Assembly (NCBI RefSeq): GCF_001870675.1
Contig: NZ_MEHT01000009.1
Span: forward strand, 124,001-188,000
Direction of reading: 5' to 3'
DNA: 64,000 nucleotides
Source of the DNA: Roseinatronobacter thiooxidans
GTDB taxonomy: Bacteria > Pseudomonadota > Alphaproteobacteria > Rhodobacterales > Rhodobacteraceae
The notes beneath the pieces are model-generated. The model ran no database searches, was not told the origin of the DNA, and was given only the letters and a program-made list of their open reading frames with translations. A program made the translations under genes and the position numbers. Of this stretch, positions 1 to 64,000 are shown piece by piece; positions within the stretch are counted from its first letter, which is position 1; each line of letters opens with the position of its first letter.

Positions 1-600
1 GGCTGGAAGTTTTTTGGAAATCTGCTGGATGCGGGCCGCGCCACACTGTGCGGCGAGGAATCTGCCGGCACCGGCTCGGACCATATCCGCGAGAAGGACG
101 GGCTATGGGCCGTGCTGATGTGGCTGAACATTCTGGCCAGCAAGGGCGTCTCGGTTGCGCAGGTGATGGCAGAGCATTGGCGCGATTTCGGGCGCGATTA
201 CTATTCGCGCCATGATTACGAAGAGGTGGACGCGGGGGCCGCACAAGCCTTGATCGCTGATTTGCGTTCACGGCTGCCCGGCCTGCCCGGCCAAGTGTTT
301 GCCGGTTTGCGCGTCGCACGGGCCGAAGATTTCGGGTATGATGATCCTGTGGACGGATCGCATACAGCGCAGCAGGGCCTACAGATATTCTTTGAGCAAG
401 GCGCGCGGCTGGTGCTGCGCCTGTCAGGCACCGGCACCGCGGGCGCGACCCTGCGGGTCTATATGGAATGCTATGCCGCTGGCCCCGAAGGGCTGGCCCG
501 CGATGCGCAAGAGGCCCTGGCAGATGTCATTGCCGCAACCGATGCGCTGACCGATCTCAAGACCAGACTGGAGCGCGCGGGGCCGGATGTGGTGACATAA
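1..600 (+). CDS. pgm: Phosphoglucomutase (alpha-D-glucose phosphate-specific), C-terminal part
   Basis: The gene is cut by the left edge of the window, and 199 codons to the TAA stop are visible. The enzyme interconverts glucose 1-phosphate and glucose 6-phosphate in the cytoplasm, linking glycolysis with sugar-nucleotide and glycogen synthesis. Visible signatures are the sugar-binding loop CGEESAGTGSDHIREKDG at residues 17-34 of the fragment and the C-terminal phosphate-binding loop LSGTGTAGATLR near residues 141-152. Both match alpha-PGM rather than phosphomannomutase. The stop codon is followed immediately by a G/C-rich hairpin that belongs to the intergenic repeat at 601-667. Confidence 0.93.
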   Translation, partial: GWKFFGNLLDAGRATLCGEESAGTGSDHIREKDGLWAVLMWLNILASKGVSVAQVMAEHWRDFGRDYYSRHDYEEVDAGAAQALIADLRSRLPGLPGQVFAGLRVARAEDFGYDDPVDGSHTAQQGLQIFFEQGARLVLRLSGTGTAGATLRVYMECYAAGPEGLARDAQEALADVIAATDALTDLKTRLERAGPDVVT

Positions 601-667
601 GGGGGCTGAATGCCCCCTCTTGGCCTATGGCCAATTCACCCCCTTGAGTATTTGAAGCAAGAAAATG
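601..667 (+). repeat. Intergenic repeat copy A (two hairpins plus core)
   Basis: Copy A consists of hairpin GGGGGC-TGAAT-GCCCCC at 601-617, hairpin TTGGCC-TAT-GGCCAA at 620-634, and the core TTGAGTATTTGAAGCAAGAA continuing to AAATG at 644-667. The same architecture occurs at 10762-10829 and 35870-35938. Core copies also occur at 58114-58136 and 60164-60220. The first hairpin sits directly after the pgm stop and may also help end transcription, although it lacks a T-run. Confidence 0.75.
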
Positions 668-670
668 AGA

Positions 671-1129
671 TTACAGCGCAGATGAGGATTGCGCCTGTAA
701 CTGCTGGCTGGCCTCGGCCGCTGCATCCAGCGCAAGCAGGATCGAGGCATGGCGATTGCGGTAGTCTTGCGCAGGTTTCAGCACCTCGAACCCGTTGAAG
801 GGCGCATCGGGGACAGGGCCATTGGCTGTCAGCATGGCGCGCAACTGGTCGCGCGCGGTGGCAAGTTCCACTGCACTGCGGCCAACAACCACCTGCCCCA
901 GTATGGCGGCCGCCGCCTGACCCAGCGCGCAGGCTTTCACATCCTGCCCGAAGCGGCTGACGCGCCCGTCCTGCATGTCGAGATCGACAATTACAGTAGA
1001 CCCACATAGTGGCGAGCGGCGCTTGACGCTGGTCTGGGGCGCAGTGAGGCGCGCGTGATGCGGGATATCGGACGCCAGCGCCAGAATACGCCCGGAATAG
1101 AGTTTGATGAGATCGGCATTATCGGCCAT
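671..1129 (-). CDS. Iron-sulfur cluster assembly scaffold protein, IscU/NifU N-terminal type
   Basis: The 152-residue protein has the NifU_N/IscU fold pattern: a short N-terminal helix, then SPLCGSTV with Cys42, then KACALGQAAAAI with Cys67. These are the first two cluster-ligand cysteines of the family. I see no third cysteine; its usual region reads YRNRHASILL. The protein is therefore a divergent scaffold rather than canonical IscU, and its role in Fe-S assembly is inferred from the family. The start is supported by AAGGA nine bases upstream of ATG. It is divergent from hisI with 63 bp between them. Confidence 0.8.
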   Translation of the reverse strand: MADNADLIKLYSGRILALASDIPHHARLTAPQTSVKRRSPLCGSTVIVDLDMQDGRVSRFGQDVKACALGQAAAAILGQVVVGRSAVELATARDQLRAMLTANGPVPDAPFNGFEVLKPAQDYRNRHASILLALDAAAEASQQLQAQSSSAL

Positions 1130-1192
1130 GGCGGGTTTTCCTTGCTGGCGGGGTGCGGTATGAGCGGCACTGCTTATTTAGGGACATAGCCC

Positions 1193-1561
1193 ATGAATTT
1201 CGATCCGCAAACCCTCCGATATGATGAAAAAGGTCTGATCCCTGCAATTGCGCAGGATCATGAGAGCGGCCAGATTCTGATGATGGCATGGATGAATGCC
1301 GATGCCGTGCGCCAGACATTGGAAACCGGACGCGTAACATACTGGTCACGCTCGCGGCAGGCGTTCTGGGTCAAGGGCGAAAGCTCTGGCCATGTGCAGA
1401 AGCTGGTCGATTTCCGGTTCGATTGCGACCGCGATTGCGTGCTGGTGGTGGTCGCGCAATCCGGGCCTGCCTGTCACACGCTGCGGCAAAGCTGTTTCTA
1501 TACGGCCGTGCGCGAGGGCGCGGAAGTGGAATTGATGGCCCCGCTTATAGACCCAGCATAA
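1193..1561 (+). CDS. hisI: Phosphoribosyl-AMP cyclohydrolase
   Basis: HisI opens the adenine ring of phosphoribosyl-AMP, the third step of histidine biosynthesis, in the cytoplasm. The 122-residue protein is the stand-alone cyclohydrolase without a fused HisE pyrophosphohydrolase domain. The metal-binding signature FDCDRDC is at residues 76-82 and the zinc-ligand segment GPACHTLRQSCF follows at 91-102. AGGGA lies eight bases before ATG. The 3' end overlaps the convergent gluQ by 17 bp. No other his gene is adjacent. Confidence 0.96.
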   Translation: MNFDPQTLRYDEKGLIPAIAQDHESGQILMMAWMNADAVRQTLETGRVTYWSRSRQAFWVKGESSGHVQKLVDFRFDCDRDCVLVVVAQSGPACHTLRQSCFYTAVREGAEVELMAPLIDPA

Positions 1562-2393
1562 GGCGGATATCCTGCGGGGTGGCGCCGTCGGATCGGAATT
1601 GCGCGATGGCGCGGGCATCGTCGCGCTTGGCAAGGCGCTTGCCTTCGCTATCGCGGATAAGCTTGTGATGATAATAGCTTGGCTGTGGAAGTTCGAGCAG
1701 CGCTTGAAGTAGAATATGGATGAAGCTTGCCTCGAACAGGTCATCGCCGCGCGTGACTTCGCTGATGCCTTGTGCGGCATCATCCACCACGACCGACAAA
1801 TGGTAGCTGGTGCCCATATCGCGGCGCGACAAGACGACATCGCCGACATGTTCGAGCATCCAGTCGGGGTTTAAGGGTTGCAAAGGGGCGTGCAACGGCC
1901 CTGCCTCATGGAAAGACAGCGCTGGAACCCGCGCAAGTGCTGCGCGCAGGTTCAGGCGCAGCGCGTCATCGGGCTGCGCTTGCGCCATTGGGCGCGCGCG
2001 GCATGTGCCGGGATAAACCAGCCCGTCCGGCCCATGCACCGGCGCGCTTTCCTGCGGCGCGCTGAGGGCGGCGCGAATATCGGCGCGGCTACAGGCGCAG
2101 GGGTACAAAACGCCAAGCCCGGCCAGACGCGCAAGGGCTGCGCGATAGGCCGGCGCGCGGGTGGATTGGCGCATGACAGGCATGGGCCATGTCAGACCAA
2201 GCCAGCGCAGATCGTCATAAATCTGCGCTTCATAGTCCGCGCGGCAGCGGGATTGGTCGATATCTTCGATCCGCAAAAGGAACTGCCCTGCGCCCGCGCG
2301 CTGCGCCGCAATCAATGCCGCATAGGCATGTCCCAGATGCAAAGGGCCGGTTGGCGAGGGCGCGAAGCGGGTGATGCGCCCCTCAGGCGGCAT
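1545..2393 (-). CDS. gluQ: Glutamyl-Q tRNA(Asp) synthetase
   Basis: GluQRS attaches glutamate to queuosine at position 34 of tRNA-Asp. It is a paralogue of the glutamyl-tRNA synthetase catalytic core without the anticodon-binding domain, and at about 282 residues it has the expected short length. The HIGH-like motif is in [14 protein letters not shown] near the N-terminus, the zinc site uses CACSR and YPGTCR, and the KMSKS-like loop is KRLAKRD near the C-terminus. The reading frame stays open upstream to 2495, but homologues begin just before the APSPTG motif. I chose ATG at 2393, which overlaps trmFO by 11 bp; ATG at 2405 is the alternative. Confidence 0.93.
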
Positions 2394-3735
2394 CGCGCCC
2401 TGCATGGCCCAGCCATTCGGTGAAAGCATCCTTGGCGCGGTCGGTATAGGCTTTGTAGCGGTCGCGCCGCCCGCGCCGCCCGCCTTTGGCATCAATGGGG
2501 GGGAAGAGGCCGAAATTCACATTCATCGGCTGAAAGGTTTTCGCTTCTGCCCCGCCGGTGATGTGATGCACCAAAGCACCAAGTGCCGTTTCGCGCGGTG
2601 GCGGGGGCGCGGAGAGGCCCAGCAGTTCAGCAGCCGCCAGCCGCCCTGCAAGCAGGCCCATGGCCGCGGATTCGACATACCCCTCTACCCCCGTAATCTG
2701 CCCTGCAAAGCGGATATTGGGTTTGGAGCGCAGGCGAAGCTGGTCATCCAGCAGCGTGGGCGAATTCAGAAAAGTGTTTCGGTGAATGCCGCCAAGGCGC
2801 GCGAATGAGGCATTCTCAAGCCCGGGAATAGTTTTGAAAACAGCCGTTTGCGCGCCGTATTTCATTTTTGTCTGAAAGCCCACGATATTGTAAAGCGTGC
2901 CAAGCGCATTGTCGCGGCGCAACTGAACCACAGCATAGGGTTTGACATCGGGCGCATTGGCATTGGTCAGGCCCACAGGCTTCATCGGGCCATGGCGCAG
3001 GGTTTCGCGCCCGCGTTCGGCCATCACCTCGATCGGCAGGCAACCGTCGAAATAGCCCGCCGTCTCGCCCTCGTGGAACTCGGTTTTGTCGGCGGCCAGA
3101 AGCGCGTCGATGAATGCCTCGTATTGGTCGCGGGTCATGGGGCAGTTCAGATAGGCTTTACGCTCTTCCTCTGTCTCGCCCTTGTCATAGCGCGACTGGA
3201 ACCATGCTTTCGACATATCGACCGAGTCGAAATAGACGATAGGCGCAATCGCGTCAAAAAAGGCCAGCGCATCGCGGCCGGTTTGCGCAGCAATCGCCTG
3301 CCCCAGCGCATCCGAGGTTAGCGGCCCAGTCGCAATGATCCAGTGCCCGTCATCGGGCAATGTGTTGATCTCGCCGCGTTCCAGCCGGATATTGGGATGG
3401 GCCAGCAGTTTTTCGGTTACCGCTTTGGCAAATGCATCGCGGTCCACTGCCAGCGCGCCGCCTGCGGGCAGGGAATGACGGTCTGCCATATCCATGATAA
3501 TGCCACCCGCCGCGCGCATTTCCCAATGCAGCAGGCCCACCGCATTTTGTTCATCATCATCAGAGCGGAAGGAGTTGGAACAGACCATTTCCGCCAGATA
3601 CTCGGTCTGGTGCGCGAAAGTGCCTTGGGTGGGGCGCATTTCATGCAGCACCACCTGAACGCCCATATGGGCCGCCTGCCATGCCGCTTCGGACCCGGCC
3701 ATGCCGCCGCCAACGATGTGAAGTGTCTTGCTCAT
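2383..3735 (-). CDS. trmFO: FADH2-oxidising tRNA (uracil-54-C5)-methyltransferase
   Basis: TrmFO makes ribothymidine at position 54 of the tRNA T-loop, with methylenetetrahydrofolate as carbon donor and FAD as cofactor. The 450-residue protein opens with the dinucleotide-binding motif [12 protein letters not shown] at residues 7-18 and contains the conserved [11 protein letters not shown] segment and the C-terminal NVNFGLFPP stretch typical of the family. The open frame extends to 3816, but ATG at 3735 is preceded by an AGGTGG ribosome-binding site and places the FAD motif at the expected distance. gluQ follows with overlapping ends, so two tRNA-modification genes are probably co-transcribed. 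Confidence 0.95.
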
Positions 3736-3799
3736 GTCACCACCTGTTCTGTTATGGCCCAGATAGCCAGTGCGCACCGCTTTGGCAAATAAGATGCAT

Positions 3800-3838
3800 A
3801 AAAAAAACCGCCGCACATGCGGGCGGGCATGGCGGCGG
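3800..3838 (-). terminator. Rho-independent terminator after the 33-codon gene
   Basis: Read on the minus strand, CCGCCGC (3838-3832) and GCGGCGG (3814-3808) form a 7-bp G/C stem, followed directly by eight T residues (3807-3800). It lies downstream of the small gene at 3897-3998 and upstream of trmFO, so it should insulate the two. Confidence 0.8.
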
Positions 3839-3843
3839 CAGGC

Positions 3844-3889
3844 TGGGTCAGAAGTCAGAGCGAGGCAGTGTAAGCGGCAGTCTGACCCA
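3844..3889 (-). other. Long stem-loop in the 3' region of the small gene
   Basis: TGGGTCAGA at 3844-3852 and TCTGACCCA at 3881-3889 are a perfect 9-bp inverted repeat with a 28-base spacer. It lies between the stop codon of the 33-codon gene and its terminator, so the transcript would end in two consecutive hairpins. Confidence 0.6.
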
Positions 3890-3896
3890 CAGGCAG

Positions 3897-3998
3897 TCAG
3901 GTAAACAGCGGCAGATGCAGCGTGGCAAAAACCAGAACACCAAGCGCCAGCGCGCCTGCAAGATCTTGCCAGAAAGCGGGGTTTGATTTGCGGTTCAT
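3897..3998 (-). CDS. Small single-span membrane protein, 33 residues, unknown function
   Basis: This gene is too short for routine ORF calling. An excellent GGAGG ribosome-binding site lies six bases upstream of ATG at 3998. The product begins [20 protein letters not shown] and continues with a hydrophobic stretch ([15 protein letters not shown]) to a TGA stop. About 20 hydrophobic residues after a short positively charged N-terminus suggest an inner-membrane anchor with the N-terminus inside. Its own terminator follows at 3800-3838. It is likely a real gene because of the ribosome-binding site, composition and terminator. I do not recognise a family. Confidence 0.65.
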
Positions 3999-4068
3999 GC
4001 CATCCTCCATCAAGTGTTGCTACTTTGTTCTCATATTATCCCGAATCGGTCAAGAACATTTTAGGAAC

Positions 4069-6159
4069 CTATCCAACAGAGAGGTAGCGAATGGCTTTGT
4101 CCTGTTCCATCAGCCATAGCAGAACGCGCGCCGCCTGCCCGCGGGCGCTGGTCAGGTCGGGGTCGGTATGCAGCAGGGTGCGCGCGTCGCTTTGGGCGAT
4201 GGCCATCAATCCGGCCTGAGTTTCCATATCGCCTACACGAAAGCGCGGCAGCCCCGATTGCGCTGTGCCAATCAGATCGCCCGCGCCGCGAATGGCCATG
4301 TCTTCTTCGGCAATGCGAAACCCGTCTTCCGTGTCGCGCAGCAGTTTCAGCCGCCGCGATGCTGTCTCGCCCAACGGGGGTTCATACATCAGCAAACAGG
4401 TCGAGGCCGCGGCCCCGCGGCCCACGCGCCCGCGCAACTGGTGCAACTGCGCCAGCCCGAAACTCTCGGCCCGCTCGATCACCATGATCGAGGCATTGGG
4501 CACATTCACCCCCACTTCAATAACCGTGGTCGCCACCAGCAATTTGGTGTCCCCCGCCACAAACCGCGCCATGGCCGCGTCTTTCTCGGCAGGGGGGAGC
4601 TGGCCATGCACCAACCCCACAACCCCTTCGCCCAATGTGGCGCACAAATGCTCGAATCGCGCATGCGCGGCAGTCAGGGTGCTGACCTCGGATTCTTCAA
4701 CCAGCGGGCAGACCCAATAGGCCTGCCGCCCCTCGGCCATGGCGCTGTGCAGATGTGCCACCACTTCATCCATCCGCGCGGTCGAAACAAGCGCGGTTTG
4801 CACAGGTTTGCGGCCGGGTGGTTTTTCATCCAGCACCGAGACATCCATATCCCCATATTGCGCCAGCGCGAGCGAGCGGGGAATGGGCGTGGCCGTCATG
4901 ACCAGCACATCCGCGCCATCGCCCTTGGCGGCAAGTGCCGCGCGTTGCGCCACGCCAAAACGGTGCTGTTCATCGACCACGGCAAGGCGCAGGTCGCAAA
5001 ACTCCACGCCTTTTTGAAATACCGCATGGGTGCCGACGACAATCTGCAAACGCCCCTCGGCCAATGCGGCCAGTTTGGCGGCGCGTTCTGCCCCCTTGTC
5101 GCGCCCTGTCAGCAAGGCCAGCGAAATGCCTGCCGCCTGCGCAAGCGGGGCAAGGCTTTCCATATGCTGGCGCGCCAGAATCTCGGTCGGGGCCATCATC
5201 ACGCCCTGCCCGCCCGCCTCGACCGCGACAAGAAGCGCCATCAGTGCCACAAGTGTTTTGCCCGCGCCGACATCGCCCTGCAACAGCCGGTTCATGCGAC
5301 TCTCGGCAGCCATATCGGCAGCAATCTCGGCAATGGCGCGGCGCTGCGCGCCTGTCGGGGCATAGTCCAGCGCAGCCAGAACCTTGGCTTGTAACACCCC
5401 TGTGCCAGCACTGGCCCGGCCGGGTTTGCGGCGCTGGCGCGCGCGGGCTAGTGCAAGGGTCAGTTGGTGGGCCAGAAATTCGTCATAGGCCAGCCGCATG
5501 CGCGCGGGGTGTGACGCGGCCAGATCGCGCAATTGCGCGGGCTGATGCGCCGTGGCGATGGCTGTGTGCCAGTCCGGCCAGCCTTCGCGGGCCTTCAAGG
5601 CGGGATCGATCCATTCTGCCAGTACCGGCACACGGGTCAGCGCGCCCGCAACTGCCTTGGCCATAAGCTTCGCGCTGACACCGGCACAAAGCGCATAGAC
5701 CGCTTCGGCCTGCGGCAGATCGCCCCCTTCATCGGGGCGCAGAATATGGTCAGGATGCACCATCTGGGCAATCCCGTCGAACAACTCGACCTTGCCAGAG
5801 ACAAGCCGCCTTTGCCCCGTTGGCAGCAGCTTTTGCAGATAATCGCCGCGCGCATGGAAGAACACCAACTGGAACTCGCCCAGCGCATCTTGCACATGCA
5901 CACGGTAGGGCCGCCCACGATTGCGCGGCGGGTGGTGCGCGCCGATTGTCACCTCGACCGTGGCCGTGGCCGGAAATTCCAGCCCGCGCAAACTGTCGCG
6001 GCGGGTGCGGTCGATCAGGTTATGGGGCAGATGAAAGATCAGATCGCGCGGTGTTTCGATATGCAAGGCACTGAAACTCTTGGCCGTTTTCGGCCCAACC
6101 CCCTCTAGCGTTTCCAGCCCTGCAAACAGCGGAAACAGAGTTTCGGGCCGCCCCGCCAT
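4069..6159 (-). CDS. recG: ATP-dependent DNA helicase RecG
   Basis: RecG is a monomeric branch-migration helicase that regresses stalled replication forks and processes Holliday junctions. The 696-residue length is typical. The N-terminal wedge domain binds branched DNA. Walker A GDVGAGKT is near residue 295, the Walker B variant VVDEQHRFG near 395, the MTATPIPRSLA helicase motif III follows, and HQLRGRVGRG is the motif VI arginine finger. The stop codon of ligA precedes the ATG by one base, so the two repair genes are co-transcribed, ligA first. The ribosome-binding site is weak, consistent with translational coupling. Confidence 0.97.
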   Translation of the reverse strand: MAGRPETLFPLFAGLETLEGVGPKTAKSFSALHIETPRDLIFHLPHNLIDRTRRDSLRGLEFPATATVEVTIGAHHPPRNRGRPYRVHVQDALGEFQLVFFHARGDYLQKLLPTGQRRLVSGKVELFDGIAQMVHPDHILRPDEGGDLPQAEAVYALCAGVSAKLMAKAVAGALTRVPVLAEWIDPALKAREGWPDWHTAIATAHQPAQLRDLAASHPARMRLAYDEFLAHQLTLALARARQRRKPGRASAGTGVLQAKVLAALDYAPTGAQRRAIAEIAADMAAESRMNRLLQGDVGAGKTLVALMALLVAVEAGGQGVMMAPTEILARQHMESLAPLAQAAGISLALLTGRDKGAERAAKLAALAEGRLQIVVGTHAVFQKGVEFCDLRLAVVDEQHRFGVAQRAALAAKGDGADVLVMTATPIPRSLALAQYGDMDVSVLDEKPPGRKPVQTALVSTARMDEVVAHLHSAMAEGRQAYWVCPLVEESEVSTLTAAHARFEHLCATLGEGVVGLVHGQLPPAEKDAAMARFVAGDTKLLVATTVIEVGVNVPNASIMVIERAESFGLAQLHQLRGRVGRGAAASTCLLMYEPPLGETASRRLKLLRDTEDGFRIAEEDMAIRGAGDLIGTAQSGLPRFRVGDMETQAGLMAIAQSDARTLLHTDPDLTSARGQAARVLLWLMEQDKAIRYLSVG

Positions 6160-6160
6160 G

Positions 6161-8356
<2,196 letters not shown>

Positions 8357-8387
8357 TCAGGTCCAGCCCAAAGGCAAGGCGGACGCG

Positions 8388-9104
8388 TCACGCCGATATT
8401 GCATCCTGCGCGGCGTAATCCGACCCGATCGCAGGATCGCGCAGCACATACCCCCGCCCCCAGACAGTATCGATATAATTTTCGCCCTCTGTCGCTTCGG
8501 TCAGTTTTTTGCGCAGCTTGCAGATGAACACATCGATAATTTTCAATTCCGGTTCATCCATCCCCCCATAAAGGTGGTTCAAAAACATCTCTTTGGTCAG
8601 GGTCGTGCCTTTGCGCAGGCTAAGCAATTCAAGCATCTGGTATTCCTTGCCGGTCAGATGCACGGTCTGCCCTGCCACATCCACGGTTTTGGCATCCAGA
8701 TTGACGGCAATCTTGCCTGTGCGGATAACAGATTGCGCATGCCCCTTGCTGCGGCGGATGATGGCGTGAATACGCGCCACCAGTTCTTCGCGGTGGAATG
8801 GCTTGGTCAGGTAATCATCCGCCCCGCCCCCAAATCCGCGCAGCTTGGTGTTTGTGTCACAATCACCCGTCAGAATAAGGATGGGGGTGTCGATACGCGC
8901 CAGCCGTATCTGGCGCAACACATCCAGCCCTTCCATATCGGGCAGGTTCAGATCCAGCAGGATCAGATCGTAATCATACAACTTGCTCAATTCGATCGCA
9001 TCTTCACCAAGATCGGTGGAATATACATTGAAATCGGAATGCGTCAGCATCATCTCGATGCTGCGAGAGGTGGTCGGGTCATCTTCAACAAGCAAGACAC
9101 GCAT
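8388..9104 (-). CDS. ctrA: Cell cycle response regulator CtrA
   Basis: CtrA is the alphaproteobacterial OmpR-family master regulator. In Rhodobacterales it mainly controls motility, gene-transfer-agent and quorum-linked genes and is usually dispensable for viability. The 238-residue protein has a receiver domain with acidic pocket EDD at 7-9 and phospho-acceptor Asp51 in LLDLNLPD, then a winged-helix DNA-binding domain containing [13 protein letters not shown] and [10 protein letters not shown], which is nearly invariant among CtrA proteins. AAGGAG lies seven bases before ATG. The gene next upstream on the same strand is sciP. A CtrA-like site lies at 9152-9166, which suggests autoregulation. 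Confidence 0.96.
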
Positions 9105-9151
9105 CTGGATTCTCCTTTGAAGGTGCTACCCTGAACTTTCTCGCAAAAACG

Positions 9152-9166
9152 TTAACTCTCCGTTAC
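9152..9166 (-). promoter_or_regulatory. Candidate CtrA-binding site upstream of ctrA
   Basis: The plus strand reads TTAA-CTCTCCG-TTAC. The established CtrA consensus is TTAA-N7-TTAA, so this matches seven of eight fixed bases. It lies 48 bp upstream of the ctrA start and contains a GTTAAC half site. Binding is inferred. Confidence 0.45.
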
Positions 9167-9193
9167 CGGACAGGAATACGATATGTGATCAAC

Positions 9194-9472
9194 CTATGAG
9201 TGTCTATATTTCTGCAATGCAGTCACCTTCAGCGCGTCGATTCCGTGGTCTGTGACAGCATTTTGCCAGAAATCGAACTCTTCCTCCGACAGATCATAGC
9301 GTTCCAACGCGGCTTTTCTTGTCAGAAGCCCCGATTCGACAGCCCTGATGACAATGGCCTTGCGGCTGGCGACCCAGCGCCGCGTATCGGCTGGCGGAAG
9401 ATCCGCCAGACTGAGAATCGAGCCATCTTTCAAGGTTACAGCGCGCGGCCCATCAACACGTTTGATATACAT
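9194..9472 (-). CDS. sciP: CtrA inhibitor SciP (DUF1153 family)
   Basis: SciP is a small helix-turn-helix protein that, in Caulobacter, binds CtrA at promoters and blocks transcription of CtrA-activated genes. The 92-residue product shows the family pattern: GSILSLADLPPADTRRWV, then SRKAIVIRAVESGLLTRKAA, LSEEEFDFWQ and the terminal ALKVTALQKYR. ATG at 9472 has GAAGGA seven bases upstream; the longer frame to a GTG at 9490 has no usable ribosome-binding site. It is transcribed toward ctrA with an 89-bp gap, placing the regulator and its antagonist side by side. Confidence 0.88.
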   Translation of the reverse strand: MYIKRVDGPRAVTLKDGSILSLADLPPADTRRWVASRKAIVIRAVESGLLTRKAALERYDLSEEEFDFWQNAVTDHGIDALKVTALQKYRHS

Positions 9473-9528
9473 ATTACAGTCCTTCTTCACCCTTACCCAA
9501 TGGATGAAGACAGAATCACCGCATCTGA

Positions 9529-9543
9529 TTAATTCCCGGTTGA
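9529..9543 (-). promoter_or_regulatory. Candidate CtrA-binding site upstream of sciP
   Basis: The plus strand reads TTAA-TTCCCGG-TTGA, seven of eight fixed positions of TTAA-N7-TTAA. It lies 57 bp upstream of the sciP ATG, in the interval shared with divergent mnmA. Taken with the similar site before ctrA it suggests that CtrA controls its own inhibitor, as is known in Caulobacter. Confidence 0.4.
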
Positions 9544-9562
9544 TTGAAATCGCATCTGGCCC

Positions 9563-9590
9563 TTGAGAATAGTGAGGATTTTCTTATATT
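9563..9590 (+). promoter_or_regulatory. Candidate sigma-70-type promoter of mnmA
   Basis: TTGAGA (9563-9568) and TATATT (9585-9590) are separated by 16 bases and lie 27 bp before the chosen mnmA ATG. Both hexamers match the housekeeping consensus at four or more positions in an otherwise GC-rich genome. Confidence 0.5.
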
Positions 9591-9616
9591 TTGATCCATT
9601 CAATGGAGATCGTCAC

Positions 9617-10756
9617 ATGCCCTATGACCCGCCCCTCAATTCGCTGGGCCTGCCGAAACCTGTCGCCGAAACGCGCGTTGTCGTTGCCATGTCGGGGGGC
9701 GTGGACAGTTCTGTTGTGGCCGCGGAACTTGCGCGCGAGGGGTATGACGTGGTGGGCGTGACCTTGCAGCTCTATGACCACGGCGCCGCTTTGGCAAAGA
9801 AAGGGGCCTGCTGCGCCGGGCGCGACATTCATGATGCGCGCCGTGTGGCCGAGGAAATGGGCTTTGCGCATTATGTGCTGGATTACGAATCGCATTTCCG
9901 CGAATCAGTCATTGATGAATTCGCCGATGCCTATCTGGCGGGTGCGACGCCTGTGCCCTGCATCCGCTGCAACGAGCGGGTGAAATTCCGCGACCTGCTG
10001 GAAACGGCAAAGGATCTGGGGGCCGATTGCATGGCGACGGGCCATTACATCCAGCGCAAGATGGGCCTGCATGGGGCAGAGCTGCACCGCGCCGCCGACC
10101 CCGTGCGCGACCAGAGTTATTTTCTGTTCTCGACCACGCGCGCGCAGCTGGACTATCTGCGCTTTCCGCTGGGCCATCTGCAAACCAAGGCCGAAACCCG
10201 CGCGCTGGCCGCACGGCACGGATTAAGCGTGGCGGACAAGCCCGACAGTCAGGATATCTGCTTTGTGCCGGATGGAAATTATGCAGGCGTGATCGAGAAA
10301 TTGCGCCCCGGTGCGGCCGACCCCGGCGAGATTGTCGATCTGCAAGGCCGGGTTCTGGGCACGCATCGCGGGGTGATCCATTACACGATCGGCCAGCGCA
10401 AGGGTTTGGGGATCGGTGGGCTGGCGGACCCGTTATATGTGGTGCGGCTGGACCCTGTTGCCCGTCATGTGGTTGTGGGGCCAAAAGCGGCACTGGCCAC
10501 GCGCACAGTGCCGGTGCGCGAGATCAACTGGCTGGGCGATATCCCCTTCACCGACCAGAGCGAATGGGAACTGGAAGTCAAGCTGCGCTCGACCCGCCCG
10601 CCTGCGCCTGCGATCCTGCGCCCCCTATCGGCGACAGAAGCAGAGGTTGAATTGCTGACGCCGGAAGAAGGCATCAGCCCCGGACAGGCCTGTGTGTTCT
10701 ACGCACCCGACAGCAGCCGCGTCTTTGGCGGCGGCTGGATCTGGAAAGGGCGTTGA
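9617..10756 (+). CDS. mnmA: tRNA-specific 2-thiouridylase MnmA
   Basis: MnmA puts sulfur on the wobble uridine of tRNA-Lys, -Glu and -Gln, with ATP activation and a persulfide relay. The PP-loop [11 protein letters not shown] is at about residues 23-33. The catalytic cysteine region is [13 protein letters not shown] and the second conserved cysteine lies in DSQDICFV. The thiouridylase central and OB-like C-terminal domains follow. The open frame starts at 9563, but that region holds the promoter-like sequence; ATG at 9617 has GGAG eight bases upstream, giving 379 residues, the family norm. Repeat copy B follows the stop. Confidence 0.95.
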
Positions 10757-10761
10757 AGAAA

Positions 10762-10829
10762 GGGGGGCGCTGCCCCCCTCTTGGCCTTGCGGCCAATTCA
10801 CCCCCCGGAGTATTTGGGGCAAGAAAATG
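10762..10829 (+). repeat. Intergenic repeat copy B (two hairpins plus core)
   Basis: Copy B has hairpin GGGGGGC-GCT-GCCCCCC at 10762-10778, hairpin TTGGCC-TTGC-GGCCAA at 10781-10796, and a core beginning CGGAGTATTTGGGGCAAGAA and ending AAATG at 10806-10829. It is the best-preserved match to copy A in sequence and spacing. It fills nearly the whole mnmA-pdxA gap. Confidence 0.8.
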
Positions 10830-10847
10830 TTGGGGCGGTGTGTGCAG

Positions 10848-11813
10848 ATGAAACCCTTGATCATGACCTGTGGCGATCCCTCCGGGATAGGCCCCGAGAT
10901 CGCGCTGAAGGCGCATCGCGCGCTGGGGGCGCGAGGGGGAGTCATCTGGCTGGGGGACCCGGAGCATTTGCCTGACGGGGCACGCTGGGAGGTGATTTCA
11001 ACACCGCAAGAGGCGGGGCGCGTTGCGCAGGGCCATTTGCCGGTGATGCGCCATGCCTTTCCCGCGCCCGCAATTGCCGGCTTGCCCGACCCGTTGAATG
11101 CAAGCGCCGTGATCGAGGTGATCGCGCGGGCGGTGGCCCTGGTGCAATCGGGTGCGGCAGCGGGTGTTGTGACCTGCCCGATCAACAAGGCCGCGCTGAA
11201 ATCGGGGGCGGGGTTTGCCTTTCCCGGCCATACCGAGTTTCTGGCCGATCTGGCAGGGGTAGACCGCGTTGTCATGATGCTGGCCTGTGACGCCTTGCGG
11301 GTTGTGCCTGTGACGATACATATGCCGCTGCAGGATGTGGCGCGCAGTCTGACACAGCCCTTGCTGGAAGAGACTTTGCGCATCACCCATGCCGCCCTGA
11401 TCCGTGATTTCGGCATTGCCGCGCCGCGACTGGCCGTGGCGGGGCTGAACCCCCATGCAGGCGAAGGCGGGCTGATGGGGCATGAGGACGCCACAGTCAT
11501 TGCGCCTGTTCTGGACCGTTTGCGGGCCGAGGGCATGGCCCTGTCCGGCCCCTTGCCTGCGGATACGATGTTTCATCCCGCAGCACGGGCGCGCTATGAT
11601 GCGGCGATCTGCATGTATCATGATCAGGCATTGATCCCGATCAAGACGATTGATTTTGCCCATGGGGTGAATGTGACGCTGGGCCTGCCTTTTATCCGCA
11701 CATCGCCCGATCATGGCACGGCCTATGATATTGCAGGCAAGGGGGTGGCGGATGCGTCCTCTCTGATAGCGGCAGTGAAGATGGCGCAGGATATGGCGGG
11801 GCGGCGGCAATGA
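10848..11813 (+). CDS. pdxA: 4-hydroxythreonine-4-phosphate dehydrogenase
   Basis: PdxA oxidises 4-phosphohydroxy-L-threonine with NAD in the DXP-dependent pyridoxal 5'-phosphate pathway. Family marks are [12 protein letters not shown] at the N-terminus, GHTEFLADL, the NPHAGEGG loop and [13 protein letters not shown], whose His and Asp help bind the divalent metal. The product is 321 residues. The frame is open back to 10692 through the repeat; ATG at 10848 is the usual family N-terminus, while ATG at 10827 is formed by the end of the repeat core. The stop overlaps rsmA by four bases, the common pdxA-rsmA arrangement. Confidence 0.95.
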
Positions 11814-12652
11814 TCGACACCCTGCCCCCGCTGCGCGACGTGATCCGCGATCACGACCTGCGCGCAAAGAAAAGTTTTGGGCAGAATTTCCTGCTGGATC
11901 TGAACCTGACAGCACGGATTGCGCGCGCGGCGGGAGATTTGTCTGGCGCGGATGTGCTGGAGGTTGGCCCCGGTCCAGGCGGATTGACCCGCGGTTTGCT
12001 GGCCGAAGGCGCGCGGCGCGTGCTGGCGATTGAAAAAGATGCGCGCTGCATGGCCCCTCTGGCGGAAATCGCGGCCGCCTATCCGGGCAGGCTGCTGGTG
12101 ATCGAGGGGGATGCGCTGGAGGTGGACGCGCTGGCGCATCTGACCCCGCCCGTCAAGATAGTGTCGAACCTGCCCTATAATGTGGGAACAGAACTTCTGA
12201 TCCGCTGGATGACGCCCAAGGACTGGCCCCCGTTCTGGGACAGCCTGACGCTGATGTTCCAGCGCGAAGTGGCCGAGCGTATTGTCGCGCGTCCGGGCAG
12301 CAAGGCCTATGGGCGCTTGGCGCTGATGGTGCAATGGCGCGCGGATGCGCGCATTGTCCTGACCCTGCCGCCCGAAGCCTTTACGCCCGCGCCCAAAGTC
12401 AGCTCTGCGGTTGTGCATATCACGCGATTGGCAGAGCCTCGCTTCCCTGCCAAAGCGGCGATATTGGAGCGCGTTGTTGCTGCCGGTTTCAACCAGCGCC
12501 GAAAAATGCTGCGCGCGGCATTGCGCGGGCTGCACCCCCGGATTGAAGAGCTGCTGGTCGCCGCAGGCATTCCCCCCACTGCGCGCGCCGAGGAAATCGG
12601 GCTGGAAGCCTGGTGCCACCTGGCGCGGTTGCTGGAGGGGCGCGCGGTCTGA
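11810..12652 (+). CDS. rsmA: 16S rRNA (A1518/A1519-N6)-dimethyltransferase
   Basis: RsmA (KsgA) dimethylates two adjacent adenosines in the 3' hairpin of 16S rRNA during late 30S assembly. The SAM site is [10 protein letters not shown] after the [11 protein letters not shown] signature, and the catalytic motif SNLPYNVG is in the middle of the protein. The C-terminal helical domain completes 280 residues. The ATGA overlap with pdxA indicates translational coupling. A strong hairpin 30 bp downstream is better oriented as the terminator of a minus-strand RNA, but could also slow transcription leaving rsmA. Confidence 0.96.
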
Positions 12653-12676
12653 CGCCATCCGGATGTGCTGGCCATG

Positions 12677-12706
12677 AAAAAGCCACCTCGGGCGTCCCGA
12701 GGTGGC
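12677..12706 (-). terminator. Rho-independent terminator (minus strand)
   Basis: GCCACCTCGGG at 12682-12692 and CCCGAGGTGGC at 12696-12706 form a perfect 11-bp stem with a three-base loop. On the minus strand the hairpin is followed by five T residues (12681-12677). There is no T-run on the plus side, so it was not built to end rsmA transcription. Confidence 0.85.
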
Positions 12707-12779
12707 ACAGTCGGTACCCGCATCGGCGGTACAGGGAGGAAAATCTGCTCAAGCCCGGATAAATTTGGCTTGAAAAGAT
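12677..12779 (-). ncRNA. Candidate FNR-dependent small RNA, about 100 nt
   Basis: No protein-coding gene explains the terminator at 12677-12706. A minus-strand transcript beginning near 12779 would be about 103 nt. Stem 1 pairs TCAAGCC (12773-12767) with GGCTTGA (12755-12749). An unpaired stretch TTTTCCTCCC (12743-12734) follows, complementary to Shine-Dalgarno sequences. Stem 2 pairs GTACCGC (12732-12726) with GCGGGTAC (12721-12714) with one bulge. The terminator hairpin and U-tract complete it. The layout matches Hfq-type trans-acting sRNAs. Precedents for oxygen-regulated sRNAs are FnrS of E. coli and PcrZ of Rhodobacter; homology to either is not established. Confidence 0.6.
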
Positions 12780-12786
12780 GATTCAA

Positions 12787-12792
12787 ATTAAA
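12787..12792 (-). promoter_or_regulatory. Candidate -10 element of the sRNA promoter
   Basis: On the minus strand TTTAAT matches TATAAT at five of six positions. It lies between the FNR box and the proposed 5' end near 12779, at the distance expected for a class II FNR-activated promoter. Confidence 0.5.
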
Positions 12793-12812
12793 ATGATTTC
12801 GATCACGCGTCC

Positions 12813-12826
12813 TTGATCTGGATCAA
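12813..12826. promoter_or_regulatory. Perfect FNR/FnrL-binding site
   Basis: TTGATCTGGATCAA is an exact match to the FNR consensus TTGAT-N4-ATCAA. Its centre (12819.5) is about 40.5 bp upstream of the proposed sRNA start at 12779 on the minus strand. It could also influence the plus-strand gene at 13032, whose ATG is 212 bp away. Confidence 0.75.
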
Positions 12827-13031
12827 AAATCCATCCTTCCTGTAGAGTTTTTGACAATCCCGCCAGACAGATGGCATTGCAGCCGATACGGAAACGCCCA
12901 AGGCCCCAAAGGCGACATCTTGGTGAAAGATGCTTAATTTGAATGCGTGCTGTGCTTGTCAGAAGATAAGACTTGGTTAGGGTGTTGTCACTGTTCGGAC
13001 CGGAACCTTTTTTCGACAAGGCTGGCAGGGA

Positions 13032-13967
13032 ATGAAGCAATATTTTGAAGAAATAGATTTGGCAACTGCGGGAACAGAGGCCGAATGGCTGGCACGGCTG
13101 GATGAAATCGGCGATGAGGTGGGCGCGTTTACCCCGCTGGGTGCCGAACATGCCGCGTTCTTTCTGGATGGAAATGACACGCTGCTGGTCTGTTTCGAGA
13201 GTGTCGAGAGCATCCGCGCGGATTTTCCGTCGCAGCGCCCGCGCGCGGTCCAGATTGCCTTGCGCCACGGGTGGTCTTGCCTTGTGATCCTTGCCCGCAA
13301 GGCGCGGTTTTACCGCGATTGCGAGGTGCTGGATTTCTTCGATGCACAGATCGATGAAAGCTTTTTCGACAGTTTCCGCCGCGTGCTGTTTTTCGGCGCG
13401 GGGCCGCATGGCTATGCCGCCTGCACTTTCAGCCTTGCCGCACCGGGCGCGACTGTTCTTGCAATCGGCCCGCAGGCAACACTTGACCCTGAAATCGCAC
13501 CTTGGGAGCCGCGCTTTCGCAGCCAGCGCAGCCTTGATTTCCGCAGCCGGTTCGGCTTTGCGCCTGCCATGCTGGACGGTGCGCGCACGGCCTTTATTGT
13601 CTATGATCCAAGCGTCCCGCTGGATGCGATGCATGCAACCCTGTTCCGCCGCCCCAGTGTCACCATGCTCAGAACGCCCGCGCTGGGCCATGATACCGCC
13701 GCCGCGCTGGACCGGATGGGGGTGCTGAACACCCTGATCGAGGCCGCAATGCGTGGCAGGCTGTCTGCCCCGCGCTTTGCCGATATGATGCGCCAGCGCC
13801 GCAAGGATGCTGTGTATTTGAAAGACCTGCTCAAGCGGGTCGCGCGGACAGACCACCCGATGCTGGCCATGATCGCCGCGCAGCACGCCCATGCCTTGGT
13901 CAAGGACAATGCCGATCTTATGGAGGCAGACCTGGCCGCGGATGATCTGCCGGACCAAACGCTATAA
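13032..13967 (+). CDS. Unrecognised protein with alpha/beta-hydrolase-like core
   Basis: This 311-residue cytoplasmic-looking protein has no signal peptide or membrane span. The middle contains VLFFGAGPHGYAACTFSLA followed by ATVLAIGPQATLDP, resembling the nucleophile elbow and following strand of alpha/beta-hydrolases. The expected serine is missing (GxGPHGY instead of GxSxGG), so catalysis by a Ser triad is doubtful. Similar Rhodobacterales proteins are, from memory, sometimes labelled phosphoadenosine phosphosulfate reductase, a label I would not trust without a search. GGCAGGGA precedes ATG. It lies downstream of the FNR-box region and upstream of pyrC. Confidence 0.6.
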   Translation: MKQYFEEIDLATAGTEAEWLARLDEIGDEVGAFTPLGAEHAAFFLDGNDTLLVCFESVESIRADFPSQRPRAVQIALRHGWSCLVILARKARFYRDCEVLDFFDAQIDESFFDSFRRVLFFGAGPHGYAACTFSLAAPGATVLAIGPQATLDPEIAPWEPRFRSQRSLDFRSRFGFAPAMLDGARTAFIVYDPSVPLDAMHATLFRRPSVTMLRTPALGHDTAAALDRMGVLNTLIEAAMRGRLSAPRFADMMRQRRKDAVYLKDLLKRVARTDHPMLAMIAAQHAHALVKDNADLMEADLAADDLPDQTL

Positions 13968-13971
13968 ATCC

Positions 13972-14009
13972 GATTACATCTGGAACTGGGGCGTGATTCT
14001 CTTGTAATC
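13972..14009 (+). promoter_or_regulatory. Inverted repeat just upstream of pyrC
   Basis: GATTACA at 13972-13978 and TGTAATC at 14003-14009 form a perfect 7-bp inverted repeat with a 24-base spacer. It ends seven bases before the pyrC ATG, where a ribosome-binding site would be expected but none is evident. It may be an operator or an RNA hairpin that controls translation; this is a guess from position. Confidence 0.35.
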
Positions 14010-14016
14010 ATCGCGC

Positions 14017-15051
14017 ATGACCCAAACCCTGACCATCCCCCGCCCCGATGACTGGCACCTGCACCTGCGCGATGGCGCGATGCTGGCCGGTATTGCGCCT
14101 GAATCTGCGCGCCATTTTGCCCGCGCCATCATCATGCCGAACCTTGTGCCCCCTGTTGTGACAGGGGCGGATGCCGCCGCCTATCATGGCCGGATTCGCG
14201 CGGTGACAGGTGCGGGGTTCACACCGCTGATGACACTTTACCTGACCGAGGCGACCGACCCCGCCGATCTGGTCGCGGCCCATGCCCAAGGCATTATCAC
14301 CGCTGTGAAACTGTATCCTGCCGGTGCCACCACGAATTCTGCCTCTGGGGTGCGCGACTTCGACCGCATGCGCCCTGTATTCGAGGCGATGGCAGAGGCG
14401 GGCATTCCACTGCTATGCCACGGCGAAGTAACCGACCCCGAGATTGATATTTTCGACCGAGAAGCAGTGTTCATTGACCGCGTGCTGGACCCGATCCGCC
14501 GCCGCACCCCTGCCCTGCGCGTTGTGATGGAACATATCACCACGGCGGATGCTGTCGCCTATGTGCACAGCCAGCCAGAAAATCTGGGCGCGACAATCAC
14601 CACCCATCATCTGGTTATCAACCGTAACCATATCCTTGTTGGGGGAATCAAGCCGCATTATTATTGCCTGCCTGTGGCCAAGCGCGAAACCCACCGCCAA
14701 GCGCTGCTTTCCGCCGCGACCTCGGGCGACGCGCGGTTTTTTCTGGGCACGGACAGCGCGCCACATACTGATGACGCCAAGGAATCCGCCTGTGGCTGTG
14801 CGGGCTGCTTCACGGCCACCAACACCATGTCCATTCTGGCGCAGGTATTCGACGACGCAGGCGCGCTGGACAAGCTGGAAGGTTTTGCCTCGCGCAACGG
14901 CCCCGGCTTCTACCGCTTGCCTGTGAACGAGGGCACATTGACGCTTGAAAAGACTGACACCCCCGTGATTTATCCTGCCAAGATTGAGACAGGCGCAGGC
15001 CCTGTGACTGTGTTCGACCCCGGCTTCCCGCTTTACTGGCGCGTGCTCTGA
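14017..15051 (+). CDS. pyrC: Dihydroorotase (class II)
   Basis: PyrC cyclises N-carbamoyl-aspartate to dihydroorotate in pyrimidine synthesis. The 344-residue class II enzyme shows the zinc motif WHLHLRDG at residues 13-20, the carbamylated-lysine segment [13 protein letters not shown], metal-binding LCHGEV, the EHITT histidine segment and the catalytic-aspartate segment FLGTDSAPH. No convincing Shine-Dalgarno sequence precedes ATG, and an inverted repeat occupies that region. pyrE follows after 12 bp, so the two pyrimidine genes form an operon. Confidence 0.96.
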
Positions 15052-15063
15052 GAAAGGCCCAAG

Positions 15064-15735
15064 ATGATCCCCACCTCTTACCCCGACCGCGCCACAGTGG
15101 CCCGCCTGACCGCGCGGATGCTGCTGGATATAAAGGCGGTGCATTTTAACGCGACAGAGCCGTTCACCTTCGCCTCTGGCCTCAAAGCGCCCACCTATAT
15201 TGATTGCCGCAAGCTTATCAGCTTTCCACGCATCCGTAGCACGCTGATGGATTTCCTGACCTGCCGCGTGATGGAAGATGCGGGCTTTGAGGCGTTTGAC
15301 AATATCGCAGGCGGCGAGACAGCGGGCATTCCCTTTGCCGCCCTTGTGGCCGAACGCATGGCCCTGCCCATGACCTATGTGCGCAAAAAGCCCAAAGGCT
15401 ACGGGCGCAATGCCCGCATCGAGGGCGCGATGAGCGAGGGGCAGCGCGTGTTGCTGGTCGAAGACCTGACCACCGATGGCGGATCGAAACTGAGTTTCGT
15501 CGATGCCATCCGCGAGACGGGTGCCTCTTGCGGGCATACTGCCGTGATTTTCTATTACGGCATCTTCCCCGAGACTGAACCGCGTCTGGCTGAACATGGT
15601 GTCAAGTTGCATTACCTGTGCACATGGTGGGATGTTCTGGCCGAAGCGCGGCGCGGCGCGGATTTCGACACAGCCACGCTGGACGCGGTCGAGGCTTTCT
15701 TGCGCGCGCCAAGGGGATGGGGCAGCACGGCTTAA
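15064..15735 (+). CDS. pyrE: Orotate phosphoribosyltransferase
   Basis: PyrE condenses orotate with PRPP to give orotidine 5'-phosphate, the step after dihydroorotate oxidation. The 223-residue protein has the type I PRTase fold with the PRPP-binding motif [14 protein letters not shown] near residues 136-149, and the flexible-loop segment [17 protein letters not shown] before it. It is second in the pyrC-pyrE pair. A G/C hairpin follows the stop between this gene and the convergent rnr. Confidence 0.95.
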
Positions 15736-15770
15736 ACGCCGTCTCACCCCCCCTTACCTTGTGCGAAGCA

Positions 15771-15798
15771 GTTGGGGGCGTGCCACACGCGGCCCAAC
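15771..15798. terminator. Stem-loop between convergent pyrE and rnr
   Basis: GTTGGG (15771-15776) pairs with CCCAAC (15793-15798) and an inner GCGTG/CACGC stem extends it. It lies 35 bp after the pyrE stop. There is no T-run on either side, so it is at best an imperfect or bidirectional terminator. Confidence 0.35.
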
Positions 15799-15840
15799 CA
15801 ACCCCATGAAGGTTCAAAGACTCCCGCGATTACGCAAGCG

Positions 15841-18084
15841 CTAGCCGCGCTTGCGTTTCAGCTTCTTCTTGGCCTTGGCGGTGGCTGCCGCCCCTTTGGA
15901 CGCTGCGCGCCGCACTGGCCCCTTGCGCCCACGCCGTCCCCCGCTTCTGGCGGGGGCCTCTCCCTCGACCTCCAGCAGTTCCAGCGCCAGACCGCCGGTG
16001 ACAGGCTCGGCCTCGGCCAGCTTGACCTTGACGCGCTGGCCCAGCCCGATGTGAAAGCCGGTCTTTTCGCCCTCCAAGGTCTGCGCCTCTGGGTCGTGGC
16101 GGAAATACTCATCACCAATCGCGCGGATCGGAACCAGACCGTCCGCGCCGGTTTCATCAAGCTTCACAAACACCCCGAACCGCGCCACACCAGAGATGCG
16201 CCCGGTGAATTCCGCCCCCACACGGTCGGCCAGATAGGCGGCCAGATACCGGTCGGCCGTGTCGCGTTCTGCCGCCATAGAGCGACGCTCGGCCTCTGAT
16301 ATCTGCTTGCCGGTTTCTTCCAGATTCTCGATATCCCAAGGGCTAAGCCCGTCATCACCCCATTTATGCGCCGATATCAGGCCGCGATGCACGATCAGAT
16401 CAGCATAGCGCCGGATGGGCGAGGTGAAATGCGCGTATTCGCGCAAAGCCAGCCCGAAATGCCCGAAATTTTGCGGCGCATAATAGGCCTGCGTCATCGA
16501 CCGCAGCGTGGCCATATTCATCAGCTCGTCAAATTCGGTGCCTTCGGCCTGCGCCAGAAGCTGGTTGAAATGCCGCGTCATCAGCACTTGCCCCTTGGCC
16601 AGATTGAAGCCCGCCTCTCGTGCCAGTTCGCGCAAGGCTTCCATCTTCTCGGGGCTGGGTTCTTCATGCACGCGGTAAAGCAGCGCAGACCCTTTTTCGC
16701 GCAGCGTCTCGGCGGCCGCGACATTGGCCAGCACCATGAATTCCTCAACCAGCCTATGGGCGTCGAACCGTTCCTTGAACGCGACAGAGGTGACGCGCCC
16801 TTCTTCGGACAGGATGATCTGGCGCTCTGGCAGGTCCAGATCCAGCGGTTGGCGGCGCTTTCGCGCAAGTGTCAGCGCGCGGTAGGCGCCGAACAGATCG
16901 GCCAGTTGCCCGGCCAGCGGGGCTGTCGCCTCATCCAGTTGCCCTTCATCAGCGGCCTGCGCCTGTTCATAGGTCAGGGATGCCACCGAACACATCATGG
17001 CGCGGAAAAATTCATGCGCGCGCTTGTTGCCTTGCGCGTCAATCACCATGCGCAGCGCGATGCAGGGCCGGTCCACCCCTTCATGCAGCGAACACAGATC
17101 CCCCGACAGGATATCAGGCAGCATCGGTACCACGCGGTCGGGAAAATAGGTGGAATTGCCGCGCCTGCGCGCCTCTCGGTCCAGTTCCGAGTTGGGGCGC
17201 ACATAGGCGGCCACATCGGCAATCGCCACCCATAGGATATAGCCGCCCGCATTTTCGGGGTCGGTATCGGCCTCGGCCAGAATCGCGTCGTCATGGTCGC
17301 GCGCGTCCCACGGGTCGATCGTCATCAGAGGCAGCGCGCGCAAATCGCGGCGGCCTTTCTCTTGCACTGGCCCGGCCTTGTCGGCTTCGGCCACCACATC
17401 ATCGGGAAAGGCATCGCGGATGCCGTGCTGGTGAATGGCGATCAGCGACACTGCTTTGGGGGCTGTCGGATCACCCAGCCGTTCCACCACTTTCGCGCGG
17501 GTGGGGCCAAAGCGCCCCTTTGTCAGGGGTTCTGCATGGACCAACTCGCCATCCAGCGCGCCGCCTGTGTCGGTCACACTCCAGAACCTGTCCGCGCCCT
17601 TGTCGATGGGCACGATCCGCCCGCCCTGCGCCTCTTTGCGGAAAATGCCAAGAATGCGGCTGGGGTTCGCGCCCAGTTTGCGGATCAGACGCGCCTGATA
17701 GTCGTAATCGGGGCCGCGAATGGCCTCCAGCTTGGCCAGAACGCGGTCGCCCTGCCCAAGTGCGGGATCGCCCGTTTGCGTCAGGAACAGAATTACAGGG
17801 GCCACCCCATCGCCGCGCCACTCGACAGGGCGCGCGAACAGATCGCCTTCGGCATCGGGGGCCAGAATTTCCAGCACAGTGACAGGGGGCAGCCCACTGC
17901 CCCCGCGGATGCTGCGGTGACGCGGGGCAAGTGTGCCATCGGCTTCCAACTCGCGCAGCATTGCTTTCAGGTCGATCTTTGCGCCGCCCTTGATGCCAAA
18001 AGCCTTGGCGATATCGCGCCGCGTGGACCCGGGATTGTCGGCAAGCCACTGACGAATTTCGGCGATGGAAGGTAGCTGTTTCAC
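15841..18084 (-). CDS. rnr: Ribonuclease R
   Basis: RNase R is a 3'-5' exoribonuclease that degrades structured RNA and works in rRNA and tmRNA quality control. The 747-residue protein has an N-terminal winged-helix segment, cold-shock domains, the RNB catalytic domain with the metal-binding Asp cluster DPWDARDHDDAI, the EEFMVLANVAAAE helix, an S1 RNA-binding domain (GRISGVARFGVFVKL) and a lysine-rich tail ending KAKKKLKRKRG, typical of the family. Its stop codon sits inside a hairpin formed by CGCAAGCG and CGCTTGCG. Confidence 0.96.
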   Translation of the reverse strand: MKQLPSIAEIRQWLADNPGSTRRDIAKAFGIKGGAKIDLKAMLRELEADGTLAPRHRSIRGGSGLPPVTVLEILAPDAEGDLFARPVEWRGDGVAPVILFLTQTGDPALGQGDRVLAKLEAIRGPDYDYQARLIRKLGANPSRILGIFRKEAQGGRIVPIDKGADRFWSVTDTGGALDGELVHAEPLTKGRFGPTRAKVVERLGDPTAPKAVSLIAIHQHGIRDAFPDDVVAEADKAGPVQEKGRRDLRALPLMTIDPWDARDHDDAILAEADTDPENAGGYILWVAIADVAAYVRPNSELDREARRRGNSTYFPDRVVPMLPDILSGDLCSLHEGVDRPCIALRMVIDAQGNKRAHEFFRAMMCSVASLTYEQAQAADEGQLDEATAPLAGQLADLFGAYRALTLARKRRQPLDLDLPERQIILSEEGRVTSVAFKERFDAHRLVEEFMVLANVAAAETLREKGSALLYRVHEEPSPEKMEALRELAREAGFNLAKGQVLMTRHFNQLLAQAEGTEFDELMNMATLRSMTQAYYAPQNFGHFGLALREYAHFTSPIRRYADLIVHRGLISAHKWGDDGLSPWDIENLEETGKQISEAERRSMAAERDTADRYLAAYLADRVGAEFTGRISGVARFGVFVKLDETGADGLVPIRAIGDEYFRHDPEAQTLEGEKTGFHIGLGQRVKVKLAEAEPVTGGLALELLEVEGEAPARSGGRRGRKGPVRRAASKGAAATAKAKKKLKRKRG

Positions 18085-18220
18085 ATGAACGCCCTTGTGC
18101 AGGTCAGGCGCTTGGCCCGAATGGGTGCTTGATCTTCAGGAAGGTGCGGGCGCAAGCCGGAAAAAATGCATGTCATGGTGACGCATTACCACGGCACCCG
18201 CGCCCCGTCACCGCCCATTC

Positions 18221-18643
18221 TTACAGGGCGCGCGCCATATCCCTATGCGCAATGCCTGCATCCAGATATTCCGGCCCTTCGGCGACAAAGCCCAATGCCT
18301 CGTAAAACCCGATGGCATGGGTCTGCGCGCCCAGTTTCGCGCGCGTCACACCGTCGACATTGCGCAACGCCGCAAGTGCGGCGTTGATCAGCGCGATGCC
18401 AATGCCCTGCCCGCGCAAATCCCGCAGCACGCAGACCCGCCCGATCTTGCCCGTCTCGCCCGCAATCAGGATACGCGCGCACCCTACTGCCTGCCCGTCC
18501 AGCCGCGCCAGAATGTGCAGCGCGTCACCATCGCGGCCATCAACCTCTTCCACCTCTGGGACATTCTGTTCTTCAATGAAAACAACACGGCGCAGCGCGT
18601 GGCAGGTGGCCATATCGGTGGTCAGGGCAACGTCAAGGCTCAT
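18221..18643 (-). CDS. GNAT family N-acetyltransferase
   Basis: This 140-residue protein has the acetyl-CoA-binding motif A around [21 protein letters not shown] (residues about 73-93) and the C-terminal [10 protein letters not shown] typical of ElaA/YjcF-like GNAT proteins. The N-terminal [25 protein letters not shown] matches that subgroup. The substrate is not predictable. It overlaps the dapE stop by four bases and is the last gene of the four-gene minus-strand unit. Confidence 0.88.
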
Positions 18644-19788
18644 GCGAAGTAATCCTGCAGAACACGCGAATAAACCGCCTTAAGCTGATGTATTTGTGCG
18701 ATTTCTGCAAATTCATCCACCTGATGCATGGACGACCCCACCAGCCCGAATTCCACAACGGGGCAATGATCTTTGACAAACCGCGCATCCGACGTGCCCC
18801 CCGAGGTGGACAGGCGCGGGGTGATGCCGCATTCCGCCGCGACCGCGCGCGACACCAGTTCCGACAGTGGCCCCGGGGGGGTCAGGAAACTCTCGCCCGA
18901 GATGTGAACTTCAAGATCAAGCTCTATCCCGCTGTCTTTGCTGATTTTATCTGCCTCTGCGCGCAGCCGGTCCGACAGTGATGCCCCTGAATGCAAATCG
19001 TTGAACCGGATGTTCAGCGTGGCCCGTGCGGTTGCGGGAATGACATTTGACGCGGGGTTGCCCACGTCAATCGTGGTCAGCGCAAGGGTCGAGGGGTCAA
19101 AATGCGCGCTTCCCTGATCCAGTTCAAACCGCGCCAGCGTGTCGAGATAGGCCACAAGCGCGGGCAAAGGGTTGCGCGCGCGGTGCGGATAGGCGGCATG
19201 GCCCTGCTTGCCCTTGGCTGTGACATGCACAGTCATGGACCCGCGCCGCCCGATCTTGATCATATCGCCCATCTGTTCGGGGCAGGTCGGCTCTCCCACA
19301 ATGCAGGCGGCCATTGCTTCGCCCTGCGCGGCCATCCAGTCCAGAATGGCGATGGTGCCATCATGGCCCGGCCCTTCTTCATCGCCGGTTATGGCCAGAA
19401 TGACAGCCCCATCGGGGGGTGTGTCGCGCACAAAATCAACAGCGGCGGCAGCAAAAGCCGCAACACCCGATTTCATGTCACAGGCCCCGCGCCCCCAGAT
19501 GCGCCCCTCTGCCTGTTCGCCGCCAAAGGGGGCGCGCGTCCAGTCAGCGGGGTGGCCCAGTGGCACGACATCGGTATGGCCGTTGAAGCCGAATGTCTTG
19601 GGGTGGCCCTGCGCGCCCCAACGCGCGAACAGGTTGGGCGTGCCGTTGCGGTCTACCCGCGTGCAGGCGAATCCCGCATGTGTCAGCACATCTTGCAGCA
19701 AAACCAGCGCGCCGCCTTCTTCGGGGGTTATCGAAGGGCAGCGGATCAGCTCTGCCGTCAGGGCGACAGGGCAGATGGGGTCAGTCAT
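18640..19788 (-). CDS. dapE: Succinyl-diaminopimelate desuccinylase
   Basis: DapE removes succinate from N-succinyl-LL-diaminopimelate in the lysine and peptidoglycan precursor pathway, using two zinc ions. The M20 signature is clear: [11 protein letters not shown] with the first zinc His, RGACDMKSG, the catalytic GDEEGPG, EPTC and a C-terminal [11 protein letters not shown] with the last zinc His. The 382-residue length is normal. GAGG lies six bases before ATG at 19788, and the upstream gene ends inside this start region with an 8-base overlap. Confidence 0.95.
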
Positions 19789-20143
19789 TCTCGGCCTCAT
19801 CCGTGAAATAGGTTTTCTGCGCCACGATCACCGCATTCTCGCTCAGTGCGCGGCCCATCAACTCGCGTTCCTCATCGGGAATATGATCGCCTGCTTCCAG
19901 CCGCTCATCCAATGTGCCGTAGCTGGTCACATCCAGCGGCGCGACACCTGCGGTCTTGAGAACGGCCACCGCCTCGCGCACGGCTTCTGCCTCGTCCACA
20001 CCCGTGGCATATAGCAGCAGCCCCGCGCCTGTTGCCCCTTTGGGCAGATCATCGTCAAGGCTGCGGCCAAGTTCGACCACAAGGGTATAGACCTGTTGCG
20101 GGCGTTTTTCGGGTTTTGCGGGGTCTTTGGGGGGCTTGGGCAT
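19781..20143 (-). CDS. Conserved small protein of unknown function upstream of dapE
   Basis: This 120-residue soluble protein has a basic, proline-rich start ([15 protein letters not shown]) followed by a compact alpha/beta pattern: [37 protein letters not shown], and an acidic tail. No catalytic motif or membrane segment is visible. AAAGGA lies seven bases before ATG at 20143, which I prefer to the longer frame at 20215. It overlaps dapE by eight bases, so it is translationally coupled to it. I do not recognise the family. Confidence 0.72.
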
Positions 20144-20169
20144 GATCGTGTCCTTTCGGTTTTTCCCTG

Positions 20170-20865
20170 TCAGGAAAGCGCGCGCAAGGCAAGCCCCGCC
20201 ATCCGCGCGCCCCAATGCGCATAAAGGGGCGCGCCGGGGTGAAACCCGTCACGCGCCAGCAGGTTTATGTCAGGCGTCAGATCAAAGGGCACATGCTGCG
20301 CGCCCGCAGTTGCACAAACCTCGCGCAAGACGCTGTCCAGTTTTGTGGCCCGTCGGCCCAGATAGGCGCGCAGCGGTTGGGGGAATGCCGGAAACGCCCC
20401 CAAGGGCGGCACGGCAGAGGCCAGAATCCGGCCTGCCCCATGCGTCTGGCGCAAATCGCGCATCAAAGCGGCCTGCGCCTGTGCAAAGCGCGCCGCGCGG
20501 GTCTGGCGCAGCACGTCATTGACCCCCAGCGCCAACACCGCCACGTCAAACTGTCCGGCCCCGCGCAACATGGACCGCGCAGCATGGGTTGTGGCACCAG
20601 AACGCGCGATAACCTGCCACTCAACCCGGGCATGTGGCGCAAGATGGTGCAGCATCTGGCCAATGAGTGCATCATCCTGATGTGCCACGCCCACACCCGC
20701 ACCGGAGGAATCGCCCAACACCAGCAATCGCAGCCGCGCGCCCTGCCCCGCAACGCCGCTGCGCGGCCCTGCTGCCTCTGGCAGACGTTCGGCGCGCAAG
20801 ACAAGCGCCACAAGCTGGGCGGCATAGACCGGCGCAAGGGCAAAAGGGGCAAGCTGCTGAAACAT
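20170..20865 (-). CDS. SGNH/GDSL-type esterase or hydrolase
   Basis: The 231-residue protein carries the SGNH blocks: GDSSGAGVG with the nucleophilic Ser (block I), an ARSGATT glycine block, LGVNDVLR (block III Asn) and DGFHPGAPLYAHWG with the catalytic Asp-His (block V). The N-terminal 25 residues are hydrophobic (QLAPFALAPVYAAQLVALVL) and could anchor it to the membrane. It is first in the minus-strand unit leading to dapE and divergent from lpxD. The lipid or ester substrate is unknown. Confidence 0.85.
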   Translation of the reverse strand: MFQQLAPFALAPVYAAQLVALVLRAERLPEAAGPRSGVAGQGARLRLLVLGDSSGAGVGVAHQDDALIGQMLHHLAPHARVEWQVIARSGATTHAARSMLRGAGQFDVAVLALGVNDVLRQTRAARFAQAQAALMRDLRQTHGAGRILASAVPPLGAFPAFPQPLRAYLGRRATKLDSVLREVCATAGAQHVPFDLTPDINLLARDGFHPGAPLYAHWGARMAGLALRALS

Positions 20866-20986
20866 GGCCCATGATTGCGCGATTGCGCGCGCGTGTCACG
20901 CCCCGACACGGGGCGTTGGGGGCTGGTCGGCGCGCGCCGCTTTCGATAAAGCTGCATATATACCAAACCCAAAGGCGGATGACGCA

Positions 20987-22093
20987 ATGCCCCATACCAT
21001 CGCACAGATCGCGCAGGCCCTTGGGCTGCAAGCCGAAGGCGCGCTGGAGTTGACGATCACCCATGCCGCAGAACCCGCACAGGCAGGGCCAGATGCGCTG
21101 GCCATGGCGATGAACCCCAAATACGCGGCAGGGCTGGCGGCGGGGCGCGCACAGGCCGCTATGCTATGGGCCGGCGCGGATTGGCGCGATATGGGGCTGA
21201 AAGCCGCGATTTTCGCGCCCCGCCCCCGCTGGGCGATGGCTGGCATCAGCGAGATACTGGACCCGGGCTATGACTTTGGCACTGGCATTCACCCGCAAAG
21301 CTATATTCACCCCAGCGCCGAAATTGGCGCGGGCGCGCAGATTGGCCCCTTCACCAGCATTGGCGCGCGCACGAAAATCGGGCCGAATGCGCGTATTGCG
21401 GCCAATGTCACTGTGGCTGAAGATGTCGAGATTGGCGCAGATGTGATCTTGCACGCAGGCGCGCGCATTGGCGCACGCTGCCGCATTGGCGCGCGCTATA
21501 TCGGCCAGCCCAACAGCGTGATCGGCGGGTGCGGCTTCAGCTTTGTCACGCCAGAGCCGTCGGGCGCCGAGGATGTGCGCGCCTCACTCTCGGGCGAGCG
21601 TCTGGTCCGGCAGCAGAAATGGCACCGCATCCAGTCACTGGGCGCGGTCCAGATTGGCGATGATGTGGAACTCGGGGCCAATTCCTCGATCGACCGTGGC
21701 ACAATCCGCGACACGGTTATCGGATCGGGCACCAAGATCGATTCTGTCTGCCAGATCGGGCATAATGTGCAGATGGGCGAGGATTGCATGATGTGCGGCA
21801 TGGCAGGCGTTGCAGGATCGGCGCGGATCGGCAACCGCGTGCTTCTGGCTGGCAAGGTCGCGGTGAATGACAATATTTTCATTGGTGACGATGTGATCAT
21901 TGGCGGGGCCAGCCGTGTGTTCACCAATGTGCCCGCAGGCCGCACCATGCTGGGTGATCCGGCCACCAAACTGGAAACCCAGTTGGAAATCCGCAAAGTG
22001 CTGCGGCGCTTGCCGCGTCTGGCAGCGCAGGTGGCGGGTTTGCAAGCGGCTGTCTTCGGGCCGGAAAAAACCGACAAAAGCAGGCAGGAATAA
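20987..22093 (+). CDS. lpxD: UDP-3-O-(3-hydroxyacyl)glucosamine N-acyltransferase
   Basis: LpxD adds the N-linked hydroxyacyl chain in lipid A synthesis, using acyl-ACP. The 368-residue protein has an N-terminal uridine-binding domain and then left-handed beta-helix hexapeptide repeats (IGAGAQIGPFTSIGARTKIG and many more), with the catalytic histidine in QIGHNVQMG. The C-terminal helical region (LRRLPRLAAQVAGLQ) matches the family. The frame is open to 20864; ATG at 20987 gives the normal N-terminus MPHTIAQIAQALGL. It stands alone here, apart from the usual bamA-fabZ-lpxA cluster. Confidence 0.92.
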   Translation: MPHTIAQIAQALGLQAEGALELTITHAAEPAQAGPDALAMAMNPKYAAGLAAGRAQAAMLWAGADWRDMGLKAAIFAPRPRWAMAGISEILDPGYDFGTGIHPQSYIHPSAEIGAGAQIGPFTSIGARTKIGPNARIAANVTVAEDVEIGADVILHAGARIGARCRIGARYIGQPNSVIGGCGFSFVTPEPSGAEDVRASLSGERLVRQQKWHRIQSLGAVQIGDDVELGANSSIDRGTIRDTVIGSGTKIDSVCQIGHNVQMGEDCMMCGMAGVAGSARIGNRVLLAGKVAVNDNIFIGDDVIIGGASRVFTNVPAGRTMLGDPATKLETQLEIRKVLRRLPRLAAQVAGLQAAVFGPEKTDKSRQE

Positions 22094-22157
22094 CACTTGC
22101 CGCGCGCGCACAAAGGCTTACGTCCCGCGCCATATCAGCAGGCAGGGATGTGACAGG

Positions 22158-22670
22158 ATGGACGGGTCTTTTATGAGTGAACACAGCTTTTCACCGGACG
22201 CAGAACATGCGCGCGCCTTCCGCGATGCGCTGGGGCGCTTTGCCACCGGCGTCACTGTCGTGACAGCCCAAAGCGACAAGGGGCCGCTGGGCATTACCGC
22301 AAACAGTTTTGCGTCCCTCTCGCTTGATCCGCCGTTGGTCATGTGGGCACCGGGAAAATTCTCGCGCCGTTTCGATGCCTTTGCCGAGGCCGAGTATTTC
22401 GCCATCCATGTCCTTGCCGCAGGCCAGATGGGGCTGGCGCAGCATTTCGCAAAAGACGGTCTGAATTTCAACTTGCCCGATGTGACCACAGGCTTTGGCG
22501 ATGTGCCTTTGCTGGCAGGCTGCCTTGCGCGGTTTGAATGCCGCCGCCATGCAATCTACCCCGCAGGGGACCATGCCATCGTTGTGGGTGAGGTGTTGCG
22601 CGTCAGCACATCGACGGGCGCGGGGCTAAGTTTTTTCGCGGGCCATTACGGCACGATTGACGCGCCGTGA
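22158..22670 (+). CDS. Flavin reductase family protein (FMN-binding split barrel)
   Basis: The 170-residue protein shows the flavin reductase pattern: RDALGRFATGVTVVTA near residue 20, GITANSFASLSLDPPLV, the FAIHVLAAGQ strand and the terminal FFAGHYGTI. Such proteins reduce FMN or FAD with NAD(P)H, usually for a monooxygenase partner. No monooxygenase is nearby. ATG at 22158 is used and ATG at 22173 is also possible. bciA starts 71 bp downstream on the same strand, so a link to chlorophyll-pathway redox chemistry is conceivable but unsupported. Confidence 0.88.
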   Translation: MDGSFMSEHSFSPDAEHARAFRDALGRFATGVTVVTAQSDKGPLGITANSFASLSLDPPLVMWAPGKFSRRFDAFAEAEYFAIHVLAAGQMGLAQHFAKDGLNFNLPDVTTGFGDVPLLAGCLARFECRRHAIYPAGDHAIVVGEVLRVSTSTGAGLSFFAGHYGTIDAP

Positions 22671-22712
22671 CCCCGCGCAGGGCTTGTGCCGCGCGTTGAA
22701 ACAGGCGAGACT

Positions 22713-22730
22713 TGTCAACAAAACTTGACA
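22713..22730 (+). promoter_or_regulatory. Perfect PpsR/CrtJ-type binding site upstream of bciA
   Basis: The sequence is TGT-CAACAAAACTTG-ACA, an exact match to TGT-N12-ACA, the established PpsR/CrtJ consensus of purple photosynthetic bacteria. It is also a 6-bp palindrome (TGTCAA/TTGACA). It ends 11 bp before the bciA ATG. A near match with a 13-base spacer lies nine bases upstream (22685-22703). Confidence 0.65.
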
Positions 22731-22741
22731 GGCCCGTAGTT

Positions 22742-23701
22742 ATGACACCCCATTCCGTAATCCTGCTGGGTGCCACTGGCACAATTGGACGCGCAACCTT
22801 GTCGGAACTGGTGGCGCAAGGGCATAAGGTAACCTGCCTACTGCGGCAAAACAAAACTGCGACACTGCCCGATGGGGTGCGCAGTATCGGCGTTGATCTG
22901 AACGACCCAAAGGCGATTGCGGCCAGCATTGCGGATTGCGGCGCGGATGTGGTGATCTCTTGCATGGCCTCACGCTCCGGCCGTGCGAAAGACGCGTGGG
23001 CAGTCGATTACCAGTCCCATATCAACATCTTGCAGGCAGCGAAGGACGCAGGCATCGGCCAATTCATTCTGTTATCCGCGATTTGTGTGCAAAAGCCGCT
23101 GCTGGAATTCCAGCGCGCCAAACTGGCGTTCGAGGGGGTGTTGATGGCCTCTGGCCTGCGCTGGTCCATCGTGCGCCCCACTGCGTTTTTCAAATCCCTG
23201 TCGGGGCAGGTGAAACGGGTGCAGGCGGGCAAGCCGTTTTTGCTGTTCGGAAATGGCGAAATGACGGCCTGCACCCCGATCAGCGACCGCGACCTTGCGC
23301 GCTATATTGTGGGCTGCATTGATGCGCCTGATCGAGAGAACCGCATTCTGCCCATTGGCGGCCCCGGCCCTGCCCTGACCCCGCGCGCACAGGGCGAATT
23401 GCTGTTTGAAGTGGCGGGAAAGCCGCCCCGCTTTCGGCATGTGCCCCTGCGCATGATGGATGCGATTATCGCCGTTTTGGTGCTGTTGGGGCGGGCCAGC
23501 CCCAGACTGGCGGAAAAGGCTGAATTCGCCCGTATCGGGCGCTATTACGCCACTGAATCCATGCTGGTCTGGGATAAGGACGCAGGCCGCTATGACGCAA
23601 AAGCCACCCCCGCTTTCGGCGAGGATAGCTTGCGCGACCATTACCAACGCATGATCCAAGGCGAGGTTGAGGCCGATCTGGGCGAACACGCCATGTTCTA
23701 G
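22742..23701 (+). CDS. bciA: Divinyl (proto)chlorophyllide a 8-vinyl reductase, BciA type
   Basis: BciA reduces the C8 vinyl group of divinyl chlorophyllide precursors with NADPH, giving the ethyl group of bacteriochlorophyll a. The 319-residue protein begins with the Rossmann motif LLGATGTIGRATL. Its C-terminal YYATESMLVWDKDAGRYD, followed by TPAFGEDSL, closely parallels the plant DVR/bacterial BciA signature and separates it from generic NAD-dependent epimerases. ATG at 22742 is chosen over a TTG at 22712 that lies inside the PpsR site. No other bch or crt gene is in the window, so the gene is outside the main photosynthesis cluster. Gene identity is confident; regulation is inferred. Confidence 0.87.
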   Translation: MTPHSVILLGATGTIGRATLSELVAQGHKVTCLLRQNKTATLPDGVRSIGVDLNDPKAIAASIADCGADVVISCMASRSGRAKDAWAVDYQSHINILQAAKDAGIGQFILLSAICVQKPLLEFQRAKLAFEGVLMASGLRWSIVRPTAFFKSLSGQVKRVQAGKPFLLFGNGEMTACTPISDRDLARYIVGCIDAPDRENRILPIGGPGPALTPRAQGELLFEVAGKPPRFRHVPLRMMDAIIAVLVLLGRASPRLAEKAEFARIGRYYATESMLVWDKDAGRYDAKATPAFGEDSLRDHYQRMIQGEVEADLGEHAMF

Positions 23702-23728
23702 CCGCTTCCTGTCGAGGGGGCCACCGCC

Positions 23729-23746
23729 CTGCCCGATTTCGGGCAG
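23729..23746. terminator. Hairpin between convergent bciA and TRAP permease
   Basis: CTGCCCG-ATTT-CGGGCAG is a perfect 7-bp stem with a four-base loop, in the 55-bp space between two convergent genes. There is no T-run, so it is a possible bidirectional or Rho-assisted terminator. Confidence 0.4.
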
Positions 23747-23756
23747 AGCGGGCAGA

Positions 23757-26462
23757 TCAGAATGCAGGCTGGGTCTGGCGCCGCCGTTGCAGCAAAATAA
23801 CCCCGAACAGCAGCAGCAAGGCAGGAATGTAGAACAGTTGCTCTGGCAGCCTGTCCGCAGGGCGCAGCACAGCCGACAATTCAACCTGTTCGCGGCCATA
23901 GAAGTCGAAATCCCCCAACGCGCTTTGGAAGGGCGAGCCGAACATCGGCTCATCCAGCACCATCCGGTCAGAGTCTGGCATCAGGAACAAGCCGGTCTGC
24001 CCTGCCCGCTGCGCGGGTGGCGTTTCATCCACATTCAGCACCAGCGTGACCGAACGCGGCTGGCCGGTGTTGAAATCCGGCCCGGTCACTTCAAGGCGCA
24101 ACTGGTCCCCTGCCTCGGCCTGTTCAAGCACCTGCTCGAACTCCAGCCCCGAGAGGCGGTTGAACTCTGGCTGCACGCGGTCCAGCCAGAAATTGGGCAC
24201 AAACAGTGTAAAAGCCACAAGCAACAGTGCCGCAGATTCGTGCAGTTTCGAGCGTGCAAGGAAATACCCTTGGGTGGCGGCGGCAAATAGCAGCATGGCA
24301 AAGGTTGCCACAATGAAGATGAACACCGCCTGCAAGACCCCCGCAGTCGTGCCCAGATCAACCCCGTACAAGATCAGCGTCGGGTTATAGATAAACAGGA
24401 ACGGCAACGCGAGCGTGCGCAAGGAGTAGAAAAACGCCTGAAACCCTGTCTTTATCGGATCACCGCCCGACACGGCAGAGGCCGCGAAACTCGCAAGCCC
24501 CACAGGCGGCGTCACATCCGCCATCAGCCCGAAATAGAACACGAACAAATGCGCCGCAATCAGCGGCACGATCAGCCCCTCTTGCGCGCCAAGCGACACC
24601 ACAACGGTGGCCATCAGCGACGACACCACAATGTAGTTTGCCGTTGTCGGCAACCCCAAGCCCAGCACCAGCGAGAATAGCCCCACAAGCACCAGCATCA
24701 GGAACAGATTGCCAAGCGCCAGCATCTCGACCAGTCCGGCCAGTTCGGTGCCAATGGGCGTGCGGGTGACAGTCGCCACAATCACCCCTGCCGCGCCGGT
24801 CGCCACCGCGATTCCGATCATGTTGCGCGCGCCTGAAATCATGCCATCGACCAGATCTTTCACCCCAAGGCTGAATTGCGCAATCACATCGGCTTGCCCG
24901 CGCAACAGCGCCTTGAAGGGGCGCTGCGTCAGGATGATGAACAGCATGGTCATGACAGCGAAATAGGCCGATTTCGCAGGCGACTGCCGCTCGACCATCA
25001 AAAACCAGATCAGCACGATGATGGGCAATAGGTAATGCAGCCCTGTCGGAAACACCTCTCGCATGACAGGCAGCTTGATGTCTTTCGCCTTGGGGTCGTC
25101 CAATTCCAGATCAGGGCGTTTGGATGCCACAAAAAGGCAGCCCAGATAGATGCCCAGTAGCGCCAGCACTGTGACAAGGGTGGAAATCGCAGGTGCTGCG
25201 TCGCGCAAGAACCCGACCGCCGCGATCACCCCGTAGAATGCAGCCCCCGTCACCACAAAGCCGACAGCCGTTTTCCACGCCATCGTCAGCAGGCTGGCCC
25301 CTTCGCCAAGGGCTGGAATGCCATTTTTCAGCGCTTCCAGATGTACGATATAGACCAGCGCGATATAGGAAATCACGGCGGGGATGAAGGCATGCTTGAT
25401 GACTTCCAAGTAGGAGATGCCGACAAATTCAACCATCAGGAACGCAGCCGCCCCCATAACCGGCGGCATGATCTGGCCATTGACCGATGACGACACTTCG
25501 ACCGCGCCTGCCTTCTCGGAAGTGAAGCCTACGCGTTTCATCAGCGGAATGGTAAATGTACCCGTGGTCACCACATTGGCGATGGACGAGCCGGAAATCA
25601 GCCCCGTTGCCGCAGACCCGACAACCGCCGCTTTCGCAGGGCCGCCGCGCAAATGCCCAAGGCCCGCAAAGGCCAGTTTGATGAAATAATTGCCCGCGCC
25701 CGCCTTATCCAGCAGCGCGCCGAACAGAACGAACAAAAACACAAATGCCGTCGAGACCCCTAGCGGAATGCCAAACACCCCTTCGGTGGACAGCCATTGC
25801 GTGTTGATAATGCCGTTGAAACTGCGCCCTTCATGCGCGATCAGGTCAGGGATCAGCCAGCCCTGGCCGAAATAGCTATAGGCCAGAAAAATACTGCCCA
25901 CGATGGTCAGCGCAGGACCAAGCGCGCGGCGCGACGCCTCCAGCAGCAGGATCAGGCCGATGGTGCCGACGATAATTTGCGGATAGATCGTCGATCCGAT
26001 CAGCCCTTCAAAATTGTTCAGAATTGGCACATCTGCCGTCTGCACCTGCGTCAGCCGCCCTTGGCGGGCAGAGCCGGACAACTCGCGCGAGAACCAGAAG
26101 ACATAAAACGCAGACCCCGCCGCGACAAAGGCAAGCGCCCAGTCATATAGCGGAATATAGCTGCGCGGAGAGCCTTTGAATGCCGGATAGGCCAGAAACG
26201 CCAGAAACAGCGCGAATGTCAGATGCATGGGCCGCGTCATGTCCGACCCGATGATCCGTGCAAACGGGATATGCTGCGCCAGCGCGAATTGCGGATCAGC
26301 AATCCAGATTTGAAAACCGGACCAGATAAACGCGATAGATGCAATCAGCAGCGCAACGATGCGGTTTTTTGGGGTGCGCCCCCCCGAATCGGTGCTGGCA
26401 ACCAAATCCGATAATTCATCATCCGAGAATTCACGCGCTTTCGGCTTTTGCGCAGTCGACAT
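23757..26462 (-). CDS. TRAP transporter 4TM/12TM fusion permease (TAXI type)
   Basis: This 901-residue inner-membrane protein fuses the small (DctQ-like) and large (DctM-like) TRAP permease subunits. About 30 hydrophilic residues precede the 4-TM part. The DctM-like part contains GGPAKAAVVGSAATGLISGSSIANVVTTG and the later LGLPTTANYIVVSSL segment, both typical of the large subunit. After about residue 720 comes an extra region matching the DUF3394 pattern, ending in a last TM helix (ALLLLFGVILLQRRR). Uptake would be driven by a Na+ or H+ gradient. The partner binding protein is encoded immediately upstream. The substrate is unknown; such systems often carry C4-dicarboxylates or glutamate. Confidence 0.93.
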   Translation of the reverse strand: MSTAQKPKAREFSDDELSDLVASTDSGGRTPKNRIVALLIASIAFIWSGFQIWIADPQFALAQHIPFARIIGSDMTRPMHLTFALFLAFLAYPAFKGSPRSYIPLYDWALAFVAAGSAFYVFWFSRELSGSARQGRLTQVQTADVPILNNFEGLIGSTIYPQIIVGTIGLILLLEASRRALGPALTIVGSIFLAYSYFGQGWLIPDLIAHEGRSFNGIINTQWLSTEGVFGIPLGVSTAFVFLFVLFGALLDKAGAGNYFIKLAFAGLGHLRGGPAKAAVVGSAATGLISGSSIANVVTTGTFTIPLMKRVGFTSEKAGAVEVSSSVNGQIMPPVMGAAAFLMVEFVGISYLEVIKHAFIPAVISYIALVYIVHLEALKNGIPALGEGASLLTMAWKTAVGFVVTGAAFYGVIAAVGFLRDAAPAISTLVTVLALLGIYLGCLFVASKRPDLELDDPKAKDIKLPVMREVFPTGLHYLLPIIVLIWFLMVERQSPAKSAYFAVMTMLFIILTQRPFKALLRGQADVIAQFSLGVKDLVDGMISGARNMIGIAVATGAAGVIVATVTRTPIGTELAGLVEMLALGNLFLMLVLVGLFSLVLGLGLPTTANYIVVSSLMATVVVSLGAQEGLIVPLIAAHLFVFYFGLMADVTPPVGLASFAASAVSGGDPIKTGFQAFFYSLRTLALPFLFIYNPTLILYGVDLGTTAGVLQAVFIFIVATFAMLLFAAATQGYFLARSKLHESAALLLVAFTLFVPNFWLDRVQPEFNRLSGLEFEQVLEQAEAGDQLRLEVTGPDFNTGQPRSVTLVLNVDETPPAQRAGQTGLFLMPDSDRMVLDEPMFGSPFQSALGDFDFYGREQVELSAVLRPADRLPEQLFYIPALLLLFGVILLQRRRQTQPAF

Positions 26463-26511
26463 ACGGCTGCCCCCTATTGATGCTGATTATATTTTTGCAA
26501 TGTCGTCGCAA

Positions 26512-26548
26512 CAAAATCTGCGCGGCGCGTTGTGACACGCCGCGCAGA
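26512..26548 (-). terminator. Intercistronic hairpin between binding protein and permease
   Basis: TCTGCGCGGCG (26517-26527) and CGCCGCGCAGA (26538-26548) form an 11-bp perfect stem. On the minus strand it is followed by TTTTGTTG. It lies after the binding-protein stop and before the permease gene, where a partial terminator or 3' stability hairpin commonly sets excess binding protein over permease. Confidence 0.65.
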
Positions 26549-26565
26549 AGGGTTGTGGTGTCAGA

Positions 26566-27531
26566 TCACTCGATCAGGCCAGCTTCGCGGAAATACCGCT
26601 CGGCGCCCGAATGCAGCGGTGCTGACAGACCGTCGCTGACCATTTCGCTTGGGTCCAGATTGGCAAGTGCAGGGTGCAATGCTGTGAACTGGTCAAGGTT
26701 CTCGAAAATGGCGCGTGTCACCTGATAGGCGATTTCATCGCTGACCGCGTCAGAGCTGACAAAAGTCGCGCCCACACCAAAGGTGGTAATATCCTCGGAC
26801 GTGCCACGATACATGCCACCGGGGATGGTTGCCATGCGGTAATAGCCCCGCTCTTCAACCAATGCGCGGATTTCGTCATTATCGACATTCACCAGCACAG
26901 TATCGCAAGCGGTGGTCGCTTCCTGAATCGCGCCCGACGGGTGGCCAACAGTATAGACAATCGCATCTACATTGTTGTCGCACATTGCCAGTGACTGTTC
27001 GGCAGGGGGCAATTCGCTGGTCTGGGCGAAATCATCGACTGTCCAGCCCATGGCTTCCAGCACGACATCCATTGTCGCGCGCTGGCCGGAACCGGGGTTG
27101 CCGATATTTACACGCTTGCCGCGCAGATCCTCGAAAGTGGTAATGCCGGAATCTGCCCGCGCAACCACAGTAAAGGGTTCGGGGTGCAGCGAGAAGATGG
27201 CACGCAGCCCCTCGAATGCGCCATCACCTTCAAACTGCTGGCTGCCATTGAACGAGTGATACTGGATGTCGGATTGCGCGACACCGAATTCCAACTCGCC
27301 CGAACGGATGGCGTTGACGTTGAACACCGACCCGCCTGTTGATTCGACACCGCAGCGGATGCCATGTTCGGCACGGTCGCGGTTTACCAAGCGGCAAATC
27401 GCACCACCTGCGGGATAGTAGACGCCTGTGACGCCGCCTGTCCCGATCGAGATGAAGGTATCTTGCGCAAGCGCAGTCGTGCCCATCATCATCCCTGCGG
27501 CCACAAGGCCAGCGGTAAGGGGTTTATTCAT
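26566..27531 (-). CDS. TAXI family TRAP transporter solute-binding protein
   Basis: This 321-residue periplasmic protein has the signal peptide MNKPLTAGLVAAGMMMGTTALAQ. The TAXI hallmark ISIGTGGVTGVYYPAGGAICRLVN comes straight after it, then STGGSVFNVNAI and GSGQRATMDVVLEAMG, all typical of TIGR02122. It captures the ligand and delivers it to the fused permease downstream. ATG at 27531 has GGAGG five bases upstream, better than ATG at 27543. A hairpin lies in its 5' leader at 27586-27604. Confidence 0.93.
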   Translation of the reverse strand: MNKPLTAGLVAAGMMMGTTALAQDTFISIGTGGVTGVYYPAGGAICRLVNRDRAEHGIRCGVESTGGSVFNVNAIRSGELEFGVAQSDIQYHSFNGSQQFEGDGAFEGLRAIFSLHPEPFTVVARADSGITTFEDLRGKRVNIGNPGSGQRATMDVVLEAMGWTVDDFAQTSELPPAEQSLAMCDNNVDAIVYTVGHPSGAIQEATTACDTVLVNVDNDEIRALVEERGYYRMATIPGGMYRGTSEDITTFGVGATFVSSDAVSDEIAYQVTRAIFENLDQFTALHPALANLDPSEMVSDGLSAPLHSGAERYFREAGLIE

Positions 27532-27831
27532 GTGATCCTCCATGTTTGACGCTGCTTTCGTGATGCAGCAAAAGGGTTACGGTGCCACGCCCCTTGCGGG
27601 CGTGTAGGCACCTCCCATTCCCCAAGTGGACTGCGACAACAGATCGGAGTCAACCCTCAAACACGTCTTTGTTTAGACGCGCTCTCAATTCTTTGATTAC
27701 ACATGTAAAATACGGAAAATCACAGAAAATTGACGCAAGGTAATGTGCTGCATATGCACGGGGCATGCGCTAATCTGGGGTGTTTTACACCTGAAAACCC
27801 GCGTGGTTTGGGCCTGATCTGCACAGTCTGA
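27532..27831. other. Intergenic region of 300 bp upstream of the TAXI-TRAP genes
   Basis: No ORF with a ribosome-binding site is seen. The region is AT-rich from 27650 to 27780, contains the leader hairpin, a palindrome GGTGT-TTT-ACACC near 27779-27791 and TGCATATGCA near 27750. It must hold the promoter of the binding-protein gene, which I cannot place with confidence. Confidence 0.6.
27586..27604 (-). other. 5'-leader hairpin of the TAXI binding-protein gene
   Basis: CACGCCC-CTTGC-GGGCGTG forms a 7-bp perfect stem about 55 bp upstream of the start codon. It could be a leader structure or an operator. There is no downstream T-run on the minus strand, so it is not a standard terminator. Confidence 0.3.
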
Positions 27832-28992
27832 TCACAATGGCAGGCGTGTTTCCGCAATGCCCACATACCAGCTGCACCCGTAGGGAATAATCTCATCATT
27901 GAAGTCATATTCGGGGTGGTGCAGCCCTGGCCCGTCGCCCGCACCCAGCACGATATAGGCACCGGGGCGTTCTTCCAGCATATAGGCAAAATCCTCTCCG
28001 CCCATGTTGAACCCCGCATCAAGGCATTGGCTGGACACGTCCAGCGCGACCTTGCGCGCGATTTCCGTCTCGGCGTCATGGTTGACCATGACAGGGTAGC
28101 CCTGCATGAATTCCACCTCTGCGCGCGCACCGAAAGCGGCCACGCTGGCCTCGACGATGGCATGAAGCCGCGTTTCGGCCAGCTTGCGCAAGGCGGCGTC
28201 ATGGGTGCGGATGGTGCCGCGCAACTCCACCCGCTGCGCAATCACATTATGCGCCTGCGTGTCCGAGCGCACGCCTGTAACCGACACCACAATATTATGC
28301 GTGGGGTCTGCATTGCGGCTGGCAATGCTTTGCAGCGCCAGAATAAGGTGGCTGGCCGCCAAGGTCGGGTCAACTGTCACATGGGGTTTGGCCGCATGCC
28401 CGCCGCGCCCTTCAACTGTGATGCGGAATTCGTCGCAGGCCGCATAGAACGCGCCTGACCTGATATTGAACTCGCCCAGCGGATGGCCCGGACGGTTGTG
28501 CATGCCATAGACTTCCTGAATGCCGAAGCGTTCCATCAGGCCCGCATCGCACATCACCTTGGCCCCTGCCCCGCCTTCTTCGGCGGGCTGGAAAATTACC
28601 GCAACTGTGCCGTCGAAATTGCGCGTCTCGCACAGGTATTTCGCAGCCCCCAGCAGCATGGCGGTGTGCCCATCATGGCCGCAGGCATGCATTTTACCAT
28701 GATGGATCGAGGCATAGGGCTTACCTGTCGCCTCAAAGATCGGCAGCGCGTCCATATCCGCCCGCAGGCCCACCACGCGGCGAGAGCTGCATTTGCGCCC
28801 GTGGATCAGCCCCACCAGCCCTGTGACCGCAATCCCCTCGACCACCTCATCACAGCCAAACGCGCGCAGCTTGTCGGCCACGATATGCGCAGTGCGGTGG
28901 CATTCAAAATGCAATTCGGGATGCGCGTGGAAATCCTGCCGCCAGGCGGCAATCTCGGGCAGCATTTCGGCGAAACGGTTGCGGATGGGCAT
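27832..28992 (-). CDS. M20 family metal-dependent amidohydrolase
   Basis: The 386-residue protein belongs to the M20D amidohydrolase group (hippurate or N-acyl-amino-acid hydrolases). Metal-binding and catalytic segments visible are LRADMDALP, the histidine pair in HACGHDGHTAMLLGAA, QPAEEGGAGA with the catalytic Glu, GMHN and the C-terminal GGEDFAYM. ATG at 28992 has an AGGA ribosome-binding site; the frame remains open to 29061. It is cytoplasmic because no signal peptide is seen. It lies upstream of the TRAP genes on the same strand, but a 300-bp gap suggests separate transcription. Confidence 0.92.
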   Translation of the reverse strand: MPIRNRFAEMLPEIAAWRQDFHAHPELHFECHRTAHIVADKLRAFGCDEVVEGIAVTGLVGLIHGRKCSSRRVVGLRADMDALPIFEATGKPYASIHHGKMHACGHDGHTAMLLGAAKYLCETRNFDGTVAVIFQPAEEGGAGAKVMCDAGLMERFGIQEVYGMHNRPGHPLGEFNIRSGAFYAACDEFRITVEGRGGHAAKPHVTVDPTLAASHLILALQSIASRNADPTHNIVVSVTGVRSDTQAHNVIAQRVELRGTIRTHDAALRKLAETRLHAIVEASVAAFGARAEVEFMQGYPVMVNHDAETEIARKVALDVSSQCLDAGFNMGGEDFAYMLEERPGAYIVLGAGDGPGLHHPEYDFNDEIIPYGCSWYVGIAETRLPL

Positions 28993-29057
28993 AATGGTCC
29001 TGACAAGGTTGTAGGGATATGATGAAGCTAATGCGGCCTTTCGCAGCCTACAAGGCG

Positions 29058-29750
29058 TCAATCCTCGAACAGTTCCGATTGGCCGCGCTCTGGTCCGTCC
29101 TCTGCCTCATCATCAGGCAAGGAAGTCTGGCCCGGTGGGGGGCGGCTGTCCAACAGGCCCGCTTCGCGCAATTCTTTCAGCCCCGGCAGATCGCGCGCAC
29201 TCTCCAGACCGAAATGGTCCAGAAACGCCTCTGTCACGACAAAGGTGACAGGCCGCCCCGGTGTCATTCTGCGCCGCCCCAGCCTGATCCATTCCAGTTC
29301 CAGCAACTGGTCAATCGTCCCACGCGACACGGCCACGCCGCGAATCTCCTCGATCTCGGCGCGGGTGACAGGCTGGTGATAGGCGATAATGGCAAGCGTC
29401 TCGATCGCCGCGCGCGACAGTTTGCGTGTTTCCAACCGTTCGGTTTGCATCAGCCATGCCAGATCGGGCGCGGTGCGCAGCGCATAGGCATCGCCCACCC
29501 GCACCAGATTTACCCCCCGCCCGCAATAGCGCGAACGCAGATGCACCAGCGCTTCTGCCGCGTCACATCCGGGGGGCAAGCGCTCTGAGATCTGCGACAG
29601 GCTAAGGGGGGTGGCGCAGGCAAACAGGATCGCTTCGATCATGCGTTCCTGTTCGGCCAATGGGGGCGCGGCAAACAGGCTGGGGCTGTCTGCCGCATTG
29701 GGCCGGCTGCGCGGCGGTGCGTTGGGACTATCTGTCATATCACCGCTCAT
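29058..29750 (-). CDS. scpB: Segregation and condensation protein B
   Basis: ScpB forms, with ScpA and SMC, the bacterial condensin that organises and segregates the chromosome. The 230-residue protein has tandem winged-helix domains: LSLSQISERLPPG in the first, and IIAYHQPVTRAEIEEIRGV followed by LLELEWIRLGRRR in the second, all family hallmarks. The C-terminal tail is acidic and low-complexity. The start overlaps the scpA stop in an ATGA junction, so the partners are translationally coupled. Confidence 0.95.
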   Translation of the reverse strand: MSGDMTDSPNAPPRSRPNAADSPSLFAAPPLAEQERMIEAILFACATPLSLSQISERLPPGCDAAEALVHLRSRYCGRGVNLVRVGDAYALRTAPDLAWLMQTERLETRKLSRAAIETLAIIAYHQPVTRAEIEEIRGVAVSRGTIDQLLELEWIRLGRRRMTPGRPVTFVVTEAFLDHFGLESARDLPGLKELREAGLLDSRPPPGQTSLPDDEAEDGPERGQSELFED

Positions 29751-30529
29751 TGCCCGGTTTTGCGGCGCAGATGCAAGGGGGCGAATGTGTCGGACTGGCG
29801 CAGTTCGATCTGGCCTTGCTTGGCCAGTTCCAGCGTGGCCGCAAAGGTGGACGCAATAGCCGAGCGTTGCCGCGCGGGCGCCCCGCGCCAGCCTTCGGGC
29901 AGATAGGCTTGCAGGCTGGTCCAGTCCGCAGCCCCCGGCACCAGTTTGGACAACCGCGCCAATGCGGCCTCATAGGGGTATATGTCCGAGCGGTCGAAGG
30001 CATAGGGACGAAATTCGTCGCGCGTGCGCAGCCGTGCATAGGCGCGCATCAAATCCAGCAGACTGGCCTCGAACACGGTTTTGCGGTTCACCGCCAGCGC
30101 CTCTGGTGCGCCGCGCGCGAAGAAGTCGCGCCCTTTCTGGTCGCGCCCCATCAGCCGCGCCGCCGCCTCTCTCATGGCTTGCAGGCGTTCCAGCTGAAAG
30201 GCCAGATGCGCGGCCAGTTCCGCGCCGCTTGGCCCTTCCTCTGTCGGGTCTGGTGGCAACAGCAGGCGCGATTTCAGATAGGCCAGCCACGCTGCCATCA
30301 CCAGATAATCTGCCGCCAGCTCTATCCTGAGTGCGCGCGCGCGTTCCACAAAGCCCAGATATTGTTCGGCCAGATGCAACACCGATATGCGCCGCAAATC
30401 AACCTTTTGAGTGCGCGAGAGTGTCAGCAGCACATCCAGCGGCCCCTCAAACCCGTCCACATCGACAATCAGCGCCTCGGCTTCTCGCCGCGCGCTTATG
30501 CTGTCATCTGTGTCGAATGTGTCGGCCAT
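29747..30529 (-). CDS. scpA: Segregation and condensation protein A
   Basis: ScpA is the kleisin that bridges the SMC heads and carries a ScpB dimer. The 260-residue protein has the kleisin N-terminal motif FEGPLDVLLTLSRTQKVDL, the DYLVMAAWLAYLKSRLLLP helix, and a C-terminal winged helix (FAATLELAKQGQIELRQ). AAGG lies eight bases before ATG at 30529, while the frame is open to 30550. It is coupled to scpB by a 4-base overlap. Confidence 0.95.
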   Translation of the reverse strand: MADTFDTDDSISARREAEALIVDVDGFEGPLDVLLTLSRTQKVDLRRISVLHLAEQYLGFVERARALRIELAADYLVMAAWLAYLKSRLLLPPDPTEEGPSGAELAAHLAFQLERLQAMREAAARLMGRDQKGRDFFARGAPEALAVNRKTVFEASLLDLMRAYARLRTRDEFRPYAFDRSDIYPYEAALARLSKLVPGAADWTSLQAYLPEGWRGAPARQRSAIASTFAATLELAKQGQIELRQSDTFAPLHLRRKTGQ

Positions 30530-30579
30530 GGTTTGCCTTGTTTTCAGCAATCATACGCTGTGGCCAAGGGCGCTGTCCA

Positions 30580-31185
30580 TCATGCACTGTCCATATGGCG
30601 TTCCCAATCGCGCAGCCGCGCGACATAACGCGCAAGCGTGTCAATCTCCAGATTGATCCTGTCGCCCATCTTTACATCACCCCAAGTCGTGACCTGCTTG
30701 GTATGGGGAATAAGATTGACGCCGAATTCCGCGCCCGACACATCGTTTACAGTCAGCGATGTGCCGTCCAGCGCCACAGACCCTTTCGGCGCGATGAACC
30801 CTGCCAGATGGTCTGGCGCGCGGAACAAAAGCCTTGTGCTACCCCCCACCTCGGTCAGGCCCACAACCTCGGCCACGCCATCCACATGGCCCGAGACGAT
30901 ATGGCCGCCCAGTTCATCCCCCACTTTCAGCGCGCGTTCCAGATTGACACGCTTGCCAATTGTCCAATCCCCCAGATTGGTTTTCGACACAGTCTCGGCA
31001 GAGACCTGCACCTCGTACCAGTCCGGCCCTTTTGCAACCACGGTCAGACACACCCCGTCCGATGCAATGGACGCCCCCAGATCGACACCTGTCATGTCAT
31101 AGCCTGTTGCAATGCGCGCACGAAGATCGCCTTCTTGCTGCAATGCAAGAATTTCACCGATATCCGTAATGATCCCCGTGAACAT
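30580..31185 (-). CDS. ribE: Riboflavin synthase, alpha chain
   Basis: The enzyme dismutates two 6,7-dimethyl-8-ribityllumazine molecules to riboflavin plus a pyrimidinedione. The 201-residue protein has two lumazine-binding barrels. The N-terminus MFTGIITDIG is the family signature, SVSAETVSK-like QVSAETVSKTNLG is in barrel one, GHIVSGHVDG opens barrel two, and IPHTKQVTTWG is near the end. No FMN-riboswitch signature is visible in the 166-bp upstream interval. It precedes scpA on the same strand. Confidence 0.95.
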   Translation of the reverse strand: MFTGIITDIGEILALQQEGDLRARIATGYDMTGVDLGASIASDGVCLTVVAKGPDWYEVQVSAETVSKTNLGDWTIGKRVNLERALKVGDELGGHIVSGHVDGVAEVVGLTEVGGSTRLLFRAPDHLAGFIAPKGSVALDGTSLTVNDVSGAEFGVNLIPHTKQVTTWGDVKMGDRINLEIDTLARYVARLRDWERHMDSA

Positions 31186-31235
31186 GTCTGACCCTTTCCA
31201 AGACCTGCTTTGATGGCAGAGGTAACGCGCGCCCC

Positions 31236-31251
31236 GCTTGATGACAAGCGC
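31236..31251. other. Short inverted repeat between divergent ribE and kpsS
   Basis: CGCTTG-ATGA-CAAGCG is a perfect 6-bp inverted repeat, 50 bp upstream of the riboflavin synthase start and 100 bp upstream of kpsS. An operator or leader hairpin is possible, but nothing identifies a regulator. Confidence 0.25.
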
Positions 31252-31351
31252 GCCATAAATCTACCGCATTTTCAGATCATTGTGTCGCATATCGCGTCAA
31301 AGCGAAATGCTGACAGGCGCGTTGGTTTGGTAACGTAAGTGGAATGATGTC

Positions 31352-32641
31352 ATGGGCGTAGGCGGTGACGACAGACGGTTTTTGTTTTTGCAGGGGCCGC
31401 ATGGGTGGTTTTTCAGCCGGTTGGCGCAAGGGTTGCGCGCAGCCGGTGCGCAGGTTTGGCGGGTTGGCTTCAATCAGGGCGATGCGTTTTTCTGGCGCGA
31501 CAAGGCAAGCTACATCCCCTTCAGCGAAACCCCCGACGCATGGCCGCAGCGCATCCGAGAGATTATCGCGCAGCACCAGATCACCGATATTGCCTTATAC
31601 GGCGATGTGCGCCCTGTTCATGCGCAGGCCATCACTGCCGCCCGCGAACTGGGCCTGACAATCCATATATTCGAGGAAGGGTATTTGCGGCCCTATTGGG
31701 TCACATATGAACGCGACGGGGCAAACGGCAATTCCGCCCTGATGGAGATCGGCCTGCCAGAGATGCGCAAGGCGCTGGAAAAATGCGATCTGGAACTGCC
31801 CGATCCGCCTGCGCATTGGGGCGATATGCGCCAGCATGTCTTTTATGGGGCGCTGTATCATTTCTGCGTCATGGCCTTTAACCGGCGCTACCGCAATTTC
31901 AGGCCGCATCGGGATTTAACGGTCCGGCAGGAATTCGCGCTTTATATGAAACGCCTGTGGCTGATGCCCTTGCACTCGATCGAGCGTCACATTGCAAGCT
32001 GGCGCGTGCGCAATGGCGGCTTTCCCTATCATCTGGTGTTGCTGCAACTAGAACATGACAGCAGCTTTCGCGCGCATAGTCCGTTCCAGTCGCAAACCCA
32101 ATTTCTGGAAAAAGTGTTTTCAGGTTTTGCACGGGGGGCACCGCAACACCACCATCTGGTGATCAAAGCCCACCCGCTGGAAGATGGCCGCGCCCCCATC
32201 CGCGAAACGATCCGCACACTGATAAAGGCGCATGGCCTTGACGGGCGGGTTCATTTCTTGCGCGGGGGCAAACTTGCGCGGCTTCTCAACCACGCACGCT
32301 CGGGCGTTACGGTCAATTCGACAGCCGCACAACAGGTGTTATGGCGGGGCATGCCGCTGCGCGTTTTTGGCCGCGCGGTCTATGACAAGCCCGAATTTGT
32401 CTCTGATCAGTCCATTCGCGCCTTTTTCGCCCATCCCAAACGCCCGGATGCGCGCGCCTATCGCGATTACCGGCATTTCCTGCTCGAAACCTCGCAAGTG
32501 CCGGGGGGCTACTATTCGTTGGGGGGCCGCAGGCAGCTGATGCGACATCTGGTAGATATGATGCTGGCCCCCGATGACCCCTATACCGCATTGATCCGCG
32601 GGGACGCGGCACCAAGGCAACAGTTGCGCATGGTGCGCTAG
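31352..32641 (+). CDS. kpsS: Capsular polysaccharide synthesis/export protein KpsS-like (Kdo transferase)
   Basis: KpsS adds the first beta-Kdo residue of the lipid linker on which group 2 capsules are built. The 429-residue protein starts with FLFLQGPHGWFFSRLAQGL and contains IFEEGYLRPYWVTYERDG, the diagnostic glycine-rich acceptor segment, then VIKAHPLEDGR and a GVTVNSTAAQQVLW phosphate-binding-like segment. It is cytoplasmic or peripheral on the inner membrane. It heads a three-gene plus-strand unit with an export lipoprotein and KpsC. No sugar-specific capsule genes are present in the window. Confidence 0.88.
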   Translation: MGVGGDDRRFLFLQGPHGWFFSRLAQGLRAAGAQVWRVGFNQGDAFFWRDKASYIPFSETPDAWPQRIREIIAQHQITDIALYGDVRPVHAQAITAARELGLTIHIFEEGYLRPYWVTYERDGANGNSALMEIGLPEMRKALEKCDLELPDPPAHWGDMRQHVFYGALYHFCVMAFNRRYRNFRPHRDLTVRQEFALYMKRLWLMPLHSIERHIASWRVRNGGFPYHLVLLQLEHDSSFRAHSPFQSQTQFLEKVFSGFARGAPQHHHLVIKAHPLEDGRAPIRETIRTLIKAHGLDGRVHFLRGGKLARLLNHARSGVTVNSTAAQQVLWRGMPLRVFGRAVYDKPEFVSDQSIRAFFAHPKRPDARAYRDYRHFLLETSQVPGGYYSLGGRRQLMRHLVDMMLAPDDPYTALIRGDAAPRQQLRMVR

Positions 32642-32730
32642 GGGCCACACTGCTTCAAAGCTTGGCGTTTTCACAAGAAACCTGTATCGTTTCCAAAAAT
32701 CTGAGGCATACCCACGAAGGAGCCCGAGCA

Positions 32731-33861
32731 GTGTTGGCAAGTTATTTTATTCTGGGCCGCAAACTGGCCCTGATGACAGCTGTAATTTTGGTTGCATCTT
32801 GCGCTGTGTCCCGCGACGGACCCAGCAAAAAGGAAATTTTTGAAGGCTCGGTCATGCGCTCGGGCGATGCGCATATTATCATGGTGAACAAGCGCGTCAG
32901 CGAGGCCGCCAACCGCCCACAGGCGCTGGGCTTCAGCCATGCGCTGCGCGCGGGCGCGCTGATGGGCGGCGACACGATCCGCCCCGGCGATGTGATCCGC
33001 CTGAATGTCTATGAGAATGTGCCCGAGGGGCTGCTTGCCCCGGCAGGCGCCAATAACGCCTTGGTCGAGGAAATTCAGGTCGATGATGCGGGCTATATTT
33101 TTGTACCCTATGCAGGCCGCATTCGCGCCGCAGGCAACACGCCCGATGCGCTGCGCCGCATCCTGACCCGCTCGCTTGACGAACAGACCCCCGATCCGCA
33201 AGTCATGGTCGCGCGTACCGCTGGTGACGGGGCAACTGTGTCTGTCACCGGCGGGGTTGGCGCGCAGGGCGTCTATCCTGTTACGCGTGCCACCAACCGG
33301 CTAAGTTCCATGATCGCCACGGCGGGCGGGCTAAGCATTCCGCTAGAGACAGCGCAAGTGCTGGTCACGCGCGGCAACCGCCAAGACTCGGCATGGCTGC
33401 AAGACATCTATTCCGACCCCTCGCTCGATATTGCGATGCGCGCGGGCGACCGTATTTTGCTGCGGCAGGACCAGCGCGCCTTCACTGTGTTGGGTGCGAC
33501 AGGCAGCACCAACCGCATGACTTTCGACACCCGCCAGATTTCCGCGATTGACGCCATCGCCATGGTCGGCGGGCTGGACCCGTTGCGCGCAGACCCGACA
33601 GGCGTGTTTATCTTCCGCGATGAAGTGCCCGATGTCGCAACCGAAATCATTGGCATGGGCCAGTTTGTGACGGATGTGCGCTTTGTCTATGTGCTGGATC
33701 TGACCGCGCCCACAGGCATGTTCAACGCGCGCGATTTCAAAATCCGTGACGGCGATACAATCTTTGTGACCGAGGCAGCTTCCGTGCTTTGGGCGCGCCA
33801 GATCTCGGCATTGACCGGCAGCCTGACTGCGGCCGGAAATGTCCGCCGCACTGTCGACTAA
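32731..33861 (+). CDS. Polysaccharide export outer-membrane lipoprotein (Wza/KpsD-like)
   Basis: This 376-residue export protein belongs to the Poly_export/SLBB family. The lipobox LVASC is at residues about 24-28 after a hydrophobic signal, so it should be lipid-anchored in the outer membrane. The Poly_export domain begins near GDTIRPGDVIRLNVYENV and is followed by SLBB-type repeats (VSVTGGVGAQGVYPV and AFTVLGATGSTNRM). GTG at 32731 is preceded by a perfect AAGGAG eight bases upstream, so I prefer it to the ATG at 32662. It lies between kpsS and kpsC and would form the channel for capsule export. Confidence 0.88.
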   Translation: MLASYFILGRKLALMTAVILVASCAVSRDGPSKKEIFEGSVMRSGDAHIIMVNKRVSEAANRPQALGFSHALRAGALMGGDTIRPGDVIRLNVYENVPEGLLAPAGANNALVEEIQVDDAGYIFVPYAGRIRAAGNTPDALRRILTRSLDEQTPDPQVMVARTAGDGATVSVTGGVGAQGVYPVTRATNRLSSMIATAGGLSIPLETAQVLVTRGNRQDSAWLQDIYSDPSLDIAMRAGDRILLRQDQRAFTVLGATGSTNRMTFDTRQISAIDAIAMVGGLDPLRADPTGVFIFRDEVPDVATEIIGMGQFVTDVRFVYVLDLTAPTGMFNARDFKIRDGDTIFVTEAASVLWARQISALTGSLTAAGNVRRTVD

Positions 33862-33866
33862 GGCGC

Positions 33867-35864
33867 ATGTCGCCCACCCCGTCTGCCCGTGTTTACGCCT
33901 ATTCGGGCGGATTTCTGGGCATGGGCAGGCAGGCGCGCCGCATTCGCCGCATCATGGCGCTTGCAGGGCATCCCATAGGCATTGGCTGGCCGCAAGCCAC
34001 CGATAAAATCGCTGTCTGGGGGCATGCCCGCCGCGCCGCGCGCGGCGAGAAGATTGCTGCGCGCAGCGGTGCCGGTATCTTGCGCGTTGAAGACGCGTTT
34101 TTACGCTCGCTCTTTCCCGGCCGCGCGGGAGAGCCGACACTGGGCCTGCTGATCGACACGCAAGGGGCCTATTATGCGCCCGCAACCCCGTCCGATCTTG
34201 AAACCCTGCTGGCCACCCACCCGCTGGATGATCACGCGCTTCTAGAACGCGCGCGCCTTGGCATGGCGCGTCTGAAAGCGCTGCAACTGTCCAAATACGC
34301 AGCCCATGACCCCGCGCTGCGCGCGCCCGATCCGGGCTATGTGCTGGTCGTCGATCAGGTGCGCGGCGATGCCTCTCTCACCCATGGCGGGCTTGATGGC
34401 CCCCTTCCCGCGCATCTGTTCCGCGAGATGCTGGTTCAGGCGCAACTGGATTTCCCCGGCGCGCGTATCATCATCCGCACCCATCCCGAAACCGCGCAAG
34501 GCCACCGTCACGGCCATTTCACACCGGCAGATGCGACAGCAGACCATATCACGCTTCTGTCAGACCCGGTCTCGCCATGGGAATTGCTGGAAGGTGCGCT
34601 TGCGGTCTATACAGTCTCCTCGCAACTGGGGTTCGAGGCGGTTTTTGCAGGCCACAAGCCCCGTGTCTTTGGCCTGCCCTTTTATGCAGGCTGGGGGCTA
34701 AGCTGTGATCACACCCCGCATCCCCGACGCCGCCGCAAACTGACCCGTGCGCAGCTTTTCGCCGCCGCAATGCTGCTTTATCCCAAATGGTATGATCCCT
34801 GCCGCGACCGGCTATGCCCGTTCGAAGATGCGCTCGACCATCTGGAAGCCCTGACCCGCGCGTGGCGCGAAGACCGCAACGGCTATGCCGCTCTCAACAT
34901 GCGGCTGTGGAAACGCCCGCATCTGCAAGCCTTTTTCGGGCGCTGGAAAAAACTGCATTTTGCAAAGGCGGCGCGCACGAACCAGCCCGCGCTGGTCTGG
35001 GGCATGGCGGCTGGGCCTGCGCATGCCATCCGCATCGAAGACGGGTTCTTGCGCTCGCGCGGGCTTGGCGCGGAACTGACCCCGCCTGTGTCTTTGGTGG
35101 CCGATGATCTTGGGCTGTATTACGATCCATCCACCCCGTCGCGCTTGGAAGCCTTGATCGCAGCCCCCCCCCCACCGGGCGGTGAGGCACGCGCCACAGC
35201 CCTTGTTGCGCGGATCCGTGCGCAAAGGCTCAGCAAATATAACCTCGACCGCCCGCTCCCTGATCTGCCCCTGGGCCACCGTATTCTTGTCCCCGGTCAG
35301 GTCGAAGACGACGCCTCGATCCAATTGGGCGCTGGCGCGATCCGCACCAATCTTGCGCTGCTTGCCGAAACCCGCCGCCGCAATCCGAAGGCGATCATCC
35401 TCTACAAACCCCATCCCGATGTCGAAGCAGGCCTCAGACCCGGTGCCATTCCCCGACAGGACGCGCTTTTGCATGCCGATCTTGTCCTCGATCACAGCGA
35501 TCCCGCCCATTTGCTTGACCATGTGAATGAACTCTGGACAATGACCTCCACAATGGGGTTCGAGGCGCTCTTGCGCGATGTGCCTGTGACCACATTCGGC
35601 GCTCCATTCTATGCAGGTTGGGGGCTGACAACCGATATGGGCAATATCCCTGCGCGCCGCATCGCGCGCCCCGGCCTTGCCGCCCTCGCCCATGCAGCCC
35701 TGATCGCCTATCCGCGCTATTACGATCCCGTCTCGCGTCAGCCCTGCCCGCCTGAAGTCGCACTTGAGCGCCTCGCAACACATACCACGCCCCGCCCGCC
35801 GGTCTTGCGCTTGCTGGCAAAACTGCAAGGCGCTTTTGCAAGCCTCGCCCCTCTCTGGCGCTAA
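33867..35864 (+). CDS. kpsC: Capsular polysaccharide synthesis protein KpsC-like (dual Kdo transferase)
   Basis: KpsC extends the poly-Kdo linker begun by KpsS. The 665-residue protein is an internal duplication. The first half has SGGFLGMGRQ, LRVEDAFLRSLFPG and the later VYTVSSQLGFEAVFAGHKPRVFGLPFYAGWG. The second half repeats them as RIEDGFLRSRGLG and the WTMTSTMGFEALLRD segment ending FYAGWG. Each half therefore carries a GT domain. ATG at 33867 has AAGG four bases upstream and follows the previous stop by five bases. Repeat copy C begins just after the stop. Confidence 0.9.
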   Translation: MSPTPSARVYAYSGGFLGMGRQARRIRRIMALAGHPIGIGWPQATDKIAVWGHARRAARGEKIAARSGAGILRVEDAFLRSLFPGRAGEPTLGLLIDTQGAYYAPATPSDLETLLATHPLDDHALLERARLGMARLKALQLSKYAAHDPALRAPDPGYVLVVDQVRGDASLTHGGLDGPLPAHLFREMLVQAQLDFPGARIIIRTHPETAQGHRHGHFTPADATADHITLLSDPVSPWELLEGALAVYTVSSQLGFEAVFAGHKPRVFGLPFYAGWGLSCDHTPHPRRRRKLTRAQLFAAAMLLYPKWYDPCRDRLCPFEDALDHLEALTRAWREDRNGYAALNMRLWKRPHLQAFFGRWKKLHFAKAARTNQPALVWGMAAGPAHAIRIEDGFLRSRGLGAELTPPVSLVADDLGLYYDPSTPSRLEALIAAPPPPGGEARATALVARIRAQRLSKYNLDRPLPDLPLGHRILVPGQVEDDASIQLGAGAIRTNLALLAETRRRNPKAIILYKPHPDVEAGLRPGAIPRQDALLHADLVLDHSDPAHLLDHVNELWTMTSTMGFEALLRDVPVTTFGAPFYAGWGLTTDMGNIPARRIARPGLAALAHAALIAYPRYYDPVSRQPCPPEVALERLATHTTPRPPVLRLLAKLQGAFASLAPLWR

Positions 35865-35869
35865 GCCTC

Positions 35870-35938
35870 CATTTTCTTGCCTTAAATACTCAAATGGGGG
35901 GAATGCAGCGCAAGCTGCATGGGGGGCGCCAGCCCCCC
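35870..35938 (-). repeat. Intergenic repeat copy C (inverted orientation)
   Basis: Reading the minus strand gives hairpin GGGGGGC/GCCCCCC (35938-35921), hairpin ATGCAGC-GCAA-GCTGCAT (35920-35903) and core TGAGTATTTAAGGCAAGAAA ending ATG (35892-35870). The order matches copies A and B. The middle hairpin has a different sequence but keeps its stem, which suggests selection for structure. Confidence 0.75.
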
Positions 35939-35982
35939 TTCACAATAGACCTGGCCGAAGGCCGCAATCAGGTCACGTATGG

Positions 35983-37656
35983 TCAGTCATTCAGCAAACG
36001 GCTGACAACAATGGTCACTTCCGGCTTTTTGCCGATCTCTTCCATCACCACCTGCCGCACAACACGGCGCAACCCGTCATTGAGCTTGTCATCATCCGCC
36101 AGAACCTTGTGACCCGCGCGCGAGACGAATTCTTCCAGCTCGCTCTCGATCAACTCGTTCAGCATCTTGCCCCCGCGCCCTTCACTGCGCAGGCCCGCGA
36201 TTTCGGCCCAAGGTGCGCCAAGCGCCTCATTCTCCTCGTCCAGAATCAGGGTCACGAACACATGCCCGCCAATGGCCATGCGAATGCGGTCGCGGATAAT
36301 GCCATCCATCGCCCCGATCATCCGGCTGCCATCCAGATAGGTGCGGCCCGTCGGCACCTCGTCAACCAGCCCCGGCACATCGCCTGTCAGGTCCAGCACC
36401 GACCCATTGGGCACCACCAAAGACCGCATCCCGCGCGCAAGCGCCAGTTTCGCGTGTTCGCGCATCATGCGATGCTCGCCATGGATCGGAATCAGCATTT
36501 GCGGGGCAATCAGATCATGCATCGCCACCAGATCAGGCCGGTTGGCATGGCCAGAGACGTGATAGAGCCGCGCTGAATTGTCCAGCACATCTACGCCCAT
36601 TTCCGACAGCGCATTCACCACGCGGCCCACTTCGCGCTCATTGCCCGGAATGGTCATGGAAGAGAACAGAAACGTATCCCCTTCCTTCATGCTCAGCCCC
36701 ATATAGTTGCCGCGCGCCAACTGGCTGGAAGCTGCGCGCCGTTCCCCTTGAGAGCCCGTCACGATCAGCAGCAGGTTTTCGCGCGGAATGGATTTCGCCT
36801 CTTCAGGACTGATGGTGGGGGGGAAATCTGTCAGGATGCCCGCCTCGCGCGCCACTTGCGTCATGCGCAGCATCGCGCGCCCCATCAGGCAGACAGAGCG
36901 CCCCGCCTCTTGTGCGGCCACCGCCAGTGTTTTCAACCGCGCCACGTTTGAAGCGAAAGTCGTGGCCACGACCATGCCTTTGGCGCTGCGCATCAGCTCT
37001 GCCACAGGTGTGTTCAGCGTGGCCTCTGACCGGCCTTCATGAAGGTTCATCACATTGGTGCTGTCACAAAACAGCGCCTTGACGCCTGTGCGCCCGATCT
37101 CGGCAAGCAGTTTCGGGTCATGCGGCTCGCCCACGCCGGGCGTTTCATCGGCCTTGAAGTCGCCCGAATGCACGATCCGTCCGTCCGGCGTGTCGATAAT
37201 CAGGCCAGAGGCTTCGGGCAGCGAATGTGCGACAGGGAAGAACTGCACCCGGAACGGCCCCAGTTCCAGCGCCTCGGGGGCTTTGCCCACAGTGATCACC
37301 TGTTTGGGGTCCTGGCCCGCATCCTGCATCTTCAGCCGTGCGATCCGCGCAGTGAAATCGCGCGCGTAGACCGGCACTTTCAGCCTGTCCCATAACAACC
37401 CCACCGCACCGACATGGTCTTCATGCGCATGGGTGATGATAATCGCTTCCAGCCGGTCGCGACGTTCTTCCAGCCATGTGATGTCGGGCAAGATCAGATC
37501 CACACCGGGGCTTGAATCCATATCCGCAAAGGTCACCCCAAGATCAACAAGGATCAGGCGCTCGCGTCCCTTGGGGCCATAGCCGAACACATAGGCGTTC
37601 ATACCCACTTCACCTGCCCCGCCAAGGGGTAGATAGATCAGCCTGTCTTTGCTCAT
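35983..37656 (-). CDS. rnj: Ribonuclease J
   Basis: RNase J is a metallo-beta-lactamase/beta-CASP nuclease with 5'-3' exo- and endonuclease activity in mRNA decay and rRNA 5' maturation. The 557-residue protein has THAHEDHVGA with the zinc ligands near residue 78, the HSGDFKAD aspartate motif, beta-CASP segments VTGSQGE and HVSGHANRPDL, and IPIHGEHRM near the end of the catalytic part. A C-terminal oligomerisation domain follows. Its start overlaps the coaX stop by four bases. Alphaproteobacteria often use RNase J alongside RNase E. Confidence 0.95.
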   Translation of the reverse strand: MSKDRLIYLPLGGAGEVGMNAYVFGYGPKGRERLILVDLGVTFADMDSSPGVDLILPDITWLEERRDRLEAIIITHAHEDHVGAVGLLWDRLKVPVYARDFTARIARLKMQDAGQDPKQVITVGKAPEALELGPFRVQFFPVAHSLPEASGLIIDTPDGRIVHSGDFKADETPGVGEPHDPKLLAEIGRTGVKALFCDSTNVMNLHEGRSEATLNTPVAELMRSAKGMVVATTFASNVARLKTLAVAAQEAGRSVCLMGRAMLRMTQVAREAGILTDFPPTISPEEAKSIPRENLLLIVTGSQGERRAASSQLARGNYMGLSMKEGDTFLFSSMTIPGNEREVGRVVNALSEMGVDVLDNSARLYHVSGHANRPDLVAMHDLIAPQMLIPIHGEHRMMREHAKLALARGMRSLVVPNGSVLDLTGDVPGLVDEVPTGRTYLDGSRMIGAMDGIIRDRIRMAIGGHVFVTLILDEENEALGAPWAEIAGLRSEGRGGKMLNELIESELEEFVSRAGHKVLADDDKLNDGLRRVVRQVVMEEIGKKPEVTIVVSRLLND

Positions 37657-38441
37657 GTTCGCTCCTCGATGCCGTTTATCTTGTTATATGCGTGTATCAC
37701 GCGAAGGCCATGCAGTGTCAGATCATCCTCGACCCTGTCAAACAGGTTCTCGGCCTGCGCAAATAGCGGCGCCAGCCCGCCTGTTCCGACAACTGTCATC
37801 GGTTTACCATACTCTGCCTTGATCCGGCCTGTTATGCCCTCGATCAGTCCGATATAACCCCAGAACACACCAGATTGGATGCATTCGACAGTATTGGTGC
37901 CAATCACCTTGTCGGGGCGCGAAATATCGACATGCGGCAGGGCTGCGGCCCCCTGATGCAGCGCCTCTAGGCTAAGGTTCACACCCGGTGCGATCACCCC
38001 GCCCACATAGGCGCCGTCATGGGCGACCACATCGAAATTCGTGGCCGTGCCGAAATCCACCACCACCACATCGCCGCCAAACCGTTCATACGCCCCTGCC
38101 GCATTTGCCAGCCGGTCAGGGCCGGGCCTGACCCCTTCATCCACGCGCGGGGCAACAGGCAGCAGGCATTCGGGCTTGCCCACAACCAGCGGGCGGCAGT
38201 TGAAATAGCGGTCGCACAGCACCCGCAGATTGAACACCACACGCGGCACGGTTGAGGCGATAACGACATCGCTGATGTCCAGCTCGACCCCCTTGATGCG
38301 CATCAAGGTGGACAGCCATACGAAATACTGGTCCGCCGTGCGCATATGCTCGGTCGAGGTGCGCCATGTCGCCAGTACCTGCGTGCCATCCCAGACCGAA
38401 AACACTGTGTTGGTGTTGCCGCAATCTATTGTCAGAAGCAT
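37653..38441 (-). CDS. coaX: Type III pantothenate kinase
   Basis: CoaX phosphorylates pantothenate, the first step of coenzyme A synthesis, and unlike CoaA is not feedback-inhibited by CoA. The 262-residue ASKHA-fold protein shows the phosphate-1 motif IDCGNTNTVFSVW at the N-terminus, the VVVDFGTATNFDVV motif with the catalytic Asp, and APGVNLSLEAL. It lies between birA and rnj with tight junctions, an arrangement often seen downstream of nuoN in this order. Confidence 0.95.
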   Translation of the reverse strand: MLLTIDCGNTNTVFSVWDGTQVLATWRTSTEHMRTADQYFVWLSTLMRIKGVELDISDVVIASTVPRVVFNLRVLCDRYFNCRPLVVGKPECLLPVAPRVDEGVRPGPDRLANAAGAYERFGGDVVVVDFGTATNFDVVAHDGAYVGGVIAPGVNLSLEALHQGAAALPHVDISRPDKVIGTNTVECIQSGVFWGYIGLIEGITGRIKAEYGKPMTVVGTGGLAPLFAQAENLFDRVEDDLTLHGLRVIHAYNKINGIEERT

Positions 38442-38457
38442 GCGCCTGCCCCCTGTC

Positions 38458-39204
38458 TCATGAGAAATACACGTCTGCCGCAGGGATTGCGCGCAATTCT
38501 TGTGGCATTTGCAGCAGCAATGCGCCCGAGCTGTCTATCCCGGCGAAGGTGCCTTCATATGTCTGGCTGACTGTGCGCGCAATGACCGCTTGACCCAGCC
38601 GCGCGGCGCGGTTCAACCATGCCTGACGGATGGGGGCAAAGCCAAAAGTTGCAAGCTGGTGGTCCCATCTGGCATAGATCGGTGCCAGAATGTCCAGAAA
38701 CGCCTCTGGGGTGGCAAGAATACCTGTCTCGGCCATCAGGCTGACAGGTGGCACTGCGCCTGCCTCGCCCATCGGCGCATGTTGCAGGTTCACACCGATT
38801 CCGATGGCCAGATGGCCCACCTGTGCGCCGTGGCCAATGCTTTCCAGCAAGATACCTGCCAGCTTGCCACCATGCAGCAACACATCATTGGGCCATTTAA
38901 TGGCGAAACTCTCTGGCCGTCCGGTCAGGGTGACAAGCGCTTCATCCAGCGCAAGCGCCGCCACAAAAGACCGCAGCGCCACCTGATCTGGCGGGCCACC
39001 GGGGCGCGACACATAGGTGGCGGCGAAATTGCCCGCAGGGTCACGCCATTCGCGCCCGCGCCGCCCGCGCCCCTTGGTCTGGCGATGTGCCAAAATCCAT
39101 ACGGGGCCGGACAGCGTGGGCGCAATGCGCGCGGCCTCGGCGTTGGTGCTGTCAATTTCGGGCAGGATCACCCGCCCGACGCCGTCTGGCCAGTTACTTG
39201 ACAA
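38458..39204 (-). CDS. birA: Biotin-[acetyl-CoA-carboxylase] ligase
   Basis: BirA activates biotin with ATP and attaches it to carrier lysines, here probably including acetyl-CoA carboxylase and the methylcrotonyl-CoA carboxylase encoded at 58-60 kb. The 248-residue protein is the monofunctional type, with the catalytic domain from the start ([11 protein letters not shown]) and no N-terminal repressor helix-turn-helix. The biotin-binding loop is [10 protein letters not shown], and [20 protein letters not shown] follows. It overlaps the nuoN stop by 11 bp. Confidence 0.94.
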
Positions 39205-40633
39205 GAGCGTTTGCCGCCAGCGCCGCTGCGCCCTCGATCCCGAACAGGTTGATCACCCCCAGAACCATGATCGCAGCCGACGCGACCAGCAATGTCGCTT
39301 GCACAGGGGCGCGCACAGTATCCAGCGGCTCGATCTCCTCGCCGAAATACATGTAATAGACGATGCGCAGATAGTAGAACGCGCCGATTACGGATGCCAC
39401 GACCCCTGCCACGGCAAGCCATGTCATGCCTGCCTCGACCGCGGCCCAAAGCACATAGAATTTGCCAAAGAAGCCCACCAGCGGCGGCACGCCTGCAAGG
39501 CTGAACATCAGCACCAGAAGCGCCAAGGCGCGCAACGGCTCGGCCTTGGAATACTGGCGCAGGCTGTCGATATCGGTCACCGGCTTGCCATCGCGCGACA
39601 TGGTCAGAATAAAGGCGAAGACGCCGATATTCATGGTCACATAAATCGCCATATAGACCAGCATCGCCTGCACACCTTGCGCCGTGCCCGCGGCCAGCCC
39701 GACCAGCGCAAAGCCCATATGGCTGATGGAAGAATAGGCCATCAGCCGCTTGATATTGCGCTGCCCGATAGCCGCAATCGCGCCCACGAACATTGACGCC
39801 GCCGCCAGAAAGGCGATGATCTGTGTCCAGTCACCCGGCACCACGCCAAAGGCTTCATGCACAACCCGCGCGATCAGCGCCATCGCGGCCACTTTTGGCG
39901 CAGTGGCGAAGAATGCGGTCACAGGGGTTGGCGCGCCTTCATAGACATCCGGCGTCCACATATGGAACGGCACCGCAGACACTTTGAAGGCAAGACCGGC
40001 CAGCATAAAGGCCAGCCCCATCAGCAGCCCCACCGACATGCCATCTTCCGAGATGGTGGTGATGATGCCCGCAAACAGCGTTGTGCCCGAATACCCGTAA
40101 GTCAGCGACGCCCCATAAAGCAGCAGGCCAGAGGCCAGCGCGCCAAGGATGAAGTATTTCAAGCCCGCTTCTGTTGACCGCAGAGAGTCGCGGTTCATTG
40201 TGGCGACGACATACAGCGCCAGTGATTGCAGCTCCAACCCCATATACAATGCGATCAGATCGCCTGACGACACCATCAGCATCATCCCCACCACCGACAG
40301 CGCGATCAGGATGGGATACTCGAACCGCAGCAAGTCGCGGGCCGCCAGATAGCTTTGGCCCATGACCAGCACCACTGCCGCCGAAAACAGGATGATCATT
40401 TTCGAGAAATGCGCAAAAGCATCGGCAATATACATGCCGTTAAAGGCGGTTTGCGCCTCTAGCCCTTTGGAACCGGCAAACAGGCCCAAAAGCACCATAA
40501 TCCCTGCGGTTGCCCACAAGATCGGCTCGGCCAGTTTGTCCTTGCCGCCATACACACCCACCATCAGCGCCGCCATGGCGAACAAGGCCAGCACGATTTC
40601 AGGCAGGGCCGTAAAGAGATCAGCTCCGATCAT
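39194..40633 (-). CDS. nuoN: NADH-quinone oxidoreductase subunit N
   Basis: NuoN is one of the three antiporter-like proton-pumping subunits of complex I in the cytoplasmic membrane. The 479-residue protein has about 14 TM helices. Landmarks are the conserved glutamate helix [33 protein letters not shown] with the discontinuous helix, and [16 protein letters not shown]. It is the last nuo gene and is followed at once by birA. Confidence 0.95.
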
Positions 40634-40644
40634 CGCAAGACCTT

Positions 40645-42186
40645 TCAGTTCTGTGCAAGCTGGGATGCGGCCTCATGGGCCTGCAATGCCAGCGTGTGCC
40701 CGTCAACCAGCGCGGTGACCGAGGGGCCTATAATATCAGTGACAAGGGCGGGATACACCCCAAGGATCAGCGTCATCGCAACCAGCGGCCCGATCAGCAG
40801 CTTTTCGCGGCGGTCCATATCCTTGATGCCTTTCAGCGATTCCTTGATCAACTCGCCCATGACGACGCGGCGGAACAGCCACAGCGCATAGCCTGCCGAC
40901 AAGATCACCCCTGTTGCAGCAAAGAACGCCACCCAAGTGTTGACCTGAAACACGCCCATAAAGGTCAGGAATTCGCCGACAAAGCCAGATGTGCCCGGCA
41001 GGCCGACATTGGCCATGGTGAACAGCAAAAACACCGCCGCATAGACCGGCATTCGGTTGATCAACCCGCCATAGGCCACAATCTCGCGCGTGTGCATACG
41101 GTCATAGATCACACCCACCGCCAAAAACAGCGCGCCAGAAATGAAACCATGGCTGATCATCTGGAAAATCGCGCCGTCCAGCCCTTGCTGGTTGGCCGCG
41201 AAAATACCCATGGTTACAAAGCCCATATGCGCAACCGAGGAATAGGCGATCAGCTTTTTCATATCCTCTTGCATCAAGGCCACAAGCGATGTGTAGACAA
41301 TCGCAATCGCCGACAGCCACAGCACCAGCGGCGCGAAAATGTCGCTTGCCACAGGGAACATCGGCAGCGAGAAGCGCAGGAACCCATAGCCGCCCATCTT
41401 CAGCAGCACTGCCGCCAGAATGACCGACCCCGCGGTGGGGGCCTGAACATGGGCATCGGGCAGCCATGTATGCACCGGCCACATGGGCATCTTCACTGCG
41501 AAAGACGCGAAAAAGGCCAGCCACAGCAGCGTTTGCATACCCCCCAACACCTGCCAGCCCATCAGGCTGAAGCTTTCAGTGCTGAACTGGTGTTGCAGCA
41601 GTGTCGGAATATCCGTCGTGCCTGCATCCACATACATGGCGATCATCGCAACCAGCATCAGAACCGATCCGAGGAAGGTATACAGGAAGAACTTGAACGC
41701 CGCATAGATGCGGTCCTTGCCGCCCCAGATGCCGATGATCAGGAACATCGGGATCAGACCCGCCTCGAAGAACAGGTAGAACAGCACCAGATCAAGTGCT
41801 GTGAACACACCGATCATCAGCGTTTCCAGCAGCAGAAACGCGATCATGTAATCCTTCACGCGGTGCGTGACATTCCAGCACGCGCCGATGGTGATCGGCA
41901 TCAGGAAGGTTGTCAGCATCACAAACAGGATCGAGATACCATCGACCCCCATCTTGTAGCTGAACCCCATGATCCAGTCATGTTCTTCGACAAACTGGAA
42001 GCCGGTATCTTGCGGGTCAAACCCCACCAGCAGGATCAGCGAGGCGGCAAAAGTCGCCAGCGTGGCAACAAGTGCCACCCATTTGGCATTGCTTTGCGCC
42101 GCCTCATCCTCGCCGCGCAGGAAAATCGCCAATATGGCGGCAGCAATCGCGGGGGTGAATGTGATAATGGACAGAAGGTTCAACAT
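40645..42186 (-). CDS. nuoM: NADH-quinone oxidoreductase subunit M
   Basis: NuoM is an antiporter-like proton-translocating subunit of complex I. The 513-residue product starts [20 protein letters not shown]. The key glutamate is in [20 protein letters not shown], and lysine-bearing helices include [23 protein letters not shown], here truncated for display, and [14 protein letters not shown]. The frame stays open to 42372 antisense-like into nuoL, but ATG at 42186 overlaps the nuoL stop by one base (TGATG) and gives the correct N-terminus. Confidence 0.95.
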
Positions 42187-44150
42187 CAGTTTGCCCCCCC
42201 TGTCAGCGTGACAAAGGTTACGATCACGACAATCCCCAGAACCATTGCAAAAGCGTAGTGGAACACGAAGCCGGATTGCGCGCGTCCGGCCAGTTTGGTG
42301 AAGAAGGGCACAATCCCCATCGCAAGCCCGTTGATGCCCCCGTCGATGACAGCGCCATCGCCTTTCTTCCACAAAAACCGGCCAAGGAATTTCGCAGGGC
42401 GCACGAACAGGAACTCGTACATCTCATCGAAATACCATTTGTTCAGCAAGAACTGGTACGCGCCGGGGAAAGTCTGGGCCAGCCGCTTGGGCAGCGATGT
42501 GTCGCGGATATAGAACATATAGGCCAGCCCCAAACCCAGCAGCATGGCAATGAAGGGCGACACCTTGACCCATGCAGGCACATAATGCGCTTGGGTGACA
42601 AGATCGTTGCCTTCAGCCATGAAGATGGCCGCGCCGAAATAGTCACGCACTTGTTCAGTGGACCCGAAAAACGGCCCATAGAACACCATGCCTGCCAGAA
42701 CCGACCCCACCGCCAGAACCGCCAGCGGCACCAGCATGACAGTCGGGCTTTCATGGGCATGTTCATGGGTGTGTTTGTTGCCGCGCGGACTGCCCCAGAA
42801 GGTCAGGAACATCAGCCGCCAGCTGTAGAAACTGGTCATAAAGGCCGCAGCAACCAAGGCCCAGAACGCATAGCCGGCACCCGCAGCAAAGGTCGATTCA
42901 ATGATCGCATCTTTCGACACAAAGCCAGCAAAGCCGATCATTGTCAGCGGAATGCCCACACCCGTAATCGCCAATGTGCCGATCAGCATGGCATAGAATG
43001 TGTAGGGCATCTTGTCTTTCAGCCCGCCATAATTGCGCATGTCCTGTTCGTGGTGCATGCCGTGAATGACAGACCCTGCGCCCAAAAACAGCATCGCCTT
43101 AAAGAACGCATGTGTCAGCAGGTGGAACATGGCCACCGAATAGACCCCCACACCAGCTGCCACAAACATGAAGCCCAGCTGCGAACAGGTCGAATAAGCG
43201 ATCACGCGCTTGATGTCGTTTTGCACAAGGCCCACGGTTGCCGCAAACAGTGCCGTCATCGCGCCGATGAACACCACAAAGGCCATCACTTGGGGCGTGT
43301 ATTCCATCAGCGGCGACATACGCGCGACCAAGAACACACCCGCTGTCACCATCGTGGCCGCATGGATCAGCGCCGATACAGGTGTTGGCCCTTCCATCGC
43401 ATCGGGCAGCCATGTGTGCAGGAACAATTGCGCCGATTTGCCCATTGCACCCACAAACAGCAAAAACGCAATCAGGTTGGCCGCGTTCCAATCCGTCCAC
43501 AGGAAGCTGACAGTTGTTTCCGCCAGCATGGGGGCTGCCGCGAACAGGTCGTCATACTGGATGGAATCGACCAGAAAATAGATGATCATCAGCGCAAGGA
43601 TCAGCCCCATATCGCCCACACGGTTGACGATAAACGCTTTCATTGCCGCCGCGCCCGCAGATTGCTTGCGGAAATAAAACCCGATCAGCAGGTAAGAGGC
43701 CAGACCCACACCTTCCCAGCCAAAGAACAGTTGCACAAGGTTATCGGCTGTCACCAGCATCAGCATGGCAAAGGTGAACAGCGACAGATACGCGAAAAAG
43801 CGCGGACGGTAGCTCTCATTCTCGCGGAAATTGTCGTCATGCGCCATATAGCCAAAGCTATACAGATGCACGAGCGCCGAAACTGTGGTGATCACGATCA
43901 GCATCACAGCCGTCAGCCGGTCCAGCCGGATCGCCCAATCGCCCACAAGCGAGCCTGAATCGATCCAGCGCATCAGCGTGATTTGCTGTACAGACCCGTC
44001 ATGAGTCAGGAAAATCACCCATGACAGCAGCGCCGACAGCATCAACAGGCCCGTCGCCACAATCTGGGCAGGCCGCTCGCCAATCGCGCGCCAGAACAGC
44101 CCGGCAATGATCGCGCCAAGCAGCGGGGCCAGAAGAACAGTTACAGCCAT
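42186..44150 (-). CDS. nuoL: NADH-quinone oxidoreductase subunit L
   Basis: NuoL is the distal proton-pumping subunit of complex I, with the long lateral helix at its C-terminus. The 654-residue length suits about 16 TM helices. Typical segments are [19 protein letters not shown] with the conserved Glu, the [20 protein letters not shown] helix, and [14 protein letters not shown]. The lateral helix and terminal TM are seen after [11 protein letters not shown]. It lies four bases after the nuoK stop. Confidence 0.95.
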
Positions 44151-44154
44151 CCGC

Positions 44155-44463
44155 TTAGCCTTTCATCACATTGACGTCTTCGACGTCGATCGTGCCACGG
44201 TTGCGGAAGAAGCACACCAGAATGGCCAGCCCGATGGCTGCCTCGGCAGCCGCGACGGTCAGCACAAACATGGTGAAAACCTGCCCCACCAGATCATTCA
44301 GGAAAGACGAGAAGGCGACCAGATTGATATTCACCGACAACAGCATCAATTCTATCGACATCAGGATGATGATGATATTCTTGCGGTTCAGGAATATCCC
44401 GAAAATGCCGATGACGAACAGCGCCGCCGCCACGGTCAGGTAATGTTCAAGTCCAACCATCAA
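44155..44463 (-). CDS. nuoK: NADH-quinone oxidoreductase subunit K
   Basis: NuoK is a small three-TM subunit (102 residues, MrpC-like) in the proton path of complex I. The second helix carries the conserved membrane glutamate in [11 protein letters not shown], and the third has the second glutamate in [11 protein letters not shown]. The ribosome-binding site GAGGG precedes a double ATG, so either methionine could start the protein. Confidence 0.95.
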
Positions 44464-44530
44464 GGTCCCTCGTTTTCCGTTTATGCGGGGCCACTTGCGG
44501 ACCCTCGTTCTTCCAGTTGCAGCGCAGGGC

Positions 44531-45148
44531 CTAGCCCAGCCCCTGCCCCGGTTTGACGTCCTTCAGCTCCATCGCCTTGGCGGGGTCGCGGTGCATCTGC
44601 GCCACGACATCCTGACGCTTCACATTCTTGCGGTGGCGCAGGGTCAGTACAATGGCGCCAATCATCGCCACCAGCAGGATCAGACCAGAGACCTGAAACA
44701 ACAGGAAATACTGGTCATAAATGATCATGCCCAAGGCTTTGGTGTTGTGCATCTCGGCCAGATCAGGTGTGGGGGCCTGACGCAGCGCACGCGCGCCCTC
44801 TGCTTCCTGCCAAGACCCGAACAGCAGCGCCATCTGCATCAGCAGCACAATCCCGACAATACTTGCAATCGGGAAATAGCGCGCCATCTCGCCTTTCAGC
44901 GCGGCGAAATCCACATCCAGCATCATCACCACGAACAGGAACAACACCGCGACAGCACCCACATAGACGATGATCAGCAGCATGGCGATGAATTCCGCCC
45001 CCAGCAGCACGAACAGACCCGCCGCCGAGAGAAAGGTTAAAATCAGCCACAGCACCGAATGCACCGGATTGCGCGAGATGGTGACAAGAAACCCCGCGCT
45101 TAGCAGCGTTACGGCGAAGGCGTAAAATGTGATATCGGTAATCCCCAT
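44531..45148 (-). CDS. nuoJ: NADH-quinone oxidoreductase subunit J
   Basis: NuoJ is a five-TM membrane subunit of complex I whose third helix undergoes a pi-bulge conformational change during turnover. The 205-residue protein begins [37 protein letters not shown] is the conserved third helix. GAGGG lies close before ATG at 45148, while the frame is open upstream to 45211. It is separated from nuoI by about 96 bp, which contains no other gene. Confidence 0.93.
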
Positions 45149-45244
45149 GTCCCTCGGGTTTCCTTTTGTCGTGTCAGGCACACTGGCGCGCCCGGTGTCA
45201 TTCATGCGCAACGCAGTGCCGGGCTTGACCCGGCACCTCTGCGC

Positions 45245-45736
45245 TTATCGGTAGGGCGCGTCAATCTCCAGATTGCGCGCGATCTGGGCTTCCCAGCGAT
45301 CGCCATTCTCCAAAAGCTTCGTCTTGTCGTAAAACAGCTCTTCGCGCGTCTCGGATGCGAATTCGAAATTCGGCCCCTCGACAATCGCATCCACTGGGCA
45401 GGCTTCCTGACAAAAACCGCAATAGATGCATTTTGTCATGTCAATGTCATAGCGGGTTGTGCGGCGCGAGCCATCCTCGCGCGGCTCTGCATCGATGGTG
45501 ATCGCCTGCGCGGGGCACACGGCTTCGCACAGCTTGCACGCGATGCAGCGCTCCTCGCCATTGGGGTAGCGGCGCAGCGCATGTTCGCCACGAAACCGCG
45601 GGCTGAGTGGCCCTTTTTCATGCGGGTAGTTCAACGTGGGTTTAGGGGCGACAAAATATTTCATGCCCAATCCAAACCCGCGGATGAAATCCGTCATCAA
45701 GGCGTATTTTATCGCGCGGTTCCAGTCAAAACCCAT
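45245..45736 (-). CDS. nuoI: NADH-quinone oxidoreductase subunit I
   Basis: NuoI is the TYKY-type ferredoxin of the connecting arm, carrying clusters N6a and N6b that pass electrons toward NuoB. The 163-residue protein has two 4Fe-4S motifs, [12 protein letters not shown] and [12 protein letters not shown], in the middle. The N-terminal amphipathic stretch ([28 protein letters not shown]) is typical, but cited here only by position 25-52. nuoH ends three bases before its ATG. Confidence 0.96.
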
Positions 45737-45739
45737 AGC

Positions 45740-46777
45740 TTACCCTCCCACAGCCCAGCGGGCCCAGAAGCCGCCAAGCACTTCAAATTTTGCAAGGAAT
45801 GAGATCAGCACGACCCAAGCCAGCGAGAATGGCAGAAACACTTTCCAGCCGATCCGCATCAATTGGTCATAGCGGTAGCGCGGCACGATCGCTTTAACCA
45901 TGGCGAACATGAAAAAGAAGAACGCCATTTTCAGGAACATCCAGTGGAACCCGTCGGGCAGGCCCGGAATGGGCGACAACCAGCCCCCGAAGAACAACAG
46001 CGACATCAGTGCGCACATCAGGAAGATGGCGATATATTCACCCGCCATGAACAGCAGATAGGGGGTTGAACCGTATTCGACCATAAACCCTGCCACCAGT
46101 TCCGATTCCGCTTCGGGCAGATCGAAAGGCGGGCGGTTGGTTTCGGCCAGCGCGCTGACAAAGAACAGCACCACCATTGGCAGATGCGGCAGCCAGTACC
46201 AGCCCAGCATGCCATAGCCTGTATCCTGCGCGCCGACGATTGCCCCGAAATTCATGCTGCCGGTCGAGATGATCACCCCGATGATGATCAGACCCAGCGA
46301 CACTTCGTAAGAAATCATCTGTGCGGCCGATCGCAGCGAGCCAAGAAACGCGTATTTCGAGTTCGAGGCCCACCCCCCCATGATCACGCCGTACACTTCA
46401 AGGCTGGCAATCGCAAAAACGAACAGGATCGCCACATTGATATCAGCCAGAACCCAGCCGTCATTGAACGGGATCACGGCCCAGGCCAGCATGGCCAGAA
46501 CGAAGCTCAGCAAAGGGGCTAGGAAATACACGGGCCGGTCGACGCCGGCAGGAATAACCACTTCCTTGACCACGAATTTCAGCGCATCCGCGAATGTTTG
46601 CAACAGCCCCCAAGGGCCGACGACATTCGGCCCGCGCCGCATCTGCACGGCCGCCCAGACCTTGCGGTCGGCATAGACCAGAAAGATCAGACTGATCATC
46701 ACGAAGCCCACCACCAGCAATGATTGCGCCGCAATCAGCACGGTGATTCCCAGTCCGGTTTGCAGAAACTCTGTCAT
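45740..46777 (-). CDS. nuoH: NADH-quinone oxidoreductase subunit H
   Basis: NuoH is the eight-TM subunit that forms the quinone entry channel at the membrane-arm interface. The 345-residue protein shows [20 protein letters not shown] near residue 33, [23 protein letters not shown] in the middle and [20 protein letters not shown], all complex I signatures; the glutamates in the last segment line the quinone channel. A lipoprotein gene separates it from nuoG. Confidence 0.96.
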
Positions 46778-46792
46778 TCGTCCCTCAATTCC

Positions 46793-47209
46793 TCACACCG
46801 TGGGGATGCCTTGTTCCCGGCAATCATCCACAATCACTTCGGCATCCAGATTGCGCATGCCCGCTGGCAGATCGGGCGAGATGACAAAGCCGCCATCCCC
46901 TTCCCAGATATCCCCCGAACGGCCAACATTTGTGCGCACATGCTGTGCAAAACCGTATCCGCGAATTAACGTATATTGCGCCGCAGCACAACGCGCATAG
47001 GCGACAACATCTGCCCTGTCGCGCGCACCGCGCATCCGCACGATGAAACTGACTGTATTCGCGTCCAGCAGTTGTGTTTGCACGCCAAGATACTCTGCCC
47101 CCTCAGGCGCAGAGAGTGCAGCACGCGCGCCTGTCGCCTCGGAAGAACAGCCCGTCAGCCCGCCAAAGGCGAGCAGGGCCAGACCGTAGGGGAAAAGGGC
47201 GCGCGCCAT
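46793..47209 (-). CDS. Small lipoprotein of unknown function within the nuo operon
   Basis: The 138-residue protein has a short signal and lipobox: MARALFPYGLALLAFGGLTGC with Cys21, followed by Ser-Ser, which favours outer-membrane sorting. The mature part is small and soluble, with three further cysteines but no known motif. It sits between nuoG and nuoH on the same strand with tight spacing, so it is co-transcribed with complex I. GTG at 47212 could extend it by one residue. Its role, if any, in complex I is unknown; I do not recognise a family. Confidence 0.75.
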   Translation of the reverse strand: MARALFPYGLALLAFGGLTGCSSEATGARAALSAPEGAEYLGVQTQLLDANTVSFIVRMRGARDRADVVAYARCAAAQYTLIRGYGFAQHVRTNVGRSGDIWEGDGGFVISPDLPAGMRNLDAEVIVDDCREQGIPTV

Positions 47210-47214
47210 CACGA

Positions 47215-49227
47215 CTACTCTGCCGCCAAAGGCGCGTGCTGGCGCTGCTTGGCCAAGGCCGACAATTCCGCCATCAGGCTAGAGGCGCGGGCAATCGGGT
47301 TGGTCAGGTAGAAATCGGTGATCGCGTTGCGGAAATCCGCCTTGCCCAAGCTTCCGGTTTCCAGCGCCTGCCATTCATTTTCCGCAACCACATCAATATC
47401 TGCCAGATGCGGATGCGCCGCTGTCAGGTGTTTGCGCAATTCGCCAATGCTGTCGAAGGGCAGTTTCGCCCCCATCTCGCCCGAGAGTGCGCGCAGGATG
47501 GCCCAGTTTTCTTTCGCCTCGCCCGGTGCGAACCCAGCACGCAGGGCCAGTTGCGGGCGGCCTTCGGTGTTGACGAACAGGCCCGGTTCTTCGGTATAGG
47601 CAGACCCCGGCAGGATAATATCGGCCCTATGCGCGCCGCGGTCGCCATGGCTGCCCTGATAGATCACGAACGCGCCCGGCGCGATGTCGATCTCATCCGC
47701 GCCAAGGTTATAGATGACCTCAGCGCCCTCGGTTGCAGCCGTGATACCGCCCTCGGTGGTGCAGCCGATATCCATCGCCCCAACCCGAGATGCCGCAACA
47801 TGCAACACCAACAGGGCCGCACCCGTCGCCTTGCACAGGGCCATTGCCTGCGCCAGAACGGCTGCGCCATCTGCCTCTCGCAAGGCACCCTGACCAATGA
47901 TCACAACGCTCTCGTCCTCGCGCGCCTCGGCGTTGGAGACCAGCTTTTCCAGCGCTGCGCGATCGGTGCCCAAATGGGCATACTCATAAGTCAGGTCCGC
48001 CGCCGCGCCCACCAGCGCAACATCGGCCCCCGCCAGCCATGCCTTGCGGATGCGCGCGTTCAGAACCGGCGCTTCGTGGCGCGGGTTTGTGCCGATCAGC
48101 CAGATCCGGCTTGCGGTGTCGATATCCTCGATTGTTGCAGTTCCGACATAGGCCGAACGATTGCCAGCGGGCAGTTTCGCGCCATCAGTGCGGCACTCGA
48201 CCACGCCGCCCTGCCCCTCGACCAGCAGTTTCAGCGCATAGGCCGCCTCGGTCGAGACAAGATCGCCCACAAGCCCTGCGATTTTCTTGCCCTTCATCGC
48301 GGCCGCGACCGCCGACAGCGCATCTGGCCAAGATGCGGGGCGCAACTTGCCATTCTCGCGGATATAGGGCCGGTCCAGACGCTGGCGCCGCAGCCCGTCC
48401 CAGACATAGCGCGACTTGTCCGACAGCCATTCTTCATTCACCCCGTCATGGTTACGCGGCAAAATGCGCATGACTTCGCGCCCTTTGGTATCGACACGGA
48501 TGTTCGAGCCGAGCGCATCCATCACATCGATGGTTTCATGCTTGGTCAATTCCCAAGGCCGCGCGGTAAAGCTGTAGGGTTTTGAGACCAGCGCGCCTAC
48601 GGGGCAAAGATCGACAATATTGCCCACCATCTCGGATTCGATCAATGCGCCCAGATAGGTGGTGATCTCGGCATCCTCGCCGCGTCCGGTCTGGCCCATG
48701 ACGGTCTGGCCTGCAACTTCGGTTGTGAAGCGCACGCAGCGGGTGCAGGAAATACAGCGCGTCATATGGGTTTCAACCAGCGGGCCAAGCTGCAAATCCT
48801 CGGTCGCGCGTTTGGGTTCGCGGTAGCGCGAGAAATCGACGCCATAGGCCATGGCCTGATCTTGCAGATCGCATTCGCCGCCCTGATCGCAGATCGGGCA
48901 ATCCAGCGGGTGGTTGATCAACAAGAACTCCATCACGCCTTCGCGGGCCTTTTTGACCATGGGCGAGTTGGTCTTGATGACAGGCGGCTGCCCCTCCGGG
49001 CCGGGGCGCAGATCCTTGACCTGCATGGCGCAACTGGCGGCGGGCTTGGGCGGGCCGCCCACAACCTCGACCAGACACATGCGGCAATTGCCTGCAATCG
49101 ACAGGCGTTCATGGTAGCAAAAGCGCGGAATCTCGACCCCTGCTTCTTCGCAAGCCTGAATCAATGTCATCTCTGGCGGGACTTCTATATCCTTGCCGTC
49201 GATGATGATTTTACGCAAATTGGACAT
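47215..49227 (-). CDS. nuoG: NADH-quinone oxidoreductase subunit G
   Basis: NuoG is the large Fe-S subunit of the peripheral arm. The 670-residue protein begins with a 2Fe-2S domain (CRMCLVEV), then the His/Cys 4Fe-4S site ([15 protein letters not shown]) and a second 4Fe-4S motif [10 protein letters not shown]. The long C-terminal part is the inactive molybdopterin-oxidoreductase-like fold. I do not see the extra N7-cluster CxxCxxxC motif, so N7 is probably absent as in many alphaproteobacteria. ATG at 49227 has a GGGAGAGG ribosome-binding site. Confidence 0.95.
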
Positions 49228-49229
49228 TC

Positions 49230-49661
49230 TTACCTCTCCCGCAACTGGCGGCCTAGCGCAGAGCGTTCGGCGATCTGGGCGCGCGCAAAGGCGCAAACGG
49301 ATGATTCGTCATCAGGGGTGACACCTTCGCGCTGCAAATGCGCTTTGACGATACCTTCCAGACGCGCTTGTTCCTGCTTGTCTTCGACAAAAGCTTCGAT
49401 CTGTTCGCGGCTGAACCCAAGGTTTCGCGCGCGGTTATAAAGTGACAGAAAATATGTGACCCGGGACAGCCTGCCCGGCGGGCTGACAGCGGGGCAGGTA
49501 TCGACCACATGTTTGATAAGCGCGGCAGTGAACAGGCCATTATAGATTTCCGGCGTGTTGCGCAGCGTGTCATTGACCTGCGCCTGTGTCGTGGCCACCC
49601 CCGCCATTGCAGAGCCGGTAAGCAGAATTGCTGTCGTCAAGCCAAGCATATGCAGTTTCAT
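49230..49661 (-). CDS. Secreted DUF5333-like protein in the nuo operon
   Basis: The 143-residue protein has the signal peptide [20 protein letters not shown] followed by a helical domain ([53 protein letters not shown]) and two cysteines, one in the middle and one in [10 protein letters not shown]. It matches my memory of the DUF5333 family found in Rhodobacterales nuo operons. A longer frame to 49937 is antisense-like noise. Its ATG overlaps the upstream gene's stop by four bases, and nuoG starts two bases after its own stop. The function is unknown, probably periplasmic. Confidence 0.8.
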
Positions 49662-50164
49662 TGTGCTAACTCCGTCGCGGCAGTGCAAGACCGCCGCTTC
49701 CATAACGCCGCCTCGGCCAGCCAGTCCCAACCAAACGCATGCGCGCTGGCCCCATGGGCGCGCAGATGCTCCAGCCGGTCCAACCCCTCGGCGAGTGTCG
49801 GGCGGTGCCCTTGTGGCACCCACCACATGACAAAATGCAGCGCATCCAGCGCCTCGAACCAAGACGCGCGCCGCGCGTAGAACTGGCGGTGCACTGTGTT
49901 CCAGACGAACTGTTCCAAGGATGCGACATCTGTCCACACCGTCAGGTTGGCCACGAATTGCGGATCACCTGCAATGCAATTTTCGGTGTTGCCACTGCCC
50001 GGCGCACCCGACCCTTCCATCATCCAGACAAAGCCCGGCATACGCTTGCCCAGCCCGTTGACCTGATCCAGCGCGCCCATGAATTCGGCCACGCGCGGGT
50101 CGTCTGTCGGGGCAAGCAAGCGCCCGACATTCAACTGTGCAAGATGGTGGCCTGTCTGTGTCAT
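49658..50164 (-). CDS. DUF3291 domain protein in the nuo operon
   Basis: The 168-residue cytoplasmic protein matches the DUF3291 pattern: HLAQLNVGRLLAPTDDPRVAEF at the start, then NLTVWTDVASLEQFVWNTVH and HFVMWWVPQGHRPTLAEGLDRLEHL. The fold is the dimeric alpha/beta barrel related to antibiotic-biosynthesis monooxygenases, but no catalytic activity is assigned. It is wedged between nuoF and the DUF5333-like gene with three-base and overlapping junctions, so it is part of the operon. Confidence 0.82.
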   Translation of the reverse strand: MTQTGHHLAQLNVGRLLAPTDDPRVAEFMGALDQVNGLGKRMPGFVWMMEGSGAPGSGNTENCIAGDPQFVANLTVWTDVASLEQFVWNTVHRQFYARRASWFEALDALHFVMWWVPQGHRPTLAEGLDRLEHLRAHGASAHAFGWDWLAEAALWKRRSCTAATELAQ

Positions 50165-50167
50165 GGG

Positions 50168-51466
50168 TTACTCTGCCGCTACCTTGGCCGCGCGACCGGC
50201 TTTCTGGGCGTGAATCCGGTCCTCGATCACGTCGCGGAAATTGCGGATCAGGCCCTGAATGGGCCATGCGGCAGCATCGCCCAAGGCGCAGATCGTGTGC
50301 CCCTCTACCTGCTTGGTCACATCCCACAACATGTCGATTTCCTCGACCTCTGCTTCGCCGCGCAACAGACGGTCCATCACACGCATCATCCAGCCCGTGC
50401 CTTCGCGGCAGGGCGTGCATTGGCCGCAGCTTTCGTGCTTGTAGAATTTCGACAAGCGCCAGATCGCCTTGATGATGTCGGTCTGCTTGTCCATGACAAT
50501 CACCGCCGCCGTGCCAAGGCCAGAGCCAAGATCGTTGCGCAGATAGTCGAAATCCATGATCGCATCGCGCATCTTCTCGCCGCGCACACAAGGCACCGAA
50601 CTGCCGCCGGGGATGACCGCAAGCAGATTGTCCCAGCCGCCGCGAATGCCGCCGCAATGCTTCTCTATCAGCTCCTCGAAACTGATCGACATCGCCTCTT
50701 CCACCACGCAGGGGCGGTTGACATGGCCAGAAATGGCAAACAGCTTGGTGCCCGCGTTATTGGGCCGCCCGAAGCCTGCGAACCACGCGCCGCCACGGCG
50801 CAGGATCGTGGGCACAACGGCAATCGATTCCACATTGTTTACAGTGGTCGGGCACCCGTAAAGGCCCGCGCCCGCCGGAAACGGCGGCTTCATGCGCGGC
50901 ATGCCTTTCTTGCCCTCAAGGCTTTCCAGAAGTGCGGTTTCCTCGCCGCAAATATAGGCGCCCGCGCCGTGATGCAGATACAGGTCGAAATCCCAGCCAG
51001 AGCCGCAGGCATTGGGGCCTAGCAGACCCGCCTCATAGGCTTCGTCAATGGCGTTTTGCAGGGCTTCTTTCTCGCGGATATATTCGCCGCGAATATAGAT
51101 GTAGCAGGCATGCGCCTGCATGGCGAAACTGGCAATCAGGCAGCCTTCGATCAGCGTATGCGGGTCGTGGCGCATGATCTCGCGGTCTTTGCAGGTGCCC
51201 GGTTCCGATTCGTCGGCATTGACCACCAGATAGGAGGGGCGACCATCGCTTTCCTTGGGCATGAACGACCATTTCAGCCCTGTTGGAAAGCCAGCGCCCC
51301 CGCGCCCGCGCAGGCCCGATTGTTTCATCTCGTCGATGATCCAGTCGCGGCCCTTGTCCAGCAAGGCCTTGGTTCCGTCCCAATGCCCACGTGCCTGCGC
51401 CCCCTTGAGAGAGCGGTCATGCATTCCGTAGATATTGGTAAAGATACGATCTTTATCATCAAGCAT
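50168..51466 (-). CDS. nuoF: NADH-quinone oxidoreductase subunit F
   Basis: NuoF is the NADH dehydrogenase subunit at the tip of complex I; it binds NADH and FMN and carries cluster N3. The 432-residue protein has the [13 protein letters not shown] nucleotide motif near residue 60, the FMN segment [19 protein letters not shown] and the 4Fe-4S motif [12 protein letters not shown]. The gene lies 21 bp after the DUF5337-like ORF and is followed by the DUF3291 gene. Confidence 0.96.
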
Positions 51467-51487
51467 GTGCTAACCCTTGTCTGCCAG

Positions 51488-51715
51488 CTATTTGCCGGCC
51501 TTTCCTTGTCGCCAGATGCGAAATGTTACAATCAGCGCCCAGCCAAATGCGGCCAGCGCCGAAAAATCTATCAAGAACGCATAGCGCGGGTCCCAGCCGA
51601 ATTCGCGCCCAAGCCACACAAGCGTGACCCAAGCGACAATCGTCACCGCCATGACCACGCCAACAAGACGTGCCTGCCGTGCAAGTGCCATGTCGCGGGA
51701 CGAAGGTTTCGCCAT
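51488..51715 (-). CDS. DUF5337-like small membrane protein in the nuo operon
   Basis: The 75-residue protein has two predicted TM helices, LVGVVMAVTIVAWVTLVWLG and YAFLIDFSALAAFGWALIVTF, linked by a short charged loop, with a basic N-terminus and C-terminus (IWRQGKAGK). It fits the DUF5337 family, which I recall between nuoE and nuoF in Rhodobacterales. It is a candidate assembly factor or accessory membrane component of complex I, which is inference from position only. Confidence 0.8.
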   Translation of the reverse strand: MAKPSSRDMALARQARLVGVVMAVTIVAWVTLVWLGREFGWDPRYAFLIDFSALAAFGWALIVTFRIWRQGKAGK

Positions 51716-51737
51716 GCGTTGCCATCCTTATGCGCCG

Positions 51738-52859
51738 CTAGCTGCGCTTTGAAAATTCGGTCTCGCCACCATCGGCAAGAATTTTGGCCTGTTCGATCCA
51801 GCCATCGCGCGCGATCCGGCCCTTGAATTTCAAGCGCGTATCGACCCACGCAATCTCGGCCTCGCTCCAGCCCGCGATCTGCCAGTAATGCCATACCCCC
51901 AGTTCATTCAGCACGCCTTCCAGCTTGGGGCCGACGCCTTTGATCTTTTTCAGATCATCAGGCGCACCGCGCGCGGTTTTCAGCATTTCCGGCTCTGCTT
52001 CGGCCAGATCGGCGCCTTTGGCCACGGAGTCCGGCTTGGCGGTTGGTGTGGCTGTGGCTTCTTGTTTGCTGACGCCTGTTTCATCAACAGGTTTTCCGGC
52101 AGAGGGTTTCGGCTCATGCGCTTTGGCGGTTGCCTTGTCGACGCCTTGTGGCGCGGATTTTCCCTGCCAGGGTCTGATCAGCGGCACTTCGGTGCCGTCA
52201 ATGCGCTTGAGCGTGTCGCCAATCCGCGTTGCCAGTGCGACAGAACCGTTCTGCGCCTCACCCGTGTAATCCTTCAGCGATGTCAGCCCGCCCAGCGGTT
52301 CTGACGCAAACCGTCCGTTTTGTGGCCCCGGTGTCGGCACCTTGCCTGCGGCCATGTCATCGAGCATTTGCGCGAAACCCTCGGCAGTCAGATCCTCGAA
52401 GTAATCCTTGCCGATCTGGGCCATGGGCGCATTGGCGCAAGCGCCCAGACATTCCACCTCTTCCCAGCTGAACTTGCCATCTGCCGACAGCATATGCGCG
52501 CGGGGTGCTATCTTTTGCTTGCACACCTCGATCAGGTTTTCGGCCCCGCAGATCATGCAGCTTGTGGTGCCGCAAATCTGGATATGCGCAACAGAGCCAA
52601 CAGGTTGCAACTGGAACATAAAGTAAAATGTCGCCACTTCCAGCGCGCGGATATAGGCCATTCCCAGCATACCGGCTATATGTTCAATCGCGGGGCGGGT
52701 CAGCCAGCCTTCCTGTTCCTGTGCGCGCCAGAGCAGCGGAATGATCGCCGATGCCTGACGGCCCTCGGGGTATTTGGTAATTTGCGCCTCGGCCCAAGCC
52801 TGATTGGCAGGGGTAAAGGCGAAAGAGGCGGGTTGATCTGGGTGCAGGCGGCGCAGCAT
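51738..52859 (-). CDS. nuoE: NADH-quinone oxidoreductase subunit E with C-terminal extension
   Basis: NuoE carries the 2Fe-2S cluster N1a beside NuoF. Residues 1 to about 175 are the thioredoxin-like core with cysteine ligands in ICGTTSC and [11 protein letters not shown]. The usual subunit has 160-240 residues; this one has 373. The extension contains a low-complexity Lys/Ala/Glu/Pro linker (about 225-300) and a terminal helix-hairpin-helix-like domain, [20 protein letters not shown] and then [18 protein letters not shown]. The start shares one base with the nuoD stop (TAATG). Confidence 0.93.
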
Positions 52860-54082
52860 TAGCGGTCAATCTCTCCGAACACGACATCCATTGTGCCGAT
52901 AATGGCGGCCACATCGGCCAGTTGGTGCCCTTTGGCGATGTAATCCATGCTTTGCAGGTGCAGATAGCCGGGCGCGCGGATTTTGGCGCGGTAGGGCCGG
53001 TTGGTGCCATCGGCCACAAGATAGACGCCGAATTCGCCCTTGGGGGCTTCGACAGCGGCATAAACTTCGCCCGCGGGCACATGGAACCCTTCGGTATAAA
53101 GTTTGAAATGGTGGATCAGCGCTTCCATCGAGGTTTTCATCTCGGCGCGGTTGGGCGGCGTGATCTTGCCGCGCGCCAGCACATCGCCCTGCCCTTCGGG
53201 TTCGCGCAGCTTGGCAATGGCCTGCAACATGATCTTGGTCGATTCGCGCATCTCGGCCATGCGGCACAAATAGCGGTCATAACAATCGCCATTCTTGCCA
53301 ACGGGTATCTTGAACTCGAATTCATCATAGCATTCATAGGGCTGCGCGCGGCGCAAATCCCATGCAAAGCCCGACCCGCGCACCATGACACCGGAATAGC
53401 CCCAATCAAGAATATCCTGCTCGCTCACCACACCGATATCGGCATTGCGCTGCTTGAAGATACGGTTTTCGGTCAGCAGACCGTCAATATCATCCAGCAA
53501 TTTGGGGAATTCATGCGCCCATGCCTCGATATCGTCGAGCAGCGCGGGCGGCAGATCCTGATGCACGCCGCCGGGGCGGAAATAGGCGGCATGCAGCCGC
53601 GCGCCGCAGGCACGTTCATAGAAGATCATCAGCTTCTCACGCTCTTCAAACCCCCAGAGCGGCGGCGTCAGCGCGCCCACATCCATGGCCTGTGTCGTGA
53701 CATTCAGCAGATGGCTGAGGATGCGCCCAATCTCGGAATACAGCACACGAATGAGCGAGGCACGGCGCGGCACTTCCACGCCGGTCAGGCGCTCAATCGC
53801 CAGACACCATGCGTGTTCCTGATTCATCGGGGCCACATAGTCCAGCCGGTCGAAATAGGGCAGGTTTTGCAGATAGGTGCGGCTTTCCATCAGTTTTTCG
53901 GTGCCGCGATGCAGCAGCCCGATATGCGGGTCGCAGCGATCCACAATCTCGCCGTCCAGTTCCAGCACCAGCCGCAAAACACCATGCGCCGCAGGGTGTT
54001 GCGGGCCGAAGTTGATGTTGAAGTTGCGGATCTTCTGCTCGCCCGTCTGCGCGTCATTGAACCCTTTGGAGCCGTCCATCAT
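52859..54082 (-). CDS. nuoD: NADH-quinone oxidoreductase subunit D
   Basis: NuoD is the 49-kDa subunit that forms the quinone-reduction site with NuoB. The 407-residue protein shows [15 protein letters not shown] with the quinone-ligand histidine near residue 32, [21 protein letters not shown] and the C-terminal [14 protein letters not shown]. It is a separate gene rather than a nuoCD fusion and overlaps nuoC by four bases. Confidence 0.97.
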
Positions 54083-54687
54083 TTCGCAGCCTCCTTCTTC
54101 TCGTCACCGGGCAGGATATATTCCGCCCCTTCCCAAGGTGACATGAAATCAAACTGCCGGTATTCCTGAACCAGTTGCACAGGCTCGTATACCACGCGCT
54201 TGAGGGCCTCATCATAGCGCACTTCGGTATAGCCGGTCGTGGGGAAATCCTTACGAAGCGGATGGCCGCGAAAGCCATAATCCGTCAGGATGCGGCGCAG
54301 ATCGGGATGGCCGGAAAACAGAATGCCGAACATGTCAAACACTTCGCGCTCGAACCAGTTGGCGGAAGGGTGGATTGCTGTCAGCGATGGCGCAATCTCA
54401 TCCTCGGCCACAGGCACTTTCACGCGGATGCGGTGGTTCAGATACATGGACAGGAAATGATACACCAATTCGAACCGCTTGCGCCGCCCCGGCCAGTCAA
54501 TCGCGGTAATGTCTACCAGCGTCGAAAACTTCAGGCTTTCATCCTGTTGCAGATGGCGCACCATCTTGACCAGGTGAGAGGCCGTGGTGGTGATTGTCAG
54601 CTCGCCATGCGCAATCTCATGGCTGACCAGCGCATCACCCATGCGCAACTCCAGCATGGTGGCCAGTTCGTTCAATGCATCTGACAT
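54079..54687 (-). CDS. nuoC: NADH-quinone oxidoreductase subunit C
   Basis: NuoC is the 30-kDa subunit that supports the quinone module. The 202-residue protein has the signature [22 protein letters not shown] near residues 115-136 and then [16 protein letters not shown]. The N-terminal half ([18 protein letters not shown]) is the family's alpha/beta domain. It lies 12 bp downstream of nuoB and overlaps nuoD. Confidence 0.96.
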
Positions 54688-54699
54688 ATCTGCGCCCCT

Positions 54700-55589
<890 letters not shown>

Positions 55590-55647
55590 CTTTAGCTCCT
55601 TATTTCGCGCGGCATGGGAAAGCCGGTGCCGCATAATGACTGCCCCT

Positions 55648-55676
55648 CATCTACTCTTGAAGGTGGGTGGGGTCAA
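55648..55676 (-). promoter_or_regulatory. Candidate promoter of the nuo operon
   Basis: On the minus strand TTGACC (55676-55671) and TAGATG (55653-55648) are separated by 17 bases, 60-90 bp before the nuoA GTG. The -35 is good but the -10 is weak. A second TATACA element at 55729-55724 is also possible. Confidence 0.3.
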
Positions 55677-55716
55677 CTGAACTAGAGACGAAGTTATGTG
55701 AAAATCGCGCTTGGGA

Positions 55717-55728
55717 ATACATGTGTAT
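55717..55728. promoter_or_regulatory. Small inverted repeat upstream of the nuo operon
   Basis: ATACA-TG-TGTAT forms a 5-bp inverted repeat in the AT-rich 236-bp space between nuoA and the convergent-side liu genes. It overlaps an alternative -10 element. No regulator can be named. Confidence 0.25.
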
Positions 55729-55825
55729 ACTGGCAAAAACATTTCAAATCATGAATGGACCGGCCGTTTTTGTCGTCCTAGATGAACACATCCCCAAAGC
55801 GGGGCATCAGGGCGGTTGGTGCAGG

Positions 55826-56608
55826 TCATATTGACCAGTCAGGTTTGCGCCGCTCGAAAAACGCAGAAATCCCTTCGCGCGCTTCGTCCCCTTCCCAGCA
55901 GGCCACCAGCTCTGCGATGGAATGATCTACCGCATCTGCCTGTATCCCTGCCCCCAGCCTTTGGGCCAGATGCTTGGCGCGGGCAACAGCATCGGGGGCA
56001 CAGGCCAGATAGGGCGCTATTTCAGCGTCAATCGCACCTTCCAGCGCAGCCAAAGGCACAGCGCGCGCCAACAGGCCCAAAGTCACGGCCTCTTGCGCCT
56101 CGAAAATCCGCGCGGACATGAACACACGGCGCGCCATCGCCTCTCCCATCCGTGCCAGCACATAGGGGCCGATGGTGGCCGGAATCAGGCCCAGCCGCGT
56201 TTCTGTCAGCCCGAAAATCGCGCTCTCTACCCCGATGGCCACATCACACACCGCCATCATGCCCACACCGCCGCCAAAAGCCTGCCCCTGCACACGCCCG
56301 ATCAGGGGTTTGGGCAGGCGGTTCAGCGCGCCCAGCATTGCCGCCAGCTTGCCTGCCTCCACGGCGCGCGTGGCGTTGTCGGCGCGCATCTGTTCCTGCA
56401 TCCAGCCCAGATCGCCGCCTGCGCAAAAACTTTTGCCGCGCGCCCCCAAGACCACCACCCGCACCTGCGCATCTTGCGCAAGGCGTTCGGCCGCCGCTGT
56501 CAGCTCTGCAATCATCGTGGCGTTCAGCGCGTTGTGTTTCTCGGGGCGCTCCAGCGTCAGCTGCGCCACGCCGCGCGCATCTGTGGTGACCGAAATTGTC
56601 TGATACAT
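55826..56608 (-). CDS. liuC: Enoyl-CoA hydratase family protein, probable methylglutaconyl-CoA hydratase
   Basis: The 260-residue crotonase has the oxyanion-hole segments ARGKSFCAGGDLGWM (about residue 61) and GQAFGGGVGMMAVCD (about 108), and TETRLGLIPATIGPYV with the catalytic-glutamate region. Its place as the last gene of a leucine-degradation operon argues for hydration of 3-methylglutaconyl-CoA to HMG-CoA. ATG at 56608 shares its first base with the upstream stop, so it is coupled to mvaB. The substrate assignment comes from context. Confidence 0.88.
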   Translation of the reverse strand: MYQTISVTTDARGVAQLTLERPEKHNALNATMIAELTAAAERLAQDAQVRVVVLGARGKSFCAGGDLGWMQEQMRADNATRAVEAGKLAAMLGALNRLPKPLIGRVQGQAFGGGVGMMAVCDVAIGVESAIFGLTETRLGLIPATIGPYVLARMGEAMARRVFMSARIFEAQEAVTLGLLARAVPLAALEGAIDAEIAPYLACAPDAVARAKHLAQRLGAGIQADAVDHSIAELVACWEGDEAREGISAFFERRKPDWSI

Positions 56609-57465
56609 CAGCCCTCTCCTTCGCATAACCCGCGCGCCAACTGGGCGGCTTGGGCCAATACATCCCGGTCAAGCCCTGTCTGCCAGCCCATGCCGGCCAG
56701 CCATTCATGCACGGCCTCTGTCGCCACATTCCCCGAGGCACCGGGCGCATAGGGGCACCCGCCAAGCCCCCCCACAGCCGCATCAAACACCCGCACCCCA
56801 TATTCAAGCGAGGCTTCGATATTCGCCAGCGCCATGCCGCCTGTGTCGTGGTAATGCCCTGCAAGCTGGTCTGCGGGCACCTCTTCCAGCACAGCGCGCA
56901 GCATGGCGGAAATGCTATCGGGGCTGGCACGGCCGATTGTGTCGCCAAGGCTGATCTCATAGCAGCCCATCGCGCGCAGTTGTGCCGCAAGCCGCGCAAC
57001 AGCGGGGGGCGGTGTCGCACCGTCAAACGGGCAATCCGTCACGCAGGAAATATAGCCGCGCACCGGAATTCCGGCCTGTGCGGCGGCCTGCATGACAGGG
57101 GCGAAGCGCTGCAAACTCTCCTCAATCGCGCAATTCAGATTGGCCCTGCTGAACCCTTCCGAGGCAGAGGCGAAGACCGCCACCTCATCGGCGCGCGCCG
57201 CCCTTGCCGCCTCCAGCCCGATCAGATTGGGGGTCAGGGCAGCATAGCGCACGCCTGCCGCGCGCGTGATCTGGCGCAAGACATCCCCCGAATCCGCCAT
57301 TTGCGGCACCCATTTCGGGCTGACGAAACTTGCCACCTCGATCCGGCGAAAGCCCGCGCGGCTCAGGCAATCGACCAGCGCCACTTTGTCTTGGGTTGCA
57401 ATGAAACGCTTTTCATTCTGCAACCCGTCGCGCGGTCCAACCTCGAATATCTCGACCTTGCTCAT
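56608..57465 (-). CDS. mvaB: Hydroxymethylglutaryl-CoA lyase
   Basis: This enzyme cleaves HMG-CoA to acetoacetate and acetyl-CoA, the last step of leucine catabolism. The 285-residue TIM-barrel protein starts EVGPRDGLQNEKRFI, with the catalytic Arg-Asp pair, contains GDTIGRASPDS, the metal-binding HYHDTGGMALANI, and the signature loop GGCPYAPGASGNVATE with the catalytic cysteine. It overlaps the GST-like gene by four bases and liuC by one. Confidence 0.95.
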   Translation of the reverse strand: MSKVEIFEVGPRDGLQNEKRFIATQDKVALVDCLSRAGFRRIEVASFVSPKWVPQMADSGDVLRQITRAAGVRYAALTPNLIGLEAARAARADEVAVFASASEGFSRANLNCAIEESLQRFAPVMQAAAQAGIPVRGYISCVTDCPFDGATPPPAVARLAAQLRAMGCYEISLGDTIGRASPDSISAMLRAVLEEVPADQLAGHYHDTGGMALANIEASLEYGVRVFDAAVGGLGGCPYAPGASGNVATEAVHEWLAGMGWQTGLDRDVLAQAAQLARGLCEGEG

Positions 57466-58103
57466 GTGCTGGCCCCTTCAGGTGGGGGGTAGAACGCGCG
57501 CGTATAAATTTCCGCCGCACCATCCTGTGCCACAGCGCGCTGAAACCCCGGCCTTGCCTGACAGGCTTCCAGATAGGCCGCAGCCTTTGGGGGGATTGCA
57601 ACAAAGCGCTGCGCCAGCAAAACCGCATAACCCGTGGCGATATCGGCCACGGTGAACGCGCCAGCGGCCCAGTCCGGCCCCACCGCGCGCAGCGCCGCTG
57701 CAAGCCGCATTGCTTCCAGCCGCATCACTGTGTCGGACCGCATCGCGGCATCGCGCAACACAATGTGATGCTGCGTCAAATTTGCCAGATGCGCGCCCAG
57801 AGTTTCGGCATAATGCAAGGCTTGCAGGAATTGCGCCCGCCCCACCGCGCCTTCCGCCACCCGCAAATGCGGCGCGCGCGTCTCGGCCAGATAGTGCAGG
57901 ATCGCGCCACTCTCACAGATCTCGACCCCGTCAATCGCCAGCGCGGGCACACGACCGGCAGGCGCGCGGGCAAGATGCTCTGGCGCGCGCAAGGATTTGT
58001 CAAAGAACGAACACCGGACCAGATCGTATTCAAGGCCCATCTCTTCCAGCGCCCAAAGCACTCGGAACGACCGCGACTGCGCGACATGCCAAAGCCGGAT
58101 CAT
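57462..58103 (-). CDS. Glutathione S-transferase family protein
   Basis: The 213-residue cytosolic protein has the GST N-terminal thioredoxin fold (SRSFRVLWALEEMGLEYDL, RVPALAIDGVEICESGAILHYLAE with the glutathione-binding ESGAI), followed by the all-helical C-terminal domain (FTVADIATGYAVLL). It lies inside the leucine operon, overlapping mvaB. Its substrate is unknown; it may act on a CoA thioester or be a bystander. Confidence 0.9.
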   Translation of the reverse strand: MIRLWHVAQSRSFRVLWALEEMGLEYDLVRCSFFDKSLRAPEHLARAPAGRVPALAIDGVEICESGAILHYLAETRAPHLRVAEGAVGRAQFLQALHYAETLGAHLANLTQHHIVLRDAAMRSDTVMRLEAMRLAAALRAVGPDWAAGAFTVADIATGYAVLLAQRFVAIPPKAAAYLEACQARPGFQRAVAQDGAAEIYTRAFYPPPEGAST

Positions 58104-58113
58104 GCCCCGCCCC

Positions 58114-58136
58114 CATTTTCTTGCCAGAAATACTCA
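58114..58136 (-). repeat. Intergenic repeat copy D (core only)
   Basis: The minus strand reads TGAGTATTTCTGGCAAGAAA ending ATG, a good match to the core of copies A-C. The flanking hairpins are not preserved. It lies in the 79-bp gap between the MccA-type gene and the GST gene. Confidence 0.7.
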
Positions 58137-58182
58137 CTGCAACGCAGGCCACCCCGTGCCACGCCAAGGGGCGCGCGCCCAC

Positions 58183-60114
58183 TCATGCCTCATCCTCCAG
58201 CCGGACAAGGGCGGCACCCGCCTCGACCTGCGCGCCCGCATGGGTCAACACCTCTGCAACAGTTCCCGCACGCGCCGCCGTCAGGGTGTGTTCCATCTTC
58301 ATCGCCTCCAGAATGGCCAGCCTTGCGCCATGCTCTACCCTGTCACCGGCTGCGACAAACACCGCTTTCACCAGCCCCGGCATCGGGGCCAGCACCACGT
58401 CCGCACCCGCATCAATCCCGCGGTCACGCACCAGCGGATCGCGCAGCGTGAACAGCTGCGGCGCGGCCCCGAACAGCGTGATCCGTCCGCCCGTACATAT
58501 ACCGCGCACCAGTTCCGGCGCCCCTTCGACCCGCAGCCCCCCATCGGCTGCGTGGACTGATACCTCTTGCCCGTTCACCTGCACCCGCGCGCGCATGGGG
58601 CAGGTCACTGCAATGCGCAGATTATCCACCCCTTCCAGCGCAACATCCTGCCAGATCGGCCCGCCCAAGGTGAAGCCCGCCAAAGGGTCGGTCAGCTGTG
58701 GCAGATCAATCGCCAGCGCTGCGGCGGCGGCAATCTGCCATACCTCAGCTTCTGCAACATGGCTTAACACGTCAATGTCGCGCGCAATCAGGCCAGTATC
58801 CACGCAGCCCGCGCGAAACCCCTGATGGCGCGTCAACGCGCCCAGAAAGGCCAGATTGGTCACGGTGCCTGCGACTTCTGTCGCAGCCAATGCCGCCTCC
58901 AGCCGTTTTAACGCCACTGCGCGGGTCGGGCCATGGGTGACAATCTTGGCGATCATGGGATCATACCATGGGCTGATCTGGTCTCCTGTCTGTACGCCTG
59001 TGTCACTGCGCGCAGAAGCGCTGAAGCGCAGATGATCCAGCCGTCCTGTTGCGGGCAAAAACCCTGCTGGCACATCCTCGGCATATAGGCGCGCCTCGAA
59101 TGCATGGCCTGTGATTGATAGCGCCTGCTGGGACAAGGGCAATCCCTCACCGGCTGCGACGCGCAACTGCCACTCCACCAGATCAACCCCGGTGATGGCT
59201 TCGGTCACGGGGTGTTCCACCTGCAAGCGCGTGTTCATTTCCATGAACCAGAACCCGTCGGGGCGCAGGCCGCGCGCGCCATCGACAATGAATTCCACTG
59301 TGCCTGCCCCCTTGTAGCCGATGGCCTGTGCCGCAAGCACTGCCGCCTGCCCCATGGCCGCGCGCATCTCGGCGGTCATGCCCGGCGCGGGCGCTTCCTC
59401 GATGACTTTCTGATGGCGGCGCTGAAGCGAGCAGTCGCGCTCGAACAGATGGACGGCGTCGACCCCGTCGCCAAACACCTGTATCTCGATATGGCGGGGT
59501 TTGAGGATGAATTTCTCGACCAGAACCGCGTCATTGCCAAAGGCGGTTGCGGCCTCGCCCTTGGCGCTGTCCAGTGCCTGCATGAAATCCGCAGGTGTCT
59601 CGACCAGCCGCATCCCCTTGCCGCCCCCCCCCGCGACTGCCTTGATCAGGACTGGGTAGCCAATGGCATCGGCCGCACCCGCCAGATGCTCGGGGTCCTG
59701 ATTGGCCCCATGATAGCCCGGCACCACTGGCACGCCCGCATCCTGCATCAGCGCTTTGGCGGCATCTTTCAAACCCATCGCGCGGATCGCGCTGACGGAG
59801 GGGCCAATGAACACCAGCCCCGCCCCTTCGACCGCTGCGACGAAATCGGGGTTTTCCGACAAGAAGCCATAGCCCGGATGGATTGCCTGCGCGCCGCTGT
59901 CCAATGCCGCCTGAATAATGGTATCGGCGCGCAGATAACTGTCGCGCGGCGCAGGCCCGCCGATGGCCACGGCCTGATCGGCAAGGGCCACATGCAACGC
60001 ACCTGCATCGGCCTGCGAGTAGACAGCCACGCTTTTCACGCCAAGCTTGCGTGCAGAGCGGATGATGCGGCAGGCAATCTCGCCGCGATTGGCAATCAGG
60101 ATCTTGTCGAACAT
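58183..60114 (-). CDS. mccA: Methylcrotonoyl-CoA carboxylase, biotin-containing alpha subunit
   Basis: With its beta partner the enzyme carboxylates 3-methylcrotonyl-CoA in leucine breakdown. The 643-residue protein opens with FDKILIANRGEIACRII, has the biotin carboxylase ATP-grasp domain (GGGGKGM, EKFILKPRHIEIQVFGD, FMEMNTRLQVEHPVTE), a middle BT domain and a C-terminal biotinyl domain with the lysine in EAMKMEHT. ATG at 60114 gives the usual start; the frame is open to 60180 through the repeat. The neighbouring mccB gene supports MCC over propionyl- or geranyl-CoA carboxylase. Confidence 0.92.
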   Translation of the reverse strand: MFDKILIANRGEIACRIIRSARKLGVKSVAVYSQADAGALHVALADQAVAIGGPAPRDSYLRADTIIQAALDSGAQAIHPGYGFLSENPDFVAAVEGAGLVFIGPSVSAIRAMGLKDAAKALMQDAGVPVVPGYHGANQDPEHLAGAADAIGYPVLIKAVAGGGGKGMRLVETPADFMQALDSAKGEAATAFGNDAVLVEKFILKPRHIEIQVFGDGVDAVHLFERDCSLQRRHQKVIEEAPAPGMTAEMRAAMGQAAVLAAQAIGYKGAGTVEFIVDGARGLRPDGFWFMEMNTRLQVEHPVTEAITGVDLVEWQLRVAAGEGLPLSQQALSITGHAFEARLYAEDVPAGFLPATGRLDHLRFSASARSDTGVQTGDQISPWYDPMIAKIVTHGPTRAVALKRLEAALAATEVAGTVTNLAFLGALTRHQGFRAGCVDTGLIARDIDVLSHVAEAEVWQIAAAAALAIDLPQLTDPLAGFTLGGPIWQDVALEGVDNLRIAVTCPMRARVQVNGQEVSVHAADGGLRVEGAPELVRGICTGGRITLFGAAPQLFTLRDPLVRDRGIDAGADVVLAPMPGLVKAVFVAAGDRVEHGARLAILEAMKMEHTLTAARAGTVAEVLTHAGAQVEAGAALVRLEDEA

Positions 60115-60137
60115 GGTCGCATTTCCCTTGGTCAGCG

Positions 60138-60220
60138 CCGGGGGGCCAGCCCCCCGGACCCCCCGGAGTATTTTAGGCAAGAAAATGCAGGCGGGGTCAT
60201 TTTCTTGCTACAAATACTCC
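60138..60220. repeat. Intergenic repeat copy E (hairpin plus two opposed cores)
   Basis: Copy E has hairpin CCGGGGGGCCAGCCCCCCGG at 60138-60157, a plus-oriented core CGGAGTATTTTAGGCAAGAA ending AAATG at 60164-60187 and a minus-oriented core GGAGTATTTGTAGCAAGAAA ending ATG at 60220-60198. The two cores face each other 10 bp apart and can fold into one long stem. The element fills the mccB-mccA gap. Confidence 0.75.
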
Positions 60221-60241
60221 CGCCGGAGGCGTGAAATCGTG

Positions 60242-61846
60242 CTACATTCGGAACAATCCGAAGCGGGTTTCTTCAATCGGGGCGTTCAACGCAGCCGAGA
60301 GCGACAGGGCCAGCGTTTCGCGGGTGCGGCGCGGGTCGATAATGCCATCATCCCATAGCCGGGCCGAGGCATAGAGCGGGTGGGACTGGCGCTCGAACAT
60401 CTCGATTGTGGGGCGTTTGAAGTCGTCTTCGGCTTGCGCGCTCCAACTGTCGCCCGCCCGCTCGATCGCGTCGCGTTTGACGGTGGCCAGCACCCCTGCC
60501 GCCTGCGCGCCCCCCATGACCGAGATGCGACTATTGGGCCATGTCCAGAGAAACCGGGGCGAATAGGCGCGCCCTGCCATGCCGTAATTGCCTGCGCCAA
60601 AGCTGCCGCCCACAAGCAGCGTGATTTTGGGCACGGATGAAGTGGCCACTGCCGTGACCATCTTGGCCCCGTGGCGCGCGATGCCTTCATTCTCGTATTT
60701 GCGGCCCACCATGAAGCCGGTGATATTTTGCAAAAATACCAGCGGGATGCGGCGCTGGCTGCACAACTGGATGAAATGCGCGCCTTTGGTGGCGCTTTCG
60801 GAAAACAGCACGCCATTATTGGCCACGATCCCGACAGGGCAGCCCATGACATGGGCAAAGCCTGTGACCAGCGTTTCGCCAAAGCGCGGTTTGAATTCGT
60901 CAAAGCGCGAGCCATCCACCACGCGGGCGATCACTTCGCGGATGTCATAGGGGGTGCGCAGATCGGCAGGGACCACGCCGAATATCTCGTTTGGGTCGTA
61001 GGCAGGGTCTTCGGGGGTTTGCCATTGCACAGGGCTTGGTTTGGCGCGGTTGAGGTGGCTGACCGCGCGGCGCGCCAGCGCCAGTGCATGGGCGTCATCC
61101 TCGGCCAGATAATCTGCCACGCCCGACAGGCGCGTATGCACGTCCCCCCCGCCCAGATCTTCGGCGCTGACCACCTCGCCTGTGGCGGCCTTGACCAGCG
61201 GCGGGCCGGCCAGAAAGATCGTACCTTGGTCGCGCACGATGATGGTCACGTCTGACATGGCAGGCACATAGGCCCCGCCTGCGGTGCAAGACCCCATGAC
61301 AACCGCGATCTGCGCGATCCCTTTGGCCGACATTTGCGCCTGATTGTAGAATATACGGCCGAAATGGTCGCGGTCGGGGAACACCTCGTCCTGATTGGGC
61401 AGGTTCGCGCCGCCGCTATCGACCAGATAGATGCAGGGCAGATGGTTTGCTTCGGCAATTTCCTGCGCGCGCAGGTGTTTCTTGACGGTCATCGGGTAAT
61501 AGGTGCCGCCCTTCACAGTGGCGTCGTTGCAGATGATCATGCAATCCTGCCCCGAGACGCGCCCGATGCCCGCGATCACCCCTGCGCAGGGGGCAGCGCC
61601 CTCATACAGGCCGTGGGCGGCGAATGTGCCGATTTCCAGAAAGGGCGATCCCGCATCGAGCAGGTTTGCCACGCGGTCGCGGGGCAGCATCTTGCCGCGG
61701 GACATGTGGCGTGCGCGGGCTTTCTCGCCGCCGCCTGCATGGGCGATGGCCTGCGCGGCCTCGATCTCGGCCAAGGCGGATTGATGGGCCAGTGTATTGG
61801 CGCGGAACTGCTCTGACCCGGTCAGAATGGAAGATGTAAGTTTCAT
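60242..61846 (-). CDS. mccB: Methylcrotonoyl-CoA carboxylase, carboxyltransferase beta subunit
   Basis: This subunit transfers the carboxyl group from biotin to 3-methylcrotonyl-CoA. The 534-residue protein has the two crotonase-like carboxyltransferase domains: [19 protein letters not shown] and [16 protein letters not shown] in the first, [37 protein letters not shown] and [18 protein letters not shown] in the second. [10 protein letters not shown] and the ENEGIA loop point to MCC rather than propionyl-CoA carboxylase. ATG at 61846 was preferred over 61891 as it matches family N-termini. Confidence 0.94.
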
Positions 61847-61874
61847 GCGCCCCCCTGCTTTCGATGGCCGCGCC

Positions 61875-62363
61875 TTAGCGCGCCCCCTCATGGACCGACC
61901 AAAGATAGACTGTCTGCTCGCCCGTCATCTGCATCGCACAGCCCAGATAGGCCGGGCTGGCCCCTGTGCCGCCATGCCACTGTGCGGCCTCGAAGCTGCA
62001 TCTGGCATCGCGAAAGCCGATCCAGCCGCGCTGCATGTCGCGCAACCCTTCGGCCAGCGGCAGTGCTGCATGCGGGCGCGACTGGTCCTGCGTGGCAAGT
62101 TCCGTGCGCAGTGTCTGATATGCCGCGTTCAGTTTGCTGTCCCAAAATGTCAGCTCTGCATCCAGACAAAAGCCCATGCCCAGCGTGGTTTCCCCCATGG
62201 GCTGCGCCATGCAGGCATAGGCCGCCCTGCCGATGCAGTCATACGCCTGCGCGCCATCGGTAATTCCGGCCAGACAGGTTTCGGTTGGCGCAGGATCAAA
62301 CGCCATCTCCTGTGCAGCCACAGGCAGGGCTAGGCAGGCGGCAAGGGGAACAGCAAAACGCAT
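61875..62363 (-). CDS. Secreted LprI/DUF1311-like protein
   Basis: The 162-residue protein has a short signal peptide ([18 protein letters not shown]) and the DUF1311/lysozyme-inhibitor LprI pattern [12 protein letters not shown] followed by [19 protein letters not shown] and [14 protein letters not shown], with several cysteines likely to pair in the periplasm. It sits inside the leucine operon between isovaleryl-CoA dehydrogenase and mccB. No connection with leucine metabolism is evident, and lysozyme inhibition is only a family inference. Confidence 0.85.
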
Positions 62364-62395
62364 CGGACACTCCGGTGAGAGGGACTTGGGAAAGC

Positions 62396-63559
62396 CTAGC
62401 GCATCGCGCCCATCAATTCACGCCCCACCAGCATACGCCGGATTTCCGAGGTGCCCGCGCCGATTTCCATCAGCTTCGCATCGCGGAACAGGCGGCTGAC
62501 AGCGGAATCGTTCATGAAGCCTGCGCCCCCCATGGCCTGCACCGCCTGATGGGCCTGTTTCATCGCCTCTTCCGAGGCATAGAGCACACAGGCCGCCGCA
62601 TCGGCGCGGGTTACCGCGCCACGGTCGCAGGCTTTCGCCACCTCATAGACATAGGCGCGGGCGGAATTCATGGCCGTGTACATATCGGCAATCTTGCCCT
62701 GCATCAGCTGGAAACTGCCAATGGGCTGGCCAAACTGGTGGCGGTCGCGCAGATAGGGCATGATTTCATCCAAGCAAGCCGCCATAATGCCCGTGCCGAT
62801 GCCAGAGAGCACCACGCGTTCATAATCCAGCCCCGACATAAGCACGCGCACGCCCTGCCCTTCGGCACCCAGAACATTCTCGAACGGGACTTCGACATCT
62901 TCAAACACCAGCTCTGCCGTGTTGGACCCACGCATGCCCAGCTTGTCGAAATGCGGCGAGGTGGAGAAGCCATGCATCGACTTTTCAATCAGAAAGGCCG
63001 TGATCCCTTTCGAGCCTGCCGCCGCATCGGTCTTGGCATAGACGACCAGCACATCGGCATCGGGGCCGTTGGTGATCCAGTATTTGGTGCCGTTCAGGAT
63101 GTAGCGGTCGTTTTTCTTGTCTGCACGCAGCTTCATGCCCACGACATCCGACCCCGCGCCCGCCTCTGACATGGCCAGAGCGCCGACATGTTCGCCCGAG
63201 ATCAGCCCCGGCAAATAGCGCGCGCGCTGGTCATCCGTGCCATTCAGCTTGATCTGGTTCACACACAGATTGCTATGCGCCCCGTATGACAGCGAGACAG
63301 AGGCAGAGGCGCGCGCAATTTCTTCAACCGCGATGACATGGGCCAGATAGCCCATTCCAGCGCCGCCCATTTCCTCTGGCACAGTGATGCCCAGCAGGCC
63401 CAAGTCGCCCATTTCGCGCCACAGCTCGTTTGGAAAGGTGTTGCTGCGGTCAATCTCGGCGGCCATCGGCTTGACACGCTCTTGCGCCCAGCGATGTACC
63501 ATCTCGCGTAGGGCATTCACATCCTCGCCCAGATCGAATGTCATAGATGCGGTGAACAT
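62396..63559 (-). CDS. ivd: Isovaleryl-CoA dehydrogenase
   Basis: The flavoenzyme oxidises isovaleryl-CoA to 3-methylcrotonyl-CoA and passes electrons to ETF. The 387-residue acyl-CoA dehydrogenase has [16 protein letters not shown] in the FAD/acyl-CoA middle domain and [18 protein letters not shown]. The catalytic glutamate lies in [11 protein letters not shown], the helix-G position that marks isovaleryl-CoA dehydrogenase. [11 protein letters not shown] and [17 protein letters not shown] are near the end. A GGAGGA ribosome-binding site precedes ATG. It heads the leucine operon, with an operator-like palindrome upstream. Confidence 0.94.
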
Positions 63560-63578
63560 TGCGTCACTCCTCCCAAAC

Positions 63579-63592
63579 TGAACGCTTGTTCA
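63579..63592. promoter_or_regulatory. Operator-like palindrome of the leucine operon
   Basis: TGAAC-GCTT-GTTCA is a perfect 5-bp inverted repeat with a four-base centre, 20-33 bp upstream of the ivd ATG. It overlaps the predicted transcription start of the promoter at 63594-63623, as expected for a repressor site. The shape resembles TetR-family operators; the regulator gene is not in the window. Confidence 0.55.
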
Positions 63593-63593
63593 T

Positions 63594-63623
63594 TTAATAG
63601 GCGCAAGCGGTCCCTTGCGTCAA
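63594..63623 (-). promoter_or_regulatory. Candidate promoter of the leucine operon
   Basis: On the minus strand TTGACG (63623-63618) and TATTAA (63599-63594) are separated by 18 bases. Transcription would start near 63587, inside the palindrome, and leave about a 28-base leader containing GGAGGA before the ivd ATG. Confidence 0.55.
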
Positions 63624-63697
63624 ATGAAATCTGGCGCTGCGGTTGCGCTTGGGCCAAGTTGCGCGCATTCTGCTGCAAACACACACAAGAGGACCGC

Positions 63698-64000
63698 ATG
63701 AGCGCGCGCAAGATCATTATCGATACCGACCCCGGCCAGGACGATGCCGTAGCCATATTGCTGGCGCTTGCCTCGCCCGAGGTGGAACTTCTGGGGATCA
63801 GTTGCGTGGCGGGCAATGTTCCGCTGGCGCTGACCGCGAAGAATGCGCGGATTGTGTGCGAATTGGCAGGCAGGCCAGAGATGCGCGTCTTTGCAGGATG
63901 TGACCGGCCCATTGCCCGCCCGCTGGTGACGGCGGAACATGTGCATGGCAAGACGGGCTTGGACGGGATCGACCTACCAGACCCGACAATGCCGCTGCAA
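63698..64000 (+). CDS. Nucleoside hydrolase, N-terminal part
   Basis: The gene is cut by the right edge of the window; 101 codons are visible. Nucleoside hydrolases cleave the N-glycosidic bond of ribonucleosides for base salvage, using a Ca2+ ion held by an N-terminal aspartate cluster, here IIDTDPGQDDAVAIL at residues 7-21. The following VELLGISCVAGN is also typical. AGAGGA lies four bases before ATG. It is divergent from ivd. Whether it prefers purines, pyrimidines or inosine-uridine cannot be told from this fragment. Confidence 0.92.
   Translation, partial: MSARKIIIDTDPGQDDAVAILLALASPEVELLGISCVAGNVPLALTAKNARIVCELAGRPEMRVFAGCDRPIARPLVTAEHVHGKTGLDGIDLPDPTMPLQ

Follow-up and report, generated by a model that had tools for sequence, protein, structure and literature searches.

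What is an FNR-type box doing in a 379-bp gap between rsmA and a gene of unassigned family? Does it serve the gene on its far side or something encoded in the gap itself, which protein would read it, and what would be switched on? In the ORF list of the window, the whole 64-kb stretch of a Rhodobacteraceae genome that was analysed (G000:C43:124001-188000), the gap spans positions 12653-13031. It is bordered by rsmA (11810-12652, plus strand) and by orf311 (13032-13967, plus strand), which encodes a 311-amino-acid protein. A preliminary description of this DNA had joined a perfect FNR box, a TTTAAT element, an unpaired segment and a terminator into an oxygen-controlled small RNA (sRNA), and the gap and all four elements are found at the coordinates given below. 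This observation is confirmed and the core of its interpretation is supported: the minus strand probably carries a stand-alone sRNA gene, convergent with rsmA at its 3′ side and divergent from orf311, which would be activated by FnrL when oxygen is absent and would block Shine-Dalgarno (SD) sequences through an exposed seed.

The palindromic half-sites of the box TTGATCCAGATCAA lie at 12813-12826 on the minus strand, where the sequence TTGATCTGGATCAA has zero mismatches to TTGAT-N4-ATCAA. From the box to the conserved 5′ end of the RNA there are 32 nt, the centre of the box is at about -40 from the predicted start, and a -10-like element, TTTAAT, follows it at 12787-12792 (minus strand). The transcription start is predicted at 12778-12780 (minus strand), in a conserved (C)AT(G/C)TTT block, from the spacing to the -10 element and from class II FNR geometry. 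Initiation at the C, A or T of CAT would put the centre of the box at about -39.5 to -41.5, so that relative to this predicted start the box is centred near -41.5 and the -10 element has a fixed spacing, the class II arrangement. By itself, the box is not beyond chance expectation in the window: TTGAT-N4-ATCAA occurs there at three sites, all exact, and shuffled windows contain a mean of 1.51 sites when one mismatch is allowed, with at least three sites in 22 of 100 shuffles. It is the unit that goes beyond chance, because box, spacing, seed and stems are conserved throughout the genus. The other two exact sites in the window are at 11631-11644, inside pdxA, and at 38293-38306. The whole genome (3.5 Mb) has 18 TTGAT-N4-ATCAA sites and none for a reversed control pattern. 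Four exact-box loci elsewhere in the genome were read by eye; three flank ccoG/ccoP, ccoN and fnrL-hemN, and around the box of the fourth (L004) no FNR-type gene was recognised. FNR controls the cco genes and genes of the fnrL-hemN type in related bacteria.

The RNA predicted downstream of this promoter is about 104 nt long (12677-12780, minus strand), on the evidence of its fold and of covariance-model matches. From 12780 to 12677 it folds at -44.2 kcal/mol (z -4.06, with none of 200 shuffles as good; z -4.77 in a second run) into, successively, a 5′ hairpin, a free UUUUCCUCCC segment, a second hairpin and a terminator, all on the minus strand. The 5′ hairpin (stem 1) is predicted at 12743-12779, and TTTTCCTCCC reads at 12743-12734. 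The single-stranded 10-mer UUUCCUCCCU (12733-12742), with an unpaired probability of 0.90, is the predicted seed, or anti-SD segment, on the basis of fold and conservation. Stem 2 (12714-12732) separates this 10-mer from a GACU motif (12709-12712), common to SorX-like siblings. The Rho-independent terminator occupies 12677-12706 and consists of an 11-bp stem (12706-12682) and a U tract, encoded by five T at 12681-12677.

Is this arrangement found in relatives? An exact motif scan of 80 rsmA loci located the unit in three of them (L007, L009 and L010) and not in L005, L006 and L008, which are near in rsmA identity as well. For the 3′ core, a covariance model (R1) trained on three sequences (the window, L009 and L010) scored L007, outside its training set, at 57.3 bits. 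Over 194 genomes it matched 25 of the 37 genomes of the genus with E-values of 1.3e-7 or better, a count that takes in the three training genomes. A second covariance model (R2), trained on all 25 copies, recovers the same 25 at 7.5e-14 or better, the next match following after a gap at 1.1e-6. Neither model matched the remaining 12 genus genomes, five of which are less than 90% complete. In the orf311 tree (30 rows, 22 of them carriers), at least five changes of presence are required and the midpoint root has carriers on either side; in our reading, the scattered presence reflects several losses of an ancestral gene, gains being the alternative.

UCCUCCCUGU-N-CCG is present in all 25 copies, UUCCUCCCUGU in 24 and the full 10-mer in 18, and by a loose pattern [G/A]ACU follows 10-22 nt past CCUCCCUGU in 22 of the 25, as it does in the sibling loci. 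The anti-SD segment is predicted to be mostly exposed: the 9-nt segment ending in CCUCCCU has a mean unpaired probability of 0.85 over the 25 copies, with at least 0.7 in 20 of them and a minimum of 0.48, the less exposed copies (0.48-0.70) being L085, L086, L088, L108 and, just below 0.7, L090. In most copies the fold prediction gives a stem-1-like hairpin that joins the start to the segment preceding the anti-SD; in L085, L088, L099 and L106 it is weak or absent. Folded singly, the 25 copies have a mean z of -3.8. In an alignment of the 25 copies (24 distinct), 96.4% of the cells in the two 3′ helices are paired versus 83.3% in shuffles, 44 cells are changed on both sides versus 10.7, and the covariation score is 0.415 versus 0.145 in shuffles and 0.03-0.09 for slid structures; the R1 structure guided this alignment, which is hence biased towards it. 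Compensatory changes were also detected in 7 of 14 pairs by RNAalifold on an unfitted MAFFT alignment. The terminator stem has 98.6% of its cells paired and double-sided changes in six of its nine modelled pairs; the corresponding figures for stem 2 are 92.5% and two of five. The recurrence of box, stems and terminator, by which the preliminary description proposed to judge itself, has thus been observed, with the RNA in 25 of 37 genomes, a phased box in 23 of 25 copies and covarying stems.

Upstream of the RNA, the FNR-type box is exact in 18 of the 25 copies and has one mismatch in five, the best-scoring site of each upstream region being used, which entails a slight bias. No good box precedes the RNA in L096 (G019) and L099 (G021), two copies that the orf311 tree places together with that of the window. 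The distance from the box to the conserved 5′ end is 31-34 nt (n = 23, sd 0.6). Among the 18 copies with a spacing of 32, the ten fixed positions of the box carry 1.7-2.0 bits each and 23 of 25 columns upstream of it carry no more than 0.23 bit, so that information is confined to islands: the box, the AT-rich -10 region, in which one A is invariant in 18 of 18, and the CATGTTT start block, in which A and T are likewise invariant. The class II geometry first proposed for the window alone fits the spacing in these 23 copies and the conserved -10 island in the 18, reckoned from the predicted start.

Which protein would read the box? The window's genome encodes FnrL, which the NCBIfam model for this protein scores at 450 bits (cut-off 300), and FnrL is present in all 37 genus genomes. 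It also encodes a second FnrL-like protein of the CRP/FNR family (G000:C3:24150-24833, plus strand), whose 281.9 bits fall below the same cut-off and which lends some weight to another reading: the RNA exists but is regulated mainly by a different CRP/FNR protein, CrpK-like or this second FnrL-like one, and its signal is not simply oxygen through FnrL. We consider this unlikely, as a second FnrL match at E-values up to 1e-60 was obtained in G000 alone among the 37 genomes whereas FnrL occurs in every one of them, and the same box consensus is found at ccoN, ccoG/ccoP and fnrL-hemN (recognised by eye).

Does the box belong to the RNA at all? FNR-type sites between divergent genes can act on either side, and this box is such a site, with 205 nt between it and the start of orf311 in the window; it might therefore serve orf311, with the RNA-like sequence downstream being incidental. 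orf311 is itself conserved in the genus, and its product has no Pfam match (E up to 0.1) and no NCBIfam match (E up to 1e-5). However, whereas the spacing from the box to the RNA is fixed, the distance from the box to the orf311 start ranges from 182 to 259 nt (n = 20, sd 24.8). All 25 RNAs are divergent, 22 from orf311 and three from pyrC; in the latter three carriers orf311 was not found in the locus, but box and RNA are retained. On the other side, tblastn matched rsmA within the 1.5-kb flank in 16 of the 25 carrier loci. Conversely, in the 8 of 12 non-carriers covered by the junction check (L252-L258 and L263), which have an orf311 start with upstream sequence, there is neither a box nor TCCTCCC. 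Seed and stems, moreover, are conserved in their own right. Since the RNA spacing is fixed, the orf311 distance varies and non-carriers keep orf311 without the box, the box is assigned to the RNA and not to orf311, and a box that serves orf311 is quite improbable.

It is very improbable that the structure is a mere rsmA terminator or an antisense RNA to the 3′ end of rsmA. The terminator stem does lie about 30 nt beyond the rsmA stop codon on the opposite strand, but the rsmA strand has no T run after the stem, and conservation extends well past a terminator, to promoter, seed and 5′ block. In addition, in L007 (L094 is the same place) an ORF intervenes between rsmA and the RNA, which still adjoins orf311. 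Least credible of all is a leaderless small protein encoded from the conserved 5′ ATGTTT: of the 18 copies with a spacing of 32, 17 have an ATG after the predicted start, but the window has ATC at this place and L099 has ATT, and the loop length and frame of stem 1 vary freely.

How, then, would the FnrL-activated sRNA gene work? With falling oxygen, FnrL carrying a [4Fe-4S] cluster would bind the box, whose centre is about 40 bp before the start, and, in class II geometry, activate a σ70-type promoter, on which expression of the RNA would then depend. The transcript of about 104 nt would end at the intrinsic terminator and expose UUUUCCUCCCUGU between two hairpins. This segment could pair with SD sequences of the GGGAGGA type, probably with the involvement of Hfq, and so block translation of mRNAs not needed without oxygen. 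Translational block is the likeliest action because an exposed CCUCCC can pair with GGGAGG SDs, and the RNA probably silences its target mRNAs by covering ribosome-binding sites when oxygen runs out. For NfeR1, reporter tests are described as indicating translational block (PMC10746234). The promoter-sRNA unit defined by the comparative data is compact and conserved and has one clear seed, which makes oxygen control by an anti-SD sRNA directly testable in a relative that can be cultured.

Candidate targets were sought through the seed. In the window's genome, CAGGGAGG followed by a start codon gives 17 matches, and the same pattern written backwards gives seven; those at plausible ORFs include solute-binding proteins (TRAP, sugar and xylose), a CO-dehydrogenase-type flavoprotein, an acyl-CoA dehydrogenase, a DsbA-like protein, a DUF2189 protein and an ABM protein. 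Across the genus, ACAGGGAGGA with ATG gives 84 matches; of the 30 read, some of which are sRNA loci on the other strand, 18 have an ORF of at least 60 amino acids and 7 of these 18 ORFs encode transport components. One of the 18, L187, was scanned as L151, which is the same gene. The control SD sequence ACAAGGAGGA gives 49 matches, and among the 30 read there are 27 ORFs, 17 of them for solute-binding proteins (Pfam), a set that is not independent as eight of the 17 are ZnuA and four look like one sugar-binding orthologue. A transporter target set was dropped, 7 of 18 being no stronger than 17 of 27 in the control. The bias towards transporters goes with strong SDs generally, and so the seed-based prediction suggested in the preliminary description yields nothing specific against the control set and no target is claimed.

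Nor does a role particular to phototrophs, which had also been suggested, agree with the distribution of the RNA: reaction-centre genes are present in 18 of 25 carriers and in 8 of 12 non-carriers; at E 1e-30 none is seen in G033, a carrier with a listed completeness of 100%. A specific link to photosynthesis was rejected, as the RNA does not track reaction-centre genes.

Has such an RNA been described? No report of it was found in searches of open-licence PMC papers, and the Rfam check that had been proposed gave no family at gathering score in the RNA region (12640-12840). On the strand of the RNA, the highest-scoring of the weak matches are anti-hemB (15.7 bits, cut-off 49.5) and, at 13.7 bits (cut-off 40), ar15, which belongs with suhB/MmgR to one Rfam clan and whose alignment covers the UUUUCCUCCC segment. 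The suhB family (RF00519, cut-off 41 bits) is not listed on 12640-12840 at E-values up to 10, where its clan mate ar15, at 13.7 bits, could mask only a weaker suhB match. The window RNA is also not among the 16 suhB matches in its own genome; these reach 32.5, 28.4 and 22.9 bits, all below the cut-off, and at E-values up to 5 all 14 control genomes match too.

The closest resemblance is to αR8 RNAs (MmgR, RF00519; SisA-D), which are described as ending in a terminator and carrying, after a weak hairpin, an internal UUUCCUCCCU that is single-stranded (PMC12559287). Hairpin, single-stranded UUUCCUCCCU and Rho-independent terminator are all present in the window RNA, and here too there appear to be several siblings per genome under unrelated promoters, as described for the Caulobacter siblings SisA-D (PMC12559287). 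However, the window RNA has an extra hairpin between the 10-mer and the terminator as well as an FNR-type promoter, just 18 of the 25 window-type copies have the full 10-mer, and the window RNA comes nowhere near the RF00519 cut-off. The usual single αR8 copy adjoins an N-formylglutamate amidohydrolase gene, in contrast to rsmA and orf311 or pyrC here; the extra αR8 copies of Caulobacter are described as also lying away from that gene (PMC12559287). SorX (RF02784, RSs2461) is likewise similar in having CCUCCCUGU and GACU before the terminator, as judged from the SorX-scoring relative L137. There is no SorX match on the window RNA at the gathering cut-off of 46.6, and the model does work in the genus (L137, 57.5 bits). 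SorX is described as being cut from the 3′ UTR of an mRNA (PMC6238624) and as depending on RpoHI/RpoHII, RSs2461 and SorX being the same RNA (PMC5036791). In this it differs from the window RNA. By eye, another locus of the window's genome, L208, looks like SorX. There is a precedent for FNR-type wiring in R. sphaeroides, where ChIP-seq located FnrL in the putative promoters of both RSs0019 and RSs2461 but could not establish what FnrL does to either RNA (PMC4263372). The window RNA is best called an αR8/SorX-like variant and not a member; its seed may come by descent from αR8 or by convergence.

The preliminary description had invoked FnrS and PcrZ as precedents, but the architecture is closer to αR8/SorX. 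FnrS of E. coli is described as a base-pairing sRNA directly activated by FNR that lowers mRNAs unneeded without oxygen (PMC8139620); the likeness lies in this proposed logic of an FNR-activated sRNA, and the FnrS family is absent from the Rfam matches on the RNA region. PcrZ of Rhodobacter sphaeroides, a related bacterium, is likewise an sRNA of low-oxygen conditions, and its induction requires FnrL. By description, it differs in its length, 136 nt (PMC6238624), and in its PrrA site, with an FnrL effect that may be indirect and with repression of photosynthesis genes (PMC8139620), whereas the window RNA does not track reaction-centre genes. NfeR1/αr14 and CcsR resemble the window RNA in having anti-SD segments that block ribosome binding. 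The CcsR ('cuckoo') RNAs carry the same motif as αr14. In αr14, each of three hairpins is described as having CCUCCUCCC in its unpaired region (PMC10746234), unlike the window RNA, which has a single CCUCCC in a linker. The mechanism itself is not new, and the finding is an incremental but solid addition, which suggests that the αR8 sibling design known from Caulobacter may extend to oxygen sensing.

How far does the RNA reach beyond the genus? Over 194 genomes, R1 gave 13 weak non-genus matches (E 0.003-0.083), and the four checked (L110 and L112-L114) have neither an exact box nor TTCCTCCCTGT. R2, searched over 394 genomes of the family, reaches 39 genomes outside the genus (E 4e-7 to 0.009). 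Of 18 such loci looked at, L119 is truncated by its contig end, and none of the other 17 has a site with at least 9 of 10 box bases within 180 nt upstream. A pattern of box plus TTCCTCCC matched four non-genus genomes among the 394, with no GACU and terminator behind the motif by eye. Thus, no counterpart beyond the genus was recognised from sequence among the genomes sampled and matches inspected. A Tropicibacter record (L019) has an exact TTGAT-N4-ATCAA 44 bases past the rsmA stop codon, without the anti-SD motif.

R2 also matches other loci within the genus, 26 of which were read by eye. Nineteen of these, in 19 genomes, combine UUCCUCCCUGUC...(G/A)ACUGGC-like sequence with a terminator, lack stem 2 and mostly follow a block resembling GGAAAG...TTWACC; four others look SorX-like. 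It is conceivable, though doubtful, that the genus has a set of αR8/SorX-like sRNAs sharing one SD-blocking seed (UUCCUCCCUGU...GACU) under different promoters: the FNR-type box, the GGAAAG...TTWACC-like block (at least 19 of 37 genomes, by eye) and the SorX-like copies. If so, signals of oxygen, stress and growth would share one pool of target mRNAs, and the hairpin found in the FNR-type copy alone would set that RNA apart, for example by shielding it from sponge RNAs or changing its handling by Hfq.

The window's genome has a second SorX/αR8-like locus outside the window (G000:C43:300881-300952, plus strand; L210/L134), with TTCCTCCCTGTC...ACTGGC-like sequence and a terminator. It is apparently a sibling sRNA with its own promoter, and relatives of it are L136, L138, L139, L188, L189, L191-L196, L198-L202, L204 and L205. 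In the sibling sample, the Rfam SorX model gives 57.5 bits for L137 and 27-34 bits for L134, L136, L138 and L139 (cut-off 46.6). L137 (G019:C186) has an extra CCTCCCTCCTCCCC stretch about 30-45 bases before TTCCTCCCTGT, possibly a double anti-SD. In another genus, L123 scores 40.3 bits with suhB, just below 41, and looks αR8-type without an FNR box. Two suhB-like candidates lie in the window's genome, L208 (G000:C34:137213-137289, plus strand; 32.5 bits) and L209 (G000:C26:3217-3295, plus strand; 28.4 bits), of which L209 appears directly after a stop codon, like a 3′-UTR RNA.
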